Of a DNA stretch of 64,000 bases, positions 1-64,000 are shown piece after piece. Every line of letters starts with the position of its first letter. The stretch's first letter is position 1. The stretch is from NCBI GenBank assembly GCA_001312325.1, contig BBDJ01000020.1, forward strand, positions 21,407-85,406. Reading direction: 5' to 3'. The notes beneath the pieces are model-generated. The model had not been told where the DNA came from. It ran no database searches and was given only the letters and a program-made list of their open reading frames with translations. The DNA is from Lysinibacillus pakistanensis (GTDB lineage Bacteria > Bacillota > Bacilli > Bacillales_A > Planococcaceae). The position numbers and the translations under genes were made by a program.

Positions 1-78
1 CAATGGAAATGAAAACAGTGAATAATAGTTTCTTTTGCGCAGGGCATTCTTCTGTAAATCAAATAAAAGAGGTGACAT

Positions 79-2401
79 ATGTATTACAGAATTATCCGTA
101 ATGATATGGCAAAAAGCAAGTTAATATCATTGACTACAATCATATTTGTGACTGCTGCGGCATTGCTTGTTTCCCTTTCAGCCATATTAATGGTGAATCT
201 TTCAGGTGCGATAGATACGCTTATGAAGCAATCGAAAACACCGCATTTCCTGCAGATGCATTCAGGCGAAATTAATTGGGATAGATTGGAGAACTTCGCA
301 AACAATAATAGCAATGTCGAAGAATTTCAGGTGCTTGAATTTCTCAATGTGGATGGAGCCATATCGTTATTGATGGGACATCGCTTGCAGGTAATGTTCA
401 GGACAATGGCTTCTCGACCCAAAGTGAAAAATTTGATTATCTCCTGGATCTTGAAGGACAGGTGATAGAAGTTGCAGATGGAGAGATATATGTACCAGTA
501 GGCTATATGAAGGATGGAACGGCAAACATTGGGGATACGATTGTTCTAGACAATAAGAAGAAATTCATCGTTGCAGGTTTTCTTCGTGATTCACAGATGA
601 ATTCGTTACTGGCCTCATCAAAGAGGTTTTTGGTGAGTGAGCATGATTATGCAGCAATAAAGAGTTTCGGAAGTACAGAATATTTAATTGAGTTTAGATT
701 AAAGGATATGTCTGAGATAAGCACATTCGAAACGGCATACACTTCCGCAGGACTTGAAGCAAATGGTCCGACAATTACATATCCACTTTTCAAAATGTTG
801 AATGCCATTTCCGATGGGTTAATGATAGCAGTCATACTTCTAATAAGTGTTCTTGTCGTAACCATCACATTTATGTGTATACGATTTACACTACTTGCAA
901 AAATTGAGGATGATTACCGAGAAATAGGTGTTATGAAAGCCATAGGGCTACGTGCTTCAGATATTAAAAAGATTTATCTCGCAAAATACGCAGTGATTGC
1001 AGCAGTTGGTTGTTTACTTGGCTTTGCTCTGACCTTTATTTTCAAGGGTATGCTTCTTGAAAACATAAGGCTTTATATGGGAGTGAATGAAAATAGATTT
1101 TTGGCTTTATTAGTTGGAGTAATTGGCGTATTTCTTGTGTTTTTTGTAATGATAGCCTATGTGAGTTATGTACTGAGACGTTTTCGAAAAATCTCTACAG
1201 TGGAGGCTCTACGTTTTGGTTTTTCACACGGAAAATCCTCTGGCGCAAAGGGCTTTTATCTGAGCAAAAATAGACTACTAAATACGAATCTATTTTTAGG
1301 GATAAAGGATGTTCTTACAAGAAAAAGTCTTTACACGACCATGCTTATAGTACTTGTCATGTCAACATTTATCATCATCGTTCCACAAAATCTATACAAC
1401 ACGATTTCCTCTAAAAGCTTCATCACCTATATGGGAGTAGGGAGCAGTGATTTGCGTATAGATATTCAGCAGACAGACAATATTCCAAAAAAAAGCTGCT
1501 GAAATTGTAACAGCATTGGCCGGGGACAGCGCAATTTCTAAATATGCTGTGCTTTCGACCAAATCTTTCAATGTGAAGACAACCAATGGCTCTGAGGAAA
1601 GTATAAAAATTGAGCTTGGTGACCACTCGATTTTCCCGCTTAGGTATGCAGAAGGGAAGGCACCTGTTTCACAAGATGAAATTGCGCTGTCAGTCATGAA
1701 CGCTGAGGAATTAGGAAAAAAAAGTCGGGGATCACATGACACTGTTAATCGATGGGAAGGAGAGAAACCTCATCGTATCTGGAACCTATTCTGATATTAC
1801 GAACGGTGGTAAAACCGCAAAGGCGGCTTTCACTAACAGACAGGCAGATACAATGTGGAGTGTAATTTATATTGAGCTTAATGATAAAACAATGATTGAT
1901 GCAAAAATTTCTGAGTATACAGAAAGCTTTCAATTTGCAAAGATTTCGGGCATTGACGATTATATTAAACAGACGTTTGGTTCAACAATAGGCTCTATTG
2001 GAAAGGCGTCCTCTTTGTCAGTTATCATAGCCTTAATTTTATCGATCTTAGTGACATTATTATTTATGAAAATGCTGATTGCAAAAGACAGATACTCAAT
2101 AGCTATTATGAAGTCTTTGGGCTTTACAAATAAGGATATAACCATCCAATATATGGCTCGCTCATTATTTGTCCTCATTGTAGGTATTGTTCTAGGAACA
2201 CTTTTAGCTAATACGCTTGGTGAGCTACTTGCAAGTGCAGTCATTGCTTCATTTGGAGCATCATCGTTTACATTCGTTGTCAATCCACTTTCTGCCTATT
2301 TATTATGTCCATTGGTGATGGGGTGTACTGTCCTAGTAGCAACGGTTATCAGTACAGTTAGTGCAGGTCAGATAAAAATAACTGATAATATAAAGGAGTA
2401 G
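79..2401 (+). CDS. FtsX-type ABC transporter permease (frame broken by indels)
   Basis: Large two-domain permease of the FtsX/MacB type, about 774 residues once frames are joined. An N-terminal transmembrane segment (residues about 17-40) is followed by an extracellular domain, a central three-helix FtsX block (about 250-370) and a C-terminal FtsX block, the usual architecture of exporters for peptides or lipids. The frame shifts near 355-372 (one base missing), at the 8-A run near 1488-1495 and at the 8-A run near 1714-1721 (one A too many each). AAGAGGTGA precedes ATG 79. The ATPase gene follows after 3 bp, so the two form one transporter. Substrate unknown; no two-component genes are visible upstream because the window starts here. 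Family call confident, substrate not. Confidence 0.85.
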
Positions 2402-2404
2402 ATT

Positions 2405-3164
2405 ATGCAGAAGATTATTATTGCTGAAAAGATCATGAAATCTTTTAGCGTAGGGAATGAAAGACATCCTGTTCTTAAGGATGTGTCTGTTGACATAAAT
2501 GAGGGTGAATTCGTTTCAATTATGGGTCCATCAGGGTCAGGAAAATCAACATTGTTGTACGCACTAAGCGGTATGGATCATGTTGATAGCGGGAAGGTTA
2601 CTTTTAATGGCAGTGATTTGTCAGTCTTTAATGATAAGGAGCTTGCTGACATACGTAGAACAAAAATGGGTTTTATTTTTCAACAGCCAACTTTGCTCAA
2701 AAATTTAAATATTCTAGATAATATTATTCTACCTGCCATGCGAGATAATCGAAAAAAACAATGAGAATATTATCAAACAGGCTAAAGCTATAATGACAAG
2801 AGTTGGCATTGCAGAATTGGAAAAACGTGATATTACACAGGTTTCAGGCGGGCAGCTTCAAAGAGCAGGCATATGCCGTGCGCTAATGAGTCATCCAACC
2901 ATCATCTTCGGTGATGAACCAACAGGAGCTCTTAACTCCAAATCTGCACAGGAAATCATGAACATTATTTCTGAAATAAATGCAGAAGGAACTGCTGTTA
3001 TGCTTGTGACGCATGACCCAAAGGTTGCTGCTAGAACAGAGCGAATCCTGTTTATGCGTGATGGAATGATTGTGAGTGAGATGCATCTAGAAAAGTTCAC
3101 TAACACAAATATGGATGATAGAACGAATAAAGTGACAGCAAAAATGCGAGAAATAGGAATCTAA
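2405..3164 (+). CDS. ABC transporter ATP-binding protein, MacB/LolD type (one frameshift)
   Basis: ATPase partner of the preceding FtsX permease; about 252 residues. Walker A GPSGSGKST lies near residue 41, the Q-loop FQQPTL follows, the signature is VSGGQLQR and Walker B ends in GDEPTGAL, followed by an H-loop THD. These are the hallmarks of the LolD/MacB ATPase subfamily that energises FtsX permeases. The frame breaks at the 7-A run near 2752-2758; one A fewer rejoins both halves. AAGGAG is placed just before the start. A terminator at 3193-3223 ends the operon. Confidence 0.9.
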
Positions 3165-3192
3165 TTATTTTATTAGACCCTCAAATGTAACT

Positions 3193-3223
3193 AACCCGTA
3201 AAGAATCATTACGGGTTGTTTTT
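3193..3223 (+). terminator. Rho-independent terminator of the ABC operon
   Basis: Perfect 9-bp stem AACCCGTAA/TTACGGGTT with a 7-nt loop, followed by GTTTTT, just after the ATPase stop codon. Confidence 0.85.
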
Positions 3224-3305
3224 ATGGAGAAAAAAAATTTAAAAAAATATGAATCGGAATTGAATTGACATCCGTCAGTAGTTTAGAAAGAAGGTGAGGG
3301 CAACA

Positions 3306-3807
3306 ATGGATATAGAAAAGATTATCGAGGTGCACGGTGACTATTTACTAAAGGTTGCTTATCTATATGTGAAAAATACAGCAACAGCTGAGGACATTGT
3401 GCAGGATGTATTGATTGCCTTTTATCAAAAGCAGGAGCAGTTTCGCCAGGAATCATCATTACGTACATATTTAGTGAAAATGACGGTCAATCGAAGCCAC
3501 GATTATTTAAGAAGCTGGAAAAGTAAACGATTAACACTGCTAGAAAAAAATAACTGGACTTACAACAGCAGTCACACCTGAAAAGGAATTTCTAGCTAAG
3601 TCAACAAAGCGAGAGCTAGTGGAAGCGTTGTTTACCTTATCAGTTGCCTACAGAGAGGTTCTGATTCTTTATTATTTTGAAGAAATGACGACTGTGGAAA
3701 TTGCACAGCTCGTATGTTGTCCTGAGGCAACAATCCGAACACGCTTGCAACGTGCTAGAAAACAGCTAGCAGCAGCAATGGGAGATTATGATTGGGAGGT
3801 GTTACGC
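3306..3807 (+). CDS. ECF-type sigma-70 factor (one frameshift, stop codon unclear)
   Basis: RNA polymerase sigma factor of the ECF group, about 167 residues. Region 2 is visible (AEDIVQDVLIAFYQ) and region 4 contains the helix-turn-helix TTVEIAQLVCCPEATIRTRLQRARKQL (given here by its ends T..L; key residues E, I, A, T, R). ATG 3306 is chosen because AAGGTGAGG lies 6 bases upstream; an in-frame GTG at 3294 is too close to it. The frame breaks at the 7-A run near 3544-3550. No stop separates this frame from the next protein; I end it where a second start (ATG 3808) has its own GGAGGT. Either the two are fused or a small indel removed the stop. Confidence 0.75.
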
Positions 3808-4474
3808 ATGAATCGATTTAAAGAAGATATGCTAAAAGAACTTCAAGAGGTAAAGCTTACAGCTGAAAAAAAACAGGCGATTGCCCAAAAAGCACGTCAT
3901 AAAAGTATACGAAGAAGCAGTCCTTGGCAATATCGTGTTGTGCTTACAACGTTTACGATTTTTGTGATTTCCTTTAGCTTTTTAATATTACAGAATAAAA
4001 AAACAGCCATTGAAAACTCAACATCAAACAGCATCCCAACCAGAAGTAGATACTTCATTCATATGGGGAATTATTGAAAATGATTGGTTTAGAGGTATTC
4101 TTTTACTTAGCTTATTTTTTATCATGACAATTTTAACAAAGCGCCGATTGAAAAAGAGAAAATATGGATTACCCACATGCATCCAGTGTGGTGAAAAATG
4201 GACAATAAAACAAGCATATAAGCTTTCTTGGAAAAACGGAGCAGTAGAATGTCCCCATTGCGGAAAAAAACAATATCGCTCAAAGAAATCCATGCAACTA
4301 GCTGGTAAGATTAATATGCCTATGCCACTAATAATATTTACTCATTATTTTTTTGATAATCTTTTAATTGGAATTGGATTTTATTTGGCTGGAATGCTCC
4401 TCCTGATATATCAAGTATCACCTTATATATTTGAATTACAAGAGGAAGATCCTATGAATACGCCACTTTGGTAA
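3808..4474 (+). CDS. Membrane protein with CxxC-20-CxxC zinc ribbon, possible anti-sigma partner
   Basis: About 221 residues: a basic N-terminal cytosolic stretch, a transmembrane segment (VVLTTFTIFVISFSFLIL), a second hydrophobic segment, then CIQCGEKWTIKQ...VECPHCGKK, a CxxC-x20-CxxC zinc-ribbon pattern typical of a small Bacillaceae family, and two more C-terminal hydrophobic segments. The frame breaks at the 7-A run near 3997-4003. GGAGGT precedes ATG 3808. Being directly coupled to an ECF sigma gene suggests a role in controlling it, but no known anti-sigma domain is recognisable. A related CxxC-20-CxxC protein is encoded at 63477-63792. Confidence 0.65.
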
Positions 4475-4547
4475 TACATTTTTTTGTAAAGAAATTGCTA
4501 GCTCAATATTGTAATCTCATTTTTTTATAGCTATTTTTCAAAATTGA

Positions 4548-4607
4548 TTGACAACGGTTTTCATTTGCTTTAATCTTTGTGTTAACTTATTTTATGTTGT
4601 AGTTAAC
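4548..4607 (+). promoter_or_regulatory. bioY promoter with BirA operator
   Basis: TTGACA (4548-4553), a 17-bp spacer and TAATCT (4571-4576) form a sigma-A promoter. Immediately downstream, TGTTAAC (4580-4586) and GTTAAC (4602-4607) are separated by 15 bp, matching the Gram-positive BirA operator layout TTGTTAAC-N15-GTTAACAA. BirA bound to biotinyl-AMP would cover the transcription start and repress bioY. Confidence 0.8.
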
Positions 4608-4629
4608 GCACAAGGGGAGGCAATTTAGT

Positions 4630-5188
4630 GTGAAAAAGAGTAGTACATATCAATACGTATTAACAGCATTTGGAGCTGCTATTGTTTCAGTTTTGGCACA
4701 AATTAGTATTCCAATCCCATTATCACCTGTACCTATTACAGGGCAGACACTTGCCATTGGCTTAGTTGTAACAATCCTCGGGACAAGACTGGGCACATTA
4801 TCAGTGCTATTATATATTTTAATTGGAGCGACTGGTTTACCGGTTTATAGTAATTTTTCTGGCGGCCCTAGCATTCTCTTTGGTCCTACTGGTGGCTATA
4901 TTGTCGGTTTTTTTGCCAACAGCTATCATCATGGGGATATATTTAAAGAAATTTGGTCTTACAATTCCACATGCGATTGCGTCAAATGTAATAGGTATGG
5001 TTATAACTTTAGCATTTGGTACGGTATGGTTGAAATTCGCAATGAATCTTTCTTGGATGGGAGCATTTATGTCAGGTGCAGCGCCATTTATTATTCTAGG
5101 TCTAGCAAAAGCAGTACTTGCTGCATGGGTTGGCGTTATTGTTCGACGCCGCTTAGAATCTGCTCGTTTAATTGAAGCAACCGCATAG
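4630..5188 (+). CDS. bioY: BioY biotin transporter substrate-binding subunit (one frameshift)
   Basis: Integral membrane S-component of the ECF-type biotin transporter, about 185 residues, the normal BioY length. The family hallmark IPLSPVPITGQTLAI lies near residues 30-45 and LSVLLYILIGATGLPVYSNF follows, leading to the G-G-P-x-x-L-F-G-P-T-G-G-Y signature. GTG 4630 follows AGGGGAGG. The frame breaks at the 7-T run near 4908-4914; one T fewer joins it to the C-terminal half ending at 5188. The upstream BirA operator supports biotin-responsive control. AT-module genes are not in this window. Confidence 0.93.
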
Positions 5189-5207
5189 GAGGCGAATTGT
5201 TTTGGCA

Positions 5208-6773
5208 ATGTTATGGACAGGTGGGAAAATTTACACGATGGCGGAAGTTGGCGAAACAGTTGAAGCTGTCCTTGTCAAGGATGGAAAATAGTGGCGACAG
5301 GCTCAGTCGATAGTCTGTCGCCACATGCTACTTCTATTCACGATTTACAAGGAAATGTCATGTATCCAGGGTTTGTGGACAGTCATTTACATATAATTGG
5401 ATATGGGGAAAAATTAAAGCATATTGATGTATCGAACGTCACCAATAAGGATGAGCTACTTTCTATTATTGGTGAGAGAATGAAAAGTGCCTCAAGGGAT
5501 GAATGGGTTATTGCCATCGGGTTGAATGAAACGCAGTTTGATAAACCTATTTTTCCAACCCTGATGGAAATCGATGCACTAGGTGAAGCACATCTTATTA
5601 TAAAGCGTAGCTGTCATCATTTAATTTTAGCCAATTCTAAGGCACTTGCTTTTGCGGGTATTACCAATGAAACGCCTTCACCCAAGGGCGGCATTATAGA
5701 GAAAGTAGAAGGACAGCTAACTGGTGTATTAAAGGATACAGCTTTATATATGATTGTAAACAACATGCCTCATATCACACCCAGCTATATTGAGGATGCA
5801 CTGAAAAAGGCTGTAGCATCACTACTATCATTCGGTTTAGTAGGCGGTCATTCAGAGGATTTAAGCTATTATGGACCACCAATGCAACCCATTCAAGCGT
5901 TTCGAAAGGTTGTAGACGCTCAACAATCGTTTAAGGTGCATTTATTGCAGCATCATACAGTATTTGAGGAAGTCGCTAAAATGCGGGAGACATCATCACC
6001 TTATATGGAATTTGGTGCTATGAAAATTTTTATTGATGGTGCCTTTGGTGGACGCACAGCTGCACTTCGCAAGCCTTACTGTGATGAACCCAATAATAGT
6101 GGTATGCTTGTTCATTCCATGGAGCAGTTAAAGTACTATGTTCAACTTGCACGTCAGCATGGACAAACTGTGGCCGTTCATGCGATTGGAGATTTAGCCA
6201 TTGAAACCATTTTAGAGGTATTCAAGGATTATCCGCCACTACAAGCAGGTAGACCGTGTTATTCATTGTAGCTTAGTAGATGACGATATTTTAGCACAAC
6301 TAGCATCCTTACCTGTTGCAGTGGATATGCAGCCGCAATTTGTGCAGGGAGAGTTTCAAGCAGAGCTAGCTAGACTGGGTGAACAGCGAGCACTAGGATT
6401 GCATCCGTTAAAATCGCTTTTAGAGCGGGGATTAATTGTCGCAGGGGGCAGTGATGCTCCGATTGAAGTGCCAAATCCACTGCATGGTATTTATGCAGCA
6501 GTGACAAGACGAAATTTCGGTGAGACACATAACGGCTATAATGCTCATGAGAAGATTACACGCCATGAGGCAGTGCACCTTTACACTATTGGAGCTGCGC
6601 AAATAATAGGCCAGGATCATTTTCGTGGTAAGATTGAAGAAGGCTATACTGCAGATTTCACCATTTTTGAGGAGGATTTATTGAGTATTGACATTGAAAA
6701 ATTACCCCATGTAAAAGTGGTCTACACGGTTGTTGATGGTCGTATTGTTTACGCAAATCGCTGTGAGGGTTAA
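5208..6773 (+). CDS. YtcJ-type metal-dependent amidohydrolase (two frameshifts)
   Basis: Amidohydrolase-3 family protein of about 521 residues. The N-terminal metal motif is PGFVDSHLHIIGYGEK, and ...VAVHAIGD..., ...GSDAPIE.. and a C-terminal EGYTADFTIFE follow as in YtcJ-like hydrolases of unknown substrate (N-substituted amides are usual). AGGAGG at the end of bioY serves ATG 5208, or TTG 5202. The frame breaks near 5286-5289 (one A missing) and near 6248-6255 (one base extra). It follows bioY by 13 bp and may be cotranscribed. Substrate unknown. Confidence 0.85.
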
Positions 6774-6793
6774 TCCTGACAGCGATTTTTTTA
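6756..6793 (+). terminator. Terminator of the bioY-amidohydrolase unit
   Basis: Stem AATCGCTGT (6756-6764) / ACAGCGATT (6779-6787) followed by a T run; the 5' arm lies inside the last codons of the amidohydrolase. Confidence 0.75.
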
Positions 6794-6883
6794 ATGTTTT
6801 AAAAATGATTTTCGTTATAGTTTTCTGTAATTTATTGGGCGATGATATCTCACCTCTTTTTCTAGCTTCAAGAGGTGGGCGCC

Positions 6884-7109
6884 TTATTGCCTGTTTGTAC
6901 GGGATAGCTTGTCAAGTTGTTGTTCGAGGCTTTGTACACGCTTTGTTAGTGCTTCTACTTGTTGCTGTAATGTCTGCTGTGGGGGCAGAGGGGTAGTAGC
7001 TTTCATTTTCTTAATCATATGAATCATGACAAAAAAATATAGCCAGGAACAGTACAAGAACTATACTCGTACTAATAATATCTCCAAGATTAAAACTTTT
7101 CTGTGTCAT
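6884..7109 (-). CDS. Small membrane-anchored coiled-coil protein (one frameshift)
   Basis: About 74 residues on the minus strand, visible only after dropping one base from the 7-A/T run near 7029-7035. A short N-terminus leads to one transmembrane helix (STSIVLVLFLAIFFVMIH), a basic linker, and a heptad-like QQQVEALTKRVQSLEQQLDKL coiled coil. AGGGGG lies before the start. It resembles DUF4083-like small Bacillus proteins, but I cannot confirm that. Between it and the next gene, 7110-7357 holds no gene that I can see. Confidence 0.6.
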
Positions 7110-7357
7110 TATTACCTAACCCCCTTAAATTCTTCTCCATTATAGTATTTACTGGATGACCTATCTAAAAGTTTCAAGAAAATTGTCCAATACCTATAAA
7201 TACAAAAATCTTAAGCATATTTCTGGCATATGATATGAGACAAATTCAAATTCATTTCTATTGATTAACGTAATTTTGCAAATTGAGCATATTATATAGG
7301 AACATGTGTAGTAAGCGAAAATGGGGGAATACGGTAGTATGGACTGGGGTGATTTAA

Positions 7358-9137
7358 ATGCAAAGAGCTGGACAAGTAATGCGACATGCTATCTACAATA
7401 TATATCATTATCGCTTTGATTATATACAGGTTTTCGCGCTTATTCGGTTATGTCAGTTTTTATTCTTTTTACCTGTGTCAACGATTGTTTTCAAACTAAT
7501 GCTGCGGGTAACAGGGTATACGCATATTACTGAGCAAAATATTCAAAGATTTATTTCACATCCCTTTGTTATTTTGATGTTATGTTTGGTAATAATGGTA
7601 TTTTTGCTTTTTATTTATTATGAAATGGGCTTTCTTTTTTTTAATGGCCTTTTACCAACAAAGAGGCATTCGATACCGATTTCTAACCATGTGGCAGCGA
7701 TTAAATCGAAAGGTTTTTTTTCTTTTTTTTAGTGTGCAAATACTTTTTTTTTATTGTTTATCTTGTTCTGTTATTACCATTGGCTTCGTTTATGTTACCT
7801 TTAACATTAACTCAAGCAATTACTATACCACGTTTTTTGATGGAAGAGATTATGAGTACTCATGAGGGCAGACTAATCTATGCAGCCGTTGCTAGTTTTT
7901 TTAGTTATCGTAGGCATCCGTAGTATATTAACATTACCGATTTTTACAATCCAACCCAAAATTTCTATTTTCCAATCATTGATCCAGAGCTGGCGTTTCT
8001 CAAAACGTGGTCTGTTTGAAATCCTCGTTTTATTAGCTATGCTTTTAACTGGTCATTTACTAGCCCTAGTAGGAATTACGATTATCGGTACGTTGCCATT
8101 GTATATTTTGGAGCGTTTTATGCCGAGTATGGCGCTTATGACAGCAGGGATGACATTGGCATTTTTAGAAATGGTTGTTGTCGTGTTATTCACTTTACTG
8201 CAAGCAACCTATTCACAGGTAATGGTGGCTATTACCTTTAATACATCTGTTTTAGGCAAGTTTTCGCATGTGCCGAAGTTTAAGAAAAGGCGTTTAAAAC
8301 CACTGTCATTTATTGTATTTTCTGTTTTTATTGCTTTAAGTGTGATGAACACCATCTCTTTAGAGAAAAGCGTCTATGCACCCGATACTAAAATCATTGC
8401 TCATCGAGGCTACACAGCAGGCAATGTGGAAAATACAATCAGTGGTCTTGTTAGTGCAGCTAGTGCTGGAGCAGACTTAATCGAAATTGATATTCAACAA
8501 ACTGTTGATGGGGAGTTTGTGGTCTTTCATGATCGAACTTTAAGAAGATTAGCAGGGAAAAATGGTGTGATTGCCAATATGACACTCGGCGAATTAAAAA
8601 CGCTGAAGATTCATGCAAATGGTTTTAGCGATAAAATTTCCTCTCTGGATGATTTTATTGAGATTGCAAAGGCTTTAAACGTTTCATTGTTAATTGAGTT
8701 CAAGATACATGGAAAGGAAACAGAAGATGCTCTGCCCAAATTAGTAGAAAAGCTTCGGGCTTATAAGGTACTTGATTCATATTATGTGCAATCCTCTGAT
8801 CCACAAATGATGACCCAATTAAAAAAAATTGGCCCCAAATTTACGTGTAGGTATAGTCTATGCTTTAAATATTGGACCAATGGTTGAAACAGTAGACTTT
8901 ATAGCTCTTGAGGAATCTTGGGTGACAGCTGAGCTAATTGCTGATTTGAAGCAACAGAAAATTGATTTATTTGTATGGACGTTAAACAAGGATCGTTCTT
9001 TGCATGAATTTATTGAGAAAAATGTCAACGGTGTGATTACTGATCACCCCGATGTCGCCTTGGATATCCGAACAAAGCAGAGCGAGCATCAATACTTTTT
9101 ACAGCGTGTTCTAAATAGACTTCAATTTATATTTTAA
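7358..9137 (+). CDS. Membrane-bound glycerophosphodiester phosphodiesterase (four frameshifts)
   Basis: About 591 residues. The N-terminal ~330 residues carry multiple transmembrane helices (GPDPase membrane domain type). The C-terminal GDPD domain begins IIAHRGYTAGNVENTI and continues with ADLIEIDIQQTVDGEFVVFHD, the E-x-D and H-D catalytic and metal residues of the family, and ends in VNGVITDHPDVAL. It would hydrolyse glycerophosphodiesters to glycerol-3-phosphate plus an alcohol at the membrane. Frame breaks at T runs near 7632-7639, 7724-7731 and 7894-7900 and near the 8-A/4-C stretch 8821-8836; each is one base too many. Confidence 0.88.
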
Positions 9138-9264
9138 ATAGCATCCTAAATGAATATGGAGGAAGCATTTTAGGATAACTGTCAAATAAAATATAGAGCT
9201 GTAACCTTTTTCATTTGAATACGACTACTTTTATGAATTCGAAATGATGAAGGAGATGCTTTTT

Positions 9265-10212
9265 ATGAAAATGAAGAAAGTCGTACCATTTGCGATGACA
9301 GCTTTATTAATCGGGAGCGCAATCGGTGTTCCATCCGCATTCGCAAACGAAGAAGAAGCAGCTGTGACAAAAGCAGCTAATAATAAGGAGCAAAATCCAC
9401 AAGTTCAGCCTATTTTTATTAAAGTAGCTGGCACTGTAGAAAATGTTGAAACTCATAATAAAGCGACATATTATACGGTGAAAGATGGCGAAAATATAAA
9501 TGTTTTTGTGGTCACAGACGATACATTAGTATTTGATAATACGGGTAAAGAGGTAAAGCTTCAAAAGGGTGATAAAGTAACGGCTTATACGTATGCCAAT
9601 AAGCCGATGATTATGATTTATCCGCCTCAATATAACCCAGAGGCAATCATTGTGGAAACAAAAGAAATGGGAAGTGTTGAGCTTGATTTTTTCAATAAAG
9701 ATTTAGTCAATACTAATAACACATTAAAGCTTAATATTGGTGAACAGACAAAATTACTTAGCCTATCTGGTAAAGAAGTAGAAGTAGCTGATTTAGCTGA
9801 GCAACATTTACTAGTATTTTATACAATCGCAACAATGAGCATTCCAGCTCAAACACCACCTTCAAAAGTGGTTGTAATAGATACAATTACTGAAAAGCCA
9901 GGTGAGGTTGATCCTGAAGAAGGGGAGCCATCTGAATCTGCTGTACAAGAAATTATTAATAAAGATTTTTATGAAGTAGATGGTACAAAAATGGTACCAT
10001 TACGCTTAATAGCTGAAGAATTAGGCTTTACTGTAGAATCAACAGGAAAAGGCGCAATTGTTTCTAAAGGCGCACGTTCTTATACAATTACACGAGGTCA
10101 AAAAGAATATGGTTATAATAAGGCAATTCGTCACTTTGAAGCGGCACCAGCTTTATTAGAGCCAACAAAAACCTATGTTCCACTTGAATTTGTGGAAGAA
10201 TTAATGAAATAA
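9265..10212 (+). CDS. Secreted protein with copper-amine-oxidase N-terminal-like (stalk) domain
   Basis: 315 residues, intact. A Sec signal peptide (KKVVPFAMTALLIGSAIGV then PSAFA) precedes a mature part starting NEEEAA. The central region is beta-rich with no motif I recognise. The C-terminal ~75 residues (DGTKMVPLRLIAEELGF ... TYVPLEFVEEL) match the copper amine oxidase N-terminal domain seen in many Bacillales wall-associated proteins; no amine oxidase catalytic domain is present. ATG 9265 is preferred because AAGGAG lies 9 bases upstream. It stands alone between terminators. Function unknown, probably extracytoplasmic. Confidence 0.8.
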   Translation: MKMKKVVPFAMTALLIGSAIGVPSAFANEEEAAVTKAANNKEQNPQVQPIFIKVAGTVENVETHNKATYYTVKDGENINVFVVTDDTLVFDNTGKEVKLQKGDKVTAYTYANKPMIMIYPPQYNPEAIIVETKEMGSVELDFFNKDLVNTNNTLKLNIGEQTKLLSLSGKEVEVADLAEQHLLVFYTIATMSIPAQTPPSKVVVIDTITEKPGEVDPEEGEPSESAVQEIINKDFYEVDGTKMVPLRLIAEELGFTVESTGKGAIVSKGARSYTITRGQKEYGYNKAIRHFEAAPALLEPTKTYVPLEFVEELMK

Positions 10213-10222
10213 CAACTATGTT

Positions 10223-10252
10223 CCTCCATAGCAGCTAGCTATGGAGGGTTTT
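10223..10252 (+). terminator. Strong terminator
   Basis: CCTCCATAG / CTATGGAGG stem with a short AGCTAG-containing loop and GGTTTTT directly after the secreted protein gene. Confidence 0.9.
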
Positions 10253-10358
10253 TATCTTCTCTTAAAATAAATTTTCAATAAATTATTTTGGACAATAAAC
10301 AAAAGAAATAGCATGTTTTTGGTTATATTCAAAATAGTAATAATAATCTGATAATTTA

Positions 10359-10387
10359 TTGACTTTTTACTGACCTAAAAATAATAT
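10359..10387 (+). promoter_or_regulatory. Sigma-A promoter of the symporter-M20-SDR operon
   Basis: TTGACT (10359-10364), 17-bp spacer, TAATAT (10382-10387), about 85 bp upstream of the first gene of the operon. Confidence 0.6.
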
Positions 10388-10473
10388 GTACAATAACCGG
10401 TTTAACAAATAAATGCTTTAAAGCAGCAATTAAATGTTTGAATAATGATATAAAGACACAAGGGGTGATTGAT

Positions 10474-10749
10474 TTGAAATCAGTTGTAACAAGAAATATC
10501 ATTTTCTCTGCTTGCTTTATCGGGTTAATTTTACTAGCAAGTTTTCCAGGCTTATTTGATTTTAGTAATAAAATTGAGCCAAGAATTTTCAGTTTATCCT
10601 TTGCTTATTTTTGGCAAATTTCTATGAATATCTTGATTTTTGCGCTATTAATAATTTGGTATTTTGTAGATTCCAAGTATGGGGATTTAGATATTGATAT
10701 AGAGCCTTTAACGAAAGCCGAATTGCTAGAAAGAGAGGTGACCCGTTAA
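10474..10749 (+). CDS. Small membrane protein, DUF3311-like symporter partner
   Basis: 91 residues with two predicted transmembrane helices. The pattern ..IEPRIFSLSFAYFWQISMN resembles DUF3311/YhdT-type small proteins that are encoded next to sodium:solute symporters. TTG 10474 follows AAGGGGTG by 6 bases and is preferred over the upstream TTG at 10438. Its stop overlaps the symporter start (TAATG), implying translational coupling. Probably a subunit or assembly partner of the symporter; that role is inferred from context. Confidence 0.7.
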   Translation: MKSVVTRNIIFSACFIGLILLASFPGLFDFSNKIEPRIFSLSFAYFWQISMNILIFALLIIWYFVDSKYGDLDIDIEPLTKAELLEREVTR

Positions 10750-12273
10750 TGCTATCTATTACCTTTATTGTCATCTTCTTTGTCATCGTTTTTGCAATCA
10801 ATGCTAAAAATTTTGGTGTTAAGTCATTCGAGGAATATGCAACTGCACGAGGTAGCTTTGGGGTTATGGCGATTTCATTAGCCGTATTTTCAACTTGGTA
10901 TGTTGGTGCCACATTTACGGCTTTTGCAGGCTATTCAGTAGGCTATGGATTTATTGGTCTTTACGTACTGACATATGCAACCTTAACAATGCTTTCCATG
11001 TATTTGGTTGCCGAAAAAACATATATTTGGGGTAAAAAATATCATATTGGTACGCAGGCTGAGTTAATGGATTTACGCTACAAAAGCAGCATGGTGCGGT
11101 TAGTTGTCGGTATTGCAGGAATTGTGTTTACTGCCCCATGGCTATTAATGGAGTGGATTACCCAGGGTGTTATTTTCAACTATGCCACAAACGGCTTAAT
11201 TAGTCCTGTTGTTGGGATGATTATTGGCATTATTGTTGTGCTTGCTTATGTTTCATTAGGTGGAATGAAATCAGTCATTACAGCGAATATTTTCCAAGGA
11301 GCTTTTATGTTTTTCGTTGGAACAGGTGTAATGATCTATATGATTTTTAAATTTGCTGGAGGAATATCTTCAGGTATGGATTCTTTAGTGGCTAACTATC
11401 CTGAAACATTAACATTCCCTGGACCTGGTTGGGAATTACCTACTCCGTTTTGGACGTCGATTATTATAACTAGTGGATTAGGAGGATTCATGTGGCCATG
11501 GGTGTATAATAAATTATTTGCCTCAGATAGTATTCGCTCCATCAAACAATCTGCATTAATTGCGCCTATTATCGGAGGGATCTTCTATGTGGCATTCCAG
11601 CTACTAGGAAATGTACTGTATATGAATGATACAGCAAGAAATAATCCGGAAGAAGCGTATATGTGGGCAGCTGGACAAATTGGGCCATTCGTACTTGCTC
11701 TTATGTCTACAGTTATTATGGCGACAAGTATTGCAACAGTAAGTGGAATTATTCAGGCTATGTCAACATCGATTTCTCGTGATGTTGCGACCGTTATTAA
11801 AAAGGATATTTCTGAAAAAAACGGCAATGAAAATTGCAAGAATTTCAGTATTTATAATAGGTGCCATTTGTGCAGTATTAGCAACGGTAGATGTAGGGGC
11901 ATTAATTAATGTAGCATTATTGTCCTATCAAGGGATTATTATGATTTTCCCTGTGGTGATTCTTGGTCTATATTGGAAGCGTGCGAATAAAGAGGGTGCA
12001 ATTGCAGGAATGATTGTTGGCACAATTGTATCCATGACACTAACTGTAACAGAGCCAGCATTTATTGCAGATTTAGGATGGTCTGCTGGTGTATACGGTC
12101 TGATAATAACAACTATTATTATGATTATCGCTGGGTATATGAAACCAATAGAGTCACATGTTGAGGATCTGTGGCAAGATGTAGAAACAGCAAGACAACA
12201 TAAAAAGGCAGTTTCGTTGAATGCAACAGAAACGGAACCAGCCGTGGTGAATATCGGCTTGAAAAATGAGTAA
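10749..12273 (+). CDS. Sodium:solute symporter (SSS family) (one frameshift)
   Basis: About 507 residues with 12-13 hydrophobic segments, the SSS family size. Family-like stretches include the N-terminal WYVGATFTAFAGYSVGYG, TQAELMDLRY and SMSTSISRDV. The frame breaks at the 7-A run near 11815-11821; one A fewer gives DISEKTAMKIARISVF and continues. Imports an unknown organic solute, which the downstream M20 peptidase and SDRs probably process. Confidence 0.88.
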
Positions 12274-12288
12274 AACAGGAGGAATAAT

Positions 12289-13620
12289 ATGAAAAATACA
12301 TTATCAGTTGAAAACATTCAGCAAGACGTATTAGCTACCATAGATGAGATGCGTGAAGAAATCATTCAATTAGCAAGTAATATGGTGAAAATTCCAAGTG
12401 TAAACCCAAATTACGATGGGGTCAACAAGGCTGAAGTGATTGGTGGAGAAAAGAATGTACAGCTATTTTTGAAGCCGATCTTTGAAGGGATTTGCGATGA
12501 AGTAGATATGTGGGAGGTTGAGGAGCAACGGCCAAATTTAGTAGGACGAATGAAAGGCTCTGGTAATGGCGGTAAATCACTTATTTTTAATGGACATATC
12601 GATGTAGTGCCTCCAGGGCCAAACTCAGATTGGAAATTTAATGATCCTTTTTCGGGTAGAGTGGAAGATGGCAGACTTTATGGACGGGGCGCCTGCGATA
12701 TGAAAGGTGGGATTGCTGCTCAAATAATGGCAGCAAAAGCCTTGAAGAAATTAGGTGTGCAATTGAAGGGGGATTTATTGCTAGAAACGGTTGTCGGTGA
12801 AGAAACGATGGACCATGAACTAGGTGTTACTGCTACTGTTGAAAGAGGCTATACGGCTGATGCTGCAATTGTATCTGAACCCTCTGGGCCTCCACAAAGT
12901 TTAGCTGTAGTGCCAGTTAGTCCAGGTGTTATTCGAATGCACATTACAGTCAAAGGGAAAACAACACATGCATCTGTACGTAGAGAGTTTATTCGGGCAG
13001 GCGGGAAGCATGGTGAGGTTGGCATCAATGCTGTTGAAAAAGGAATGTATATTGTCCAGGCTCTACAACAGTTAGAAGAGGAGTGGGGATTTACAAAAAA
13101 ACATGAGCTGTTTGAACCAGGACATTTTTCAATTCATCCCGGTATCATTCATGGAAAATCCTATGATGTAGATTTACCGTTTGTCGTTTCGGATTATTGT
13201 ACGATTCAATATGCTGTATGGCACCATCCTAAGGAAACCTTTGAGGAAGTAAAGGCAGAAATTTTAGGACATGTGGAAAGAGCTGTGCAGAATGATTTAT
13301 GGTTACGAAATAATCCTCCAGAAGTTGAATTTTTATTGCATTGGCCTGCATTTGATGTAGCGGTAGATCATCCGATTGTACAAGCAACAAGTCGTGCACA
13401 CAAAGAAGCAACCGGTGAAGAAGCGACAGTTCATGGCTTTGTAGCCGTGGCAGATGCAGCATTTTTAAATGCCAAAGGAATTCCTTCTATTATATATGGT
13501 CCGGGAAGTATTTTAGTAGCCCACGCTGCTAATGAGTATGTACTAGTTGAGGATTTAATAAAAGCTGCTAAAACATATGCCTTAACAGCCATAGATTGGT
13601 GTGGTATTGATGGTTTATAA
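12289..13620 (+). CDS. M20 family peptidase/deacylase (ArgE/DapE/ACY1 type)
   Basis: 443 residues, intact, so a good measure of the family without indels. Metal-binding elements are NGHIDVVPPG (first His-Asp), GRGACDMKGG (bridging Asp) and VVGEETMDHE (catalytic and metal Glu pair), with the later SEPSG and a C-terminal GPGSILVAHAANEYV containing the last His. A lid/dimerisation domain lies between. It would hydrolyse an N-acyl or peptide bond of an imported compound. CAGGAGG precedes the start, 15 bp after the symporter. Confidence 0.88.
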   Translation: MKNTLSVENIQQDVLATIDEMREEIIQLASNMVKIPSVNPNYDGVNKAEVIGGEKNVQLFLKPIFEGICDEVDMWEVEEQRPNLVGRMKGSGNGGKSLIFNGHIDVVPPGPNSDWKFNDPFSGRVEDGRLYGRGACDMKGGIAAQIMAAKALKKLGVQLKGDLLLETVVGEETMDHELGVTATVERGYTADAAIVSEPSGPPQSLAVVPVSPGVIRMHITVKGKTTHASVRREFIRAGGKHGEVGINAVEKGMYIVQALQQLEEEWGFTKKHELFEPGHFSIHPGIIHGKSYDVDLPFVVSDYCTIQYAVWHHPKETFEEVKAEILGHVERAVQNDLWLRNNPPEVEFLLHWPAFDVAVDHPIVQATSRAHKEATGEEATVHGFVAVADAAFLNAKGIPSIIYGPGSILVAHAANEYVLVEDLIKAAKTYALTAIDWCGIDGL

Positions 13621-13632
13621 AGAGAGGTGTAG

Positions 13633-14466
13633 ATGATGGGAAAATTAGCTGGGAAAATTGCCTTTATTACAGGTGGTGCCCGAGGAATGGGCAGGGAGTA
13701 TGCTCTACGGTTTGCAGAGGAAGGCGCAGCAATCGTGATTACTGATATTGCGAAGGATGTCCCGACTGTTGCCTATGAAATGGCAAAGCAATCGGAATTA
13801 GCACAGACCGTGGATGAAATAAAAAAAAGCACGGTGTAGATGCCTTAGGTTTAGTAGCGGATGTTCGTAATGCACAGGAGCTTGAATTAGCTGTACAAAA
13901 GACAATTGAACATTTTGGAAAAATCGATATTCTAGTAACAAATGCGGGCATATTATCGTATAACAAGCTATGGGAGATGTCAGAACAGCAATGGGATGAA
14001 ATGCTCGATATTTGCTTAAAGGGTACCTGGTTAACCTGTAAATATGTACTTCCACATATGATTGATCGTCAAGCAGGGAAAATTTTATGTGTATCATCAG
14101 TGAATGGACTTCGAGGCGGTCAAAATGTAGGGCATTATGTGGCTGCAAAACATGGGGTATTAGGATTAGTCAAAACTTTAGCAATGGAGGTAGGGCCCTA
14201 TAATATTCATGTTAACGCTATTTGTCCAACCGCTGTTGATACAACAATGGCTAATAATCAAGCTACCTATGATCGTTTGGCTAACAAAAAAAGGAGCTAC
14301 AAGAGAAGAAGCGACACCTGCATTTGGCAATCATCATGTATTCCCACATCAAGATTTTATCGCGCCGAAGGATGTTATTAATGCAGCACTTTTCTTAGTG
14401 TCAGATGATTCCAACAATATTTCAGGATCACATATTGCAGTGGATGCTGGCTATTTGACAATGTAG
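13633..14466 (+). CDS. Short-chain dehydrogenase/reductase 1 (two frameshifts)
   Basis: About 277 residues. The NAD(P) motif is [11 protein letters not shown] follows (TNAGI), and the catalytic set is Ser in CVSSVNG and YVAAK (Tyr-x-x-x-Lys); the C-terminal [12 protein letters not shown] is typical of classical SDRs. The frame breaks at the 8-A run near 13821-13828 (one base short, as if 9 A) and at the 7-A run near 14286-14292 (one A too many). Substrate unknown; it follows the M20 gene by 12 bp. Confidence 0.85.
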
Positions 14467-14477
14467 GAGGGAACCAT

Positions 14478-15245
14478 ATGGTAGGTAGATTACAGGATAA
14501 AGTTGTAGTGATTACAGGTGCTGCGCAGGGAATCGGCTTTGCAACAGCGAGAAAATGTGGTCAAGAGGGAGCGAAAGTCGTTATTTCGGATTTTAATGTG
14601 GAAAAATTACAGGAGGCTTCTAGACAATTACAGCAAGATGGTTTTGATGTTCATGCAGTAGTATGTAATATCACAGATGAAGAGCATATTGCAAAGCTTT
14701 ATGAGGAAGCAATAAAAAAATATGGCTATATTACAACGGTTGTTAATAATGCAGGCATTTTTGTCAATAATACAGCCGAAACCTTTGATGTGATCACCTT
14801 TGAAAAAAATTGCTAATATCAATATTAAAGGTGTGATGCTCAGCACTAAACATGCCATTCCATATTTAAAGGGACAAGAGGGTAGTTCTATCATCAATTT
14901 GGCATCTATTTCAGGTATGATCGGTACTAAAAACCATAATTTATATATTATGACAAAGCATGCAGTGTAGGTATTACACGAAGTACTGCTGTAGAGCTTG
15001 GGCAGTATGGGATTCGTGTTAATGCAGTATGCCCAGGATTAACTGACACGAATATGTCAGAGCAGCTAATCGAGGGAGATGGCGGCGGTCAATCTATACG
15101 GCAGGCTTATGAAAATGCCTATTTATTAGGAAGATTAGGTAGACCAGAAGAAATCGCCAATACAATTTCTTTCTTAGCCTCAAATGAAGCATCCTTTATC
15201 ACGGGGGCCTTAATACCTGTGGATGGTGGCTATACGGCAACTTAA
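14478..15245 (+). CDS. Short-chain dehydrogenase/reductase 2 (two frameshifts)
   Basis: About 255 residues. TGAAQGIG binds the cofactor, NNAG follows, catalytic Ser lies in LASISGM and the Tyr-Lys pair in LYIMTKHAV. The C-terminus GALIPVDGGYTAT fits classical SDRs. The frame breaks at the 7-A run near 14805-14811 (one A too many) and near 14969 (one base missing, between the Tyr-Lys motif and GITRS). Last gene of the operon that starts at 10474; a bidirectional terminator follows. Confidence 0.85.
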
Positions 15246-15252
15246 ATTATCT

Positions 15253-15298
15253 AAAAACAGTCTATTTTTATCGATTACATAAAAATAGACTGTTTTTG
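15253..15298. terminator. Bidirectional terminator between the SDR operon and pucR-like gene
   Basis: Nearly perfect stem AAAAACAGTCTATTTTTAT / ATAAAAATAGACTGTTTTT with a 7-nt loop. A-rich and T-rich flanks on both sides let it serve both convergent units. Confidence 0.9.
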
Positions 15299-15307
15299 TT
15301 ACAGCAA

Positions 15308-16913
15308 TTATTGATAGGTAGGTAGTTGAAGTTCTTCTAGTAAGAAGCCAATATAAAATAAAATTTGATCCTGTAGTTTTTCAGGATTGAGTTTTGTGAT
15401 TTCTTTAATTAAGCTAAGACGATAACGGACTGTATTTTTATGAACGAAAAGCTGCTCAGCGGTTTTATTAAAATCGGCGTTATTAAATAAAAATACTTTC
15501 AACGTATTATAGAGCTCCGCTGTCTTTTTTTTCATCGAATTCTTTCAATGGCATTAAGTATTCCTGCTGAAGAAATGAAGCTTCTTTAATAGGCTGACTG
15601 GAAAAAAAGGATTCGTTCAAAGTTTAATTGTTCAAAATTTACGACTTTCGATAATTGATTTTTTTTCGCTTGTGCAAAATGTAATGACACTAATGCTTCG
15701 TTGTAGCTTTTTACAATAGATTGTAAATCATATATCTCCCGATACCGCCAAAATAAGCATTGTTGACATTATATTTGGCTAGTAGATAATCGATTTTTTC
15801 ACAGATAAATGCAACATCAATTTCTGCTGTCGCATCTAACAGCATAACTAAATAGTTATTGGAATCAAACCCTATCTTGGTTAAAGTATACTTTTCCAAT
15901 AAGAAGATAAAATTTGATGTTAAGATAAGTGTATCTTGCTTGTTATAATCCGGGAATTTTAATTCAATTAAAAGTAATTGATACGGGTGATCCTTCAAAT
16001 CCCAATTGACCTCTCTTGATACTCGAATTATCTCCTCAGTACTACTAAATTTTCCATGTAATAAATCCACTAGAAAGCCGCTTCTATTTTGCTGAGATAA
16101 TGAAATAATACTTTTTATCTTTTGTAGCTCAGTTAATAGAATAGCAGTCGCTTGTGAAATGGCAACCTTTTCCCATGGAGCGTGAATATCTTGACAATCC
16201 CAAAGAATAATACATCCCTCAAGATATCGGTTTTCATAAATCGGCTTCACATATACTTGGATGGGCAGCTCCTGAAAACTTCTTTCGTTAGGTTTTTTTT
16301 GTTTTAATAATATGGATAATCTCTGAAGTAATTTCTTGATAAACGGATGTCAATTCAAATGAGCTATACAACTTATCAATGGAATGTAAATAAATAGTAG
16401 TTTTTCGGGAAGTCAATTTTTCAATTAATAATGGTAATTGTTGGAAATCTGTTTTAGATAATAAGAAATATTGAAATTCTTCATAGATATTCTTTACTTT
16501 TTCTAATTCGAGCCTTTGTTCATTATTAATATGATTGACAATTGGAATAATCATATCTGCCCAAGCAATTTGGTTGTCCAGTTCAACTATAACAATCCCA
16601 TTCCGTTCTGCAAAATACTGCACGTCTATGGAAATAGACGGAACATGCCGACCAATTTTAATGCCTAAGCCACTAACGCCTTTTTCAGAGAGTGTCAGAA
16701 TTAATTTTTTTTAATGTTTCATCTAAGCTACTTTCGTTTTTTTAAGAAGGGAAAACCCGTTGTAAGAATGAAATTACCTTGTTCAATCCAAGCAAAACCA
16801 TCTGGTGCGTCCACGATTGTAGCACCTGTTACTTCCTTTTCCAATAAATCTTTTCCAGCGATAATCTTGGCATGTGTAAATTCTTGTAAAAGCATAACAT
16901 CTTTTATCCGCAA
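15308..16913 (-). CDS. PucR family transcriptional regulator (several frameshifts)
   Basis: About 535 residues when joined. The N-terminal PucR domain is clear (LRIKDVMLLQEF ... GATIVDAPDGFAWIEQGNFIL), a GGDEF-like/CdaR middle follows, and the C-terminus has the PucR helix-turn-helix: NTLKVFLFNNADFNKTAEQL then FVHKNTVRYRLSLIKEI. Frames break near 16710-16730, 16285, 15690-15730 and 15530-15610, mostly at A/T runs. TTG 16913 is chosen because GAGGTG lies 6 bases upstream. It is divergent from the M20-ADH-ALDH operon with a palindrome between them, so it most likely controls that operon. Confidence 0.82.
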
Positions 16914-17000
16914 GTTAATCACCTCATAATGTATGAATGAAAAGATGATTATGTATGCTTTGAGCAACGTAATAGTAATTTTATTTTATAAAAAAATGGA

Positions 17001-17037
17001 AGCATTCTTTTGGCACTTAGCCAAAAAATACAATGCT
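17001..17037. promoter_or_regulatory. Nested palindrome in the pucR/M20 divergent region
   Basis: TTTTGGC (17008-17014), ACTTA, GCCAAAA (17020-17026) is a perfect 7-bp inverted repeat. It sits inside an outer pair AGCATT (17001-17006) / AATGCT (17032-17037). Position between divergent genes makes it the best operator candidate for the PucR-type regulator. Binding is inference. Confidence 0.55.
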
Positions 17038-17191
17038 ATAGTAAGTGAAAGGTGAGATTACTAGTATAATACACTAAATTTTTGTAATTTTCACTTATTT
17101 TTTGATTAGTAGCTTTAGGTTCTTGACAATTTTGACTAGGAACATGCGCTACATTTCGATTGTGATCCAGTCTAGGAAGGGAGGTGTTTTT

Positions 17192-18351
17192 TTGATTAAT
17201 AAGGAAAGAGCAACGCAATTTTTACAAACTTTAGTTCAAATCAATAGCGTTAATCCACCTGCTAATGAGCTAGTAGTCGCTCATAAAATAGCTGAGCATT
17301 GTACGAGCTACGGCTTAGAAGTAGATATTCAAATGATAGATGATGCTAGAGCAAACATCATTGTAAGACTATTAAGTAATGCAAAAGAAAAGAATGCATC
17401 TTTGGTGTTCAGTGGTCACTTGGATACAGTTCCTGTTGGAGATATACCTTGGGATTACGAGCCTTTTTCGGCAGAAATCATTGATGGCAAAATGTATGGC
17501 AGGGGAACGACAGATATGAAAGGGGGAGTAGCTGCCTTACTAGAGGCAATGATTATTTTAAAGGAAAAAAAGATTCCTTTAAAAGGAGATTTATTGTTTT
17601 TAGGGACTGCAGGTGAAGAGGTGGATTGCATAGGCGCAAAACAAGCCATTGAAACAGATATTGTAAAAAATGCAGGTGCCATTATTATTGCGGAACCGAG
17701 CAGCGGGGAGATTTTTTGCGCGCATAAGGGTGTTTTATGGTTAGAGATTGAAACTTTCGGTAAAACGGCACACGGTTCAATGCCTCAAAATGGCATAAAT
17801 GCTATTACGCATATGCACAAAGTTATAAGCGCCTTGCAAACTTATTCGTTTAGAGCAGTGGAAGAGCATCCCTTATTAGGTCGACCAACACTTGTCATCA
17901 GCACGATAAAAGGAGGGGTTACTACAAATGTAATACCAGATTATTGTGCAATACGTATAGATATTAGATCCACACCGTTGCTATCACATCAAGAAATAAT
18001 TGAGGATATAAAAGGAATTATTGGAGAAGTTCAAAAGACAGAACATGACTTCAATGCAAAGATCCATGTACTTCATGATTTAAATTCAATTGATTATTCG
18101 GGCAGCCAAGCATTATTAGCACAATTGAAAGCGGTGAAAAATGAATTATCCAATGTGACATTACTAGAAAAGGGTGTTAATTACTATACCGATGGCTCTG
18201 TTTTTTTCAGTTGCTACAAATGCACCTATAATCATCTATGGTCCTGGCAATGAAAATTTAGCACACCAGCCAAATGAACATATTGAAATGAATGCCTTTT
18301 TTTGATGCTATTGAATTTTATAGTGTTTTTGCAGAGAGATATTTAACTTGA
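17192..18351 (+). CDS. M20 family peptidase/deacylase 2 (two frameshifts)
   Basis: About 385 residues. FSGHLDTVPVGD holds the first His-Asp, GRGTTDMKGG the bridging Asp, LGTAGEEVDCIGAK the Glu pair; IIIAEPSSGE and the repaired C-terminus IYGPGNENLAHQPNE complete the ArgE/DapE/succinyl-diaminopimelate-desuccinylase-like pattern. TTG 17192 follows GGGAGGTG. The frame breaks at the 7-T runs near 18200-18206 and 18297-18303 (one T too many each). First gene of a three-gene operon with the alcohol and aldehyde dehydrogenases; probably releases an alcohol- or amine-containing product from an acylated precursor (inference). Confidence 0.85.
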
Positions 18352-18366
18352 TAGGGAGGATTAAAA

Positions 18367-19535
18367 ATGAATGCATATTCGGAAACTGTTTTTAATGCCA
18401 AAACGAAGATTTATACAGGCGTATCTTCTATAAAAAAATTTGGGGCCTGTTCTACAAGAAATTGGTGCTCATCGTATTTTAATGGTCACAGATCAAGGAA
18501 TTAAGCACTCGGGTATTTTAAAGAATGTGCTTGGCGAAATACCTGAAAATATTGAAGTTTTGATTTATGACGAGGTAAAACCTAATCCAGATGTTGCAAG
18601 TATTGATGAAACTGCCAATAACTATAGGAAAAAAAGAGATTTCAGCTTTAGTAGCTGTAGGAGGAGGTAGTGTAATTGATAGTGCGAAGGCTTTAGCAAT
18701 TGTACTAACAAATGAGAGTTCTATTTCAGCCTATTATGGCTTCGATCAATATACTGAAAAAGCACTTCCGCTAATTGCTATTCCAACAACGGTTGGAACA
18801 GGGAGTGAAAGTGGAAATGCAGCAGTTATTACGGATGAGACAGATGGATTGAAAACGAAAAAAATTAGTTTTTGGAGAAGATTTATTCCCTAGAGTAGCG
18901 ATATTAGATGCAAGTTTATTACGTGCTATGCCAAGTGGTCTAATAGCCTCAACAGGATGGATGCTTTAACACATGCTATTGAGGGATACGTATCTATTTG
19001 GAGCTCACATTTTACCGATGCACTTAATCTACATGCAGTACGAGTGATTGGAAAATCATTATTACCTGCCATTGCCCATAGTGAAAATACAGAGGCAATG
19101 CATGGCATGTTATTGGCTAGTTCTATTACAGGCTTAGGAATGGCTAATTCAGGGTTAGGAATGGTACATGGGATATCGCACGCTATTGGCGCGCAATATG
19201 ATGCTCCACATGGTATTGTCAATGCTATTCTATTGCCTTATTTACTAGAATACAATTGGATTGCGAATCCTGAGAAATTTAAAGAAATTGCTGAAGCCTT
19301 ACGTGTCAATATTGAAGGACTTTCCGTAGAGGAGGCGGCCAAAGCAGCTGTAGCCTATGTGAAGAATTTAACGAAAGAAGCTGGTATCCCTGAAAAGCTG
19401 AGTGCTATTGGTATAAGCAAAGAGCATATCGATGTTTTAGTTGATATTGCCTTCCATGATGCTCAGTACATGGTGCCGAATCCACGCAAAATGTCTAGGC
19501 AGGACATCTATAATATTTTAGATCAATCAATTTAA
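18367..19535 (+). CDS. Iron-containing alcohol dehydrogenase (four frameshifts)
   Basis: About 388 residues of the group III (Fe-ADH) family. AVGGGSVIDSAKA is the NAD-binding signature, PTTVGTGSE follows, and the metal-binding His residues fall in MDALTHAIEGY and HGISHAIGAQYDAPHGIVNA. Frames break near 18425-18438 (one base extra), 18630-18637 (7 A), 18860-18866 (7 A), and near 18952 (one A missing in GGATGG). GGGAGG precedes ATG 18367, 15 bp after the M20 gene. Oxidises an alcohol or reduces an aldehyde; substrate unknown. Confidence 0.88.
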
Positions 19536-19550
19536 TAAGGAGGTCTATAG

Positions 19551-21046
19551 ATGCTAGAGATGAAATTACCACAAGCAATTGAATTATTACCTAAGGTGCA
19601 AGCTTTTTTAGAGGAAACAAAGGGATTATATATTAATGGAGAATTCATTCAATCAAAAGCCGGGAAAACCTTCGACACAATAAATCCTTCTACTGGAGAT
19701 AAAATAACGGATGTATATGAAGCACAAGCGGAGGATATAGATGCAGCAGTGGAAGCAGCCAGAGATGCTTTTGATCATGGATCATGGTCAAAGATGGATG
19801 CTGCTCAAAGAGCCTTATTGATGCTAAAACTAGCGGATTTAATGGAAGAGCATAAAATGGAAATCGCTCAAATTGATGCCTTGGATAATGGTAAGCCGAT
19901 TAATGAGGTTTTGGGAAATGATATTCCAAATGCTGTTGAGCAATTTAGATACTTTGCGGGCTGGGCAACCAAAAATATGGGACAAGTTCTGCCTGTAGCG
20001 GGTAATTTCCTAAATTATACAAGGCATGAGCCAGTAGGTGTAGTAGGGCAGATTATCCCTTGGAATTTTCCGTTTATGATGGTTTCTTGGAAAGTTGCCC
20101 CAGCATTAGCAACTGGATGTACTGTTGTTCTTAAGCCTGCGGAACAAACACCACTGTCTGCACTTTATTTTGCTCAATTAGTGAATGAGGCAGGCTTTCC
20201 GCCAGGTGTTATTAATATCGTACCTGGCTTTGGTCCAATTGCAGGAGAGGCGCTAGTGATACATGAGAAAGTCGATAAAATTGCATTTACTGGCTCTACA
20301 GATGTAGGAAAGGGCATAATGAAAAAAAGCAGCTGACACAATGAAACGCGTGACATTAGAGCTTGGAGGAAAGTCTCCTAATATTATTTTGCAGGATGCT
20401 GATTTAAGTACAGCAATTCCAGGTGTTCTTTCGGGTATAATGGCCAATCAAGGGGAAGTTTGTAGTGCGGGTTCAAGAGTATTTGTTCATCGTAGCCAAT
20501 CCGAGGAGATCATTAAACAAATGGTGAACTATGCTTCAAAAATTCAACAGGGTCATGCTTTAAATTTTGCCACACAAATGGGAGCACTTGTTTCAGAAAA
20601 ACAGCTAAATCGTGTTAAAAACTATATTGAAATAGGTGTCGAAGAGGGAGCAACATTAGCATGTGGTGGTAAATCGGCTAACAATGGCTATTTTATGGAG
20701 CCTACTATTTTTACAAATGTTTCTGATACGATGACAATTGCACAAGAAGAAATCTTTGGACCTGTTGTTGTTGTGCTAGAATATGATAGTTTGGATGAAT
20801 TAGTAGAAAGAGCAAATAAGTCGAATTTTGGGCTAGCAGCAGGCATTTGGACACAGAATTTAAAAAAACGCACATTCATTAGCTGCAAAATTAAATGCGG
20901 GTTCAGTATGGGTGAATTGCTATAATATGACAGACCCTGCTTCTCCATTTGGAGGATATAAGCAATCAGGCATCGGCAGGGAAATGGGCTCGTATGCTTT
21001 ACAAAATTACACGGAAGTGAAGAGTGTTTGGATTAATTTGGATTGA
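19551..21046 (+). CDS. NAD-dependent aldehyde dehydrogenase (two frameshifts)
   Basis: About 497 residues, BetB/GbsA-like classical [31 protein letters not shown], the catalytic Glu region [11 protein letters not shown] and the catalytic Cys in [11 protein letters not shown] are all visible, as is the C-terminal [15 protein letters not shown]. Frames break at the 7-A runs near 20323-20329 and 20863-20869 (one A too many each). AAGGAGG precedes the start. With the Fe-ADH it would take an alcohol to a carboxylate. It is not the CoA-acylating type; that enzyme lies in the BMC operon. Confidence 0.9.
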
Positions 21047-21071
21047 TGTTGTATTTTAATGAAACTAAACA

Positions 21072-21113
21072 AGTTCCCTAGTTATCATAAAAACTACTAG
21101 GGAACTATATTTT
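21072..21113 (+). terminator. Terminator of the M20-ADH-ALDH operon
   Basis: AGTTCCCTAGT / ACTAGGGAACT stem, loop of about 13 nt, then a T-rich tail. Confidence 0.85.
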
Positions 21114-21180
21114 TGTAGAAAAATATAGTATTAGGGAGAAAAAAATACACGAAATTTAGATAATTTTAATATTTGTAGTA

Positions 21181-21259
21181 TTGACAATTATCTAACTATT
21201 CTATAAAATTCAAACAAATCCACATAAATACAGAATATGAATGTTGGTTTTGTGGATTT
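21181..21259 (+). promoter_or_regulatory. Promoter and putative DeoR operator of the microcompartment operon
   Basis: TTGACA (21181-21186), 17-bp spacer, TAAAAT (21204-21209). Just downstream, AAATCCACA (21216-21224) is repeated inverted as TGTGGATTT (21251-21259), flanking the predicted start of transcription. Since the first gene encodes a DeoR-family repressor, this is a plausible autoregulatory operator for the whole BMC operon. Confidence 0.6.
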
Positions 21260-21294
21260 CGTTGGATTCTACTATGTGTTTGGAGTGATTGTGT

Positions 21295-22089
21295 ATGTCC
21301 CTTTCGTTTGAGGAACGCAAAAAAAGTAATTTTAGATATATTAGATTTAGAAGGCAAAGTGAAGGTAAGTGATGCCGAACAACTATTAAACGTATCAGGT
21401 GAGACTATACGTAGAGATATGGACCGATTGGAGAAGGAAGGGCTCCTGCACAAAGTTTATGGAGGTGCCGTGAAAGCTAAAGAAAAGTATGAACGGACAT
21501 TTGAACAGAAAACTTCACTCAACAACTTAGAGAAAAGAATGATATGTAAGGCTGCAGCAAGTATTGTGGAGGATGGAGACGTTATTTTTATTGGTCATGG
21601 TACAACAGCCTATGAAATCGTTCGTTATTTAAGTGATAAACCAAATGTAATAGTGGTAACAAACTCTCTCCCGGTTCTCTCATTAGCAGCAGAATGCTTT
21701 CAAGGTAAAGTGCTTTTTGCAGGAGGTGAGTATGAGCATCGACAAAAATTTATGGGTGGTCCTTTAGCTGATTTGTTTTTTAATCAATTAAAGGCAAATA
21801 AAGCCTTCGTAGCTGCAGGCGGAATTTCATTAAATGAGGGCATTACAGATTATGATATTACTGGAGCTGCTATTTCAAAGAAATTAATAGAACGAGCTGA
21901 AAATACGATAATTTTAGCGGATCACACGAAATTTGGAGTCTCCACATTCGCACATATTTGTCACTTGGAAGATGTTGCTATGGTGATTACAGATCAAAAA
22001 AAGCTCTACGCAATGGCAAGAACGCTTGGCCCAAAAAAAAGGTTGAACTATTAATAGCAGGTGAAATTTTGGAGGATGTCAACGTATAG
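21295..22089 (+). CDS. DeoR family transcriptional regulator (two frameshifts)
   Basis: About 264 residues. N-terminal DeoR winged helix: VSDAEQLLNVSGETIRRDMD then LEKEGLLHKVYGGA. The sensor domain has the sugar-isomerase-like GHGTTAYEIVRYL, TNSLPVL, GG...AFVAAGGISLNEGITDYD and ADHTKFG. ATG 21295 encodes MSLSFEERKK once the 7-A run near 21319-21325 loses one A; the C-terminus ends at 22089 if the 8-A run near 22034-22041 gains one A. First gene of the BMC operon, 13 bp before the PLP enzyme; ligand probably a phosphorylated intermediate, as is common for DeoR proteins. Confidence 0.85.
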
Positions 22090-22102
22090 GAAGGTGGAAA
22101 AC

Positions 22103-23368
22103 ATGGATTATTTTGCGAATAAACAAGCAACCTTACAAAAATCAATTGACTGGTGGAACCCAGGGAAAACAAAACAATGGCAAGTAGATGGCGTTGATGT
22201 TGTCATCGGAAAAAGAGAAGGCTATTACTTTTATGATGTAGATGCAAAAAAATTAATGAATGCCCATTTAAATGGCGGAACCTATAATTTAGGCCATCGT
22301 AATCCAGAAGTTATCGCAGCATTAATTGAAGGAACAAATTATTTTGATATTGGTAACCATCATTTTCCTTCAACAGCTCGTGCCCAATTAGCTGAAAAAT
22401 TAGCAGCCTGTACACCAGATGGTTTAAAATATACGATTTTCTCAAGTGGTGGAAGTGAAGCGATTGATGTTGCCTTAAAATGCGCTCGCTATGCCACAAA
22501 ACGTAAAAAAACCATTTCGATTAAAAATGGCTATCATGGACATAGTGGTTTAGCCGTGTCATTAGGGAATGAACGTTATTCTAAGCCATTTTTAAGTGAA
22601 GGCGATCCAAGTGAATTTGTACATGTGCCGTTTAATGATTTACCAGCGATGGAACGAGAGCTGTCCAAAGGGGATGTGGCGAGTGTTATTATCGAAACAA
22701 TTCCGGCAACATATGGCTTCCCTTTACCGAATGCCAATTATTTATCAGGGGTGAAGGCATTGTGTGAGCGCTACGGAGCACTATACATTGCAGACGAAGT
22801 GCAAACTGGGTTAATGAGAACTGGGAAGCTATGGGGTATTGATCATTATGGTGTGAAGCCGGATATACTAGTGACTGCCAAAGGTTTAAGTGGAGGTATT
22901 TACCCAATTGCGGCTACCGTTGTGAATGAACGAGCTGGCGGTTGGATGGAAGAGGATGGACTAGCTCATATTTCTACTTTCGGTGGTGCTGAGCTTGGAT
23001 GTGTTGTTGCCATGAAGGTATTAGAAATTTCCCAACGACCAGAAGTAGTTAAAAATGTGGAATATGTCGCACGTTATTTACGTTCAGGCTTAGAGCGTAT
23101 CCAACAGCAATATCCGGATTTCTTTGTTGGCATTCGTCAATTAGGAGTGGTCATGGGGCTAGAGTTTAATCATCCTGAAGGGGCAAAGCATGTAATGAGC
23201 TCCCTGTACAAGCATGGAGTGTGGGCAATTTATTCAATGCTCGATACACGAGTTCTTCAATTTAAACCGGGCTTATTATGCGATAAAGCATACTGTGATG
23301 AGTTACTTGAAAAATGTGAAGCAGGTATTAAAGAGGCTGCACAGCTTGTAAAATTTGCACGTTATTGA
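22103..23368 (+). CDS. Class III PLP-dependent aminotransferase/phospho-lyase of the BMC operon
   Basis: 421 residues, intact. Fold-type I class III features: NLGHRNPEVIAAL, SSGGSEAIDVALKCAR (phosphate binding), IKNGYHGHSG, ADEVQTGLMRTGKLWG with the PLP-binding Asp, and the Schiff-base Lys in LVTAKGLSGG. Members of this group include amino-alcohol O-phosphate phospho-lyases (ethanolamine-phosphate phospho-lyase type) as well as omega-aminotransferases. The APH-fold kinase gene immediately downstream favours phospho-lyase: amino alcohol phosphate to aldehyde, ammonia and phosphate. ATG 22103 has AGGAAGGTGG upstream. Distinguishing lyase from transaminase needs assay or phylogeny. Confidence 0.85.
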   Translation: MDYFANKQATLQKSIDWWNPGKTKQWQVDGVDVVIGKREGYYFYDVDAKKLMNAHLNGGTYNLGHRNPEVIAALIEGTNYFDIGNHHFPSTARAQLAEKLAACTPDGLKYTIFSSGGSEAIDVALKCARYATKRKKTISIKNGYHGHSGLAVSLGNERYSKPFLSEGDPSEFVHVPFNDLPAMERELSKGDVASVIIETIPATYGFPLPNANYLSGVKALCERYGALYIADEVQTGLMRTGKLWGIDHYGVKPDILVTAKGLSGGIYPIAATVVNERAGGWMEEDGLAHISTFGGAELGCVVAMKVLEISQRPEVVKNVEYVARYLRSGLERIQQQYPDFFVGIRQLGVVMGLEFNHPEGAKHVMSSLYKHGVWAIYSMLDTRVLQFKPGLLCDKAYCDELLEKCEAGIKEAAQLVKFARY

Positions 23369-23411
23369 AGGTGTAGAAAGATTGGCGATTTGTAAACAAG
23401 GGGGTTTTCAA

Positions 23412-24416
23412 ATGGGACAAATGGATTTCTTAGATTTAGAAGCTGTACTATCTAATTTTCATCAAGCAGCGCATGATGCCTTGAAGGAATTCAGCTGTTT
23501 AGCAGGCGCATCTTGTAAAATGATTGACTATTCCGAAAACTCTACGTATTTAGTAGAGGATGGACAAGGTAAAAAGTATATTTTGAGAATTAGTCGACCA
23601 AATTACCATAAAAAAGAAGAGATAGAAGCGGAGATTGCTTGGCTAAACTCATTACACGAGCAATCTCCCATCGATGTATCATTACCAATTCGAGCAGATG
23701 ACGGTGACTACGTACATGCTCATAAATTAAATGACATCATCTATTATAGCACGTTATTTACATTTTTGGAGGGAAATGCACCGGATGAAAATAACGAAGA
23801 AGATCTAATTCAACAATTTGAAACATTAGGAACAATTACTGCGATGTTCCATAAACATACAATTGAGCAGCATGATTATTATAAAGACTTTAAACGAATG
23901 ACGTGGGATTATGACACGATTGTAGGAAACTCACCGAAATGGGCTAGGTGGCAGGATGGCCTTGGTATGACACCGTCACGTTTAGCTTTATATGAAGAAG
24001 CATCTCTTATTATTAAAAAGAAGTTAGAAGCCTTTGGTAAAAGTAAGACAAGATTTGGACTAATACACTCAGATCTACGTCTAGCCAATTTATTAACTTG
24101 TGGAGATGAAATAAAGGTTATCGATTTTGATGATTGTGGCTTTGGTTGGTTTTTATATGATTTAGCCACGTCAGTAAGCTTTATAGAGCATATGCCCTAC
24201 CTAGATGATTTAATTGCTTCTTGGTTAAAAGGCTATAGCAAAATAAGGATCTTAACGGATGAAGAAATTGAAATGATTCCAACTTTTATTTTAATGAGAA
24301 GACTACAGCTTATTTCTTGGATAGGTAGCCGCGATAATGAAACAACAAGATTACTAGGTGAAAACTATACAGTACAGAGTGATGTTTTAGTGAATGCATA
24401 TTTGGAAAAAAAGTAG
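23412..24416 (+). CDS. APH-fold kinase, probable amino-alcohol kinase
   Basis: 334 residues, intact. Aminoglycoside-phosphotransferase/choline-kinase fold: an N-lobe with YILRISRP, Brenner's motif HSDLRLANLL (catalytic Asp) and the metal-binding DFDDCGFGWFLYDLA. Enzymes of this family phosphorylate small hydroxyl substrates such as choline, ethanolamine, homoserine and 1-amino-2-propanol. Between the PLP enzyme and the permease it most plausibly makes the O-phosphate that the phospho-lyase uses. AAGGGGGT precedes ATG 23412. No encapsulation helix is seen, so phosphorylation may occur outside the shell. Confidence 0.82.
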   Translation: MGQMDFLDLEAVLSNFHQAAHDALKEFSCLAGASCKMIDYSENSTYLVEDGQGKKYILRISRPNYHKKEEIEAEIAWLNSLHEQSPIDVSLPIRADDGDYVHAHKLNDIIYYSTLFTFLEGNAPDENNEEDLIQQFETLGTITAMFHKHTIEQHDYYKDFKRMTWDYDTIVGNSPKWARWQDGLGMTPSRLALYEEASLIIKKKLEAFGKSKTRFGLIHSDLRLANLLTCGDEIKVIDFDDCGFGWFLYDLATSVSFIEHMPYLDDLIASWLKGYSKIRILTDEEIEMIPTFILMRRLQLISWIGSRDNETTRLLGENYTVQSDVLVNAYLEKK

Positions 24417-24457
24417 AGTGCTGTAACATCTAAATATGAGTAAAGGTGGCGAATGAT

Positions 24458-25863
24458 ATGTCTTCTAAAAAGGGTGAAATAATTGTATTAAAGAAAGCCT
24501 TACACCGATTCATTTATGGACAATTGGTGTTGGGATTGTTATTTCAGGAAATTATTTTGGTTGGAATTTTGGATTAAGTCAATCTGGCTACTTAGGGATG
24601 CTAATCGCTACACTCTTCATGGCTATTATGTATTTAACGATGACCTTAGGAATTTCAGAATTATCGACGATGTTACCGTATGCAGGTGGGCCTTACTCTT
24701 TTGCTAGACGTGCAATGGGAAGATATATTGGCTTTATTACAGGGATTGGAGTTGTTCTTCAATATGTGATTGCTGCACCGATTATTGCCATTGGTATAGG
24801 TGGCTATATAAGCTTTTTATTCCCATCCGTTCCGACAGTAGTAGCAGCAGCTTTCATGTATGCCCTCTTTATGGGTGTCCATATTATCGGTATAAAGGAA
24901 TATGCAACAATTGAAATGGTGCTTGTCTTTATAGCACTTGGATTATTAGTATTAATGTATTTTGTTGGATTACCACAAATTAATGTGGCTCATTTATTTC
25001 CTGAAAATGGTGATTTAATACCTGGTGGATTTAAAGGGGTTTGGTCTGCCTTGCCATATGCTATGTGGTTATTTTTAGCCATTGAAATGCTACCAATGCT
25101 ATCTGAGGAGACGAGAGATGTACAAAAGGACATGCCAAAGGCTTAATCTCCGGAATGATTACGTTATTAGTATTGTCCGTTTTAACGACAACTGTGGCAA
25201 TAGGTCTTGCTGGTATTGATGTTATGACTGTTGCGGAAGATCCGCTTCCAGCAGCAATTGCAGCAGCGTTTGGTAACACGTACTGGCTAGCTCAAATTTT
25301 AGCTTCTGTAGGATTAGTAGGATTAATTGCTAGTTTCTCAGGTGTTATCTTAGCTTATTCACGTCAAGTTTACGCATTATCTCGAGCAGGTTATTTACCA
25401 AGCATTTTAGCAAAGATGCATAAAAAGCGTCAGACACCTTATATGGCAATTATTTTACCAGGCTTTATCGGCTTAGCGCTTGTTATCTTATTCAATCCTG
25501 ATGACCTCATTTTAATTTCTACATTCGGGGCATTAGTGTCTTATATTACGATGAATTTATCAGTGTTGATTTTACGGAAAAAAAGAGCCAAATCTTGTTA
25601 GAACATTTAAAACACCATTATATCCATTTACACCAATTGTTTCTCTTGTGCTAGCAGTTATTGCTATCTTTGCAAGTTTCTTTGCCAATTTTACATTTTT
25701 CATCGTGTCGTTAGCTGTTTTTGCTGTTGCAAGTATTTATTATTGGATTTGGGCTCGTCATCAAATTAATGAGGATGCTCCAGAAGAACGCTTTGCTAAA
25801 GAAACGACTACTTCGCATGAAAGTCAGATTACTACAGCACCCATTGAAGCGATTAGAGAATAG
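24458..25863 (+). CDS. APC-superfamily permease, ethanolamine-permease-like (three frameshifts)
   Basis: About 468 residues, 12 predicted helices. The N-terminus LTPIHLWTIGVGIVISGNYF and ELSTMLPYAGGPYSFARRAMG resemble the EutP/EAT-type ethanolamine permeases of the APC superfamily. The frame breaks near 24503 (one A missing), near 25136 (one A missing in CCAAAGG) and at the 7-A run near 25577-25583 (one A extra). Likely imports the amino alcohol that feeds the compartment; substrate inferred from neighbours. Confidence 0.83.
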
Positions 25864-25884
25864 AGCAAAAGGATGTGTCCTCCA

Positions 25885-26631
25885 ATGAATCAAGTAGAAT
25901 GGATTATTTTTGATAAGGATGGAACCATTATTGAAATGGATTCCTTATGGATAGCATGGGCCACAAATTTTTACCTCAATTTAACTGAAAATTCGGATTT
26001 CGAAGTCGGTTTTACATTACAGGAGTTTTTAAAAAAAATATAGGTGTAAAAGACAATGGTCGCTCCATTGATCCAACAAGTCCATTAGCCATTGGAAGTA
26101 TACAAGAAGCAGAAACGATTGTTGCCTATTTACTTTATCAAGAAGGAATAGCATGGAGTAAGGGTGTGACAAAAGCGAGATCTGCAGCAAGTTTAGCTAC
26201 TACTCAGCAAGAGCATGTAACTGTAAAAGAACTACCAGGTATTCGACGGCTATTAATGGCTTTAAATAATAATGGGATAAAATTAGGCGTTATCACGGCT
26301 GATTTAACTGCTCGAGCGGAGAACCATCTTAAACAGCTAGGTATTCTAGAGCAATTTGAATTTGTTTTAGGAAGTGATCAAGCAGTTTATAGTAAGCCAT
26401 TTCCAGATTTAGCTTATGTAGCAAGGGAACGCTATCATGTGCCACTTGAACGGACAGTGATGATTGGTGATTCAAATGCTGACATGCTTTTTGCTAAAAA
26501 TGCTGGTATGCAATTTTCCATTGGCATTATCCCAAAAGAAGTTTATCCAAAAGACTATTTACCAGATGCTACAAAAATCATTGAATCCTATGATGAATCA
26601 TTAGTAGCTATGTTTGTAAAAAAAGGAGTGA
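25885..26631 (+). CDS. HAD-superfamily phosphatase of the BMC operon (two frameshifts)
   Basis: About 248 residues. Motif I is IIFDKDGTIIEMDSLW, motif II Thr lies in GVITADLT, motif III/IV is ..SKPFPDLAYVARE.. and MIGDSNADMLFAKNAG, a phosphoglycolate-phosphatase-like HAD. The frame breaks at the 8-A run near 26031-26038 (restored with 9 A) and at the 7-A run near 26618-26624. With that second repair the protein ends at TGA 26631, right over the ribosome site of the next gene; unrepaired it runs to 26651. Possibly relieves build-up of a phosphorylated intermediate. Confidence 0.78.
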
Positions 26632-26635
26632 TTAT

Positions 26636-26941
26636 ATGGACCATCAATTGATTGCAAAAATTACTGAGTTAGTAATGGAGAAAATTTCACAAACGTCTCA
26701 ATCGGATGGTGGCTATCAAGGTCTAACACAAGGCGAGCTACAGGAATGGCAGTCATTTCATCCGATGAATCCAAGCATGAGCATGTCTCAACAGCCTGTC
26801 GTTGCTGCCAGTGTTTACGAGGCTTTAACTGCGCAGGAGTTGCAAAATTGGGATAGCTTACATCAGCAGCAAGCATTTGTTGTCTCTAAATCAGCACCAT
26901 CCCAGACAGACGACTTAATCGCCATTAAAAAGTTTTCATGA
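26636..26941 (+). CDS. Uncharacterised two-repeat protein with encapsulation-like helix
   Basis: 101 residues, intact; I do not recognise a family. It begins with an amphipathic helix (MDHQLIAKITELVMEKIS, hydrophobic residues L, I, I, L, V, I spaced i, i+3/i+4) like BMC encapsulation peptides. It then holds two copies of a 16-residue motif: YQGLTQGELQEWQSFH (about 28-43) and YEALTAQELQNWDSLH (about 62-77), consensus Y-x-[GA]-L-T-x-x-E-L-Q-x-W-x-S-[FL]-H. A Met/Ser/Gln-rich linker joins them and a basic tail ends the protein. AAAGGAG precedes ATG 26636. It lies directly before the aldehyde dehydrogenase. A cargo-organising or scaffold role is a guess from position and shape. Confidence 0.75.
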   Translation: MDHQLIAKITELVMEKISQTSQSDGGYQGLTQGELQEWQSFHPMNPSMSMSQQPVVAASVYEALTAQELQNWDSLHQQQAFVVSKSAPSQTDDLIAIKKFS

Positions 26942-26956
26942 TGGGAGGATGGTCGA

Positions 26957-28446
26957 ATGATAAAGGATCAAGATTTACTATCGATTCAAGAAGCAAGAGA
27001 TGCTGTTATAACAGCATCTAGTGCCCAAAAAAAAGTTTTCTAGCTTTTCGCAAGACAGGTGGATCGAATTATAGAAGCAATCGCTCTGGCAGCCTTTGAG
27101 CAAGCAGAGAATTTGGCCATATTAGCTGTTACAGAAACGCAGATGGGTGTCATTGAGCATAAGAAAATAAAAAAATGAGCTCGCATCAAAAGGAGTTTAT
27201 GAATCGATACGCAATGAAAAAAAACAATCGGTATTATACAGGAGGATTCAGTAGCAAAGCAGATAGAAATTGCTTACCCATATGGGGTTATTGCAGCGGT
27301 ATCGCCTGTTACAAATCCAACTGCTACGGCGATTTATAAAACACTAATTGCCCTGAAGGCTCAAAATGCAATTGTCTTTAGTCCCCATCCAACAGCTGTC
27401 AACTGTACGATTGAGGCATTAAAAATATGTCAACAGGCAGCTGTTCGTGCAGGTGCTCCGGAGGGCTTGATTCAATGGATTGCCCATCCTACATTAAAGG
27501 GAACAGAGGCATTAATGCAACATAAAGATGTACAGTTAATTTTGGCGACTGGAGGATCAGGGCTAGTGAAGGCTGCCTATAGCTCAGGCAAACCTGCATA
27601 TGGTGTTGGACCTGGAAATGTCCCTGCGTATATAGATCGTACGGCAAATATAGCTCGGGCTGTTCAGCAAATTATGGATAGTAAGTCATTTGATAATTCT
27701 ACTATCTGCGCAACGGAGCAGGCGATTGTGGTCCATCAGGATGTAAAGGATCAAGTAATGATAGCCTTAGCCAACAATGGAGCTGTGCTACTAAAAGGAG
27801 CAGATAAGGAAAAATTAGCAAAGGTTATTTCTCCTATCCCGCGTACACTGAATAGCAAAATTGTTGGTAAACCAGCTACAGTCATCGCCAAAATGGCAAA
27901 TATTAATGTCCCTTCATCTACAAGAGTATTAGTGGCTGAGGAGCATCTAATTGGCAAGGAGTATCCATTCCATGGAAAGCTATCACCGATATTAGGAATT
28001 TATACTGCCAATTCTCATGAGGATGCAGTATCCATTTGTCAACAATTATTAGATGTTGGTGGTAGGGGGCATAGCTTAGCTATCCATGCTCAAGACGAGC
28101 GCTTTGTTAAAGAATTTGCTGCACAAATGCCAGTGTCTAGAATTTTAGTCAATACATTGGCGTCTGTTGGAGCTGCTGGTGGCACTACAAGCTTAATGCC
28201 TTCCTTTACCTTAGGCTGTGGTGCATACGGTGGAAATATTACAAGTGATAATATTTCAGCCCGTCACTTAATTAATAAAAAAACGAGTTGCTTATGGCAT
28301 CAAGGAACTTTCGATTCCGAAGCCACAACACCCGAAAAATATACAAGATACATCTCCTTCATTTCAAGTAAATGAAGAAGCACAATTAAATGCAACCATG
28401 ATTCAAAAAAATAGTTGAAGAAATCGTCACGAAATTAAGTGTCTAG
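26957..28446 (+). CDS. CoA-acylating aldehyde dehydrogenase, PduP/EutE type, with C-terminal encapsulation peptide
   Basis: About 495 residues after repair. AYPYGVIAAVSPVTNPTAT, LATGGSGLVKAAYSSGKPAY, GVGPGNVPAYID and the catalytic Cys in DNSTICATEQAIV match the BMC acylating aldehyde dehydrogenases that turn an aldehyde plus CoA and NAD+ into acyl-CoA and NADH. Frames break near 27029-27036 and 27056, 27168-27174 and 27211-27218, and twice near the end at 7-A runs about 28278-28284 and 28406-28412. The repaired C-terminus reads MIQKIVEEIVTKLSV, an amphipathic encapsulation-peptide-like helix; unrepaired, the protein would end at 28375 without it. Core cargo enzyme of the compartment. Confidence 0.88.
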
Positions 28447-28460
28447 AGGAGGAATTTTAA

Positions 28461-28742
28461 ATGAGTGTGGAAATTAATGGAGCATTAGGAATGATTGAAA
28501 CTAGAGGGTTAATTGGATCTATTGAAGCAGCAGATGCCATGGTGAAAGCTGCTAATGTTAATATTGTTGGTAAAGTGCATGTGGGTGGAGGCATTGTAAC
28601 AGTTTTAGTAACGGGAGATGTAGGAGCTGTTAAAGCTGCTACAGATGCAGGCTCTGAGGCTGCCCGTCGTGTGGGCGAATTATTATCTGTACATGTGATT
28701 CCACGTCCTCATTCAGAGCTATTAGCCATTTTACCGAAATAA
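28461..28742 (+). CDS. BMC-H shell protein 1
   Basis: 93 residues, single BMC domain (PduA/EutM type): [21 protein letters not shown], then [23 protein letters not shown]. The loop HVGGG should line the pore of the hexamer. The C-terminus [15 protein letters not shown] is the canonical BMC-H ending. Very close to the copy at 31119-31397. GAGGAGG precedes the start. Confidence 0.95.
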
Positions 28743-28759
28743 GAATTGGAGGTGTTTGA

Positions 28760-29374
28760 ATGACAAACCATCAAACGCTTGTGTCTAATTCTGTAGCTGG
28801 AGCAATCCCCATTGCAGTATCAGCTCGTCATTGCCATGTCAGTGAAGAGGATTTCTTTCATTTATTTGGCGCAAATGCTCAACTAAAGGTGTGGAAGGAG
28901 CTTTCACAGCCAGGCCAATTTGCTGCAGAGCAAGTTATTACTATTAAAGGTCCTAGAGGCCAAATTGACAAGGTTCGGGTATTAGGACCGTTCCGTCAGG
29001 ATACACAGATCGAAATCAGCCAAACAGATGCAATTAAACTAGGTGTTTCCCCACCTATTCGAATGTCAGGTGATTTAGAAAATTCTTCACCAATTACATT
29101 GATAGGGACACATGGTATATTGCATAAAGAGAACGGGCTAATTATTGCACAGGCCCACATTCATATGTCCGAAACAGAGGCAGCTTCATTTAATGTAGCG
29201 GATCAAGACATTGTGAAGGTAGAAATTACGAATGAGGTTCGCCAAATCCAAATTATGAATGTAGTTGTACGTGTGTCACCAAATTACAGGCTAGAGATGC
29301 ATATTGATACAGATGAGGCCAATGCAGCATCTATCACTACTAATCAAACCGGAAAGCTCATGAAAATGGGGTGA
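28760..29374 (+). CDS. pduL: PduL-type phosphate acyltransferase 1 (no encapsulation helix)
   Basis: 204 residues. PduL repeats with Zn ligands: IPIAVSARHCHVSE (HxH), QAHIHMSETEA and EMHIDTDEANA near the C-terminus; LSQPGQFAAEQVI and RVLGPFRQDTQIEIS are family blocks. It converts acyl-CoA plus phosphate to acyl phosphate and recycles CoA inside the shell. The N-terminus (MTNHQTLVSNSVAGA) shows no clear amphipathic targeting helix, unlike the second PduL at 31410. The stop overlaps the next reading frame. Confidence 0.93.
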   Translation: MTNHQTLVSNSVAGAIPIAVSARHCHVSEEDFFHLFGANAQLKVWKELSQPGQFAAEQVITIKGPRGQIDKVRVLGPFRQDTQIEISQTDAIKLGVSPPIRMSGDLENSSPITLIGTHGILHKENGLIIAQAHIHMSETEAASFNVADQDIVKVEITNEVRQIQIMNVVVRVSPNYRLEMHIDTDEANAASITTNQTGKLMKMG

Positions 29375-29379
29375 TACAA

Positions 29380-29988
29380 ATGGATATGCAAGCGTTACAA
29401 CGACTTATTCAAGAAGTAGTCTCTACCATTGTGAACACAAATAAAAGAGTATTGATTGTTCATCCCCAGACAACAATCTCAAATAGGCAGGTTGAAACAT
29501 TAAAAAGCTATTTTCAAGTAGAGGAGTGGCAAGCGGATACCCCATCCCAAATGTTTCATGACGCAACAGTTTTTCTCGAAGTTGATCAGTCTTTCATTGT
29601 CAGCAGTGCACAAGGATTGCCCCATTCCCCTGCATCCTTGTTCCTGACTGAATTACTTCTGAAAGATGAGCCAGCTATTTTAGTCCCCAATGAAAAAAAT
29701 GTCTGTCGTTTTTACTACGAAAGAACCAAATGCTTACATGAAAATGCTTCTACAGCATATGAAAAGCTTACAGGAATTCGGCTGTGAGTTTCAATTATTC
29801 TCACAGCTAATTCCTTCTATCAAGGATAAGGAAAATCTCAATCATTACGATATCCAAGCAGATTTTATTACAGAGGAAATGATTAGGTCGTACAAAGGGC
29901 AGCAGCTGAAACTTCCATTTCATACAAAGATCACACCACTTGCCTTGATCTGATTCATGAGAAAGGCATTCGTATTCTAAGAAACTAG
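29380..29988 (+). CDS. BMC-associated protein of unknown function, eut_hyp-like (two frameshifts)
   Basis: About 202 residues. It opens with an amphipathic helix MQALQRLIQEVVSTIV resembling encapsulation peptides, then a Rossmann-like stretch (RVLIVHPQ ... ATVFLEVDQSFI ... AILVPNEKMSVVF). The C-terminus DFITEEMIRSYKGQQLKLP then HTKITPLALDLIHEKGIRI resembles a module found in several Eut/BMC accessory proteins and, strikingly, in the C-terminal extension of the second PduL here. The frame breaks at the 7-A run near 29693-29699 and near 29945-29952 (one base missing). Similar to Firmicute Eut-operon proteins of unknown role; no catalytic motif identified. Confidence 0.65.
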
Positions 29989-30003
29989 CAGGAGTGTTGT
30001 TAC

Positions 30004-30330
30004 ATGACAAAATCGATTGGTATTGTGGAAACGAGAGGTCTTGCCATTTCTATTCAAATCGCAGACGCCATGTTAAAAGGAGCAGCTATTAGATTGCTTC
30101 GACAAGAAACAATTGATTTAGCACTTGTAACAATTGCTATTGAAGGTGATACGGAGGCAATTCGGGAAGCAATTGAAATTGGTACGAAAATGGCCAAAGC
30201 TGCTAACCAATGGATTGCCTCTACTACTATTTTACGCCCTGAAGATGCTGTTAACGGTTTAGTGATGGAAATTGCTAAAAAAACCAACGTAATCACACAA
30301 TCATTTGAAAAGGTGGGAGATGGAATTTGA
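30004..30330 (+). CDS. BMC-H shell protein 2 (divergent)
   Basis: 108 residues with one BMC domain: KSIGIVETRGLAISIQIADAM ... ALVTIAIEGDTEAIREAIEIG. The pore loop differs from the other copies (RQETIDLALV in place of KVHVGGGIV) and the C-terminus lacks the [11 protein letters not shown] ending. It may give a hexamer with a different pore, for larger or charged solutes. The stop overlaps the SDR start by 4 bp. Confidence 0.88.
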   Translation: MTKSIGIVETRGLAISIQIADAMLKGAAIRLLRQETIDLALVTIAIEGDTEAIREAIEIGTKMAKAANQWIASTTILRPEDAVNGLVMEIAKKTNVITQSFEKVGDGI

Positions 30331-31097
30331 AAGTAGATTTATCTGGTAAGGTTGTTATTGTTACTGGCGGAAGTAAAGGAATTGGTAAAGGCATTGCGAC
30401 CGTATTTGCTAAGCAGGGTGCTCATGTCGTTATCGCTGCAAGAGGCTTAGAGCATGCAACAAAATTAGCAACTGAGCTACAAATGCAGGGCTACTCTGCT
30501 TCTGGGGCAGCCGTTGATGTAGAAAGCTATGAATCTGTGAAAAACATGGCACAAGAGGTTGCTAGTAAATATGGGGCCATTGATATTTTATGCTCAAATG
30601 CTGGTATTTTTCCATCTGTCAAGCTAGAGGATATGAGCACAGACCAATGGGACCATGTGTTGAATGTTAACGCGAGAGGAACAATGTTTGCTGTGAAAGC
30701 ATGTGTTCCTTATTTAAAGAATGCGGATTATGGAAGAGTCATTATTACTTCCTCCATTACAGGACCAGTGACAGGATATGCAGGGTGGACACACTATGCA
30801 GCAAGTAAAGCAGCACAGCTTGGTTTTATGCGGACTGCAGCACTTGAATTAGCACACTATAATATTACCGTTAATGCAGTTCTTCCAGGCAATATTGCAA
30901 CAGAAGGCTTAGATGGTCTTGGAGAGGAATATTTGCAGAAGATGGCAAAGGCAATTCCATTCGGTGGATTGGGCAGTGTTGAGGATATTGCCTATGCAGC
31001 ACTATTCCTCAGCAGCAAGGAAGCAGGTTTTATTACAGGACAATCCATTATTATTGATGGTGGACAAACATTACCAGAAGATGCTGAAGCATTTTAA
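30327..31097 (+). CDS. Short-chain dehydrogenase 3 of the BMC operon
   Basis: 256 residues, intact. TGGSKGIGKG binds the cofactor; SNAGIFP, catalytic Ser in ITSSITGPVTGYAGW and the pair HYAASKAA (Tyr-Lys) follow; the C-terminus is GQSIIIDGGQTL. SDRs in actinobacterial RMM compartments oxidise 1-amino-2-propanol, which makes an amino-alcohol dehydrogenase a reasonable hypothesis here. It starts inside the stop of the previous shell gene (ATG/TGA-type overlap region), so the genes are coupled. Confidence 0.88.
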   Translation: MKVDLSGKVVIVTGGSKGIGKGIATVFAKQGAHVVIAARGLEHATKLATELQMQGYSASGAAVDVESYESVKNMAQEVASKYGAIDILCSNAGIFPSVKLEDMSTDQWDHVLNVNARGTMFAVKACVPYLKNADYGRVIITSSITGPVTGYAGWTHYAASKAAQLGFMRTAALELAHYNITVNAVLPGNIATEGLDGLGEEYLQKMAKAIPFGGLGSVEDIAYAALFLSSKEAGFITGQSIIIDGGQTLPEDAEAF

Positions 31098-31118
31098 AAA
31101 CGTAGGGGGAATTGAAGG

Positions 31119-31397
31119 ATGAATAATTTTGGTGCATTAGGAATGATTGAAACAAAAGGGCTAGTCGGCTCCATTGAGGCGGCTGATGCAATGGTAAAGG
31201 CTGCAAATGTCAATATCATTGGTAAGGTACATGTGGGTGGGGGAATTGTCACAGTCCTTGTACGTGGAGATGTAGGAGCAGTAAAAGCAGCAACTGATGC
31301 AGGAGCAGCAGCTGCACAGCGAGTAGGAGAACTGCTGTCTGTTCATGTGATTCCACGCCCACATGCAGAGTTAGAAGCGATTTTACCGTTGACTTAG
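31119..31397 (+). CDS. BMC-H shell protein 3
   Basis: 92 residues, near twin of the protein at 28461: [67 protein letters not shown]. Main differences are R for T before GDVG and an Ala-rich GAAAAQR in place of GSEAARR. Two almost identical BMC-H proteins probably co-assemble in the facets. Confidence 0.95.
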
Positions 31398-31409
31398 AAA
31401 TGAGGTGGA

Positions 31410-32272
31410 ATGATGAATCAACAAGCAATAGAGCAAATTGTGAATGAGGTCATTGCTGAATTACTGCATACAAAGCAGGAAGCGCCTATTACACAATACG
31501 ACATTCCCATCGGTATTTCAGCGAGACATATTCATTTGAAACAGGAGCATGTAGAGCATCTCTTTGGTAAGGGAGAGCAATTAACAGCAAAAAAAGATGC
31601 TGTCCCAACCAGGGCAGTTCGCAGCTAATGAAACATTAATGGTTGTTGGTCCAAAGGGCAGTATTTCAAATGTCCGTGTTTTAGGCCCTGCTCGTTCCTT
31701 AACACAGGTTGAAGTTAGCCATACAGATGCTATTGCATTAGGCATTCAGCCACCAATAAGAGAATCTGGCAATATTGCAGGATCAGCAAGCTGCACGTTA
31801 GTTGGCCCGAAAGGTAGTTTATATTTACATGAGGGAGTTATTATTGCCCAGGCACACATCCATATGTCACCAGAGGAAGCAAGTGAGTTAACCGTTTTTG
31901 ATGGAGAGTATGTGTCAATAAAAACGCAAGGTATCCGACCTGTGACATTTCATCATGTGAAAGTACGAGTTTCAGAGCGCTATCGTTTAGAGATGCATAT
32001 TGATACTGATGAAGCAAATGCTGGCTTCCTAAAATCTGGAGCAACAGGTACTTTAGTAAAAGAAAATAAGGAAGAGCTTACGTATAATTCCTCCCAAAAA
32101 AACTACTATTGTGCAGGCAAATGAAATTAATGAAAGAATAATAACTGAAAAGGATTTATTAGCCATTCAGGGACAAACAATTATCGTTCCTCGATTTACT
32201 AGATTCACTGCACTCGCAATGGATGCGGTGGTAACTTTAGGGATTACTATAGAGTATAAAGATGAAGGATGA
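31410..32272 (+). CDS. pduL: PduL-type phosphate acyltransferase 2 with encapsulation helix and C-terminal module (two frameshifts)
   Basis: About 286 residues. The N-terminal helix QAIEQIVNEVIAELLH is encapsulation-peptide-like; the catalytic PduL domain has IPIGISARHIHLK, QAHIHMSPEEA and EMHIDTDEANAG. After it comes a ~75-residue extension not found in PduL 1, ending IITEKDLLAIQGQTIIVP then RFTALAMDAVVTLGITIEY, which parallels the C-terminus of the protein at 29380. Frames break at the 7-A runs near 31590-31596 and 32096-32102 (one A too many each). Long for the family (about 210 residues). Confidence 0.88.
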
Positions 32273-32278
32273 TGATAC

Positions 32279-32548
32279 ATGCGTATAGGTACAGTCGTAG
32301 GAAATATTTGGGCAACACGTAAAGAAGAAGGGCTTCAGGGATTGAAATTGCTCATTATTCAACCTAAAAAAACAGATGGACAACTTGGTGATGAGCAAAT
32401 CGTTGCGGCAGATCGAATTGGCGCGGGTGTTGGTGATGATGTGATTTTAACGATGGGCAGTGCAGCTGTTCGAAGCTTTTCAAAAGAAACAATTTGTCCA
32501 ATTGATGCCATTATTGTAGGCATAATTGATGCAACAGAGGGATCGTGA
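32279..32548 (+). CDS. eutN: BMC-P vertex protein, EutN/CcmL family
   Basis: 89 residues: MRIGTVVGNIWATRKEEGLQGLKLLII, GAGVGDDVILTMGSAAVR and PIDAIIVGIID are the EutN/CcmL signature. Pentamers of this protein cap the shell vertices. It is the only BMC-P in the operon. Confidence 0.93.
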   Translation: MRIGTVVGNIWATRKEEGLQGLKLLIIQPKKTDGQLGDEQIVAADRIGAGVGDDVILTMGSAAVRSFSKETICPIDAIIVGIIDATEGS

Positions 32549-32558
32549 GGTGAAAGCA

Positions 32559-32948
32559 ATGAAAGAAGCGATTGGTATGATTGAAACATATGGTATGGTC
32601 GGCTCTATTGAGGCAGCAGACGCTATGCTAAAGGCCTCGAATGTCCAATTAGTCAAACATGAATTAATAGATGGTGGGATTGTAACTGTTATTGTTGAGG
32701 GGGATGTTGGAGCTGTGCAGGCAGCTGTTGAAGCAGGAAAAGCAGCGGTTGCTCGCGTTGGCACATTGTTAAGTGCACATGTAATTCCAAGGGCAGCAGA
32801 CGATGTTTTTACAACAATCATTGATCATCCCCAAGCAAAACCAAAAGTAGAAAAAAACGTGGAAAGAGTACCGAAAACATCCTCCCGTAGTAAAGCTCAA
32901 GTAAAAGAAACTGCCCAAAATTCTTCTACAGATGTTCAAAGTGAATAA
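32559..32948 (+). CDS. BMC-H shell protein 4 with basic/polar C-terminal tail
   Basis: 129 residues: a BMC domain ([62 protein letters not shown]) and a 40-residue Lys/Ser/Gln-rich tail (KPKVEKNVERVPKTSSRSKAQ...). The pore loop (HELIDGGIV) differs from copies 1 and 3. ATG 32559 follows GAGGTGA; an in-frame ATG at 32526 is inside the EutN gene. Tails like this can bind cargo or cytosolic partners. Confidence 0.92.
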   Translation: MKEAIGMIETYGMVGSIEAADAMLKASNVQLVKHELIDGGIVTVIVEGDVGAVQAAVEAGKAAVARVGTLLSAHVIPRAADDVFTTIIDHPQAKPKVEKNVERVPKTSSRSKAQVKETAQNSSTDVQSE

Positions 32949-33042
32949 TCAATTTCGCCTTGGCGTAATTGAAGCTGCCGCTTCGCTTTCGCACAGTAAA
33001 GAATTGCTGAATGAAGATAAAATGATCTCTGTATCTATATGA
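32932..33042 (+). CDS. Short overlapping ORF or displaced tail
   Basis: 36 codons from ATG 32932, overlapping the end of the previous shell gene in another frame: begins MFKVNNQFRLGVIEAAASLS and ends DKMISVSI. The middle (RLGVIEAAASLSHSKELL) is helical and amphipathic. It could be a small peptide, the true tail of the shell protein after a frameshift, or chance. No ribosome site is evident, so I rank it low. Confidence 0.25.
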   Translation: MFKVNNQFRLGVIEAAASLSHSKELLNEDKMISVSI

Positions 33043-33070
33043 CAATGTATCACTATGAGGAGTGAAGATA

Positions 33071-34009
33071 ATGGGATTTAAAAGGCCAAAGATCGCCATT
33101 ATTGGTGCTGGTCATACAGGTGCCACTGTAGCTTTAATGGTTGCTCAAAAAGAAATCGGAGATATCGTTCTAGTCGATATTCCAGATTTAGAAAAACCAG
33201 CTAAGGGGAAGGCGCTAGATATTTTACAAACAGGCCCAATAGAAAAATTTAATGTGCATATTGCAGGTACAGCACAATATGAGGAAATTGCCCATGCTGA
33301 TATTGTTGTCATAACAGCAGGTATTGCTAGAAAACCTGGAATGACTCGAGAGGATTTGATCACAACAAATGCCTCGATTATTCGTTCTGTTAGCGAAAAT
33401 GTAAAGCGCTTTGCCCCAAACAGCTATGTCATTGTGCTGAGTAACCCTGTCGATGCTATGACCTATGTTTGTCTAGAAACTACAGGCTTCTCCAAAAATC
33501 GTGTTATGGGGCAATCAGGCATTTTAGATACAGCTCGCTTTAATACATTTATTGCAGAGGCACTGCAGCTAGCAGCAGAGGACGTGTCGAGCTTTGTTTT
33601 GGGAGGGCATGGAGATGAGATGGTGCCACTTGTGCGCTATACGTATGTCGGTGGAATCCCGCTCGAGAAAATGCTTCCAAAAGCACAAATCCAACAATTA
33701 GTGGAACGGACACGGAAAGGTGGCGGCGAAATTGTGGAGCTTCTTGGCAATGGTAGTGCCTATTACGCGCCAGCAGCATCAATTGTCCAAATGATAGAAG
33801 CCATCATCAAGGATAAACGAAAAGTTATACCCGTTATCGCTTATTTACAGGGGGAATACCATGTAACCGATGCTTGTATTGGTGTACCAGTTATTCTTGG
33901 TGGGAATGGAATAGAAAGTGTTATTGAATTACACTTGAACGAAGAAGAACATCAGGCATTTAGCAAGTCTGTTCAGGCTGTCAATTGTACGTTAAATTAT
34001 ATTAAATAA
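33071..34009 (+). CDS. Malate dehydrogenase (lactate/malate dehydrogenase family) in the BMC operon
   Basis: 312 residues, intact and of typical Bacillus Mdh length. [14 protein letters not shown] is the NAD fold. The substrate loop [15 protein letters not shown] carries the two Arg residues of malate rather than lactate enzymes, and the catalytic His lies in [14 protein letters not shown] 33071 sits 8 bases after GAGGAG. Last gene of the BMC operon. A housekeeping mdh is expected elsewhere, so this extra copy may serve NAD+ regeneration for the aldehyde dehydrogenase; that is inference. Confidence 0.88.
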
Positions 34010-34018
34010 ATCATTACA

Positions 34019-34050
34019 CCATCTAATAAGGAAGGCGTATTAGATGGTTT
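34019..34050 (+). terminator. Hairpin after the BMC operon
   Basis: CCATCTAATA / TATTAGATGG stem followed by TTTAAT; weak T tract, backed up by the stronger terminator just downstream. Confidence 0.6.
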
Positions 34051-34063
34051 AATACATACTTAG

Positions 34064-34109
34064 CGAAAGCAACTTAACATTAACACAATGTTGGTTGCTT
34101 TCGTTTTTC
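34064..34109 (+). terminator. Strong terminator of the BMC operon
   Basis: CGAAAGCAAC (34064-34073) / GTTGCTTTCG (34094-34103) followed by TTTTT. Confidence 0.85.
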
Positions 34110-34183
34110 TTAATATTCTTTCAATAAATGAAAGATTTCTGTACAATTAGAACGTTAAAGTCGGAAGCTTAATAGAAGAACAT

Positions 34184-34330
34184 ATGAAGCAGACATTTAT
34201 CGTTGTTGATAGTCAAAACTCTTATTTGAGTCAAAAAAATACTTGAGCACACTTAAACCAAGTGAAGGTTAATTATCCAGTTTACCGTTTGGAGGATTGT
34301 GCATTTGGCAAGCTAGGTTGGGAGCTTTAC
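34184..34330 (+). pseudogene. Possible decayed gene fragment in the 34.1-34.46 kb gap
   Basis: From ATG 34184 a frame reads MKQTFIVVDSQNSYLSQ, hits a stop after about 20 codons, and continues in the same frame with HLNQVKVNYPVYRLEDCAF then GKLGWELY before another stop. It looks like the remnant of a gene, not a functional one. No family recognised. The rest of 34110-34460 shows nothing else. Confidence 0.25.
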
Positions 34331-34460
34331 TAAAGGGTTCTACGGCAATCGGAGGATAAGATAATTCAATAAAACCATGGGATTCATTTATCGAACAGAA
34401 TTAGCGCAATTTTTCTGTAAAATAAACTAAGATACAAAATTAAAAAAAGGGGAACTTCAT

Positions 34461-35057
34461 ATGAATAAAAGACAGTGGAGAGTAGGAATTTTTTTATTTG
34501 ATGATGTAGAGGTTTTAGATTTTGCTGGGCCATTTGAAGTCTTTTCTGTCACTGAAATAGAAAATGGTCAGCAGCCATTTGTCGTAGAAACAGTATCAGA
34601 GAAAGGGAACTTAGTAATTGCTAGTAATGGGTTAAAGGTACAGCCTGATTACAGTTTTGATAATGTCCCTAGATTTGATATTTTAATTATACCTGGAGGT
34701 CTAGGTGCAAGAGAACGAGAAATGTATAATGATAATGTAATAAACTGGATTACAAGTCAAATGAAAACGGTGCAACTCATGACATCTGTATGTACGGGTG
34801 CTTTACTATTAGCGAAGGCTGGTTTACTAAATGGTAAAATGGCGACGACTCATTGGGCAAGTCTTGAAAGGTTAAAAATAGAATTTCCACAAGTCGAAGT
34901 ACAACGGGAAGTTAAATTTGTAGATGAAGGCAATGTAATTACATCTGGTGGAATTTCAGCAGGTATCAATATGTCATTTCATATTGTGAAAAGATTACTA
35001 GGTTCTGAAGTTGCTCAGAATACTGCTAAAATTATGGAATACGAAATTATTATTTAA
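34461..35057 (+). CDS. DJ-1/PfpI family protein
   Basis: 198 residues, intact. VGIFLFDDVEVLDFAGPFEVF starts the class-I glutamine-amidotransferase-like fold, LIIPGGLG follows, and the nucleophile Cys sits in MTSVCTGALLLAKAGLL. The TTHWASLE stretch is typical of the GATase1_AraC-like subgroup, but no AraC domain is attached. Might be an isonitrile hydratase-like or stress enzyme; substrate unknown. AAAGGGGA precedes the start. Confidence 0.85.
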   Translation: MNKRQWRVGIFLFDDVEVLDFAGPFEVFSVTEIENGQQPFVVETVSEKGNLVIASNGLKVQPDYSFDNVPRFDILIIPGGLGAREREMYNDNVINWITSQMKTVQLMTSVCTGALLLAKAGLLNGKMATTHWASLERLKIEFPQVEVQREVKFVDEGNVITSGGISAGINMSFHIVKRLLGSEVAQNTAKIMEYEIII

Positions 35058-35166
35058 ATGATAAATGCCTAGCAAATTATAAGGCATCACGAATCGATTT
35101 GGCAACAATGGTTTGTCACTACCCAGCTAATGAACTTCTTTAAAAACTGATAAAAGAGAGGATTCA

Positions 35167-35715
35167 ATGATGCTTATCAAACAACAGGAATTTTATATAA
35201 ATGGTCTTCGTTACACGATTAGATCCGCTACTATCCCAGATGCACAAGCATTATCAGACCTAAGATTACAATTAGATGGAGAAACGGAAAATTTTGATCG
35301 CGAGCATGGAGAAGCATTTATCGATACAGCTGGGTTTGAACAGATTATTCGTATAGATACAGAAAGCCCAAGCAATATATGTTTAGTAGCTGTCGTCGAT
35401 AACCAGATTATCGGATTTTCAAGATGCGAGGGATCAGCATTAAAACGATTAGCGCATAAAGTGGAATTTGGTGTGGGTGTAATGAAAGAATTTTGGGGCT
35501 ATGGCATCGGTAAAAACCTCTTACAAGTATCGATCGATTGGGCAGATGCCAACAATATAAAGAAAATAGTCTTACAAGTTTTAGAGACAAATGACAAAGC
35601 AAGTAGACTCTATGAAAAACTTGGCTTTACTGTAGAAGGTATTTTAAAAAATGATAAACGCCTTTCTGATGGCAAATACTATCATACCATTATTATGGGT
35701 AGATGGAAGGCATAA
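35167..35715 (+). CDS. GNAT family N-acetyltransferase
   Basis: 182 residues. YTIRSATIPDAQAL begins the domain; the acetyl-CoA motif is VMKEFWGYGIGKNLLQ, followed by LEVLETNDKASRLYEKLGF, typical of the RimI/YkkB-like GNATs (the string here is VLQVLETNDKAS). AGAGAGG lies upstream of ATG 35167 (ATG-ATG). Substrate unknown. Confidence 0.87.
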   Translation: MMLIKQQEFYINGLRYTIRSATIPDAQALSDLRLQLDGETENFDREHGEAFIDTAGFEQIIRIDTESPSNICLVAVVDNQIIGFSRCEGSALKRLAHKVEFGVGVMKEFWGYGIGKNLLQVSIDWADANNIKKIVLQVLETNDKASRLYEKLGFTVEGILKNDKRLSDGKYYHTIIMGRWKA

Positions 35716-35819
35716 ACTAGCTGTCTTCCTCGCCTTCTGTGCAAAAGAGATACTTAGGAATTTATGGATGTAAATAATATGAGGATTATGAAAATAAAAA
35801 AAGAAGGAAGTGTGCTAAT

Positions 35820-36065
35820 TTGAAACGAGAGGGAATTGTAGAATGGTATAAAGAAGAAGAGGGCTATGGACGGATCCTTCTTAAAGACGAAGAAGGAGTA
35901 CATGTTTTCGTTCATTTTAGCTCAATTCTTTTGGATAAAGATCGATTTCCTGATTATTTTAGATACCTTCGTCAGAAGCAAAAAGTCTCCTTTGATTTAA
36001 TTGAAACGTCCATGACAGGTGAACAGAAGTATGTAGCTGAAAATGTGATGATAATTTCAGACTAA
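35820..36065 (+). CDS. Cold-shock-like (S1/CSD fold) small protein
   Basis: 81 residues starting at TTG 35820. GIVEWYKEEEGYGRILLKD then VHVFVHFSSIL resembles the RNP motifs of cold-shock domains (GxVxWYxxExGYG and VFVHFS), and KVSFDLIE fits the last strand. It is longer and more divergent than CspA proteins. Probably binds single-stranded nucleic acid. Monocistronic. Confidence 0.7.
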   Translation: MKREGIVEWYKEEEGYGRILLKDEEGVHVFVHFSSILLDKDRFPDYFRYLRQKQKVSFDLIETSMTGEQKYVAENVMIISD

Positions 36066-36316
36066 AGCATACCCACCCTATGAAGAGGCACTAAAAAAAG
36101 TCGATTTGCCACAAAAATTGTGATACAAATCAACTATTTTAAGTTTTCAAATCTAACAAAAAGACTGATTTCTAATTTAGTTTTCAGTGTCCTCTCTTGT
36201 GCGATGGCGGTTTTTTTATGTAATGTCAGCATATTAGCAAAATCCTTTTGAATATGAACTAAACCATCGTACATAACATAGTATAAATAAAATGTTATAA
36301 AAGGATGATGCTTAAC

Positions 36317-36436
36317 ATGTCAGCTAGGATTTCCAAAGCACAAAATGGCTCCCTTTCTAGGGGAGGAGGTACATCTGAAGGTTGGGATGATATTGACCGT
36401 TGGGAAAATGACGGGGGCAGAAGTCTTGATACATGA
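36317..36436 (+). CDS. Small hydrophilic ORF
   Basis: 39 codons from ATG 36317 with AAAGGATG about 9 bases upstream: starts MSARISKAQNGSLSRGGGTS and continues EGWDDIDRWENDGGRSLDT. Followed by a strong terminator, which supports expression. No family recognised. Confidence 0.45.
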   Translation: MSARISKAQNGSLSRGGGTSEGWDDIDRWENDGGRSLDT

Positions 36437-36475
36437 TGAATATTTTTGAATCGAAAGAGACTGGGATAAAAACAA

Positions 36476-36515
36476 AAAATGTTAGACCAATTGTAGCTTG
36501 GTCTAACATTTTTTT
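36476..36515. terminator. Bidirectional terminator
   Basis: AATGTTAGACCAA / TTGGTCTAACATT stem, 7-nt loop, with A-rich 5' and T-rich 3' flanks; lies between convergent genes. Confidence 0.88.
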
Positions 36516-36604
36516 GATTCAAGAGGAAACTCTCAACTTAATGAAGTGAAAATTTATTATCCATTTTCGATATTTTTCATAATAATCAAAGTTATGTCCA
36601 GCCC

Positions 36605-37516
36605 TTAAAAATTAAATGAGGATTCCTTAAATTGAATTGTATCCATATAAGTCGCTGTTCCTTGCTCGAACTGAACTTTTACATGCATATAATACGTGCC
36701 TATTGGATATGAGCCATCTTCATTTATAATCTTTTCAACCTTGTTCATTTGCTCATCAAAAAAAACTATTTCACTGTGAAGTATATCCAAGTCATTAGTC
36801 ATCAGTTTGACTTTTTCTGGTTTCTGAAGGGGAATAGCTTCATTAAAGGATGCTTGTATATTCGACAGTGGTGTTTCGTGTTCTTTTTGCTTTTTTTCTC
36901 CTGTTTTAATGTCAGTGTATGTCCAACTATATTGTTGGAGGTATAAAGAGAGTTGTTCTTCTTCGTTTATTGCAAATGCTAATTGAGGTGGTTGCTCATA
37001 GATGGGTTGTCCAAGTGAGATAGGCTTTTGATCCTGAATAACCATACCAACAAGTGTATCATTGGCTGCAATAGCTATTTTATAGTGCAGGGTCCATATG
37101 TCCTTTTTAGCATCAAACTTTATATTGGTGATGATTGGGTTGTACTCAAGATTTTCTGCTACTTTAGAGAGGACCTCATTTGTAGATAGTGTACTATTTA
37201 ATTTTGATGGTACAATTTCAATTTTATCTGTCCTTGTTTGACCTGGATAAGATTCATTAATTGCCCCAGCCCATACTTTCACATAGTCACCCACAGCTAA
37301 TTTCATGGTTGTGGAAACCCATAATGCATTCACAAACTGTGGATTCGAATTATTTAAATAGACCGGATTATTACTGACAACTAAGTATCTACCATCTTCT
37401 GCTGCTGTTATATATCCTTCCATAGTAGCAGAGCTTCGTTTGTTTTTGGTACCATTTGCTGTGCCGCAACTAGCTAGAATAAGGATTATCATACATGCTA
37501 ATATTATTTTTTTCAA
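36605..37516 (-). CDS. Lipoprotein with DUF3221-like domain
   Basis: 303 residues, intact. The signal KKIILACMIILILASCG ends in a lipobox (LASC), so it should be a membrane-anchored lipoprotein. Residues about 30-105 (MEGYITAAEDGRYLVVSNNP ... GDYVKVWAGAI) match the DUF3221 beta-barrel found in Bacillales lipoproteins. The C-terminal half is a second beta-rich domain with no recognised family. Single gene. Function unknown. Confidence 0.82.
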   Translation of the reverse strand: MKKIILACMIILILASCGTANGTKNKRSSATMEGYITAAEDGRYLVVSNNPVYLNNSNPQFVNALWVSTTMKLAVGDYVKVWAGAINESYPGQTRTDKIEIVPSKLNSTLSTNEVLSKVAENLEYNPIITNIKFDAKKDIWTLHYKIAIAANDTLVGMVIQDQKPISLGQPIYEQPPQLAFAINEEEQLSLYLQQYSWTYTDIKTGEKKQKEHETPLSNIQASFNEAIPLQKPEKVKLMTNDLDILHSEIVFFDEQMNKVEKIINEDGSYPIGTYYMHVKVQFEQGTATYMDTIQFKESSFNF

Positions 37517-37783
37517 AGCGATACCTCCTATTTACGAATTAGACGCTTTCATTTCTGATAGGTTACTCTAGTTATCATCAGGTTAGCATTCAAGGCAAAT
37601 TCTTTGGCACCAAGTAAAAAAAATGTGTAGAAAGGATGTAGAAAAGTATACAAATGAACAAATAAGAGAGCATATACTTCTCATCGAACAATGAACAGCA
37701 TGATAGGATTTTTCACCAAAAAAATTCAGTTTTCCATAAAGTACAGCTTTATAAATTTTGTTTAATTATTTCCATAATTTTGG

Positions 37784-37975
37784 TTGACAAAATTGTGTAT
37801 TAAGCTATAATACATCCGAAGTGTATTATAGGCTTAATACGTTTTTTTTAGTTGGTGTATTAGGTGATTAATACGGATGGTTCGGTGCTAAAGCAATATG
37901 ATTTGGTGCATAGTTCTTTATAAAAAACAATGCATTGTCTATCATTTTGCGTATTGTGTATTAAGTGATTAATAC
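37784..37975 (+). promoter_or_regulatory. Promoter with four copies of a GTATTA-N5/6-TAATAC operator
   Basis: TTGACA (37784-37789), 16-bp spacer, TATAAT (37806-37811) is a consensus sigma-A promoter for the GntR-ABC operon. The palindrome GTATTA..TAATAC occurs at 37797-37813 (over the -10), 37823-37840, 37857-37874 and 37958-37975. These are the likely binding sites of the YtrA-type repressor encoded next. The rest of 37517-37783 shows no gene. Confidence 0.82.
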
Positions 37976-38005
37976 ATGACATATTATTGCAAGGAGTTGA
38001 ATTAA

Positions 38006-38393
38006 TTGACTGTAAAGTTTAATAATCGAGATCCGGTTTATGTACAGGTTATCCGGCATTTTAAAGAGCAAATTGCCAAGGGATTCTTTGAACCTGGTCA
38101 GGAAGTTCCCTCAAGAAGGGAACTAGCCAATCAGCTGAAGATTAACCCAAATACTGCACAAAGCTTATAAGGAAATGGAGGAACAAGGATTGATTTTTAC
38201 TGAAGGAAATATGCCAAGCTGTATTACGAAAGATGAAGCGGTCCTTAAAAGTGTCCGTGAAGAATTAATTATCGAAGCCGTTGACTTATTTTTAGGTTCT
38301 ATTAAAGCCATCAATGTGCCGTTATCTGAAGTGTTGAATCTAGTTGAGAAAAAGTATGAGGCTGAAAGTGGGGAAACGGAGGAATCAATATGA
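38006..38393 (+). CDS. GntR family (YtrA subfamily) transcriptional regulator (one frameshift)
   Basis: About 128 residues, the short YtrA size: winged helix PVYVQVIRHFKEQIAKGFFEP, then EVPSRRELANQLKINPNTA and a short C-terminal helical tail. TTG 38006 follows AAGGAG by 9 bases. The frame shifts near 38157-38165 (CACAAAGC; one base extra). It overlaps the ATPase gene by 4 bp. YtrA proteins repress their own ABC operon until cell-wall-active or bacitracin-like stress. Confidence 0.85.
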
Positions 38394-39083
38394 TCGAAGT
38401 GAAAAATGTCCATAAAAAATACGGCAGGAAACAAGTGTTAAAAGATCTTTCCTTTACTGCTAAAAAGGCTGAAATTACTTGCTTAATTGGGATAAATGGA
38501 GTAGGAAAGACGACAATCATGAAGGCTATTATGGCACTCACGCCGATTAATAGCGGTGAAATTTTAATAGATGGGGAAAAAAATTCGGAAGGACAGCTTT
38601 GAAAAAAATAACTTTTATTCCGGAAACAATCGCAATGCTGCCACAAATGAGAATTGCTGAGGCTTTTACCTTCATGGCGGATTTTTATAAATGTTGGAAC
38701 CCACAAAGGGCAGAGGAGCTGTTGCAATTTTTTTAAGCTAGACCCAACTGAAAAAAATTGCTAATTTATCAATGGGGAGTGCAGCTAAAGTCAATATGCT
38801 GTTAGGCTTAGCACTAGATGTGGATTACTTACTGATGGATGAACCATTCTCTGGTATTGATATGTTCTCCCGTGAACAGATTGCCGAAGTGTTTACAAGC
38901 CATTTAATTGAAGAACGTGGTGTAATTCTCACAACCCATGAAATCGGTGATATTGAACACTTAATTGATAAAGCTGTACTTATTGATAATGGTGAAGTAA
39001 TAAGGGAATTTAGCGTGGAGGAAGTGCGTGAGAATGAAGGAAAATCAGTTGTTGATGTCATGCGGGAGGTGTATCGAGGATGA
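38390..39083 (+). CDS. ABC transporter ATP-binding protein, YtrB-like (four frameshifts)
   Basis: About 229 residues. Walker A GINGVGKTT, a degenerate signature region LSMGSAAKVNMLLGLAL in place of LSGGQ, Walker B YLLMDEPFSGID and H-loop TTHEIGDIEHL. The LSMG signature is a feature of GntR-linked YtrB/YhcG-type ATPases. Frames break at four 7-base runs near 38578-38584, 38605-38611, 38729-38735 and 38751-38757, each one base too long. Overlaps its neighbours by 4 bp on both sides. Confidence 0.85.
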
Positions 39084-39903
39084 AAAATTATTTAAAGCTT
39101 GTAAACTTTGAAATAAGCCGATTTTTCAAATTGTATTTAATTCTAATAGGGTTAACAATAGTCTGTCAGTTAATTGGAGTAATTAGGGTCTCAAAAGGAT
39201 ATATGGATCTAGCTAAAAAGGCGATGGATAAAAATCAACTATCAGTGAGCCAATTTATTGAGCAATATGGAGCTTTTTCATTCCAACGCTTTGTTTATTC
39301 TGAATGGTTTTTGTTGTCGATCTATATTGGTATCGCCATGTTAATGATTTATGTTTTTATTATTTGGTATCGGGATTGGCTCGGAAAAAGTTCTTTCATT
39401 TACAGATTATTGATGTTGCCGACTGAAAGAATTACTATTTATTTCGCTAAACTGACGGCAATTATGCTTTTGCTTTTTGGTCTAATTACCTTACAACTAT
39501 TATTAGTACGAATCGAAATACAAATTGTAAATAGTATTGTACCAGCAGATTTCCGAACATATAGCTATGGGTTTAGTAATATGGATATATTTGTCTTACT
39601 GTATCCTAACACATTTACTGAATTTCTCCTGATTTATGGAATTGGGCTAATCTTCGTAGCAGTACTATTCACGGCTATATTATTTGAGCGGAGTTACCGT
39701 TTAAGGGGTATTTTCTTTGCAATCGTTTATGGAGTGCTTTCATTAGGTGTCTTTTTTTGCACCGTTATTATTGAATGGTTTTTACCCACGCTATTTTTTT
39801 TCCACTTGAAATCATACTAATGGGGATGGTAACAAGCTTCATTGTTTTAGGTAGTACCATTGGGATCGCGAATCACTTGCTTAAACATAAAATAATGGTC
39901 TAA
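39080..39903 (+). CDS. ABC transporter permease of the GntR operon (one frameshift)
   Basis: About 274 residues with six hydrophobic segments, ABC-2-like. No substrate motif. The frame breaks at the 8-T run near 39794-39801 (restored with 9 T), after which the last helix ends at 39903. Starts within the ATPase stop (ATGA). Confidence 0.8.
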
Positions 39904-39918
39904 TGGGAGGGAATGACA

Positions 39919-41093
39919 ATGAAAAAATATTGGAGAACGATAGTAATTAGCTTAGTAATCGTGGCAACAATTAGTACTTACTATATCCAAGGAGCAATGT
40001 CTTCTAAAAACGATGTAACCTTTAAATTTAAAACGACTAGTGGAAATAAGGAAGAAGTTGGAAATCTTGTGCTTCAGGCAAGCTATAAGAATGGTGATAT
40101 TTATCATCCGTTGTACATATCAAAGGATGGTTCAACTAATCCGAGAAGCCGGTTTATTATTGAAGATCTAATAGCTGATCCTGTACCTTTGGAGTTTGAA
40201 AAATATATTCAAGATTACCGCAAGTTTATACGCGGAAAAGTATTTGACCGGAGTAACTACTTTGAAGATGAGGCTCGTTTGATTTACACAGATTTTTCGG
40301 TTAAAAATAGACAAGTGTTAACACTTCAAATCGATATTCTTGACAAGCAGACAAACAATAGTACATCATTTGAAATTACTACCCCAACCCAAGCAAATAT
40401 TAGCTGGGTACAGGTGAATGATGTCTTTGTGAAAAATGGGGAAATAAAGATACTAGGAACGAGCTATTTCTATAACGATGAAGAGGAATTACACGTATAT
40501 ACAGTAAATGAAAACAAAAAAAGAATTAGAAGATGATTCAATCATTGCAAAATCAGAGCCGGACATGTCCAGCATCCGCATATATAATGATTCCAGTAAA
40601 ATTCAAAATGAAAACTATTACTTATACAAGGTAGATAAATATAAAAATAAAAGTGAAGATGCTGAGTCTGTCATTATTTCTAGCCAAGCGTACCTTCATA
40701 ACAACCTCAATAATGAAGTTGAAGAAATAGATATTACTAACAAATTAAAATCGGAGATGAACTCGATGATTCTTCATGGAGGAGAGGTATTCATTCCTGT
40801 TGATTCAGCCAAAGGTTTAGAGTTGAATCGTTATAATATTAAAAAGAAACAATGGGGAGAGCCTTTACACTTTAACTTACCAACTAAGGCTAATAATGAA
40901 GAAGAACCTTTTTTTACAGCTTACAGGTGGTAAACTTTATTCAGTGAATCGTGTTTCTGACGGTTATTCGCTATTTATCGGAGATTTACGTACAGGGAAA
41001 TCATTGTATGAAGGTAAAATCATCGATGAAAACAGAGAAAATCTTAATAAAGATTACTCGCTTACTATCGATCAAATATATAGTATCTATTAA
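39919..41093 (+). CDS. Membrane-anchored extracytoplasmic protein of the GntR-ABC operon (two frameshifts)
   Basis: About 390 residues. One N-terminal transmembrane anchor (YWRTIVISLVIVATISTYYI), then a hydrophilic, beta-rich extracellular part. No known domain recognised. ATG 39919 is preferred over ATG 39913 because GGGAGGG lies 7 bases upstream. Frames break at the 7-A run near 40515-40521 and the 7-T run near 40908-40914. Probably an accessory subunit working with the transporter, as in other YtrA-type operons. Confidence 0.7.
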
Positions 41094-41225
41094 AGCTAAG
41101 CTATTCTGAAATAAGAGATTATTCAATTGAGGTGACCACCAAAAAGTTAGCATAATTAGCTTATTGGCTGAAATGAATTCAATATAGGTTCATTCCAGCC
41201 ATTTTTTATTTCTTTGGTTATTGAG

Positions 41226-41653
41226 TTAATAACTGCGAAGTGTGAATTTATGGGAAACCTTATCTAACACAGCAGCGATTAGTATCCCTACTGTATATCG
41301 AATTAAATCCTCTGTAAGAAAACCTTTACCAAGTATTAAAGCTCCAAGCGTTGTTGCACGAATCTGATTGATCCAATCTTCCTGATATAACTGACTGAAT
41401 TCAATGCTGAAACTAAACAAAAAAACTGAGCAAAATAGCTGTGAGGGTGCTCTTCCGTACTAACAAAAATCGAAATCCAAAATAGACCATTATAGCCCAT
41501 AGTACGTCCCCAGCGTTTTGAGCCACAAAGGGTGAAAGGGAAAGACTCCATTTTCTTGAGGCAAGTCCTAAAAAAAATAGTGATTATAATCGTTATTAAA
41601 TAAACTATTCGCATGTTTCGGCATTGTGAGTTTATAGGTTTCAATAGGATCAC
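41226..41653 (-). CDS. DUF2809 family membrane protein (two frameshifts)
   Basis: About 125-140 residues. After repair it reads RIVYLITIIITIFLGLASRK, AQNAGDVLWAIMVYFGFRFL, SFSIEFSQLYQEDWINQIR and LGKGFLTEDLIRYTVGI, the characteristic DUF2809 blocks (GD.LWA, IE.SQLY, LG.GF...DL..Y..G). Frames break at the 8-base run near 41569-41576 and the 7-base run near 41418-41424. Start uncertain: ATG 41614 or GTG 41653; neither has a strong ribosome site. Function unknown. Confidence 0.75.
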
Positions 41654-41771
41654 TCTTTCAGCATCTCGATCGCTTTCATTATCTCATACATGGTGGCAAT
41701 AAAACTATTACATTTAGTTTCATAGCAGGGCATCAAGGACCATTTCTTTTAACGGGGGCTCATATGCATAT

Positions 41772-42093
41772 TTATTTCTCATCTGCTTTTTCAAAATAAA
41801 CGATTTCACACAATCTGATGTGATGAAATTTTCCATTAACGACAAGAGCTACATGATCAATGAAAACATTATCTAGAGTACCTATCAATTTGCCGACAGT
41901 TGTTGTGATGACAATCATTAGCCCTTTATGTTGAATCAAATTCTCGATAAATTTGGGCTCTAAAGTTGTCGTGTAATTAATATTTTTTTGGCGATTTCAT
42001 AGCCCAGTGCTGTACATCTTCATTCCGATGATGTGGAGGGGGTGGGAATGAGGAGTAGGAGGGTGGGTAGCCATAGTACACAAATCTATTCAT
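41772..42093 (-). CDS. DUF2642 (spore coat YuzF-like) protein (one frameshift)
   Basis: About 106 residues, seen only after removing one base from the 7-base run near 41983-41989. An N-terminal Pro/Tyr/His-rich part (YYGYPPSYSSFPPPPHHR) leads to a DUF2642-like domain: NLIQHKGLMIVITTTVGKLI, GTLDNVFIDHVALVVNGKFH and IRLCEIVYFEKA. AAAGGAG precedes ATG 42093. Such proteins are associated with the spore coat; role here inferred. The gap 42094-42350 holds no gene that I can see. Confidence 0.7.
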
Positions 42094-42350
42094 ATGTTGC
42101 ATGCTCCTTTGTCATAAGTAGAAAAGCATTTCTATAACTTATGACAAATAGCTAGAAGGTGTTCCAATGAGCGACAATGGTAACATTATCTTGCTCGTTT
42201 GTTTAATTATTATTTAATGTTTTCTACTATTTTTTTGATGTGGTGGCTTTAACTGATTAACTAAATAACTCATCTATATTCAGCTAGAGGAAACTGAAAA
42301 TAGACTGTCAAAGTAGAAAAGTAATGCGATTTTAGACATTCAATTAAAAG

Positions 42351-42481
42351 AAAATGTTCAGCAAGGAAGGAGAAATCTTGCTGAACATTACTTTAAATAT
42401 GATGATAATAATTTTACTGAAGGTTGGATTTTTTATTAATTAATGAAATCTTGAGGAACACATTCACGAACACCAGAATTT
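42351..42481. repeat. Repeat A, copy 1 (tail of the 42.4-kb gene plus its 3' hairpin)
   Basis: 131 bp almost identical to 46096-46225 (two differences seen). It spans the last ~45 bp of the minus-strand gene ending at 42436 and a downstream hairpin, ATGTTCAGCAAG / CTTGCTGAACAT (about 42354-42387), which may be the terminator for that gene. Confidence 0.85.
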
Positions 42482-42825
42482 CTCAATGAGTTAAATAAAG
42501 CTGCACTGATTCTTAACATAACAAAGTTATCAGTGCCATTTTCTAATTCATAGATGACAAAGTATGAATTATCGACTGTAAAAATACATTTTCGTTCTAA
42601 TTCAAATCCAGGTGGTACAGGAGGAAGATTAAAACGTGGTACAACTATAGGTGTATCTCCTTCATCTCTGATAAAATTGAAAGTTTGTTGGTCAATTTCA
42701 TAGATGTTCACTGGATCAATCTCCACACCTTTTTCTGGAATTGTAATTTCATCTTCAACTAATAGGAAAAAGCGTTCGTTTCGAAAATTGAAAAGACCTC
42801 TCGCCCCAATTTCAAATGATGCCAT
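42436..42825 (-). CDS. Hypothetical protein, 129 residues
   Basis: Intact, starts ASFEIGARGLFNFRNERFF after the initiator Met; GGAGGTGAA precedes ATG 42825. Mixed, mildly acidic, with no signal peptide or membrane segment; contains PPVPPGF near the middle and ends ECVPQDFIN. I do not recognise a family. A near-identical copy of only its tail lies at 46096-46225. It lies among small spore-surface-type genes. Confidence 0.75.
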   Translation of the reverse strand: MASFEIGARGLFNFRNERFFLLVEDEITIPEKGVEIDPVNIYEIDQQTFNFIRDEGDTPIVVPRFNLPPVPPGFELERKCIFTVDNSYFVIYELENGTDNFVMLRISAALFNSLRNSGVRECVPQDFIN

Positions 42826-43003
42826 TTTATATTCACCTCCTATTCTATTTAATATTTTATTCATATCGAATACGGATGTTTGGACAATAAGGAAGGTGTA
42901 TGAAGATATAGTAAATAATATTTTTTCACTACTTATAATTAGCCATGTTGTTTCTAGACCGAAGTCAATCCTATAGGGTACTTTTGAGTAAAAAAACTAT
43001 AAA

Positions 43004-43030
43004 AGGGTCACTTGGGATAGAAGTGACCCT
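43004..43030. terminator. GGGTCACTT hairpin within an intergenic repeat
   Basis: Perfect stem GGGTCACTT / AAGTGACCC with a 7-nt loop. No clear T tract. The surrounding 42990-43175 resembles 44840-45000 in a diverged way, so the hairpin is part of a repeated spacer; 42866-43226 contains no gene otherwise. Confidence 0.5.
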
Positions 43031-43134
43031 CAGTAACAAGATTCGGAGGTGTAAGGCTAAATTAGCTTTACATTACTATTAATATGTCGTGATAGCTATA
43101 TATGTATAGTGAATTGCCTGTGAAATAAATTAAT

Positions 43135-43172
43135 AAAAAAAGCCGTAGCATCGTAACACGCTACAGAAAACT
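43135..43172. repeat. Short dispersed repeat C, copy 1
   Basis: A run of A, then AGCCGTAGC...GCTAC. Same design as 44966-45037, 48146-48190 and 49594-49661: an A-run, GC[TC]G, then a small inverted repeat. Read on the minus strand it ends in T-run, so it may act as a terminator. Confidence 0.55.
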
Positions 43173-43226
43173 AATGAACAATATAAGGGGAATGTTTGAA
43201 ACTATAAGAATTAAGGGGATGGTGTA

Positions 43227-43470
43227 GTGAGCAAAATAGATAAACGAAACAAATTAAGCAAAGAACCGTTTGATTATGAAATAACGAAAAAAAGGAACTG
43301 TTGTCATATATTACAAAGGGAAGCAAATTAAAATTATAAAGGATAGGGAGGCCGAGTGTCTTATAAAAAGAATCAAAGAAGTTGAAGATAATATTACAGC
43401 AGTACAGTTATTATTAGCTAAAATTACAGGTAATTTTAAACGTGGTAACGAGAAATTTAGAAAAAAATAA
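43227..43470 (+). CDS. Small basic hypothetical protein (one frameshift)
   Basis: About 80 residues, present only after trimming one base from the 7-A run near 43289-43295. Starts GTG 43227 with AAGGGGA 8 bases upstream: SKIDKRNKLSKEPFDYEITK then KGTVVIYYKGKQIKIIKDRE, followed by a helical VEDNITAVQLLLAKI and a basic end. Looks like a real small protein; no family recognised. Confidence 0.6.
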
Positions 43471-43560
43471 AAGAAAGTAAAACAAAGGCTTTACTCCCTA
43501 AATTTCTGAAGACGGATAAGCGAATATTTGAAAGAAATTGTTCAGTTAACAAATCCTTAG

Positions 43561-43977
43561 TCAATTTGTAAATTCAGATAGCTTTTTGAATTCTTCTGAA
43601 GTAATATTTTGGGCCACATATGAAATCACTTTATTCTTATTTTTAAAGTCTCCAGCAGGGATACGAAAAGTAATGCGTATTTGTGTATAAGGTGGATTTA
43701 AGGGACCTTCGTAACCAAGCACTCTTAACGTAACATCATAATAGTCTTCCTGAATATTTCTATTAATTTTTTCGATTCGTCCAGATGTGAATAATTGCTT
43801 GTTTCCGTGTGTAGACATTGCCTCAAGGATAGATGGACCTAATTCACGTAAAAATGCTAACTCTAATACACTCGGGGGTTGATCTTGAGGTAAATATTCT
43901 ATATCTGTTTTTGCAAAAGCAGAATCTATGAACAAGAGACTCATTAAAAGTAACGAAATAATTATTATTTTTTTCAT
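43561..43977 (-). CDS. Secreted DUF3888-like protein
   Basis: 138 residues. A signal peptide (KKIIIISLLLMSLLFIDSAFA) precedes YLPQDQPPSVLELAFLREL, then LRVLGYEGPLNPPYTQIRI and TFRIPAGDF, matching the Bacillus DUF3888 layout (LxxLxPxI..., EGxxNPPYG...ITF). AAAGGA lies 9 bases before ATG 43977, preferred over 43998. Extracellular; function unknown. Confidence 0.75.
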   Translation of the reverse strand: MKKIIIISLLLMSLLFIDSAFAKTDIEYLPQDQPPSVLELAFLRELGPSILEAMSTHGNKQLFTSGRIEKINRNIQEDYYDVTLRVLGYEGPLNPPYTQIRITFRIPAGDFKNKNKVISYVAQNITSEEFKKLSEFTN

Positions 43978-44248
43978 ACATTTAAATCCTTTCTGCATTT
44001 GTTCTTGTTATTTGCAGATACAAGAAATTTTATGTATATGAATTTGAACAAATATCAAATTACTTACTGCACAATACGAATAATAATAAAGGGTCGCTTC
44101 CACCCTAGTGCCCCAAAGTTTAACTATAATAGTCTATTTAAACTTTTCACCTTTCTTCTTTCATTAAAAGCTACTTCTTCATAATCCGTGCGAATATTCA
44201 AAATTAATGGCGAACTCGAAAAAGAAAATGTGCAGCTTAAAATGCAAA

Positions 44249-44275
44249 AACAACCGTTTTTTTATACGGTTGTTA
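44249..44275 (-). terminator. Terminator of the YbaK-like gene
   Basis: AACAACCGT / ACGGTTGTT stem just past the stop at 44283, with T-rich sequence after it on the minus strand. The stretch 43999-44248 shows no gene. Confidence 0.7.
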
Positions 44276-44282
44276 AGAGTTA

Positions 44283-44748
44283 CTATTTACTTACTTTAAC
44301 AATAGTACCTTGATTGATTTTTAATAAATCTTCAACATTTATTTTAACTAATGAGTTTTCGGAACCACCACCAGTATATATGTAATCCATATTTGTCACT
44401 TTTGGATCAACTAAAAAAATTGCTTGAAAACCAAAAGAAGGAACTCCACCTGGTGGGAAACCTGTACGTTCAATAATTTCATTTCCATTAGCAAGTCTAG
44501 GCTTTTCTATATTTAATGATTTTGCAACACGGGTTGTACTAGCTCTATCGTTTCCTTTTACAATAGCCACTATTAATTCATTATTTGAGTCAATCATGCA
44601 AATGTTTTTTTACAAAATCGTCTTCCGAGCCATTAACTGCTTCAGCAGCTTCTTTTACGGAGTGGCAAGATTGATTAAATACGAAGTGTTCGGCTTTTAC
44701 ATTATTGGTGCTTAAAAATTCCTTTACTTTGTTTTCATGCGAATTCAT
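44283..44748 (-). CDS. YbaK/EbsC-type aminoacyl-tRNA editing protein (one frameshift)
   Basis: About 154 residues. AIVKGNDRASTTRVAKSLNI, RLANGNEIIERTGFPPGGVP and TGGGSENSLVKI are the conserved blocks of the YbaK/ProX editing domain, which hydrolyses mischarged aminoacyl-tRNA. The N-terminal ~50 residues are recovered by removing one base from the 7-base run near 44605-44611. ATG 44748 follows GGAGGCGAC. Stand-alone gene. Confidence 0.88.
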
Positions 44749-44965
44749 AAAGGTCGCCTCCTAATATTTTTATTTATGTAAATATTAGCACAATAAAGTA
44801 AATCTTAAAAACACTACTGAACAATATGAAGATTAGAATTATTAATAGGATCATTTGGGTGGAAATAACCATAAGTAACAAAGGAGATACTAAGTTAAAC
44901 TTGTTTGCTTAACACTACTATCTATATATGCTTAGTTAACTTAGGGTGTATAGTTCATTGCCTTT

Positions 44966-45037
44966 AAAATAAAAAAAGCTGCGACGGTCAACCAACGTCA
45001 CAGCCTATATAAAGTGCGTGCGATACACTAAAAATTA
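44966..45037. repeat. Short dispersed repeat C, copy 2
   Basis: A-run, AGCTGCGACGG...CGTCACAGC, then CCTATATAAAGTGCGTGCGA. The last 25 bases or so are identical at 49594-49661. Lies downstream of the DUF3231 gene. 44749-44965 is spacer that resembles 42980-43135 and holds no gene. Confidence 0.7.
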
Positions 45038-45055
45038 TTGAGTGTCTCTATACAT

Positions 45056-45084
45056 TGAAAAACCCCAGCTTTAAACTGGGGAGA
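45056..45084 (-). terminator. Terminator of the DUF3231 gene
   Basis: CCCCAG / CTGGGG stem with a 7-nt loop; TTTTTC follows on the minus strand. Confidence 0.85.
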
Positions 45085-45106
45085 CGGTTTGTCAGGTAAA
45101 TTATTT

Positions 45107-45616
45107 TTACTTTTCTGGATAATCTACATGTAATGGTGGTGGAACTAACCAACCTTTATTTTTATTAAGACGTAGTAGTTTACCACCCAATAGAGCTTTT
45201 GCTGTATGGAATTGGCCATACATTAATGCGATATCTTCACGAGTGGAAATACCCATTGCTTGACTACAGGCAACTAATCCAGCGGAGATGTCAGCAGTAA
45301 GTGCAGCACTTATTTCTGGATCATTAAACTTTGCTCCTGGAGGGATATCTTCCAATCTTGCTACAGGTCTTTCAGGTGAAGCAGGCGGTAAAGCAATACC
45401 GTTCGTTTTTAGAATTTTTTTCTAATTGTTTTACTTCTTCTCTGCAAGTTTCGATGATATCTTCGATAATTTTTTTAGATCTTCATCACCAGCATGATTA
45501 TAAAACGTTTGATAGCCAGAAATCATTCCATAATCTGCAACTAAACTTGACCAAACACTAAATACTTCACCGTAATGCAATGGTTCGTCTTTTGGATTAC
45601 CACCAAGAATACCCAT
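45107..45616 (-). CDS. DUF3231 family protein (two frameshifts)
   Basis: About 169 residues: MGILGGNPKDEPLHYGEVFS, YQTFYNHAGDEDLKKII, LEDIPPGAKFNDPEIS, GLVACSQAMGISTREDIALM and GWLVPPPLHVDYPEK are hallmark DUF3231 blocks; these ferritin-like helical proteins are common in spore formers. Frames break near 45464-45470 (one A short) and at the 7-base run near 45415-45421 (one too many). AAGGAAG precedes ATG 45616. A decayed copy of its tail lies at 49828-49905. Confidence 0.88.
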
Positions 45617-45829
45617 ATACTTACACTTCCTTTTCTTGTTTTTCGCCATGAAAGCAAGGTTAGTATGGATGAAAAAAAAAATAACATTCACTAAAATTAA
45701 AAATGACTACTCTTAATTTAGACACTAAGCATTTATATTTTGGTTGTTTATAGTCGATTTATACTTCTCATATAACATGTATAGATCACAACAATAAGGA
45801 CACTTTAATCCATATTGGAGGTGAGTGTT

Positions 45830-45967
45830 TTGACAAAAGAAAAACAAAAGAATGAATTTGAGCAAGAGGAATTAGCAGTGGAATTTAATCCAGAAGAATT
45901 AGAAGAAGTAAAAGAAGAAAAAGAGCAGAAGAAAGAACAACAATTCAATAAAAAAGAAAAGAAGTAA
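45830..45967 (+). CDS. Small charged protein, 45 residues
   Basis: TTG 45830 with an excellent GGAGGTGAG upstream. Sequence is almost entirely Glu, Lys and Gln (TKEKQKNEFEQEELAVEFNP then EELEEVKEEKEQKKEQQ), predicted helical and soluble. Resembles small acidic/basic spore proteins in composition only. Followed by a hairpin at 45976-45998. Confidence 0.6.
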   Translation: MTKEKQKNEFEQEELAVEFNPEELEEVKEEKEQKKEQQFNKKEKK

Positions 45968-45975
45968 ATGAAATA

Positions 45976-45998
45976 ACCACAATCATTGGGATTGTGGT
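45976..45998 (+). terminator. Hairpin after the 45-residue gene
   Basis: ACCACAATC / GATTGTGGT stem with a 5-nt loop; weak T tract. Confidence 0.6.
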
Positions 45999-46095
45999 AC
46001 ATAAAAACCGTTACATTTTTACAACAATATTTGTTATATACTAAATATAAATTTTTAAATATAAAAAAGCGGCTAAACTACTGCACATTATGAGG

Positions 46096-46225
46096 AAAAT
46101 GTTCAGCAAGGAAGGAGAAATCTTGCTGAACATTACTTTAAATATGATGATAATAATTTTACTGAAGTTGGATTTTTTATTAATTAATGAAATCTTGAGG
46201 AACACATTCACGAAAACCAGAATTT
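46096..46225. repeat. Repeat A, copy 2 (headless tail of the 42.4-kb gene)
   Basis: Near-identical to 42351-42481, including the last codons (..RECVPQDFIN and stop) of the hypothetical gene on the minus strand. No matching 5' part is present, so this is a truncated duplication. It lies directly downstream of the DUF4183 gene, whose terminator it may supply. Confidence 0.85.
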
Positions 46226-46247
46226 ATAGAAGAAAAACAATTAGTCA

Positions 46248-46568
46248 TTAAGTTTGTGTAACTAATTCTACAGCTTCCACTACCAATGGAGTTCCAGCTG
46301 TGATTGTACCCGTAACGCCATTAAATGTTAACTCTGTTGCAGAAATTGTATATGAATCACCTTCTTGTAATACACCGTTAATATAGAAATTATAGTAGCC
46401 ATTTGTTACCACAGGGAAAGCAGTAGCAGCATTTCCACTATCGTCTAGAAAGGCAGTTGCAGCAATAGTAGTACCGTCTATGACAGCTAAGTTTGCTGCT
46501 AAAACATTAAAGAATCTAGTCGAAGTGCCAGTAACATTTACATGAATATTGATAATTGAAAGTGCCAT
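46248..46568 (-). CDS. DUF4183 family protein 1
   Basis: 106 residues: FFNVLAANLAVIDGTTIAAT, FLDDSGNAATAFP, NGYYNFYINGVLQEGDSYTI and GTITAGTPLVVEAVEL match the DUF4183 beta-rich domain, common next to collagen-like exosporium proteins. GAAAGGGGGTG precedes ATG 46568. Likely a spore-surface protein (inference). Confidence 0.82.
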   Translation of the reverse strand: MALSIINIHVNVTGTSTRFFNVLAANLAVIDGTTIAATAFLDDSGNAATAFPVVTNGYYNFYINGVLQEGDSYTISATELTFNGVTGTITAGTPLVVEAVELVTQT

Positions 46569-46608
46569 TTTTTTCACCCCCTTTCAAGGGATAAAATTGA
46601 ATTTTGTA

Positions 46609-47020
46609 TTACATTTGTTGAAAACCTAATGATTCTATAATTATTGGAGTTCCAGCAAAAATAGTTGCATTAAATGGGTTAAGGGTTAATGAATCTGGAG
46701 TTACCTTATATGCGCCTCCTTCTTGCATTACAGCATTAATGTAAAGATTGACGTAGCCATTAGGATTAAAAAGCGTAAATTCGGTTACTGGATCGCCATT
46801 ATCATCTGTAAATAAATTAGCTGGAAGGGTTACTCCATTTGTTAAATCAATATCTTCTGTAACAATATAAAAATATCTATTTATAGTTGGAATAATAGTC
46901 CCTACAGGGGTAACCTCTGAGGGAGATTGAATAGAACCTATGTCAACAGCTTTTATACGAGGCCAAAAAAACTCGGTTATTTTCACAGCAAGTGTCACAC
47001 ATCAATTTTTGTAGGTTCAT
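46609..47020 (-). CDS. DUF4183 family protein 2 (start region shifted)
   Basis: About 136 residues; the same domain as its neighbour: RYFYIVTEDIDLTNGVTLPA, NLFTDDNGDPVTEF, NGYVNLYINAVMQEGG and AGTPIIIESLGF. An ideal GGAGGTGAC precedes ATG 47020, but that start is one base out of frame with the domain, which otherwise opens at GTG 46998; an indel near 46999-47010 is likely. Tandem with DUF4183 protein 1. Confidence 0.78.
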
Positions 47021-47291
47021 TTTTTTGTCACCTCCATTCCGTAATATGTTAGTAACCCCGTAAGTTATAGGTGTTTGTTACTTATTAATTCCAGAAAAAT
47101 GTTCATTCACAAATATTCTATGAATTAATGTTGGAAGGTGACTGGTAATATGTCTATTAAAGAGAAATAAATAATATTTTTAATAAAAAGTTGGGATTTT
47201 TTTTAAACCTAAAATCAGAGGAAAGCTGTGAAATAGAATCTTGAAGAAGTACAGGAGGAGATAGTACTGAACAATTTGAGGATATTGTTCA

Positions 47292-47435
47292 GTTGAAGAA
47301 GTAATACAAACTTGTATTGACGTTGCCGATGAAAACATTACGAAAGAGAATGGGTTTTGGAACGTTTTAGTACTAAGTTTAGTGCAAAGAAAGGGAGTAA
47401 TCAAAGAATTTTTTGATAGGCGATTCAATATTTAA
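47292..47435 (+). pseudogene. Gene fragment, C-terminal part only
   Basis: An open stretch reads VEEVIQTCIDVADENITKEN then GFWNVLVLSLVQRKGVIKEF and stops at 47435. It has protein-like composition but no start or ribosome site, and a stop lies shortly upstream. Probably the tail of a lost gene. 47036-47291 otherwise shows nothing. Confidence 0.3.
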
Positions 47436-47516
47436 CTCAACATAACGTCAAAGATACCGAACAATACGAGAATTTTATTAGAAAGAAAATGTTGAGTAAA
47501 CAAGGAGGAAATTTAA

Positions 47517-47706
47517 ATGAACGTTACAACAGCAAACACTAACGATATTGCGCCTGAAATTTTAAAGAAAAACGGCTATAAACCATATTCAATTTGCTTA
47601 TAGAACCGTAAAATCCCATGCCCAATCTAATAAAGCAAAAATAATAACGGCTCTCAAAGAAAAGAAGAAGTTACTAAATAAATCCCAATTACCATATTTG
47701 AAATAA
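47517..47706 (+). CDS. Small basic hypothetical protein (one frameshift)
   Basis: About 62 residues. ATG 47517 has AAGGAGG upstream. NVTTANTNDIAPEILKKNGY then, with one T fewer near 47588-47595, QFAYRTVKSHAQSNKAKIIT and a Lys-rich end. Composition and ribosome site look genuine. No family recognised. Confidence 0.5.
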
Positions 47707-47852
47707 TCCCGAATCAATAAAATTAAAAACAGAGATAAAAAGTGGAAGATATAGATATATTTTCTTCAAAATCCATTGTTTCACCCCATTATGTATTTTT
47801 AATATTGAAAGCGTTTCAAACGCTTCAACAAACTCATGAACAAAACGAAAAT

Positions 47853-47880
47853 AGAGCGATTATAATATCGCTCCAAAAAA
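47853..47880 (-). terminator. Terminator of the 73-residue membrane protein gene
   Basis: GAGCGAT / ATCGCTC stem with T-rich sequence after it on the minus strand. Confidence 0.7.
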
Positions 47881-47882
47881 AC

Positions 47883-48104
47883 TCATAAAATCCCATGTCC
47901 ATCGGAATAGCCCAAATAAAAAAATCCAAGTAGAGCAATCGGGCCAAGTAATAATTTATAAAGCTTAGTTGGTAAAACCTTTCTAAGTGAGACTCTATAA
48001 ATTTCCAGACAAACCACTATTACAAAAGGTAGTAATAATATAGGTGGAATGAAACAAAGTAGCCTTCCAATAAGGTATAAACCCGGAAATATGTCCAAAA
48101 ACAT
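47883..48104 (-). CDS. Small membrane protein, 73 residues
   Basis: Two transmembrane helices (GRLLCFIPPILLLPFVIVV and LLLGPIALLGFFYLGYS) joined by a basic loop. GAGGTGATT precedes ATG 48104. No family recognised. Confidence 0.65.
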   Translation of the reverse strand: MFLDIFPGLYLIGRLLCFIPPILLLPFVIVVCLEIYRVSLRKVLPTKLYKLLLGPIALLGFFYLGYSDGHGIL

Positions 48105-48145
48105 ATTCGTTGAATCACCTCTTTATGTATTTTTTTAAATGATAA

Positions 48146-48190
48146 CATAAAAAAAAGCTGCAGCGTCGTCACACGTTACAGCTCGAATTG
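48146..48190. repeat. Short dispersed repeat C, copy 3
   Basis: A-run, AGCTGCAGCG..., ACGTTACAGCT; same design as the other copies. The remainder of 48105-48563 has only fragmentary open reading, including a 31-codon stretch from about 48300 (MFYIIIQTIKDFKWMQNEFS) that looks like a relic. Confidence 0.5.
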
Positions 48191-48563
48191 GTTTAAGCCC
48201 CTTTGAGGTTCTCAAAAGTATTATATCACACTCTAGGAATGGCAAATCTATGACAAACTATCAATCCTATAGCAGGCCAGGCAATTGAACATAATGATAT
48301 GTTCTACATCATCATTCAAACGATAAAAGACTTCAAATGGATGCAAAACGAGTTCTCAAAAGGGCACAGCTTACCTATCCAAAATAGAGTATAGCACAAT
48401 ACGGAGCAGAGGCAGAATTGCAAAAGGATTCCAAGGACAAAAGTAGATAACGGTTACTGAACCTACACTATAAGAGAAAATACCAAATAGCTTAGTAAGT
48501 TTTCTTGATCGCCAGTAAAACTTTCTTCTTGTTAATCTGTAATGAAAATTTTGTAAAGAAAAA

Positions 48564-48588
48564 GGTGTCTCATATAAATGAAGACACC
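48564..48588 (-). terminator. Terminator of the DinB-like gene
   Basis: GGTGTC / GACACC stem with TTTTTC following on the minus strand. Confidence 0.75.
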
Positions 48589-48598
48589 CAATGATAAA

Positions 48599-49069
48599 TT
48601 AATCCCAAATGTTAGGGAGTGTAACTTTTGCAGTTCGTAAATAATCGAGTAATTGACCTGTATGAACTGATTCATGATAGGCAATTCTCAGAAACATATC
48701 TCCTAGGTCTCTTATATACCCAACATCTGAACGGTCAATTTTAATAATTTTTAGATCTTCATCTGAAAATGATTTTATAGTTTCTATAAATTGATCTCTG
48801 AACGGTCCTGCAAAAATTAATTCATCCTCAACAGTGTTGAATGGTAGTTTTTCAAATGGAGATTCAAATACAGGAATACTGCCTTTATTTTTAATAGCCT
48901 GATGATAATAATATTCACTTTCTAGAACATGTCTAACCATTTCAATACAAGACATAGCTTCATCATCTGGTCGCCAATTTAATTTATCTTGTGGGATTGA
49001 CATCCAAAGCTTAATACTACGTCTTCGCACTTCGTTGAAATTTAAAAGGATTAAATCGATTGCGTTCAT
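48599..49069 (-). CDS. DinB family protein
   Basis: 156 residues, intact four-helix DinB/YfiT-type fold. The metal-binding His triad candidates are in MVRHVLESEYYYH and AYHESVHTGQLLDYLR. Members include thiol-dependent metalloenzymes such as bacillithiol S-transferases, but substrate cannot be told from sequence. AGGACAAAT region precedes the start. Monocistronic. Confidence 0.85.
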   Translation of the reverse strand: MNAIDLILLNFNEVRRRSIKLWMSIPQDKLNWRPDDEAMSCIEMVRHVLESEYYYHQAIKNKGSIPVFESPFEKLPFNTVEDELIFAGPFRDQFIETIKSFSDEDLKIIKIDRSDVGYIRDLGDMFLRIAYHESVHTGQLLDYLRTAKVTLPNIWD

Positions 49070-49593
49070 TATTTGTCCTCCACTAGTTAGTATATTTAAA
49101 ATTATATACGAATGTATGTTTGTTAGAAAGTCGTTTTTTTATAATCTACTAAATAATATGTGGAGGATTACAGGGATAGCGGGTGCGATAAGTAATGCTA
49201 TTTCGAAGTAAGTAATGTATTTCCAATTAAAATCATTACTAAAAGGGCCTAATCAGAGTAATCAAATGTAGTGATAAAAAAAATTTCTTCTTTTTTTGGG
49301 GATTGTATTTTTATATGGCATTACACTTTAAATCAGTTGAATAGGCGTTTGACATTTATAACTGCGATAAAAAGCTGCAATGATCGCCAACACCACACTT
49401 TTTAAGTAAATAAAATTGGAGAGATATCAAGTCTTTGTTTAGTAACTAGAGAGACCCACTTCCTTAATGGTTTAATTGAAAATTTGAACCGCAGATAAAT
49501 TTAGATGTCCAGTTAAGCAATCTTCTTTAGCTTCTATTGTAAAACTGATTTTGCATTAAGGATAGCCTTAGAAAATTTTATTAATAGATATTA

Positions 49594-49905
49594 AAAAAAG
49601 CCGTGGCGGTCAACTAACGCCACAGCCTATATAAAGTGCGTGCGATACACTTAATAATAATGTGTGCAAATTAAGGTTACTTATACATTAAATAAAGTCT
49701 TCAAGTTATAGCTAAGATTAGAATGTGTGGGTAGCTTAATTTAAAAAACAATTTCGGGGGATAAATTCAAATTGAAAAATAGTATTGAAAAATCTCTAGT
49801 TAAGACTTGGGAAACGGTTTGCCAATTAAATATGAATTATTTTTCTGGATATTCTACATGTAATGATGCTGGTACAAGCCGACTTTTACTTTTTTTAGAT
49901 TATGG
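49594..49905. repeat. Repeat B: repeat C copy 4 plus decayed DUF3231 tail
   Basis: 49594-49661 matches 44966-45037 and is followed, at 49828-49905, by a degraded minus-strand copy of the DUF3231 C-terminus (reads RLVPASLHVEYPEK and stop, against WLVPPPLHVDYPEK in the intact gene). So a segment equivalent to 44966-45180 was duplicated here and has decayed. The wider gap 49070-50130 contains no intact gene. Confidence 0.75.
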
Positions 49906-50130
49906 TTTCAAGTTTGAATTCAAGCTTTCAAAAATAAAATGTGAATGAAAACATTGGGGAAAGTTAGAGGTAGGTAATGCCTAACTAAGTATGGGTTTTT
50001 AGTATGTAAAGCTAGGATAGCATAGTAGCAATTATTTAGAGGATGGTACGTCCGCTATCCCAAAATCATTATATTGCAAGTAAAACAGGTATCCTTTGAA
50101 ATAAATCGTTTGTATAAAAGGTTAATTTTT

Positions 50131-51165
50131 TTATAAGCAGATTGTTCCGGTTTTTATACCAGTAGGACCGTTAAATCCAGGAATTGTATCGATAACTGTA
50201 TTTGTAGCTATATCTATAACAGACACAGTATTATCTGCCTGATTTGTGACATATGCAAGTGTTCCATCCGGTAAAATGGTTACTTGGTCAGGGGATGAAC
50301 CTACAGGGATTGTAGCAATTACCGTATTAGTAGCTGTATTAATGACAGATACAGTATTACTACCTTTATTGACAATGTAAACAAGTGTTCCATCAGGGGT
50401 AATGGCTGTTCCCACAGGTCCTGTTCCCACAGGGATTGTAGCAATTACCGTATTAGTCACTACATTAATGACAGATACTGTGTTACTATTTTCATTTGTC
50501 ACATAAGCAAATTGCCCACTCGGTGTGAAAACAATTGATCTTGGGCGGATTCCTACAGGGATAGTAGCAACAACGGTATTCGTAGCAGTATTTATAACTG
50601 AAACTGAATTTGAGTTTTCGTTTGCAACGTAAGCTAACGCACTATTCGGCGTGAAAGCTACGCCCTGAGGTTGGAGTCCTACTGGAATAGTAGTCGTCAC
50701 GGTATTCGTAGCAGTATCTATAACAGACACAGTATTAGATCCATGATTTGCAACATATGCAAGTGTACCATTTGGTGAAACTGCAACACCAAGTGGGTTG
50801 ACTCCTACCGGAATGGTAGCGACTACCGTATTAGTAGCAGTATCAAAAACCGTTACATCATTCGATAAGAAAGCAGGAACATATCCAAATTCTCCATTTG
50901 GTGTAATCGCTACTTCTAGAGGACCAGTCCCAACTGGAATGGTAGCGACTATAGTATTCGTAGCAGTATCAATTACGGATACCCTATTATCAGGAGTTTC
51001 TAACTGTCCAGCGTCTGTAACATATACGAGATAATTACAACTTGGTGGCACAGGTAAAAATGGTGGCTTGCAACGACAAGGGCAACAAAAACCACAACAA
51101 CGACAATGACAACTAGGATTTGATTTGAACTTGATCTTTTTAAAATATTTATGTTCTTTCCCCAC
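50131..51165 (-). CDS. YVTN beta-propeller repeat protein with Cys-rich N-terminus
   Basis: About 345 residues. A Cys-rich head (CHCRCCGFCCPCRCKPP) is followed by seven repeats of about 42 residues, consensus N-TVSVI-[DN]-TATNTV-[IV]-ATIPVG-x-x-P-x-G-VAxTP-x-G-x-x-AYV-x-N, i.e. a seven-bladed YVTN/YncE-type propeller. GTG 51165 has AAAGGATG about 9 bases upstream; ATG 51174 and an ORF start at 51225 are alternatives. Cys-rich heads occur in spore-coat and exosporium proteins, suggesting a spore-surface location. Bidirectional-looking terminator lies on its upstream side. Confidence 0.82.
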   Translation of the reverse strand: MGKEHKYFKKIKFKSNPSCHCRCCGFCCPCRCKPPFLPVPPSCNYLVYVTDAGQLETPDNRVSVIDTATNTIVATIPVGTGPLEVAITPNGEFGYVPAFLSNDVTVFDTATNTVVATIPVGVNPLGVAVSPNGTLAYVANHGSNTVSVIDTATNTVTTTIPVGLQPQGVAFTPNSALAYVANENSNSVSVINTATNTVVATIPVGIRPRSIVFTPSGQFAYVTNENSNTVSVINVVTNTVIATIPVGTGPVGTAITPDGTLVYIVNKGSNTVSVINTATNTVIATIPVGSSPDQVTILPDGTLAYVTNQADNTVSVIDIATNTVIDTIPGFNGPTGIKTGTICL

Positions 51166-51350
51166 ACTGTACATCCTTTCTATCATATATTGATACAATA
51201 TGTATCGAACATGTAAATGGTTCAAATATACAAAGGGTTAAAGGGTAATTTTTAAAGTTGGTTCCCAAACCCCTAGGATTTTAAACAGTTTAGGAAAAAT
51301 TCAAGGGGTTGTCAGAACACAATTTAATTGTACTTTAATAAACATAGACA

Positions 51351-51388
51351 AAGGCTCAAAACCTGTTAGCCACAGGTTTTGAGCCTTT
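51351..51388. terminator. Strong hairpin terminator
   Basis: AAGGCTCAAAACCTGT / ACAGGTTTTGAGCCTT, near-perfect 16-bp stem with a 5-nt loop. Confidence 0.85.
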
Positions 51389-51500
51389 GTATTTGTACTG
51401 ACATTCCTTTCAAACTATCACTTTACCGGATTGGGTTTCACCATAAGATTTAGCAAGAAATCGTTGACGATCTGAGTTAATTGACATAAGTGATAATAGA

Positions 51501-51612
51501 TTAAACTGCAGTAGCATTCCAAAATATACTGATTCCAAAAGCTACTACTACTCCAGCAAAAATCCAACCCATAGCATATTTTTTTTAACCTAAAATTATT
51601 AATACTCAACAT
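51501..51612 (-). CDS. Tiny single-helix membrane peptide (one frameshift)
   Basis: About 36 residues: SINNFRLKKYAMGWIFAGVV then VAFGISIFWNATAV, one transmembrane helix, recovered by removing one base from the 8-base run near 51579-51586. No clear ribosome site, so expression is uncertain. Confidence 0.35.
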
Positions 51613-51704
51613 TAAAAAGCAAAAAGTCATAATAAAGCAATTACCAATAGCTCTTAATTATTCATCCATTTTATAACGAAAATGTTTTAGATACCACCAT
51701 TGCG

Positions 51705-51908
51705 GTGAACCCAACAGCCCCTAGCCATAAGGTGAAGACAAAATTGGCTCAAGCATGGAATCCAGGAAGCACAGCTATGAAAACTGAAACAGAAAAATTT
51801 ATTGCACAGTCGGTTAAAGAAGGAATTATTCAGGAATCGCACTTGGAGGATTTGCAGAATGGTACAATGACCACTGACCGTTTAATGGGCTTGTATATTA
51901 CGATTTAA
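51705..51908 (+). CDS. Hypothetical protein, 67 residues
   Basis: GTG 51705; the frame is open from 51651. Reads NPTAPSHKVKTKLAQAWNPG then KTETEKFIAQSVKEGIIQES and ends TTDRLMGLYITI. No ribosome site before the GTG, so it may be the tail of a truncated gene. No family recognised. Confidence 0.4.
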   Translation: MNPTAPSHKVKTKLAQAWNPGSTAMKTETEKFIAQSVKEGIIQESHLEDLQNGTMTTDRLMGLYITI

Positions 51909-51994
51909 CAAAGACATGGTCAATAAAATGGTAACAGTAGTTTCTTTGTTTGCATAAAATAGGAGCATGTATGTAGAACAAGGAGGATATGTTT

Positions 51995-52219
51995 ATGGTA
52001 ATGCCTTCATATAATCAAAGAATTTCTCCGCAACAAGCAATGCAGATTGCCGTGCAAAGAGTACCTGGACAAATCATACATTACGGAATGGATATGGAAA
52101 ACGGTACTTTAGTATATGAAATATTTATTCTGACATCTCAAAATAAGATTTACGAAGTAGAAGTAAACGCAAAGACAGGTGTAATTCGTAAAATTGAAGA
52201 GGAGAATGATTCCGATTAA
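51995..52219 (+). CDS. PepSY-domain small protein
   Basis: 74 residues: ISPQQAMQIAVQRVPGQIIH, GTLVYEIFILTSQNKIYEVE and VNAKTGVIRKIEEE give a complete PepSY domain (protease-inhibitor-like). No signal peptide. ATG 51995 is 8 bases after AAGGAGG, better than ATG 51989. Followed by a strong terminator. Confidence 0.82.
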   Translation: MVMPSYNQRISPQQAMQIAVQRVPGQIIHYGMDMENGTLVYEIFILTSQNKIYEVEVNAKTGVIRKIEEENDSD

Positions 52220-52238
52220 AATATCTTTATTAACACAA

Positions 52239-52278
52239 ATCCCAGGTACTCAATATTTTTGAGCCTGGGATTTTTTTT
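52239..52278. terminator. Terminator shared by PepSY and gerC-like genes
   Basis: CCCAGGTACTCAA / TTGAGCCTGGG stem followed by a run of eight T; convergent position. Confidence 0.88.
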
Positions 52279-53437
52279 ACTCTACAATTGTTTCTTCAAA
52301 TGTTTTTCTACCAGGGTTTACTTTATTTACGTTAACATTTATTTTGCTTATTGACTCTTTAGTCAAAGGTATTTTCCCGTCATTCTCTATTTTCTTCCAT
52401 ACTTTTACTTTGTCTCGGTACAGGTATTCGGATAAACGGTAAATATCAACGTTTAATTTCAATCCCTCTTCATATGTTGTCTTTATTTCTTCTTTAACTT
52501 TCTTAATAATACCTTTTCTTATCTCATCTGAAGTTACTTTAGTTTTAAAACCATTGAGTGTAGCGTTGAATTTAATATCTATTTCAAATGTCACCTGATT
52601 GTTTTTAACAATTGGTTTAACATCAAGATCTATTTTTTCTAAATCTAACGTTAAGTAATCTCTTTCGCTATCGTCCACTTGAATGGTTATGTCCCCTCTA
52701 TTCTTTTTGGTCAGCATCCATTGGGTTCCTCTTGCAGTGTTACCTTTCAACGTTCCTTTAAATCCATCTTTTGAAAGGATGCAGCTACCATTTACGGAAG
52801 TTTCCTTTGCGGGCTTCTCATTTTTGGACTCCCAACTTTCGTTGATTGAGACTAATGACAAAGCCACTTCATGACTGGGTTCATTTAATCCAATAATTAA
52901 ACTTCTTAAATCGACAGGCTCAATAAATGTTTCTAAAGCTTTTGTATTTAATGGACTACTTAGTTTTGAAGTTGTAAGTGGCTTATTTACTAACGGTGTT
53001 ATCAGAAGAATCTCTTCTAATGAATCCTTTGTACAATGGGCAAAAATCTGATATCTTGTTTCTCTAAAACGTAAAAAACTATCTATAACAGAGATAGCAT
53101 GTTCACTTTTTAAAACTTCTTCAGTAAATATAGCATAGGTCATATGCCCCCAAAATATTTCTTGGTCAACTGAGCGATATATATTATAAATAGCTTCTTC
53201 CATGGTATCCCCTTTAGCATGTCCAATCTCTGATGGTGTTGTTTCAGGACTGGGCGTTTCAGATTTTGCAACATCGGCAAAGTTAATCAGTTGTATATAA
53301 ACTTCATACTTATTATCTTTAAAATCTACACCGACTCCATGGACATAATACATTCTTTGGGGTTCAGAGACATCCCAACATCCAGAGAGAAACAGTATCA
53401 TGGTAAAGCATATGGTTAAGATAATTTTTCTTTTCAA
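52277..53437 (-). CDS. Ger(x)C family spore germination lipoprotein
   Basis: 386 residues. Signal sequence KRKIILTICFTMILFLSGC with lipobox LSGC, then WDVSEPQRMYYVHGVGVDF, the classic GerAC/GerKC opening (WD..E......GIG.D). C-terminal region KKVKEEIKTTYEEGLKLNVD matches the family end. TTG 53437 with AGGGA upstream is preferred to an unsupported upstream start (53497). This is the C subunit of a nutrient receptor, anchored on the inner spore membrane; no gerA or gerB partner lies beside it. Confidence 0.88.
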   Translation of the reverse strand: MKRKIILTICFTMILFLSGCWDVSEPQRMYYVHGVGVDFKDNKYEVYIQLINFADVAKSETPSPETTPSEIGHAKGDTMEEAIYNIYRSVDQEIFWGHMTYAIFTEEVLKSEHAISVIDSFLRFRETRYQIFAHCTKDSLEEILLITPLVNKPLTTSKLSSPLNTKALETFIEPVDLRSLIIGLNEPSHEVALSLVSINESWESKNEKPAKETSVNGSCILSKDGFKGTLKGNTARGTQWMLTKKNRGDITIQVDDSERDYLTLDLEKIDLDVKPIVKNNQVTFEIDIKFNATLNGFKTKVTSDEIRKGIIKKVKEEIKTTYEEGLKLNVDIYRLSEYLYRDKVKVWKKIENDGKIPLTKESISKINVNVNKVNPGRKTFEETIVE

Positions 53438-53585
53438 TTTGTCATCCCTACTTTTAGAAGTTTGTATTTTGGAAGTTGGTACTTTCAGTTTAGACAAAAA
53501 TATAGACAGTTATAATTTTAAAAAGAAGGGTTTTCTAAAAGTATTCTAATTTATACAGGAAAATTGGAGAAGTGATTTTATACAT

Positions 53586-53612
53586 GAAAAAAAGCCACTC
53601 ATTTGAGTGACT
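53586..53612 (-). terminator. Minus-strand terminator
   Basis: AGCCACTCA / TGAGTGACT stem with seven T following on the minus strand; no obvious gene upstream of it. Confidence 0.6.
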
Positions 53613-53615
53613 AAG

Positions 53616-53753
53616 ATTATTGGTTTTGGATTATCAATATTAGGACCTATTATAGCTCCAAATTTTAAAACAGCAGCATTACTAATAAAAGAGTTAGCAT
53701 CTAAACATCGAGGGAATTTAAGAATTGACGTGCCCTCCGGTAATAATGAGTGA
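53616..53753 (+). pseudogene. C-terminal fragment of a GNAT acetyltransferase
   Basis: Reads IIGFGLSILGPIIAPNFKTA then LLIKELASKHRGNLRIDVPS and stops. The pattern G.GP..A.....A..L...L......LRIDVP is that of the C-terminal half of a GNAT protein. No start or N-terminal part. 53754-54167 shows no gene. Confidence 0.4.
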
Positions 53754-54167
53754 ATGTCATAAGAGTTACAAAATGATGATTGTAGGAATTAGTTTCTGTC
53801 TATATCCACCGCCATGTTCTACCGTTGAAATAATGAAACATCTATAAGGAGTATGCATGAATCAACCAAACTTGAAACTTAGACATTAAAGGGAAACAGC
53901 TCTCGAATGAGTAGCTGTTTTTGTCATTTCACGATTAATTCCAAAATCCCATAGTTGTTTAGCATCATTGTCTCCCACAACCATCGAGAATTGGTTGGAA
54001 TTATAGTGGGGGAATTTATCATTTGTGTATATTATTTGAACAATCATTGAGAAATAATAAAAGAGATAAAATTTACTGAAACTATATGTAAACTTAAAAC
54101 GTAAAAATAATGGTTTATATAACCAATTATAATTACCATTTTTTTGATGCATTGGAGGATTAGGAAA

Positions 54168-54710
54168 ATGACAGTTAGTTATTGGACAGGACAAAATCTT
54201 ACATTACGAGCGATACAACCAGAAGATATCATTATATTTGAATTTTTAGATGATGAAATTCTTCGAAATATGGATTCGATCCATTTTCCTCGCTCAGCTA
54301 ATAAAATGTCAGAATGGGTAGAAGAACAATCTGAAGAAGATGATGAATTCCGTTTTGTTGCAGTAGATAGAGATAATAATATTGTTGGGTTGATTGAAAC
54401 ATTTGATTGTGATTTGAAAAACGGTATCTTTGATTATTATTTAGCTGTATTCGAACCTTACAGGGGTAAAGGATATGCAAAAGAAATGATTCTCATGGTT
54501 CTTCGATTCTTCTTTTCAGAGCGTGCTTATCAAAAAGTAAATACAACAGTGTACTCCTTTAATGAGCCATCCATACGCCTTCATGAAAAATTAGGTTTTA
54601 TGAAAGAGGGTCAACTAAGAAAAATTATTTTCACTAAAGGTGCTTATTATGATGGTATTTGCTACGGAATGACAAGAGAAGAATTTGAACAAAATCATGG
54701 ATTTCTATAA
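54168..54710 (+). CDS. GNAT family N-acetyltransferase
   Basis: 180 residues, intact. TLRAIQPEDIIIFEFLDDEI begins the domain; acetyl-CoA loop VFEPYRGKGYAKEMILMVLR and SFNEPSIRLHEKLGFMKEGQLRK (in parts) match RimJ/RimL-like enzymes. GGAGGAT precedes ATG 54168. Substrate unknown. Confidence 0.87.
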   Translation: MTVSYWTGQNLTLRAIQPEDIIIFEFLDDEILRNMDSIHFPRSANKMSEWVEEQSEEDDEFRFVAVDRDNNIVGLIETFDCDLKNGIFDYYLAVFEPYRGKGYAKEMILMVLRFFFSERAYQKVNTTVYSFNEPSIRLHEKLGFMKEGQLRKIIFTKGAYYDGICYGMTREEFEQNHGFL

Positions 54711-54775
54711 AAAAATAATTATAGTACAGAGATAAGTAAAATAGTGATCCAAACAAATAAAAATGGGGGGATTTT

Positions 54776-55322
54776 ATGAAAAAAGAAAAGAAACCACTAG
54801 TTATTGCTATTGCTGCGGTTTCTGGTGGTGGGAAAACGACTATATCGACTCACCTAAACAAAAGATTAAAAAAATTCTAAAATACTTTTATTTGATGAAT
54901 ATGATTTTGATGGTCCTGATGACATTATAGATTGGATTGACAACGGCGCTAATTATGATGAGTGGAACTTGGCTCCTCTCATTAGAGATATAGAAGCGTT
55001 ACTAACTGAACCTTTAGATTACATAGTGCTGGACTTTCCGTTTGCCTATAAACACTTTGAAACGAGTAAATTCATAGATTTTGCTGTGTTTATTGATACT
55101 CCTTTGGATATTGCAATGGCACGTCGAGTATCTAGAGATTTTAAGAATAATTCGGTAGAAAATATTTTAAGGGATATGGAGATTTATATTTCACAAGGAA
55201 GGCGCGGCTATTTAGAGATGTTAGAAACAGTAAAACCGAATTCTGACATCATTGTCGATGGGACTTTACCCGTATCCGAAATTGTAAATATTCTTTCTCA
55301 ATACTTAGACCAGATTTCTTAA
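54776..55322 (+). CDS. P-loop nucleoside/uridine kinase-like protein (one frameshift)
   Basis: About 181 residues. VIAIAAVSGGGKTTISTHL is the P-loop, LLFDEYDFDGPDDI follows as in uridine-kinase-like proteins, YIVLDFPFAYKH holds the Walker B-like Asp and DTPLDIAMARRVSRDF the LID Arg residues. The frame breaks at the 7-A run near 54868-54874. Likely phosphorylates a small nucleoside or sugar; exact substrate unknown. Confidence 0.8.
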
Positions 55323-55470
55323 CAGTTCTATTTTCTCCATAATTTCAAAATTAAGGTTCCTTAGTAAATAATCTGTAAAATGACCTCCGTGAGGGATGGT
55401 AAAATTAAAATACTTTTTAATGTCCAATCATTTACTCTTTTAATCTTTTAAAACAAGCCCTTTTAATAAT

Positions 55471-55497
55471 GCAACTGCAGAGATGTGGTTGCTTTTT
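55471..55497 (+). terminator. Hairpin terminator in the 55.3-55.6 kb gap
   Basis: GCAAC / GTTGC stem followed by TTTTT. A related sequence with the same flank (TTTAATCTTTTAAAAC...) recurs near 57512-57580. The gap 55323-55632 has no gene. Confidence 0.5.
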
Positions 55498-55632
55498 ATG
55501 GTGGCCAAAAGAATTCAATTAGAGCAACTGATTCTTGTGCTAACGGAGCAGATTACTTTAAGGTGGAAAAAGTAATAAAGTATTGAATTTATATAAAATT
55601 AAGTTTTTTTAGTTGTGTAAGGAGGGAAAACA

Positions 55633-56229
55633 ATGCTTAAACAAATAATTCAAAGCTGGGATCAGTATTGTAGAGATGAAAATTTTATTGGCATAGGTTC
55701 TACAAGAAAAGTATATAGAGTTTTAGATTATGTAATAAAAGTGCATTTGCATCCAATCGGTTATAAACAATCGAAAAAAGAATTAGAAATTTACACTTCA
55801 ATGGTTGATAAAGGTCTCGCCCAGTTATTCGCTCAGACATACTATGTTGATGATTTCATATCTGTACAAAAATATTACAAACCTTTAGAACTAAAGAATA
55901 ATCAAACGTATGAGGTAAAGGATGAAGAAAACCAATGTTTGATCCCTAATTTGTTTGATGAGGTTTTAGAAATATTAGATAAAAACTTCGATTGCTTTGA
56001 TTTAGAAGACAGTAGTAATTACGGTTTAAATAATGATGGTAAACTTGTTTTTACCGATTATGGTATGACAAAGAGTTTATATGAAAAAGAGTGGGGTCCG
56101 TTAGCCGAAGAGGGCATACTTCCGCAAATACATTTTGACTTTTGCAGTGTTTGTGGATTAGAAAAGGAACTTCGTATGTACGGAGACAATGACAGAGACA
56201 AACGTTGTTATAATTGTGGTAAGGAATAA
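55633..56229 (+). CDS. Kinase-like fold protein with C-terminal zinc ribbon
   Basis: 198 residues, intact. IGIGSTRKVYRVLDYVIKVH resembles a kinase glycine loop and the VAIK-type Lys strand; SSNYGLNNDGKLVFTDYGM resembles a reduced catalytic/DFG region (N..L...G..V..DYG). The C-terminus CSVCGLEKELRMY ... RCYNCGKE gives a CxxC-CxxC zinc ribbon. Only a minimal kinase lobe is present, so activity is uncertain. GGAGGG precedes ATG 55633. Confidence 0.6.
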   Translation: MLKQIIQSWDQYCRDENFIGIGSTRKVYRVLDYVIKVHLHPIGYKQSKKELEIYTSMVDKGLAQLFAQTYYVDDFISVQKYYKPLELKNNQTYEVKDEENQCLIPNLFDEVLEILDKNFDCFDLEDSSNYGLNNDGKLVFTDYGMTKSLYEKEWGPLAEEGILPQIHFDFCSVCGLEKELRMYGDNDRDKRCYNCGKE

Positions 56230-56468
56230 GGGGAATCAGTATGTCATAAAGTTTGTGAATACTTAAAGTAACGGGGACGATTGTTCAATAGAGCAGTCGC
56301 TTTTTTTACTAAGGGACATTTAATTAAGTCGACATCAACCTAATGTAAAAGAACTTTTATCCTTCGCAACCTCTGAAAAGAATGTCGTGAAAGAATATGA
56401 ATTATATTATAAATGCATTCTCCAGTAAGAGAATTATATGGATATGACCTTGGAGATGAGATTGTGTT

Positions 56469-56579
56469 GGCTGTATTGGAATAGAATTTTTAAGTTCAAA
56501 CCAGTGTGAAATAAAACATATTGGAGTATCTCAAAATCATAGGGGAGTTAGTAATGCTTGTAAGCTTCTGAAGAAGTGA
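56469..56579 (+). pseudogene. Decayed GNAT acetyltransferase fragment
   Basis: GCIGIEFLSSNQCEIKHIGV then SQNHRGVSNACKLLKK and stop is the acetyl-CoA core of a GNAT protein (..IKHIxVxxxxRG..). Upstream and downstream frames are interrupted. 56230-56728 otherwise contains only a hairpin with a T run near 56276-56310. Confidence 0.5.
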
Positions 56580-56728
56580 ACAAAAGAAAGGTTTAAAATA
56601 TAAAATAGACTATGTTACAGATATAGAGAGATATATAATTAGTTTGTGGTAAGTTATGAACAGTTTGGAAGAATATAAAAAGTATGTGATTGTTTGCAAT
56701 CCCATACGTCTTACTCTATGGAGGAAAT

Positions 56729-57434
56729 ATGCTTAAAGACAATTTTAAAATTAGTAATATTCCCGCAGTTTTATGGGGAGCAAAGAGTGAGAAAATTTTT
56801 ATTGCAGTACATGGAAATATGTCAAATAAAGAAGATGCAGTGATTCAAATATTAGCTGAAGAAGCCAATCAAAAAGGTTATCAAGTATTAAGCTTTGATT
56901 TACCTGAGCATGGAGAAAGAAAAAAATGATAATACTCCTTGCAAAGTACAGTTTTGTGTTGGTGAATTATCTATAATTATGGATTACGCAAAAGAACATT
57001 GGAAAGAAGTAAGCGTGTTTGCATGTAGTATGGGAGCTTATTTTAGCCTTTTAGCCTATCAAAATGTTGTGTTAGAAAAGGCATTATTTTTATCACCAGT
57101 AGTTAATATGGAACGTATTATCGAAAATATGATGAAATGGTTTAATGTAACACCAGAGCTTTTGCAAAAAGAGATGACTATAGAGACACCAATTGGTCAA
57201 AAGTTGTATTGGGATTATTTATGCTATATAAAAGAACATCCTATTAATACATGGAATACAGATACATATATTATGTATGGAGCAAAAGATGAACTGTGCG
57301 AATTTGAAACTATTAACTATTTTACAAAAAAACATCGTTGTGAATTAGAAGTCATGGAAACAGGTGAACATTACTTTCATACTGAAGAACAGTTAAAGAT
57401 ATTTGAACAGTGGTTACACAAACATATCAATTAA
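56729..57434 (+). CDS. Alpha/beta hydrolase (one frameshift)
   Basis: About 234 residues. AVHGNMSNKEDAVIQ is the oxyanion-hole strand, VLSFDLPEHGERK follows, the nucleophile elbow is VFACSMGAYFSLLAY (CxMG around Ser), Asp is in MYGAKDELCEF and His in ETGEHYFHTEEQL. GGAGGAAAT precedes ATG 56729. The frame breaks at the 7-A run near 56919-56926. Substrate unknown. Confidence 0.82.
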
Positions 57435-57665
57435 CATATTACGTTGAAATGCTGAAATTCATTGTGGGAGTAAGCATTAACCTATAAAATTCAAATCTTA
57501 ATCATTAATTTTTTTAATCTTTTAAAACTTTCTTTTAATAATTATATAATCAAGCAGCTACAGATATGTGGGTGATTTTTAGATTGGTTGTTCATACTAT
57601 ATTGAATGCATTATTAATATAGTTTTATGGTAATATTATTGAGCATACATATGGGAGGTAATCTA

Positions 57666-57860
57666 TTGTTTGAAAATGTTTCAAAACTCCAATTAACACT
57701 ATCTTTTGTAATGGTTTTTATCGGTTTTTCACAAGCGTTTAGCAACTGGGGAGAAAAGAGATCGTTATCTTTATTCTTTTTGACTTCTAGTATTTTAGTT
57801 TTAATTCTTGCGATTATTGCTTTAATTGACTATAGAAAACGGCAAATATCTAAAGACTGA
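57666..57860 (+). CDS. Small two-helix membrane protein
   Basis: 64 residues from TTG 57666 with GGGAGGT upstream. Two transmembrane helices (LQLTLSFVMVFIGFSQAFS; LFFLTSSILVLILAIIALID) and a short basic tail. No family recognised. Confidence 0.65.
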   Translation: MFENVSKLQLTLSFVMVFIGFSQAFSNWGEKRSLSLFFLTSSILVLILAIIALIDYRKRQISKD

Positions 57861-57899
57861 AAAGCCTCAAAATGTTCTTTACAATGTATTTAACGAAAA

Positions 57900-57931
57900 A
57901 AAGATTGAAGCAAATTAGCCTCAATCTTTCT
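57900..57931. terminator. Terminator between the small membrane protein and fumC
   Basis: AAAGATTGAGG-type arm AAAAGATTGAAG / CTCAATCTTTCTT with an internal loop; lies between convergent genes. Confidence 0.65.
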
Positions 57932-58100
57932 TACCCACATATTCCTTCACACACGCTCAACGTATTTTATTAGCCCCAATTTAGCCCCAGGACCTAAAGA
58001 TCTTATGCATTATCTTGCATTAAACAAAATGATTCGAGATGCTAAAAATAATTGGTATATCAATGGTGGGGCGACTTCAAGGAATCACCTTGCACTTACA

Positions 58101-59492
58101 TCATTTTACGTTTGGATAAATCATTGTTGCAGGATCTACATATTCATCAAACTGTTCTTCTGTTAGTAATCCCGTGGCAATCGCTGCCTCTTTTAAAGTT
58201 GTCCCTTCTTTATGGGCTTTCTTCGCAATTTTTGCTGCATTTTCATAGCCGATATAAGGATTTAATGCTGTTACAAGCATTAATGAATTTTGTAAGTTAT
58301 GATCAAGTACTTCTTTATTTGGCTCAATGCCTATTGCGCAGTGGTCGTTAAATGATTTCATTGTATCTGCTAATAGACGAGTGGATTGTAAGAAATTATA
58401 AATAATGACTGGTTTAAAGACGTTTAGTTCGAAATTACCTTGTGAAGCGGCAAAGGCAATTGTTGCATCGTTTCCAACAACCTGTGTTACTACCATTGTC
58501 ATGGCTTCACTTTGAGTCGGATTGACCTTACCTGGCATAATTGAGGAGCCTGGTTCATTTTCGGGAATGGTAATTTCACCAATTCCTGAGCGAGGACCAC
58601 TTGCTAACCAGCGTACATCATTGGCAATTTTCATTAAGTCTGCGGCAAGTGCTTTTAAGGCACCATGAGCAACGACAGCCTCATCATGACTTGTAAGAGC
58701 ATGGAATTTATTTGCTGCAGAAGTAAAATGCTTATTCGTCAGTGCACTAATTTCGGATGCTACTCGTTCGCCAAATTCAGGGTGTGCGTTAATGCCCGTG
58801 CCAACTGCTGTACCACCAATCGCAAGTTCCTTCATGTATTCTATATTTTGGATAATCATTTGCTCGGATTTTGATAGCATTGCTGCCCAGCCACTGATCT
58901 CTTGGCCTAATGTAAGGGGAGTAGCATCCTGTAAATGTGTACGGCCAATTTTAATAATGTCTTTAAATTGCTCAGCTTTTTCTTCTAAAGTTCCTTTTAA
59001 TAAACGAAGACGTGGTAATAAATAATCCTCAACCTTTAACACGGCTGCAATATGCAAAGCAGTGGGGAACGTATCATTTGAACTTTGGGATTTATTAACA
59101 TCATCATTAGGATGAATACGATCAGCCTCTCCAGCATCTTGTAAAATCTGGTTCGCTCGATGTGCAATCACCTCATTAACGTTCATATTCGACTGTGTAC
59201 CACTACCTGTTTGCCATACAACAAGTGGGAATTGATCGTCCCATTGACCATTTAAAATTTCATCAGCTGCTTGGACAATAGCGTTTGTTTTAATGGCTGA
59301 AAGCTTTCCAAGTTTATGGTTCGCGATAGCAGCACTTTTCTTTAAAATAGCCATCGCTTGTACGAGCTCGATTGGCATATGCTCTGTACCGATTTGGAAG
59401 TTTTCTTTACTACGCTGTGTTTGAGCACCCCAAATTTTATCAGCAGGTACTTTAATTTCACCCATAGTGTCTTTTTCAATACGATAATCCAT
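58101..59492 (-). CDS. fumC: Class II fumarate hydratase
   Basis: 463 residues, intact. [53 protein letters not shown] and the superfamily signature [16 protein letters not shown] identify the iron-independent homotetrameric fumarase (fumarate plus water to malate, TCA cycle). AAAGGAG precedes ATG 59492. A terminator and a Fur-box promoter lie 44-190 bp upstream, so its expression may be iron-linked or arise from readthrough. Confidence 0.96.
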
Positions 59493-59535
59493 GTAATACA
59501 GCTCCTTTGTTTATGTAAATATTCCGTAAATACAG

Positions 59536-59647
59536 TTAAAAAAACGGATATTCTTAGTCTGATGTAAGAATATCCGTTTGATACATGCTTATTTCAAAAA
59601 AAGAGGGGGATTCTGAATTAAGCAATTTGGAGAAAAGAAATAATCTA
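59536..59647 (-). ncRNA. Candidate FsrA-like, Fur-controlled small RNA (or fumC leader)
   Basis: From the predicted start near 59647 to the terminator at 59536 a transcript of about 112 nt would form. It contains a C/U-rich single-stranded stretch UCCCCCUCUUUUUUU and ends in a perfect 14-bp stem AACGGATATTCTTA / TAAGAATATCCGTT (59543-59578) followed by a T run. A Fur-boxed promoter, small size, C-rich region and intrinsic terminator are the features of B. subtilis FsrA, the iron-sparing sRNA. Alternatively it is an attenuating leader of fumC. No experimental support. Confidence 0.5.
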
Positions 59648-59649
59648 TT

Positions 59650-59682
59650 GATAATGATAATTGTTATCAATTAAAATGTCAA
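59650..59682 (-). promoter_or_regulatory. Promoter overlapped by a Fur box
   Basis: Minus strand: TTGACA (59682-59677), 17-bp spacer, TATCAT (59659-59654). GATAATGATAATTGTTATC at 59650-59668 matches the 19-bp Fur consensus (GATAATGATAATCATTATC) at 17 of 19 positions and covers the -10, so Fur-Fe should block transcription toward fumC. Confidence 0.8.
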
Positions 59683-59751
59683 CTATTATGTTTTCTTGAA
59701 GAGTGAACAGTTTGCAACCTATATTTCAATTCCCATTAAAAAAATTTTAAA

Positions 59752-59785
59752 ACGCTATCATTGCATTTATCAACGATAGCGTTAT
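59752..59785 (-). terminator. Terminator of the small 59.8-kb gene
   Basis: AACGCTATC / GATAGCGTT stem with a T-rich stretch after it on the minus strand. Confidence 0.8.
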
Positions 59786-59803
59786 TCCTTAAACTATAAA
59801 AGG

Positions 59804-60020
59804 CTATCTTTTTTTTCTTCCCAAGTTCTTTAATAGGCTGTTTCTTAGGTATAATTTCAAAAACGATACGTACTTGGTAATTATTGTTGTTGATTTGATT
59901 AACTTCAATAATTTTTGCTTTTCGTCCTTTAATTTTAATATTTTCTTCAACAGCAGGTAGATTGACGAGTAGCTGACTTAATACAGATGTCTTGCCTTCA
60001 TAAAAATGAGTCACAAACAT
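59804..60020 (-). CDS. Small basic hypothetical protein (one probable indel)
   Basis: About 71 residues: FVTHFYEGKTSVLSQLLVNL, AKIIEVNQINNNNYQVRIVF and KKQPIKELGKKKR. The strand pattern (..GRKAKIIEVNQ..YQVRIVFEI) suggests a small beta fold. AGGGAG precedes ATG 60020. Without repair of the 8-base run near 59809-59816 the frame runs to 59736, into the terminator; with one base fewer it stops at 59804, ahead of the hairpin, which I prefer. Family unknown. Confidence 0.55.
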
Positions 60021-60145
60021 ATCACTTTTCTCCCTTGTTCTTTTTTTCAGGTAAAATAAGTTCAAAAGGTTTTACTCAATGTATGACAATCATTTGGAAA
60101 GTAGAACATTTTCTATAAGTCCAAAAGGATAGACATCAGGGAGTC

Positions 60146-60174
60146 TTGACGAAAAGGGTGGAATGAATTATGAT
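60146..60174 (+). promoter_or_regulatory. Promoter of the T-box leader
   Basis: TTGACG (60146-60151), 17-bp spacer, TATGAT (60169-60174), just upstream of the leader. Confidence 0.7.
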
Positions 60175-60181
60175 GTATCGA

Positions 60182-60410
60182 AAATGATATAACAATGATT
60201 GGAAGTAGTAGTGAATGTAGTTTGCTTTTAGAGAGATGATGGTTGGTGAAAATCATCGCAAATCATTTATGAACTCATCCAGGAGTTTTTTTATGCTGAA
60301 GATAGTAGGTATAAACGGCTGCTACCGTTATAGTCAAGTGAGCTTTCTAGCTAATCAGAGTGGTACCACGGATAACTTCGTCTCTATATTTATTGGAGAC
60401 GAAGTTTTTT
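60182..60410 (+). promoter_or_regulatory. T-box riboswitch upstream of the DMT transporter
   Basis: The T-box core AGAGTGGTACCACGG (60357-60371) is followed by a terminator AACTTCGTCTC / GAGACGAAGTT with TTTTTT (60374-60410); the core would pair in the alternative antiterminator. Upstream, GAGAGATGATGG...GGTGAAAATC is Stem I-like. Uncharged tRNA binding would allow expression. The specifier codon lies within GAACTCATCC near 60271-60280; I cannot fix it by eye (Leu CTC, Ser TCA and Ile ATC are possible). Confidence 0.88.
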
Positions 60411-60464
60411 ATTTGGGAAATGAGGAGAGGAACTGGCACTTAAATGATCAAGGGGGGAAATATT

Positions 60465-61385
60465 GTGGAGATAATAAAAAAAAGCATACAACAACAGTAG
60501 GTTTAACTGCACTTGTTCTGTCAGCACTTCTAACATCGATGAGCCAAGTGTTCTATGCCAAGCAAGTACAGGAGGTACCCACCTTTTTATTTACGGGTAT
60601 TAGTTTTTTTCATTACAGCGATTTATTTCTCATTCTTTGCCCGAAAACGAAAGCAGTTGAATGTGTGGAAGGGAAATATAAAGAATGTAGTGAAGTTGAA
60701 CGCTGCTACAGTGATAACATTTATGGGCTTTTATTTTGCCTTAAAATATGTTGAGTCCGCGATTGTAAGTGCACTTGAAATGGGCATTGGACCGCTTTTT
60801 GTTTTAATAGTAGCTGTTTTTACTAAGGAGTCCATTCCTCGGGTTCAATGGGCAATTGCTTTAGGAACATTTATTGCTTGTACTATACTAATAGTAGCTG
60901 TTATTAGTGGGAAATCAGCTGTTCAAATGGACCTAACCTTGCCTGTAATTGTGGCATTAATAGCGAGTGTTGGCTGTGGGATTGGTGCAGTTCTCTGTAC
61001 AATCTACTCAAAGCGATTAAGTGAGGCTGGTTGGACTACTTCTATGATTTTAGCTAACCGCTATTATGGCATAATTTTATTATCTTTTTCTGCAACTTTC
61101 GACATATTTTTTAATTATTTCTCGGGAAATATTTCATGGATACTTGCAGTCACAGTAATAGGTGTCATGCTACCGATGTATTTATTACAGATAGGCATTC
61201 AGTATTGCTCATCATTGATTGTAATGATGAGTTTATGCTTTGTTCCAATATTCACATTTTTCTTTCAGCTATTTGATCCAAGGCTCTCATGGTCACCTAT
61301 TTCCTTTATAGGCATTAGTTTATTATTTATTTTAGGTGTTTGTAGTTTGTATTTGGAAAAAAAAGTCGGTTTCAGAGTAGCATGA
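60465..61385 (+). CDS. DMT/EamA family transporter under T-box control (two frameshifts)
   Basis: About 306 residues with ten hydrophobic segments, the EamA size. Blocks such as TFMGFYFALKYVESAIVSAL then EMGIGPLFVLIVA and the second repeat's LPMYLLQIGIQYCSSLIVMM fit the family. GTG 60465 follows AAGGGGGG. Frames break at the 8-A run near 60476-60483 (one A short) and the 7-T run near 60605-60611 (one too many). T-box control implies amino-acid transport or export. Confidence 0.83.
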
Positions 61386-61418
61386 GCGCGTTATAATAAT
61401 AGTAAGGGAGGAAGCGAA

Positions 61419-62147
61419 ATGTATTTAAAATCATGTAAGGTGTTACAGAACAACATCGAAGATAAGCATGTATATCCCTTTAACATACCAAGCTTGCAGG
61501 ATTTACAGGAGCTAGAGTTTCCGACAAATGTCACTTTCTTTGTTGGTGAAAATGGCTCTGGTAAATCAACACTACTGGAGGCAATTGCTGATTGCTGTGA
61601 TTTTAATACAGCAGGTGGTGGGCGACAAAATTTATATGAGGTACATAAAGCAGAATCTGCACTTGGGGAATATATTCGATTATCTTGGTGGCCGAAAGTT
61701 TCAAATGGCTTTTTCCTACGTTCTGAAACGTTTTATCAATTTGCGAGTCATATTGATTTGTTAGAGCATCCATACAAATATGCAGCTTACGGTGGCAAGT
61801 CATTACATCATCAATCACATGGAGAATCATTTTTATCATTGTTTATACATCGCTTTAAAGGTAAAGCCATTTATTTATTGGATGAGCCTGAAGCAGCACT
61901 ATCGCCAACAAGGCAACTCAGTCTCCTAAAGATTATGAAGGATTTAGAGCATGAAGCACAGTTTATTATCGCTACACATTCACCAATTTTACTTGGCTAT
62001 CCAAATGCAACAATTTACAGTTTTGATGGTGAAGAAATTAAGTCTATCCGTTATGAGGAGACCATACATTACATTGTTACGAAGCGCTTTTTAAATGCAC
62101 CAGAAACCATTTTTTCAGAGTTATTTGATGAGGAGAGGGAATCATGA
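61419..62147 (+). CDS. AAA family ATPase (ABC-type head)
   Basis: 242 residues, intact. TFFVGENGSGKSTLLEAIA is Walker A, SHGESFLSLFIHRF replaces the usual LSGGE signature, YLLDEPEAALSPTRQL is Walker B and FIIATHSPILLGYPNA the H-loop. Of the AAA_21/AAA_15-like soluble group seen in many Firmicutes, not a membrane transporter. Overlaps the next gene by 4 bp, so the two are coupled. Role unknown. Confidence 0.85.
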   Translation: MYLKSCKVLQNNIEDKHVYPFNIPSLQDLQELEFPTNVTFFVGENGSGKSTLLEAIADCCDFNTAGGGRQNLYEVHKAESALGEYIRLSWWPKVSNGFFLRSETFYQFASHIDLLEHPYKYAAYGGKSLHHQSHGESFLSLFIHRFKGKAIYLLDEPEAALSPTRQLSLLKIMKDLEHEAQFIIATHSPILLGYPNATIYSFDGEEIKSIRYEETIHYIVTKRFLNAPETIFSELFDEERES

Positions 62148-63368
62148 ATCAACGAAAAGGCTTAATCATGCGAGAAATTCGATTAGATGAAATGGCACAA
62201 TCCATAGATTTACTCAATTATGTGTTTCAAATGTCCATGTCCATTCATAAGGATCGTCGCTTTGTCAATGCAAAGAGTAAGCAATTCGATGAAGGACATG
62301 CAATAGGATGGTTTGATGGAACACAGCTTGTCTCACAAATTTTAAGCCTACCTTTTGAGGTAAACGTACATGGTCGGATTTACGAAATGGGCGGTATAAC
62401 GGCTGTCGGAACATATCCAGAATATTCAAGACATGGATTAATGGAGAGTCTAATTATGGAATGTCTACAGCGGATGCGAAATGAAGGGCAATATATATCC
62501 TATTTATTTCCATATTCAATTCCGTACTACCGAAAAAAAGGGCTGGGAAATTATGAGTGATATTGTGGAATTTCAGGTCAAGGATACACAGCTACCCCAT
62601 TATGCAGGACTAAATGGAAAGATACGTCGAGTTGATCCAAAGCATGAGGATGTTGTAGCGATTTATGCAAGCTATGCCCAAAAAACGCATGGTGTGATGG
62701 TACGCAATAGCATTGCCTGGAATGAGAAGTTTCAGGAAGACTTTTGGGAAGAAAAGTTTATTGATAGCGATGTTAACCTTCAGGCTGCTGTTTATTATGA
62801 TGAGGATGATGTGCCACAGGGCTATATGTTTTATCGTATTATGGAGGAAAATTATTACATTGATGAAATCGTCTATTTACAGGAAGAGGCACGTAAAGGC
62901 TTATGGAATTTTGTCTCTGCTCACAGCTCAATGATTTATAATGCTTATGGCAAAACGACTGGCAATGAAGCAGTTGCCTTTTTACTGGAGGATAGTGAGA
63001 TTATACAAAAGGTTTCCCCTTATTTTATGGCGCGTATCGTGGACGTCAAAGAATTTTTACTGCGTTATCCATTTGTGGGAAATGATTTTCAGTTACGACT
63101 GGCTGTAAGCGACCGTATTGTGGCGTGGAATAATGGCACATTTGTGATTACGGTGCAGGAAGGAAAGGTTAGCGTTGATAAAGTCAGTGATACACTGTCC
63201 GAAAATGCTATTCATCTAACTGTGCAAACATTAGCCACTATGCTACTAGGCTATAAACGACCAAGCTATTTGGAAAAAATCGAACGCTTACAGGGCAATG
63301 CCATTGAGATTGCCCTGCTAGAAACAGTGCTTCCTGTCGGTATTCCAACATTTATCGATTATTTTTAA
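62144..63368 (+). CDS. Eis-like GNAT acetyltransferase with SCP2-like C-terminus (one frameshift)
   Basis: About 407 residues, the length of Eis proteins. N-terminal GNAT with MGGITAVGTYPEYSRHGLM and SYLFPYSIPYYRKKGWEI; a second GNAT-like lobe (VDPKHEDVVAIYASYA); and a C-terminal SCP2/sterol-carrier-like domain (RLAVSDRIVAWNNGTFVITV). Eis proteins acetylate amines including aminoglycosides; no drug-resistance claim is possible from sequence. The frame breaks at the 7-A run near 62533-62539. Confidence 0.85.
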
Positions 63369-63476
63369 CCTTCATAGAGAATTTGTACAGGGTTTAACTT
63401 GTGCAAGTTCTTTTTATGTGTTTCTGGAATGGTAATTATGGCATAATTAGTGAATAGAGGGGAGGTGATAGATGAT

Positions 63477-63792
63477 ATGCCAAAATGTATTGCATGTAAG
63501 GAAAAATGGTCATGGAAGCAGTCAATGCGGTCAATAGTATCGTTTTCTCGCTTTATTGGCTGTCCATACTGTGGGAAAAAAACAAATGCTAACTTCTATG
63601 ACACGCATTTCCATTTTATTACTAGTTTTTGTACCCTATGTAACAATGCCTTATGTGATTGACGAAGAGGTAAAAAGCTCTGCAGTAGCGATTGGTATCG
63701 CGATTTACTTATTTGCCTTAGTCCTAATGATGCCATTTTTAATGGACGTACGTGAAATCCCAAAGCATCTGCAAAAGTATGTCCAAAAATAA
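63477..63792 (+). CDS. CxxC-20-CxxC zinc-ribbon membrane protein (one frameshift)
   Basis: About 104 residues: PKCIACKEKWSWKQSMRSIV then SFSRFIGCPYCGKK gives the C-x2-C-x20-C-x2-C ribbon; two transmembrane helices follow (ISILLLVFVPYVTMPYVI; AIYLFALVLMMPFLM). Same ribbon type as the protein at 3808. GGAGGTGAT precedes ATG 63477. The frame breaks at the 7-A run near 63577-63583. Confidence 0.78.
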
Positions 63793-63810
63793 TACATAGT
63801 AAGAGAATGA

Positions 63811-63844
63811 CCTTCACCTTTTTTTGAGTGTGAAGGTTTTTTTT
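63811..63844 (+). terminator. Terminator
   Basis: CCTTCAC / GTGAAGG stem followed by eight T. Confidence 0.85.
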
Positions 63845-63875
63845 AGAAAAGTACTAGGTTTTAAAGCCATAGTTT

Positions 63876-64000
63876 CTCGGTTTGAAAAGCAAAGCGCTCG
63901 GTTCAACTGCAAAATCGCTCGGGTTGAAAAGCAAAGCGCTCGGTTCAGCCTCAAAGTTGCTCGGGTTGAAAAGGAAAGTGCTCGGTTCAGCCTCAAAGTT
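63876..64000. repeat. 21-bp tandem repeat, cut by the window edge
   Basis: Six units of exactly 21 bp starting at 63876, 63897, 63918, 63939, 63960 and 63981, each opening CTCGG. Odd units read CTCGG[TG]TTGAAAAG[CG]AAAG[CT]G; even units CTCGGTTCA[AG]C.[TG]CAAA.T.G, so the true period is 42 bp. The open frame across it is a by-product of the 21-bp (multiple of 3) period. Confidence 0.88.

Follow-up and report, generated by a model that had tools for sequence, protein, structure and literature searches.

A Lysinibacillus operon that probably encodes a B12-free amino-alcohol metabolosome on an ethanolamine-type chassis

What substrate would be processed by a metabolosome operon without an EutBC ammonia-lyase, and from which parts is such an operon built? 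We considered this question for a 64,000-nt stretch from Lysinibacillus pakistanensis (GCA_001312325.1, contig BBDJ01000020.1, positions 21,407 to 85,406, forward strand), the whole of which is referred to as the window; all coordinates are window positions, position 1 being the first letter of the stretch. Lysinibacillus is a soil bacterium. The operon spans about 21290–34009 on the + strand, and Pfam analysis of window ORFs together with intact orthologues confirmed that it is real, with matches to DeoR, Aminotran_3, APH, AA_permease, HAD, Aldedh, PTAC (two PduL proteins), PF00936 (four BMC-H proteins), EutN (one protein), SDR, and Ldh_1. A sequence-only reading had assigned four BMC-H, one EutN, an acylating aldehyde dehydrogenase (AldDH), and two PduL proteins to one operon, which Pfam bore out, and had noted the lack of EutBC, PduCDE, and glycyl-radical enzymes; indeed, the 20 operon ORFs scanned gave zero matches to these families, the EutBC ammonia-lyase of EUT included. 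That reading placed the kinase first, but the real order is DeoR regulator, PLP enzyme, APH kinase, and two genes had escaped it, which encode proteins of 101 aa (26636–26941) and about 204 aa (29371–29985). BMC-H and BMC-P shell genes share the locus with an acylating AldDH gene, the gene set of a metabolosome, the shell being known here from its genes; no BMC-T gene is present in the operon. A plasmid origin was rejected because the best plasmid matches span just 2% of the operon, and TRF found no tandem array at 32900–33100.

All operon genes are encoded on the + strand. The DeoR-family regulator (21290–22054, start approximate, indels near both ends; PF00455 4e-46, PF08220 2e-14) is 96% identical to its counterpart in genome G001, which carries a near-identical operon. 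It is followed by a class III PLP enzyme (22061–23368; PF00202 2e-76), a candidate amino-alcohol-phosphate phospho-lyase that has the PLP lysine motif and Gln400 at the position where the ArgD paralogue has the transaminase Arg; Gln is found here in 120 of 120 among the homologues listed. Loss of the Arg by itself does not prove phospho-lyase activity. A 52% identical relative in Pseudomonas adjoins an APH kinase gene, and a 58% identical relative in Phyllobacterium adjoins a gene for an alkaline-phosphatase-family protein. The APH-fold kinase (23355–24416; PF01636 1e-26), a candidate 1-amino-2-propanol/amino-alcohol kinase, has as its best PDB chain 6ef6 (E 4e-68), which we take to be the M. 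smegmatis aminopropanol kinase. For the SDR (30327–31097), a candidate 1-amino-2-propanol dehydrogenase/aminoacetone reductase, the four best PDB chains are 3rih, 6ci9, 6ci8, and 3pk0 at E 8e-86 to 4e-81, with the next best at 2.4e-51; 6ci8 and 6ci9 are presumably the M. smegmatis aminopropanol dehydrogenase. Structures of both mycobacterial enzymes were reportedly described by Mallette and Kimber in 2018. Judged by these matches, the kinase and the SDR resemble mycobacterial 1-amino-2-propanol enzymes. Upstream of the 101-aa gene lie an APC permease (24445–25863, start approximate; PF00324/PF13520) and a HAD hydrolase (25873–26651; PF13419), both frameshifted in the window.

The rest of the operon forms a chassis of EUT type. 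It comprises the acylating AldDH with a C-terminal EP-like helix (26957–28446, frameshifted in the window), BMC-H1 (28461–28742; PF00936 5e-28), PduL1 (28760–29374; PF06130 2.5e-71), the 204-aa protein, the divergent BMC-H2 (30004–30330; PF00936 5.5e-18), the SDR, BMC-H3 (31119–31397; PF00936 1e-27), PduL2 with an EP-like N-terminus and a C-terminal extension (31410–32269, frameshifted in the window; PF06130 in two pieces, matched also by the L017 orthologue), an EutN-type BMC-P (32279–32548; PF03319 1.5e-28), BMC-H4 with a C-terminal tail (32526–32948; PF00936 2.6e-27), and a malate/lactate dehydrogenase homologue (MDH; 33062–34009; PF00056/PF02866), a candidate NADH recycler whose G001 orthologue scores 448.5 bits against TIGR01763 (cut-off 351.85). 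This chassis recurs in the B12-dependent eut locus of the same genome: the back half of the EUT locus of G001 (L028) has AldDH, BMC-H, PduL, PduL, EutN, BMC-H, and MDH in the same relative order, and the products are 54% (AldDH), 71% (MDH), 50–54% (PduLs), 60% (EutN), and 57–92% (BMC-H1, 3, and 4) identical to those of the amino-alcohol operon. Two PduLs and a malate dehydrogenase, at first thought peculiar to the amino-alcohol design, are thus found in both loci. The loci differ in that the 204-aa gene, BMC-H2 (only 32% identical to EutM), the SDR, and BMC-H3 sit between the two PduLs of the amino-alcohol operon, which lacks EutABC, EutL, EutS, EutP, and the two-component regulator and instead encodes the kinase, PLP enzyme, permease, HAD hydrolase, and 101-aa protein. 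The 204-aa protein, frameshifted in the window, gave zero Pfam or NCBIfam matches in the window or among its orthologues; it has an EP-like N-terminal helix and, at its C-terminus, a TPLA-type stretch similar to the end of PduL2, and AF2 (pLDDT 82.5) with Foldseek suggests a flavoprotein-like, UbiX-like fold (E 2e-4, TM only about 0.4). The EUT-type chassis suggests that an amino-alcohol front module was joined to ethanolamine-compartment hardware.

From the computed gene content, homology, trees, and co-occurrence we infer substrates, reactions, encapsulation, and an adaptor role. We consider it probable, though well short of certain, that the operon encodes a B12-free metabolosome for 1-amino-2-propanol/aminoacetone in which kinase and phospho-lyase supply propionaldehyde to AldDH and PduL. 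The permease would bring in the amino alcohol, or the SDR would make it from aminoacetone; the APH kinase would phosphorylate it, and the PLP enzyme would produce propionaldehyde by eliminating phosphate and ammonia (with ethanolamine as substrate, the product would be acetaldehyde). Within the BMC-H and EutN shell, the acylating AldDH would form acyl-CoA and NADH, PduL would free CoA and yield acyl-phosphate, and the MDH homologue would probably reoxidise NADH.

We regard it as unlikely, though deserving of weight, that the main substrate is ethanolamine, which the same machinery would convert via ethanolamine-phosphate to acetaldehyde in a B12-free bypass. The G001 permease scores 444.6 bits against the ethanolamine permease model TIGR00908 (cut-off 381.75), and the AldDH (G001 orthologue 595.8 bits against TIGR02518, under the cut-off of 620.1) is EutE-like, being of EUT type in the tree and closest to acetaldehyde dehydrogenase; together these count against 1-amino-2-propanol. 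So does the gene neighbourhood at L054, where the PLP and APH genes lie within an eutABC operon in a genome without any PF00936 match, a placement that fits an ethanolamine substrate or shell-free use; at L050 and L051 the module also lies in or beside eut operons. Of 24 Bacillota loci, 4 (L054, L057, L058, and L060) have no SDR close to the module, which likewise speaks against aminopropanol. The IAAR motif of the SDR suggests a preference for NADP(H), so this enzyme might be mismatched to an AldDH that uses NAD, a further point against the reading we favour. Against ethanolamine, the other 20 of the 24 loci have, within or next to the module, an SDR with 59% or higher identity to that of the window, the closest solved kinase is 6ef6, presumably the M. 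smegmatis aminopropanol enzyme, and eutB was also found in 15 of the 19 genomes tested, where a bypass would be redundant. All 5 Lysinibacillus genomes tested carry EutB; the organism therefore need not be free of eutBC, though the operon is.

A compartment of this kind has been published: Ravcheev 2019 (PMC6620236) describes an Aut compartment in Firmicutes, naming Brevibacillus agri and Lysinibacillus fusiformis, so a wholly new system is rejected. The proposed phosphorylation and phospho-elimination of amino alcohols without B12, with RMM/aminoacetone compartments as nearest design, is favoured by the kinase and SDR homology, the Arg-to-Gln change, and gene neighbourhoods, but the supposition that no Bacillales version had been described did not survive. 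The window operon is probably of the Aut locus type, holding AutA, AutB, AutC, AutD, and AutP with shell genes in one cluster (permease, class III PLP enzyme, SDR, AldDH, and APH kinase in common), and the window's clade includes the PLP enzyme of B. agri (P0075), which clusters with that of the shell-bearing locus L057. However, at least two autD (kinase) copies are reported for Firmicutes, whereas each Bacillota locus checked here has one APH gene, and passages of the article on the cluster mention no PduL pairs, MDH, or small protein. The published pathway, in which a PLP aminotransferase yields lactaldehyde, AldDH lactyl-CoA, and a kinase phospholactate, agrees with the class III fold, yet we think it very improbable as the pathway here. 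The Arg-to-Gln change at the acceptor-binding position argues against transamination to lactaldehyde, and with PduL genes at hand no CoA-linked kinase step is needed. APH folds, moreover, phosphorylate hydroxyls and not acyl-CoA.

RMM/AAUM loci of Mycobacterium and Rhodococcus also encode a class III PLP enzyme, an acylating AldDH, BMC-H, EutN, an APH kinase (35% identical in R. jostii), and a hypothetical protein that, like the 204-aa protein to which it is 18% identical, begins with an EP-like segment and finishes with a TPLA-type one. They differ in having a GntR rather than a DeoR regulator and two BMC-domain proteins of 187–201 aa with no annotated PduL, as against four single-domain BMC-H and two PduLs in the window; the Sutter 2021 catalogue of 68 types places RMM1/RMM2 in its BMC-Tdp tree, and BMC-T double-trimer shell proteins are a mark of RMM/AAUM. 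The window PLP enzyme is 24% identical to that of R. jostii, the one enzyme that represents RMM in this comparison and that has its own C-terminal tail shared with the RMM AldDH. Window-type enzymes form a separate clade in a tree from which 6 of 37 aligned rows were dropped (four whose longest ORF was plainly another protein and two remote paralogues), and a single clade with the R. jostii enzyme, a group named after the tree had been seen, is rejected (p-AU 0.00025); AutA, in contrast, is reported to be monophyletic in the part of Ravcheev 2019 that treats it. We therefore reject orthology with the R. jostii RMM enzyme. An independent-pairs run with the same vector for both traits shows few independent contrasts, 2 on supported branches and 3 in all.

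Five operon genes are broken in the window (permease, HAD, AldDH, 204-aa gene, and PduL2), which counts against the favoured reading, and DeoR, APH, and BMC-H2 carry further indels close to their ends. Decay of the operon into real pseudogenes, which these breaks could suggest, is highly improbable and was rejected, given that 55 of 80 indels in a 24.4-kb alignment to G001 lie near homopolymers of at least 4, that 1–2 bases are inserted in 27 of 36 A6 and 6 of 11 T6 runs, that 44 of 72 frameshifting indels fall beyond the 19 tracked genes, and that the operon is unbroken in G001 (PLP enzyme and APH kinase 100% identical to the window) and intact at other Lysinibacillus loci. The frameshifts are most likely assembly errors of homopolymer type.

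The front module also occurs without a shell and beside or inside eut operons. Loci with a partial chassis (L020, L024, L050, and L051) are all in genomes with eutB, and loci with a full chassis are also seen where eutB was not found, in the three genomes G223, G431, and G433. Psychrobacillus soli and Bacillus canaveralius are among the organisms in which the search found no eutB. Genome-wide, PF00936 matches number three in G223 and two each in G431 and G433, the latter two without a completeness figure, so that there the module must supply the shell.

The front-module enzymes have no obvious terminal extensions, and the 101-aa protein probably brings them into the core. It was characterised by alignment, HMM and genome scans, and AF2, and has an N-terminal EP-like helix, two LTxxE(L/I)xxW-type motifs, and a C-terminal aromatic tail; AF2 gives helices at 3–22, 32–40, and 66–83 (pLDDT 60, pTM 0.22) and no compact fold. 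Of the loci scanned, all 17 that are shell-linked have a small protein with an EP-like helix and two Trp motifs and none of the 10 shell-free ones does, matches for G001, G008, G092, G151, G223, L017, L020, L021, and L024 being by construction since the alignment holds them. The HMM was first seeded with the G001 protein plus homologues, some identical to or near-copies of scanned Lysinibacillus loci; EutC sequences entered as seeds at iteration 2 and the profile drifted, so only iterations 0 and 1 were used. Tentatively, the protein may be a dedicated cargo adaptor, a EutC-like encapsulation peptide freed from its enzyme, with a disordered linker leading to two Trp motifs that would bind the kinase or the PLP enzyme. 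Through this protein and one or two BMC-H genes, the amino-alcohol module would act as a plug-in by which a B12-dependent ethanolamine compartment is retooled to B12-free use. To our knowledge, a dedicated cargo adaptor for a metabolosome is proposed here for the first time. In the GRM2 study (PMC6971018), metabolosomes are stated to lack specific additional adaptor proteins, and among the open-access articles listed in our searches none was seen to describe a small protein of this type or a PhnX compartment.

New here are the EUT-type chassis that recurs in the B12-dependent eut locus of the same genome, a PLP enzyme not orthologous to that of R. jostii RMM, a front module that is also shell-less or eut-linked, and a shell-linked small protein as candidate cargo adaptor. 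In RMM compartments, genes for CoA and NAD recycling are not obviously present according to passages of Axen 2014; a Bacillales version with PduL and MDH homologue candidates and no BMC-T gene makes this question testable. If the adaptor proposal is true, it offers a candidate route, small and testable, for EP-less enzymes into a metabolosome, and the shared hardware suggests that one shell chassis serves two signature pathways.

A Pfam analysis of the operon (~21290–34009) identified a DeoR protein, a class III PLP enzyme, an APH kinase, an APC permease, a HAD protein, an acylating aldehyde dehydrogenase (AldDH; Aldedh domain), two PduLs, four BMC-H proteins, one EutN, an SDR, and a lactate/malate dehydrogenase (MDH). 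This confirms the content described in the sequence-only reading and adds two genes absent from its list, encoding a 101-aa protein (26636–26941) and a ~204-aa protein (29371–29985), neither of which matched a Pfam family. The PLP enzyme is 94% identical to those of L. capsici, L. boronitolerans, and L. macroides, and the PLP and APH proteins of the nearest Lysinibacillus genome, G001, are 100% identical to those of the window over the aligned length. In the window, the permease, HAD, AldDH, 204-aa, and second PduL genes are broken, and DeoR, APH, and BMC-H2 have indels close to an end. The 24.4-kb alignment with G001 (window 17645–42070) contains 80 indels. Of these, 55 lie close to a homopolymer of 4 or more bases, and insertions occur in 27 of the 36 A6 runs and in 6 of the 11 T6 runs; 72 indels are frameshifting (22 in operon genes, 6 in two upstream genes, and 44 elsewhere). 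Because most of the indels lie near homopolymers and many lie outside the operon, the frameshifts are very likely an assembly artefact breaking many ORFs. Protein analyses were run on intact orthologues in place of the broken genes.

Two dehydrogenase genes, one for an iron-type alcohol dehydrogenase and one for an aldehyde dehydrogenase, lie directly upstream of the operon (18367–21043); both are frameshifted in the window. The pair is also present in G001, the aldehyde dehydrogenase gene likewise lies upstream in G005, where the examined stretch ends at that gene, and neither protein was matched in locus L017. Between the BMC-H4 and MDH genes, G001 has a repeat-like ORF (L027:15269–15523) with four near-identical 12-residue units; its window counterpart (32932–33039) is shorter, and TRF found no tandem array there. 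A similar stretch occurs in the eut locus of G001 (L028:9245–9361).

The locus had been thought undescribed in Bacillales; its kind is, however, already known. The actinobacterial RMM compartment was defined by Axen (2014), who suggested amino-alcohol degradation for RMM2, and the Aut compartment, including Firmicutes such as B. agri and L. fusiformis, was named by Ravcheev (2019; PMC6620236), who proposed transamination to lactaldehyde. Among the 68 BMC types catalogued, RMM1/RMM2 are placed in the BMC-Tdp tree (Sutter 2021). The RMM locus of Rhodococcus jostii pRHL2 (L078) encodes two BMC-domain proteins of 187–201 aa, judged to be BMC-T by length, no annotated PduL, and a PLP enzyme 24% identical to that of the window. 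This enzyme and the RMM AldDH end in the same peptide, which looks like a product of gene conversion, and the BMC-H/EutN/hypothetical/BMC-domain block is duplicated there with the same protein accessions. In a maximum likelihood tree of PLP enzymes, the window type (22 sequences, 100/99) lies apart from R. jostii, Agrobacterium, and Moraxella (100/100); a group uniting the window type with R. jostii, chosen post hoc from this tree, which has long branches, was rejected (p-AU 0.00025). Nine Aut AldDHs cluster with a single EUT AldDH, that of B. piscicola, in the AldDH tree (96/96), and this cluster falls among the AldDHs of ethanolamine (EUT) compartments; the Aut sequences alone are weakly supported (58/89), and the RMM AldDH is remote. 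These trees and the RMM locus content argue that the Bacillales locus is not an extended RMM compartment: RMM had been named as its nearest relative, which holds for the kinase and SDR idea but not for the PLP subfamily or the ethanolamine-type chassis.

That chassis (the AldDH/PduL/shell/MDH part) matches the eut locus of G001 (L028, G001:C1:1913001–1932000), in which AldDH, BMC-H, PduL, a long PduL, EutN, BMC-H, and MDH follow the same relative order and the proteins are 50–92% identical to their counterparts. The operon differs by four additional genes between the PduLs (204-aa, BMC-H2, SDR, and BMC-H3), and its BMC-H2 is only 32% like EutM. L028, a B12-dependent locus, itself carries a tandem pair of PduL genes along with one for an MDH homologue; no iron-type alcohol dehydrogenase is labelled in it.

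The front module (PLP enzyme and kinase with associated genes) occurs without shell genes in the examined stretches of Neobacillus, Cohnella, and others (L022, L026, L052, L055, and L058), four of which have a different permease (25–27%). In L054 it lies within a eutABC operon of a genome without a PF00936 match, and in L050 and L051 beside a eut operon (seen whole for L050 with L119, in part for L051), accompanied by just a single additional BMC-H plus the 101-aa protein. AldDH and EutN are missing from the examined stretch of the L. antri and B. piscicola loci, and the genomes concerned carry eutB as well as a complete eut locus at another site. We did not find eutB in G431 (Psychrobacillus), G433 (B. 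canaveralius), or G223, which have two, two, and three genome-wide PF00936 matches, so the module must stand alone there, provided that the assemblies are complete (no completeness figure is available for G431 or G433, and G223 is 8% contaminated).

Two other compartment loci were observed. In B. piscicola (L123, G434:C1:258001–270000), PhnW (2-aminoethylphosphonate transaminase; 588 bits, cut-off 401) and PhnX (phosphonoacetaldehyde hydrolase; 373 bits, cut-off 220) adjoin two BMC-H, an acetylating aldehyde dehydrogenase above its cut-off, and PduL. This is likely a phosphonate-fed acetaldehyde compartment, and no description of one was found in the titles and abstract openings that our literature searches returned. 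L125 (G192:C4:3726001–3738000) combines BMC-H and EutN, assigned by similarity, with a UbiD-family decarboxylase, an allantoinase/hydantoinase-type amidohydrolase, and, by eye, a UbiX-like protein.

The best solved relative of the APH kinase is 6ef6 (E 4e-68; amicoumacin kinases far behind at 1e-15), and the four best PDB chains for the SDR are 3rih, 6ci9, 6ci8, and 3pk0 (E 8e-86 to 4e-81, ~30 orders before the next). We take 6ef6 and 6ci8/6ci9, codes absent from the MCPdb text, to be the kinase and the dehydrogenase that act on aminopropanol in M. smegmatis. In G001, the permease and MDH homologue score above the NCBIfam ethanolamine-permease and malate dehydrogenase cut-offs, and AldDH falls slightly under that of TIGR02518 (595.8 vs 620.1 bits). 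The PLP enzyme retains the lysine motif. In class III aminotransferases, one Arg binds the acceptor carboxylate; this position is Gln in the window enzyme and in all 120 homologues listed (of 7,705 found), Arg in the ArgD paralogue of G001, and Lys in the R. jostii RMM enzyme. A Pseudomonas relative adjoins an APH kinase gene, and a Phyllobacterium relative, with no adjacent kinase, adjoins an alkaline-phosphatase-family protein; both neighbourhoods fit a phosphorylated substrate. Together with the Arg-to-Gln change they support, without proving, phospho-lyase chemistry for the candidate enzyme. A kinase plus phospho-lyase was reportedly proposed by Mallette and Kimber in 2018.

We therefore favour, as the probable function, a B12-independent 1-amino-2-propanol/aminoacetone metabolosome. 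The SDR would reduce aminoacetone with NAD(P)H to 1-amino-2-propanol, the kinase would form its phosphate ester with ATP, and the PLP enzyme would release propionaldehyde, NH3, and Pi. AldDH would then yield propionyl-CoA with NAD and CoA, PduL would exchange CoA for Pi, and an acetate-kinase type enzyme outside would convert propionyl-phosphate to propionate and ATP, giving a net conversion of aminoacetone and water to propionate and ammonia. If the SDR uses NADP(H), NADH may be reoxidised by the MDH homologue; such a role of an LDH/MDH-type dehydrogenase is discussed for PVM and MIC1 loci (Axen 2014). That the same machinery mainly serves ethanolamine is less likely, yet it gains some ground, at slight cost to the aminopropanol reading, because 4 of 24 loci have no SDR.

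The 101-aa protein has an N-terminal amphipathic helix like the EutC N-terminus, then two LTxxE(L/I)xxW-type motifs, and an aromatic tail at the C-terminus. An alignment of 12 sequences shows no variation at M1, D2, L5, T10, V13, L30, E34, W38, L64, or W72, and AF2 predicts three helices without a compact fold. A profile seeded from the G001 protein and homologues matched the shell-linked loci of Bacillales in 17 of 17 cases (E 3e-51 to 3e-4 within that ORF set; L019 and L030 appear to be one locus), none of 10 shell-free PLP loci (L022, L025, L026, L035, L036, L052, L054, L055, L058, and L060), and nothing in L078, the RMM locus; that round gave a single further match, to a EutC N-terminus (E 0.004). 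Among 398 genomes of the class, 12 encode the PLP enzyme (E ≤ 1e-100) and 8, the same 8 that have shell-linked loci, give a strong match to the small protein (E ≤ 1e-15); four of these (G001, G092, G151, and G223) contributed profile rows, leaving four independent finds, and absence from the other 390 is unaffected by the seeding. The four PLP-bearing genomes with shell-free loci (G056, G161, G192, and G361) gave no strong match, and in the genus the protein occurs in 7 of 32 genomes, the identical set with the PLP enzyme. Twelve further genomes gave weak matches only (E 1e-7 to 0.005). Of the 12 loci inspected in them, ten have the ARIG motif of EutC following the helix, L111 a EutC-type GRAG motif, and L115 neither, and the LTxxExxxW motif is absent from the EutC N-termini inspected. 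G161 and G192 are informative: both encode eut shells at another site, yet their amino-alcohol locus is shell-free and the small protein is absent. The co-occurrence reflects at most three independent changes on the tree, so the statistics are thin.

By eye, EP-like helices (EP, encapsulation peptide) are present in AldDH (C-terminus), PduL2, the 204-aa protein, and the small protein, and the kinase, PLP enzyme, and SDR have no obvious terminal extension. We therefore propose the small protein as a candidate adaptor for the front enzymes; it may instead act as a scaffold of the entire core or as a partner of BMC-H. EPs are described as fused to cargo in the EP-condensation paper, and according to the GRM2 paper (PMC6971018) metabolosomes lack specific additional adaptor proteins. 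As far as our literature searches go, four details of this compartment are new: a chassis of EUT type, a PLP enzyme not orthologous to the RMM one, plug-in variants, and a candidate adaptor.
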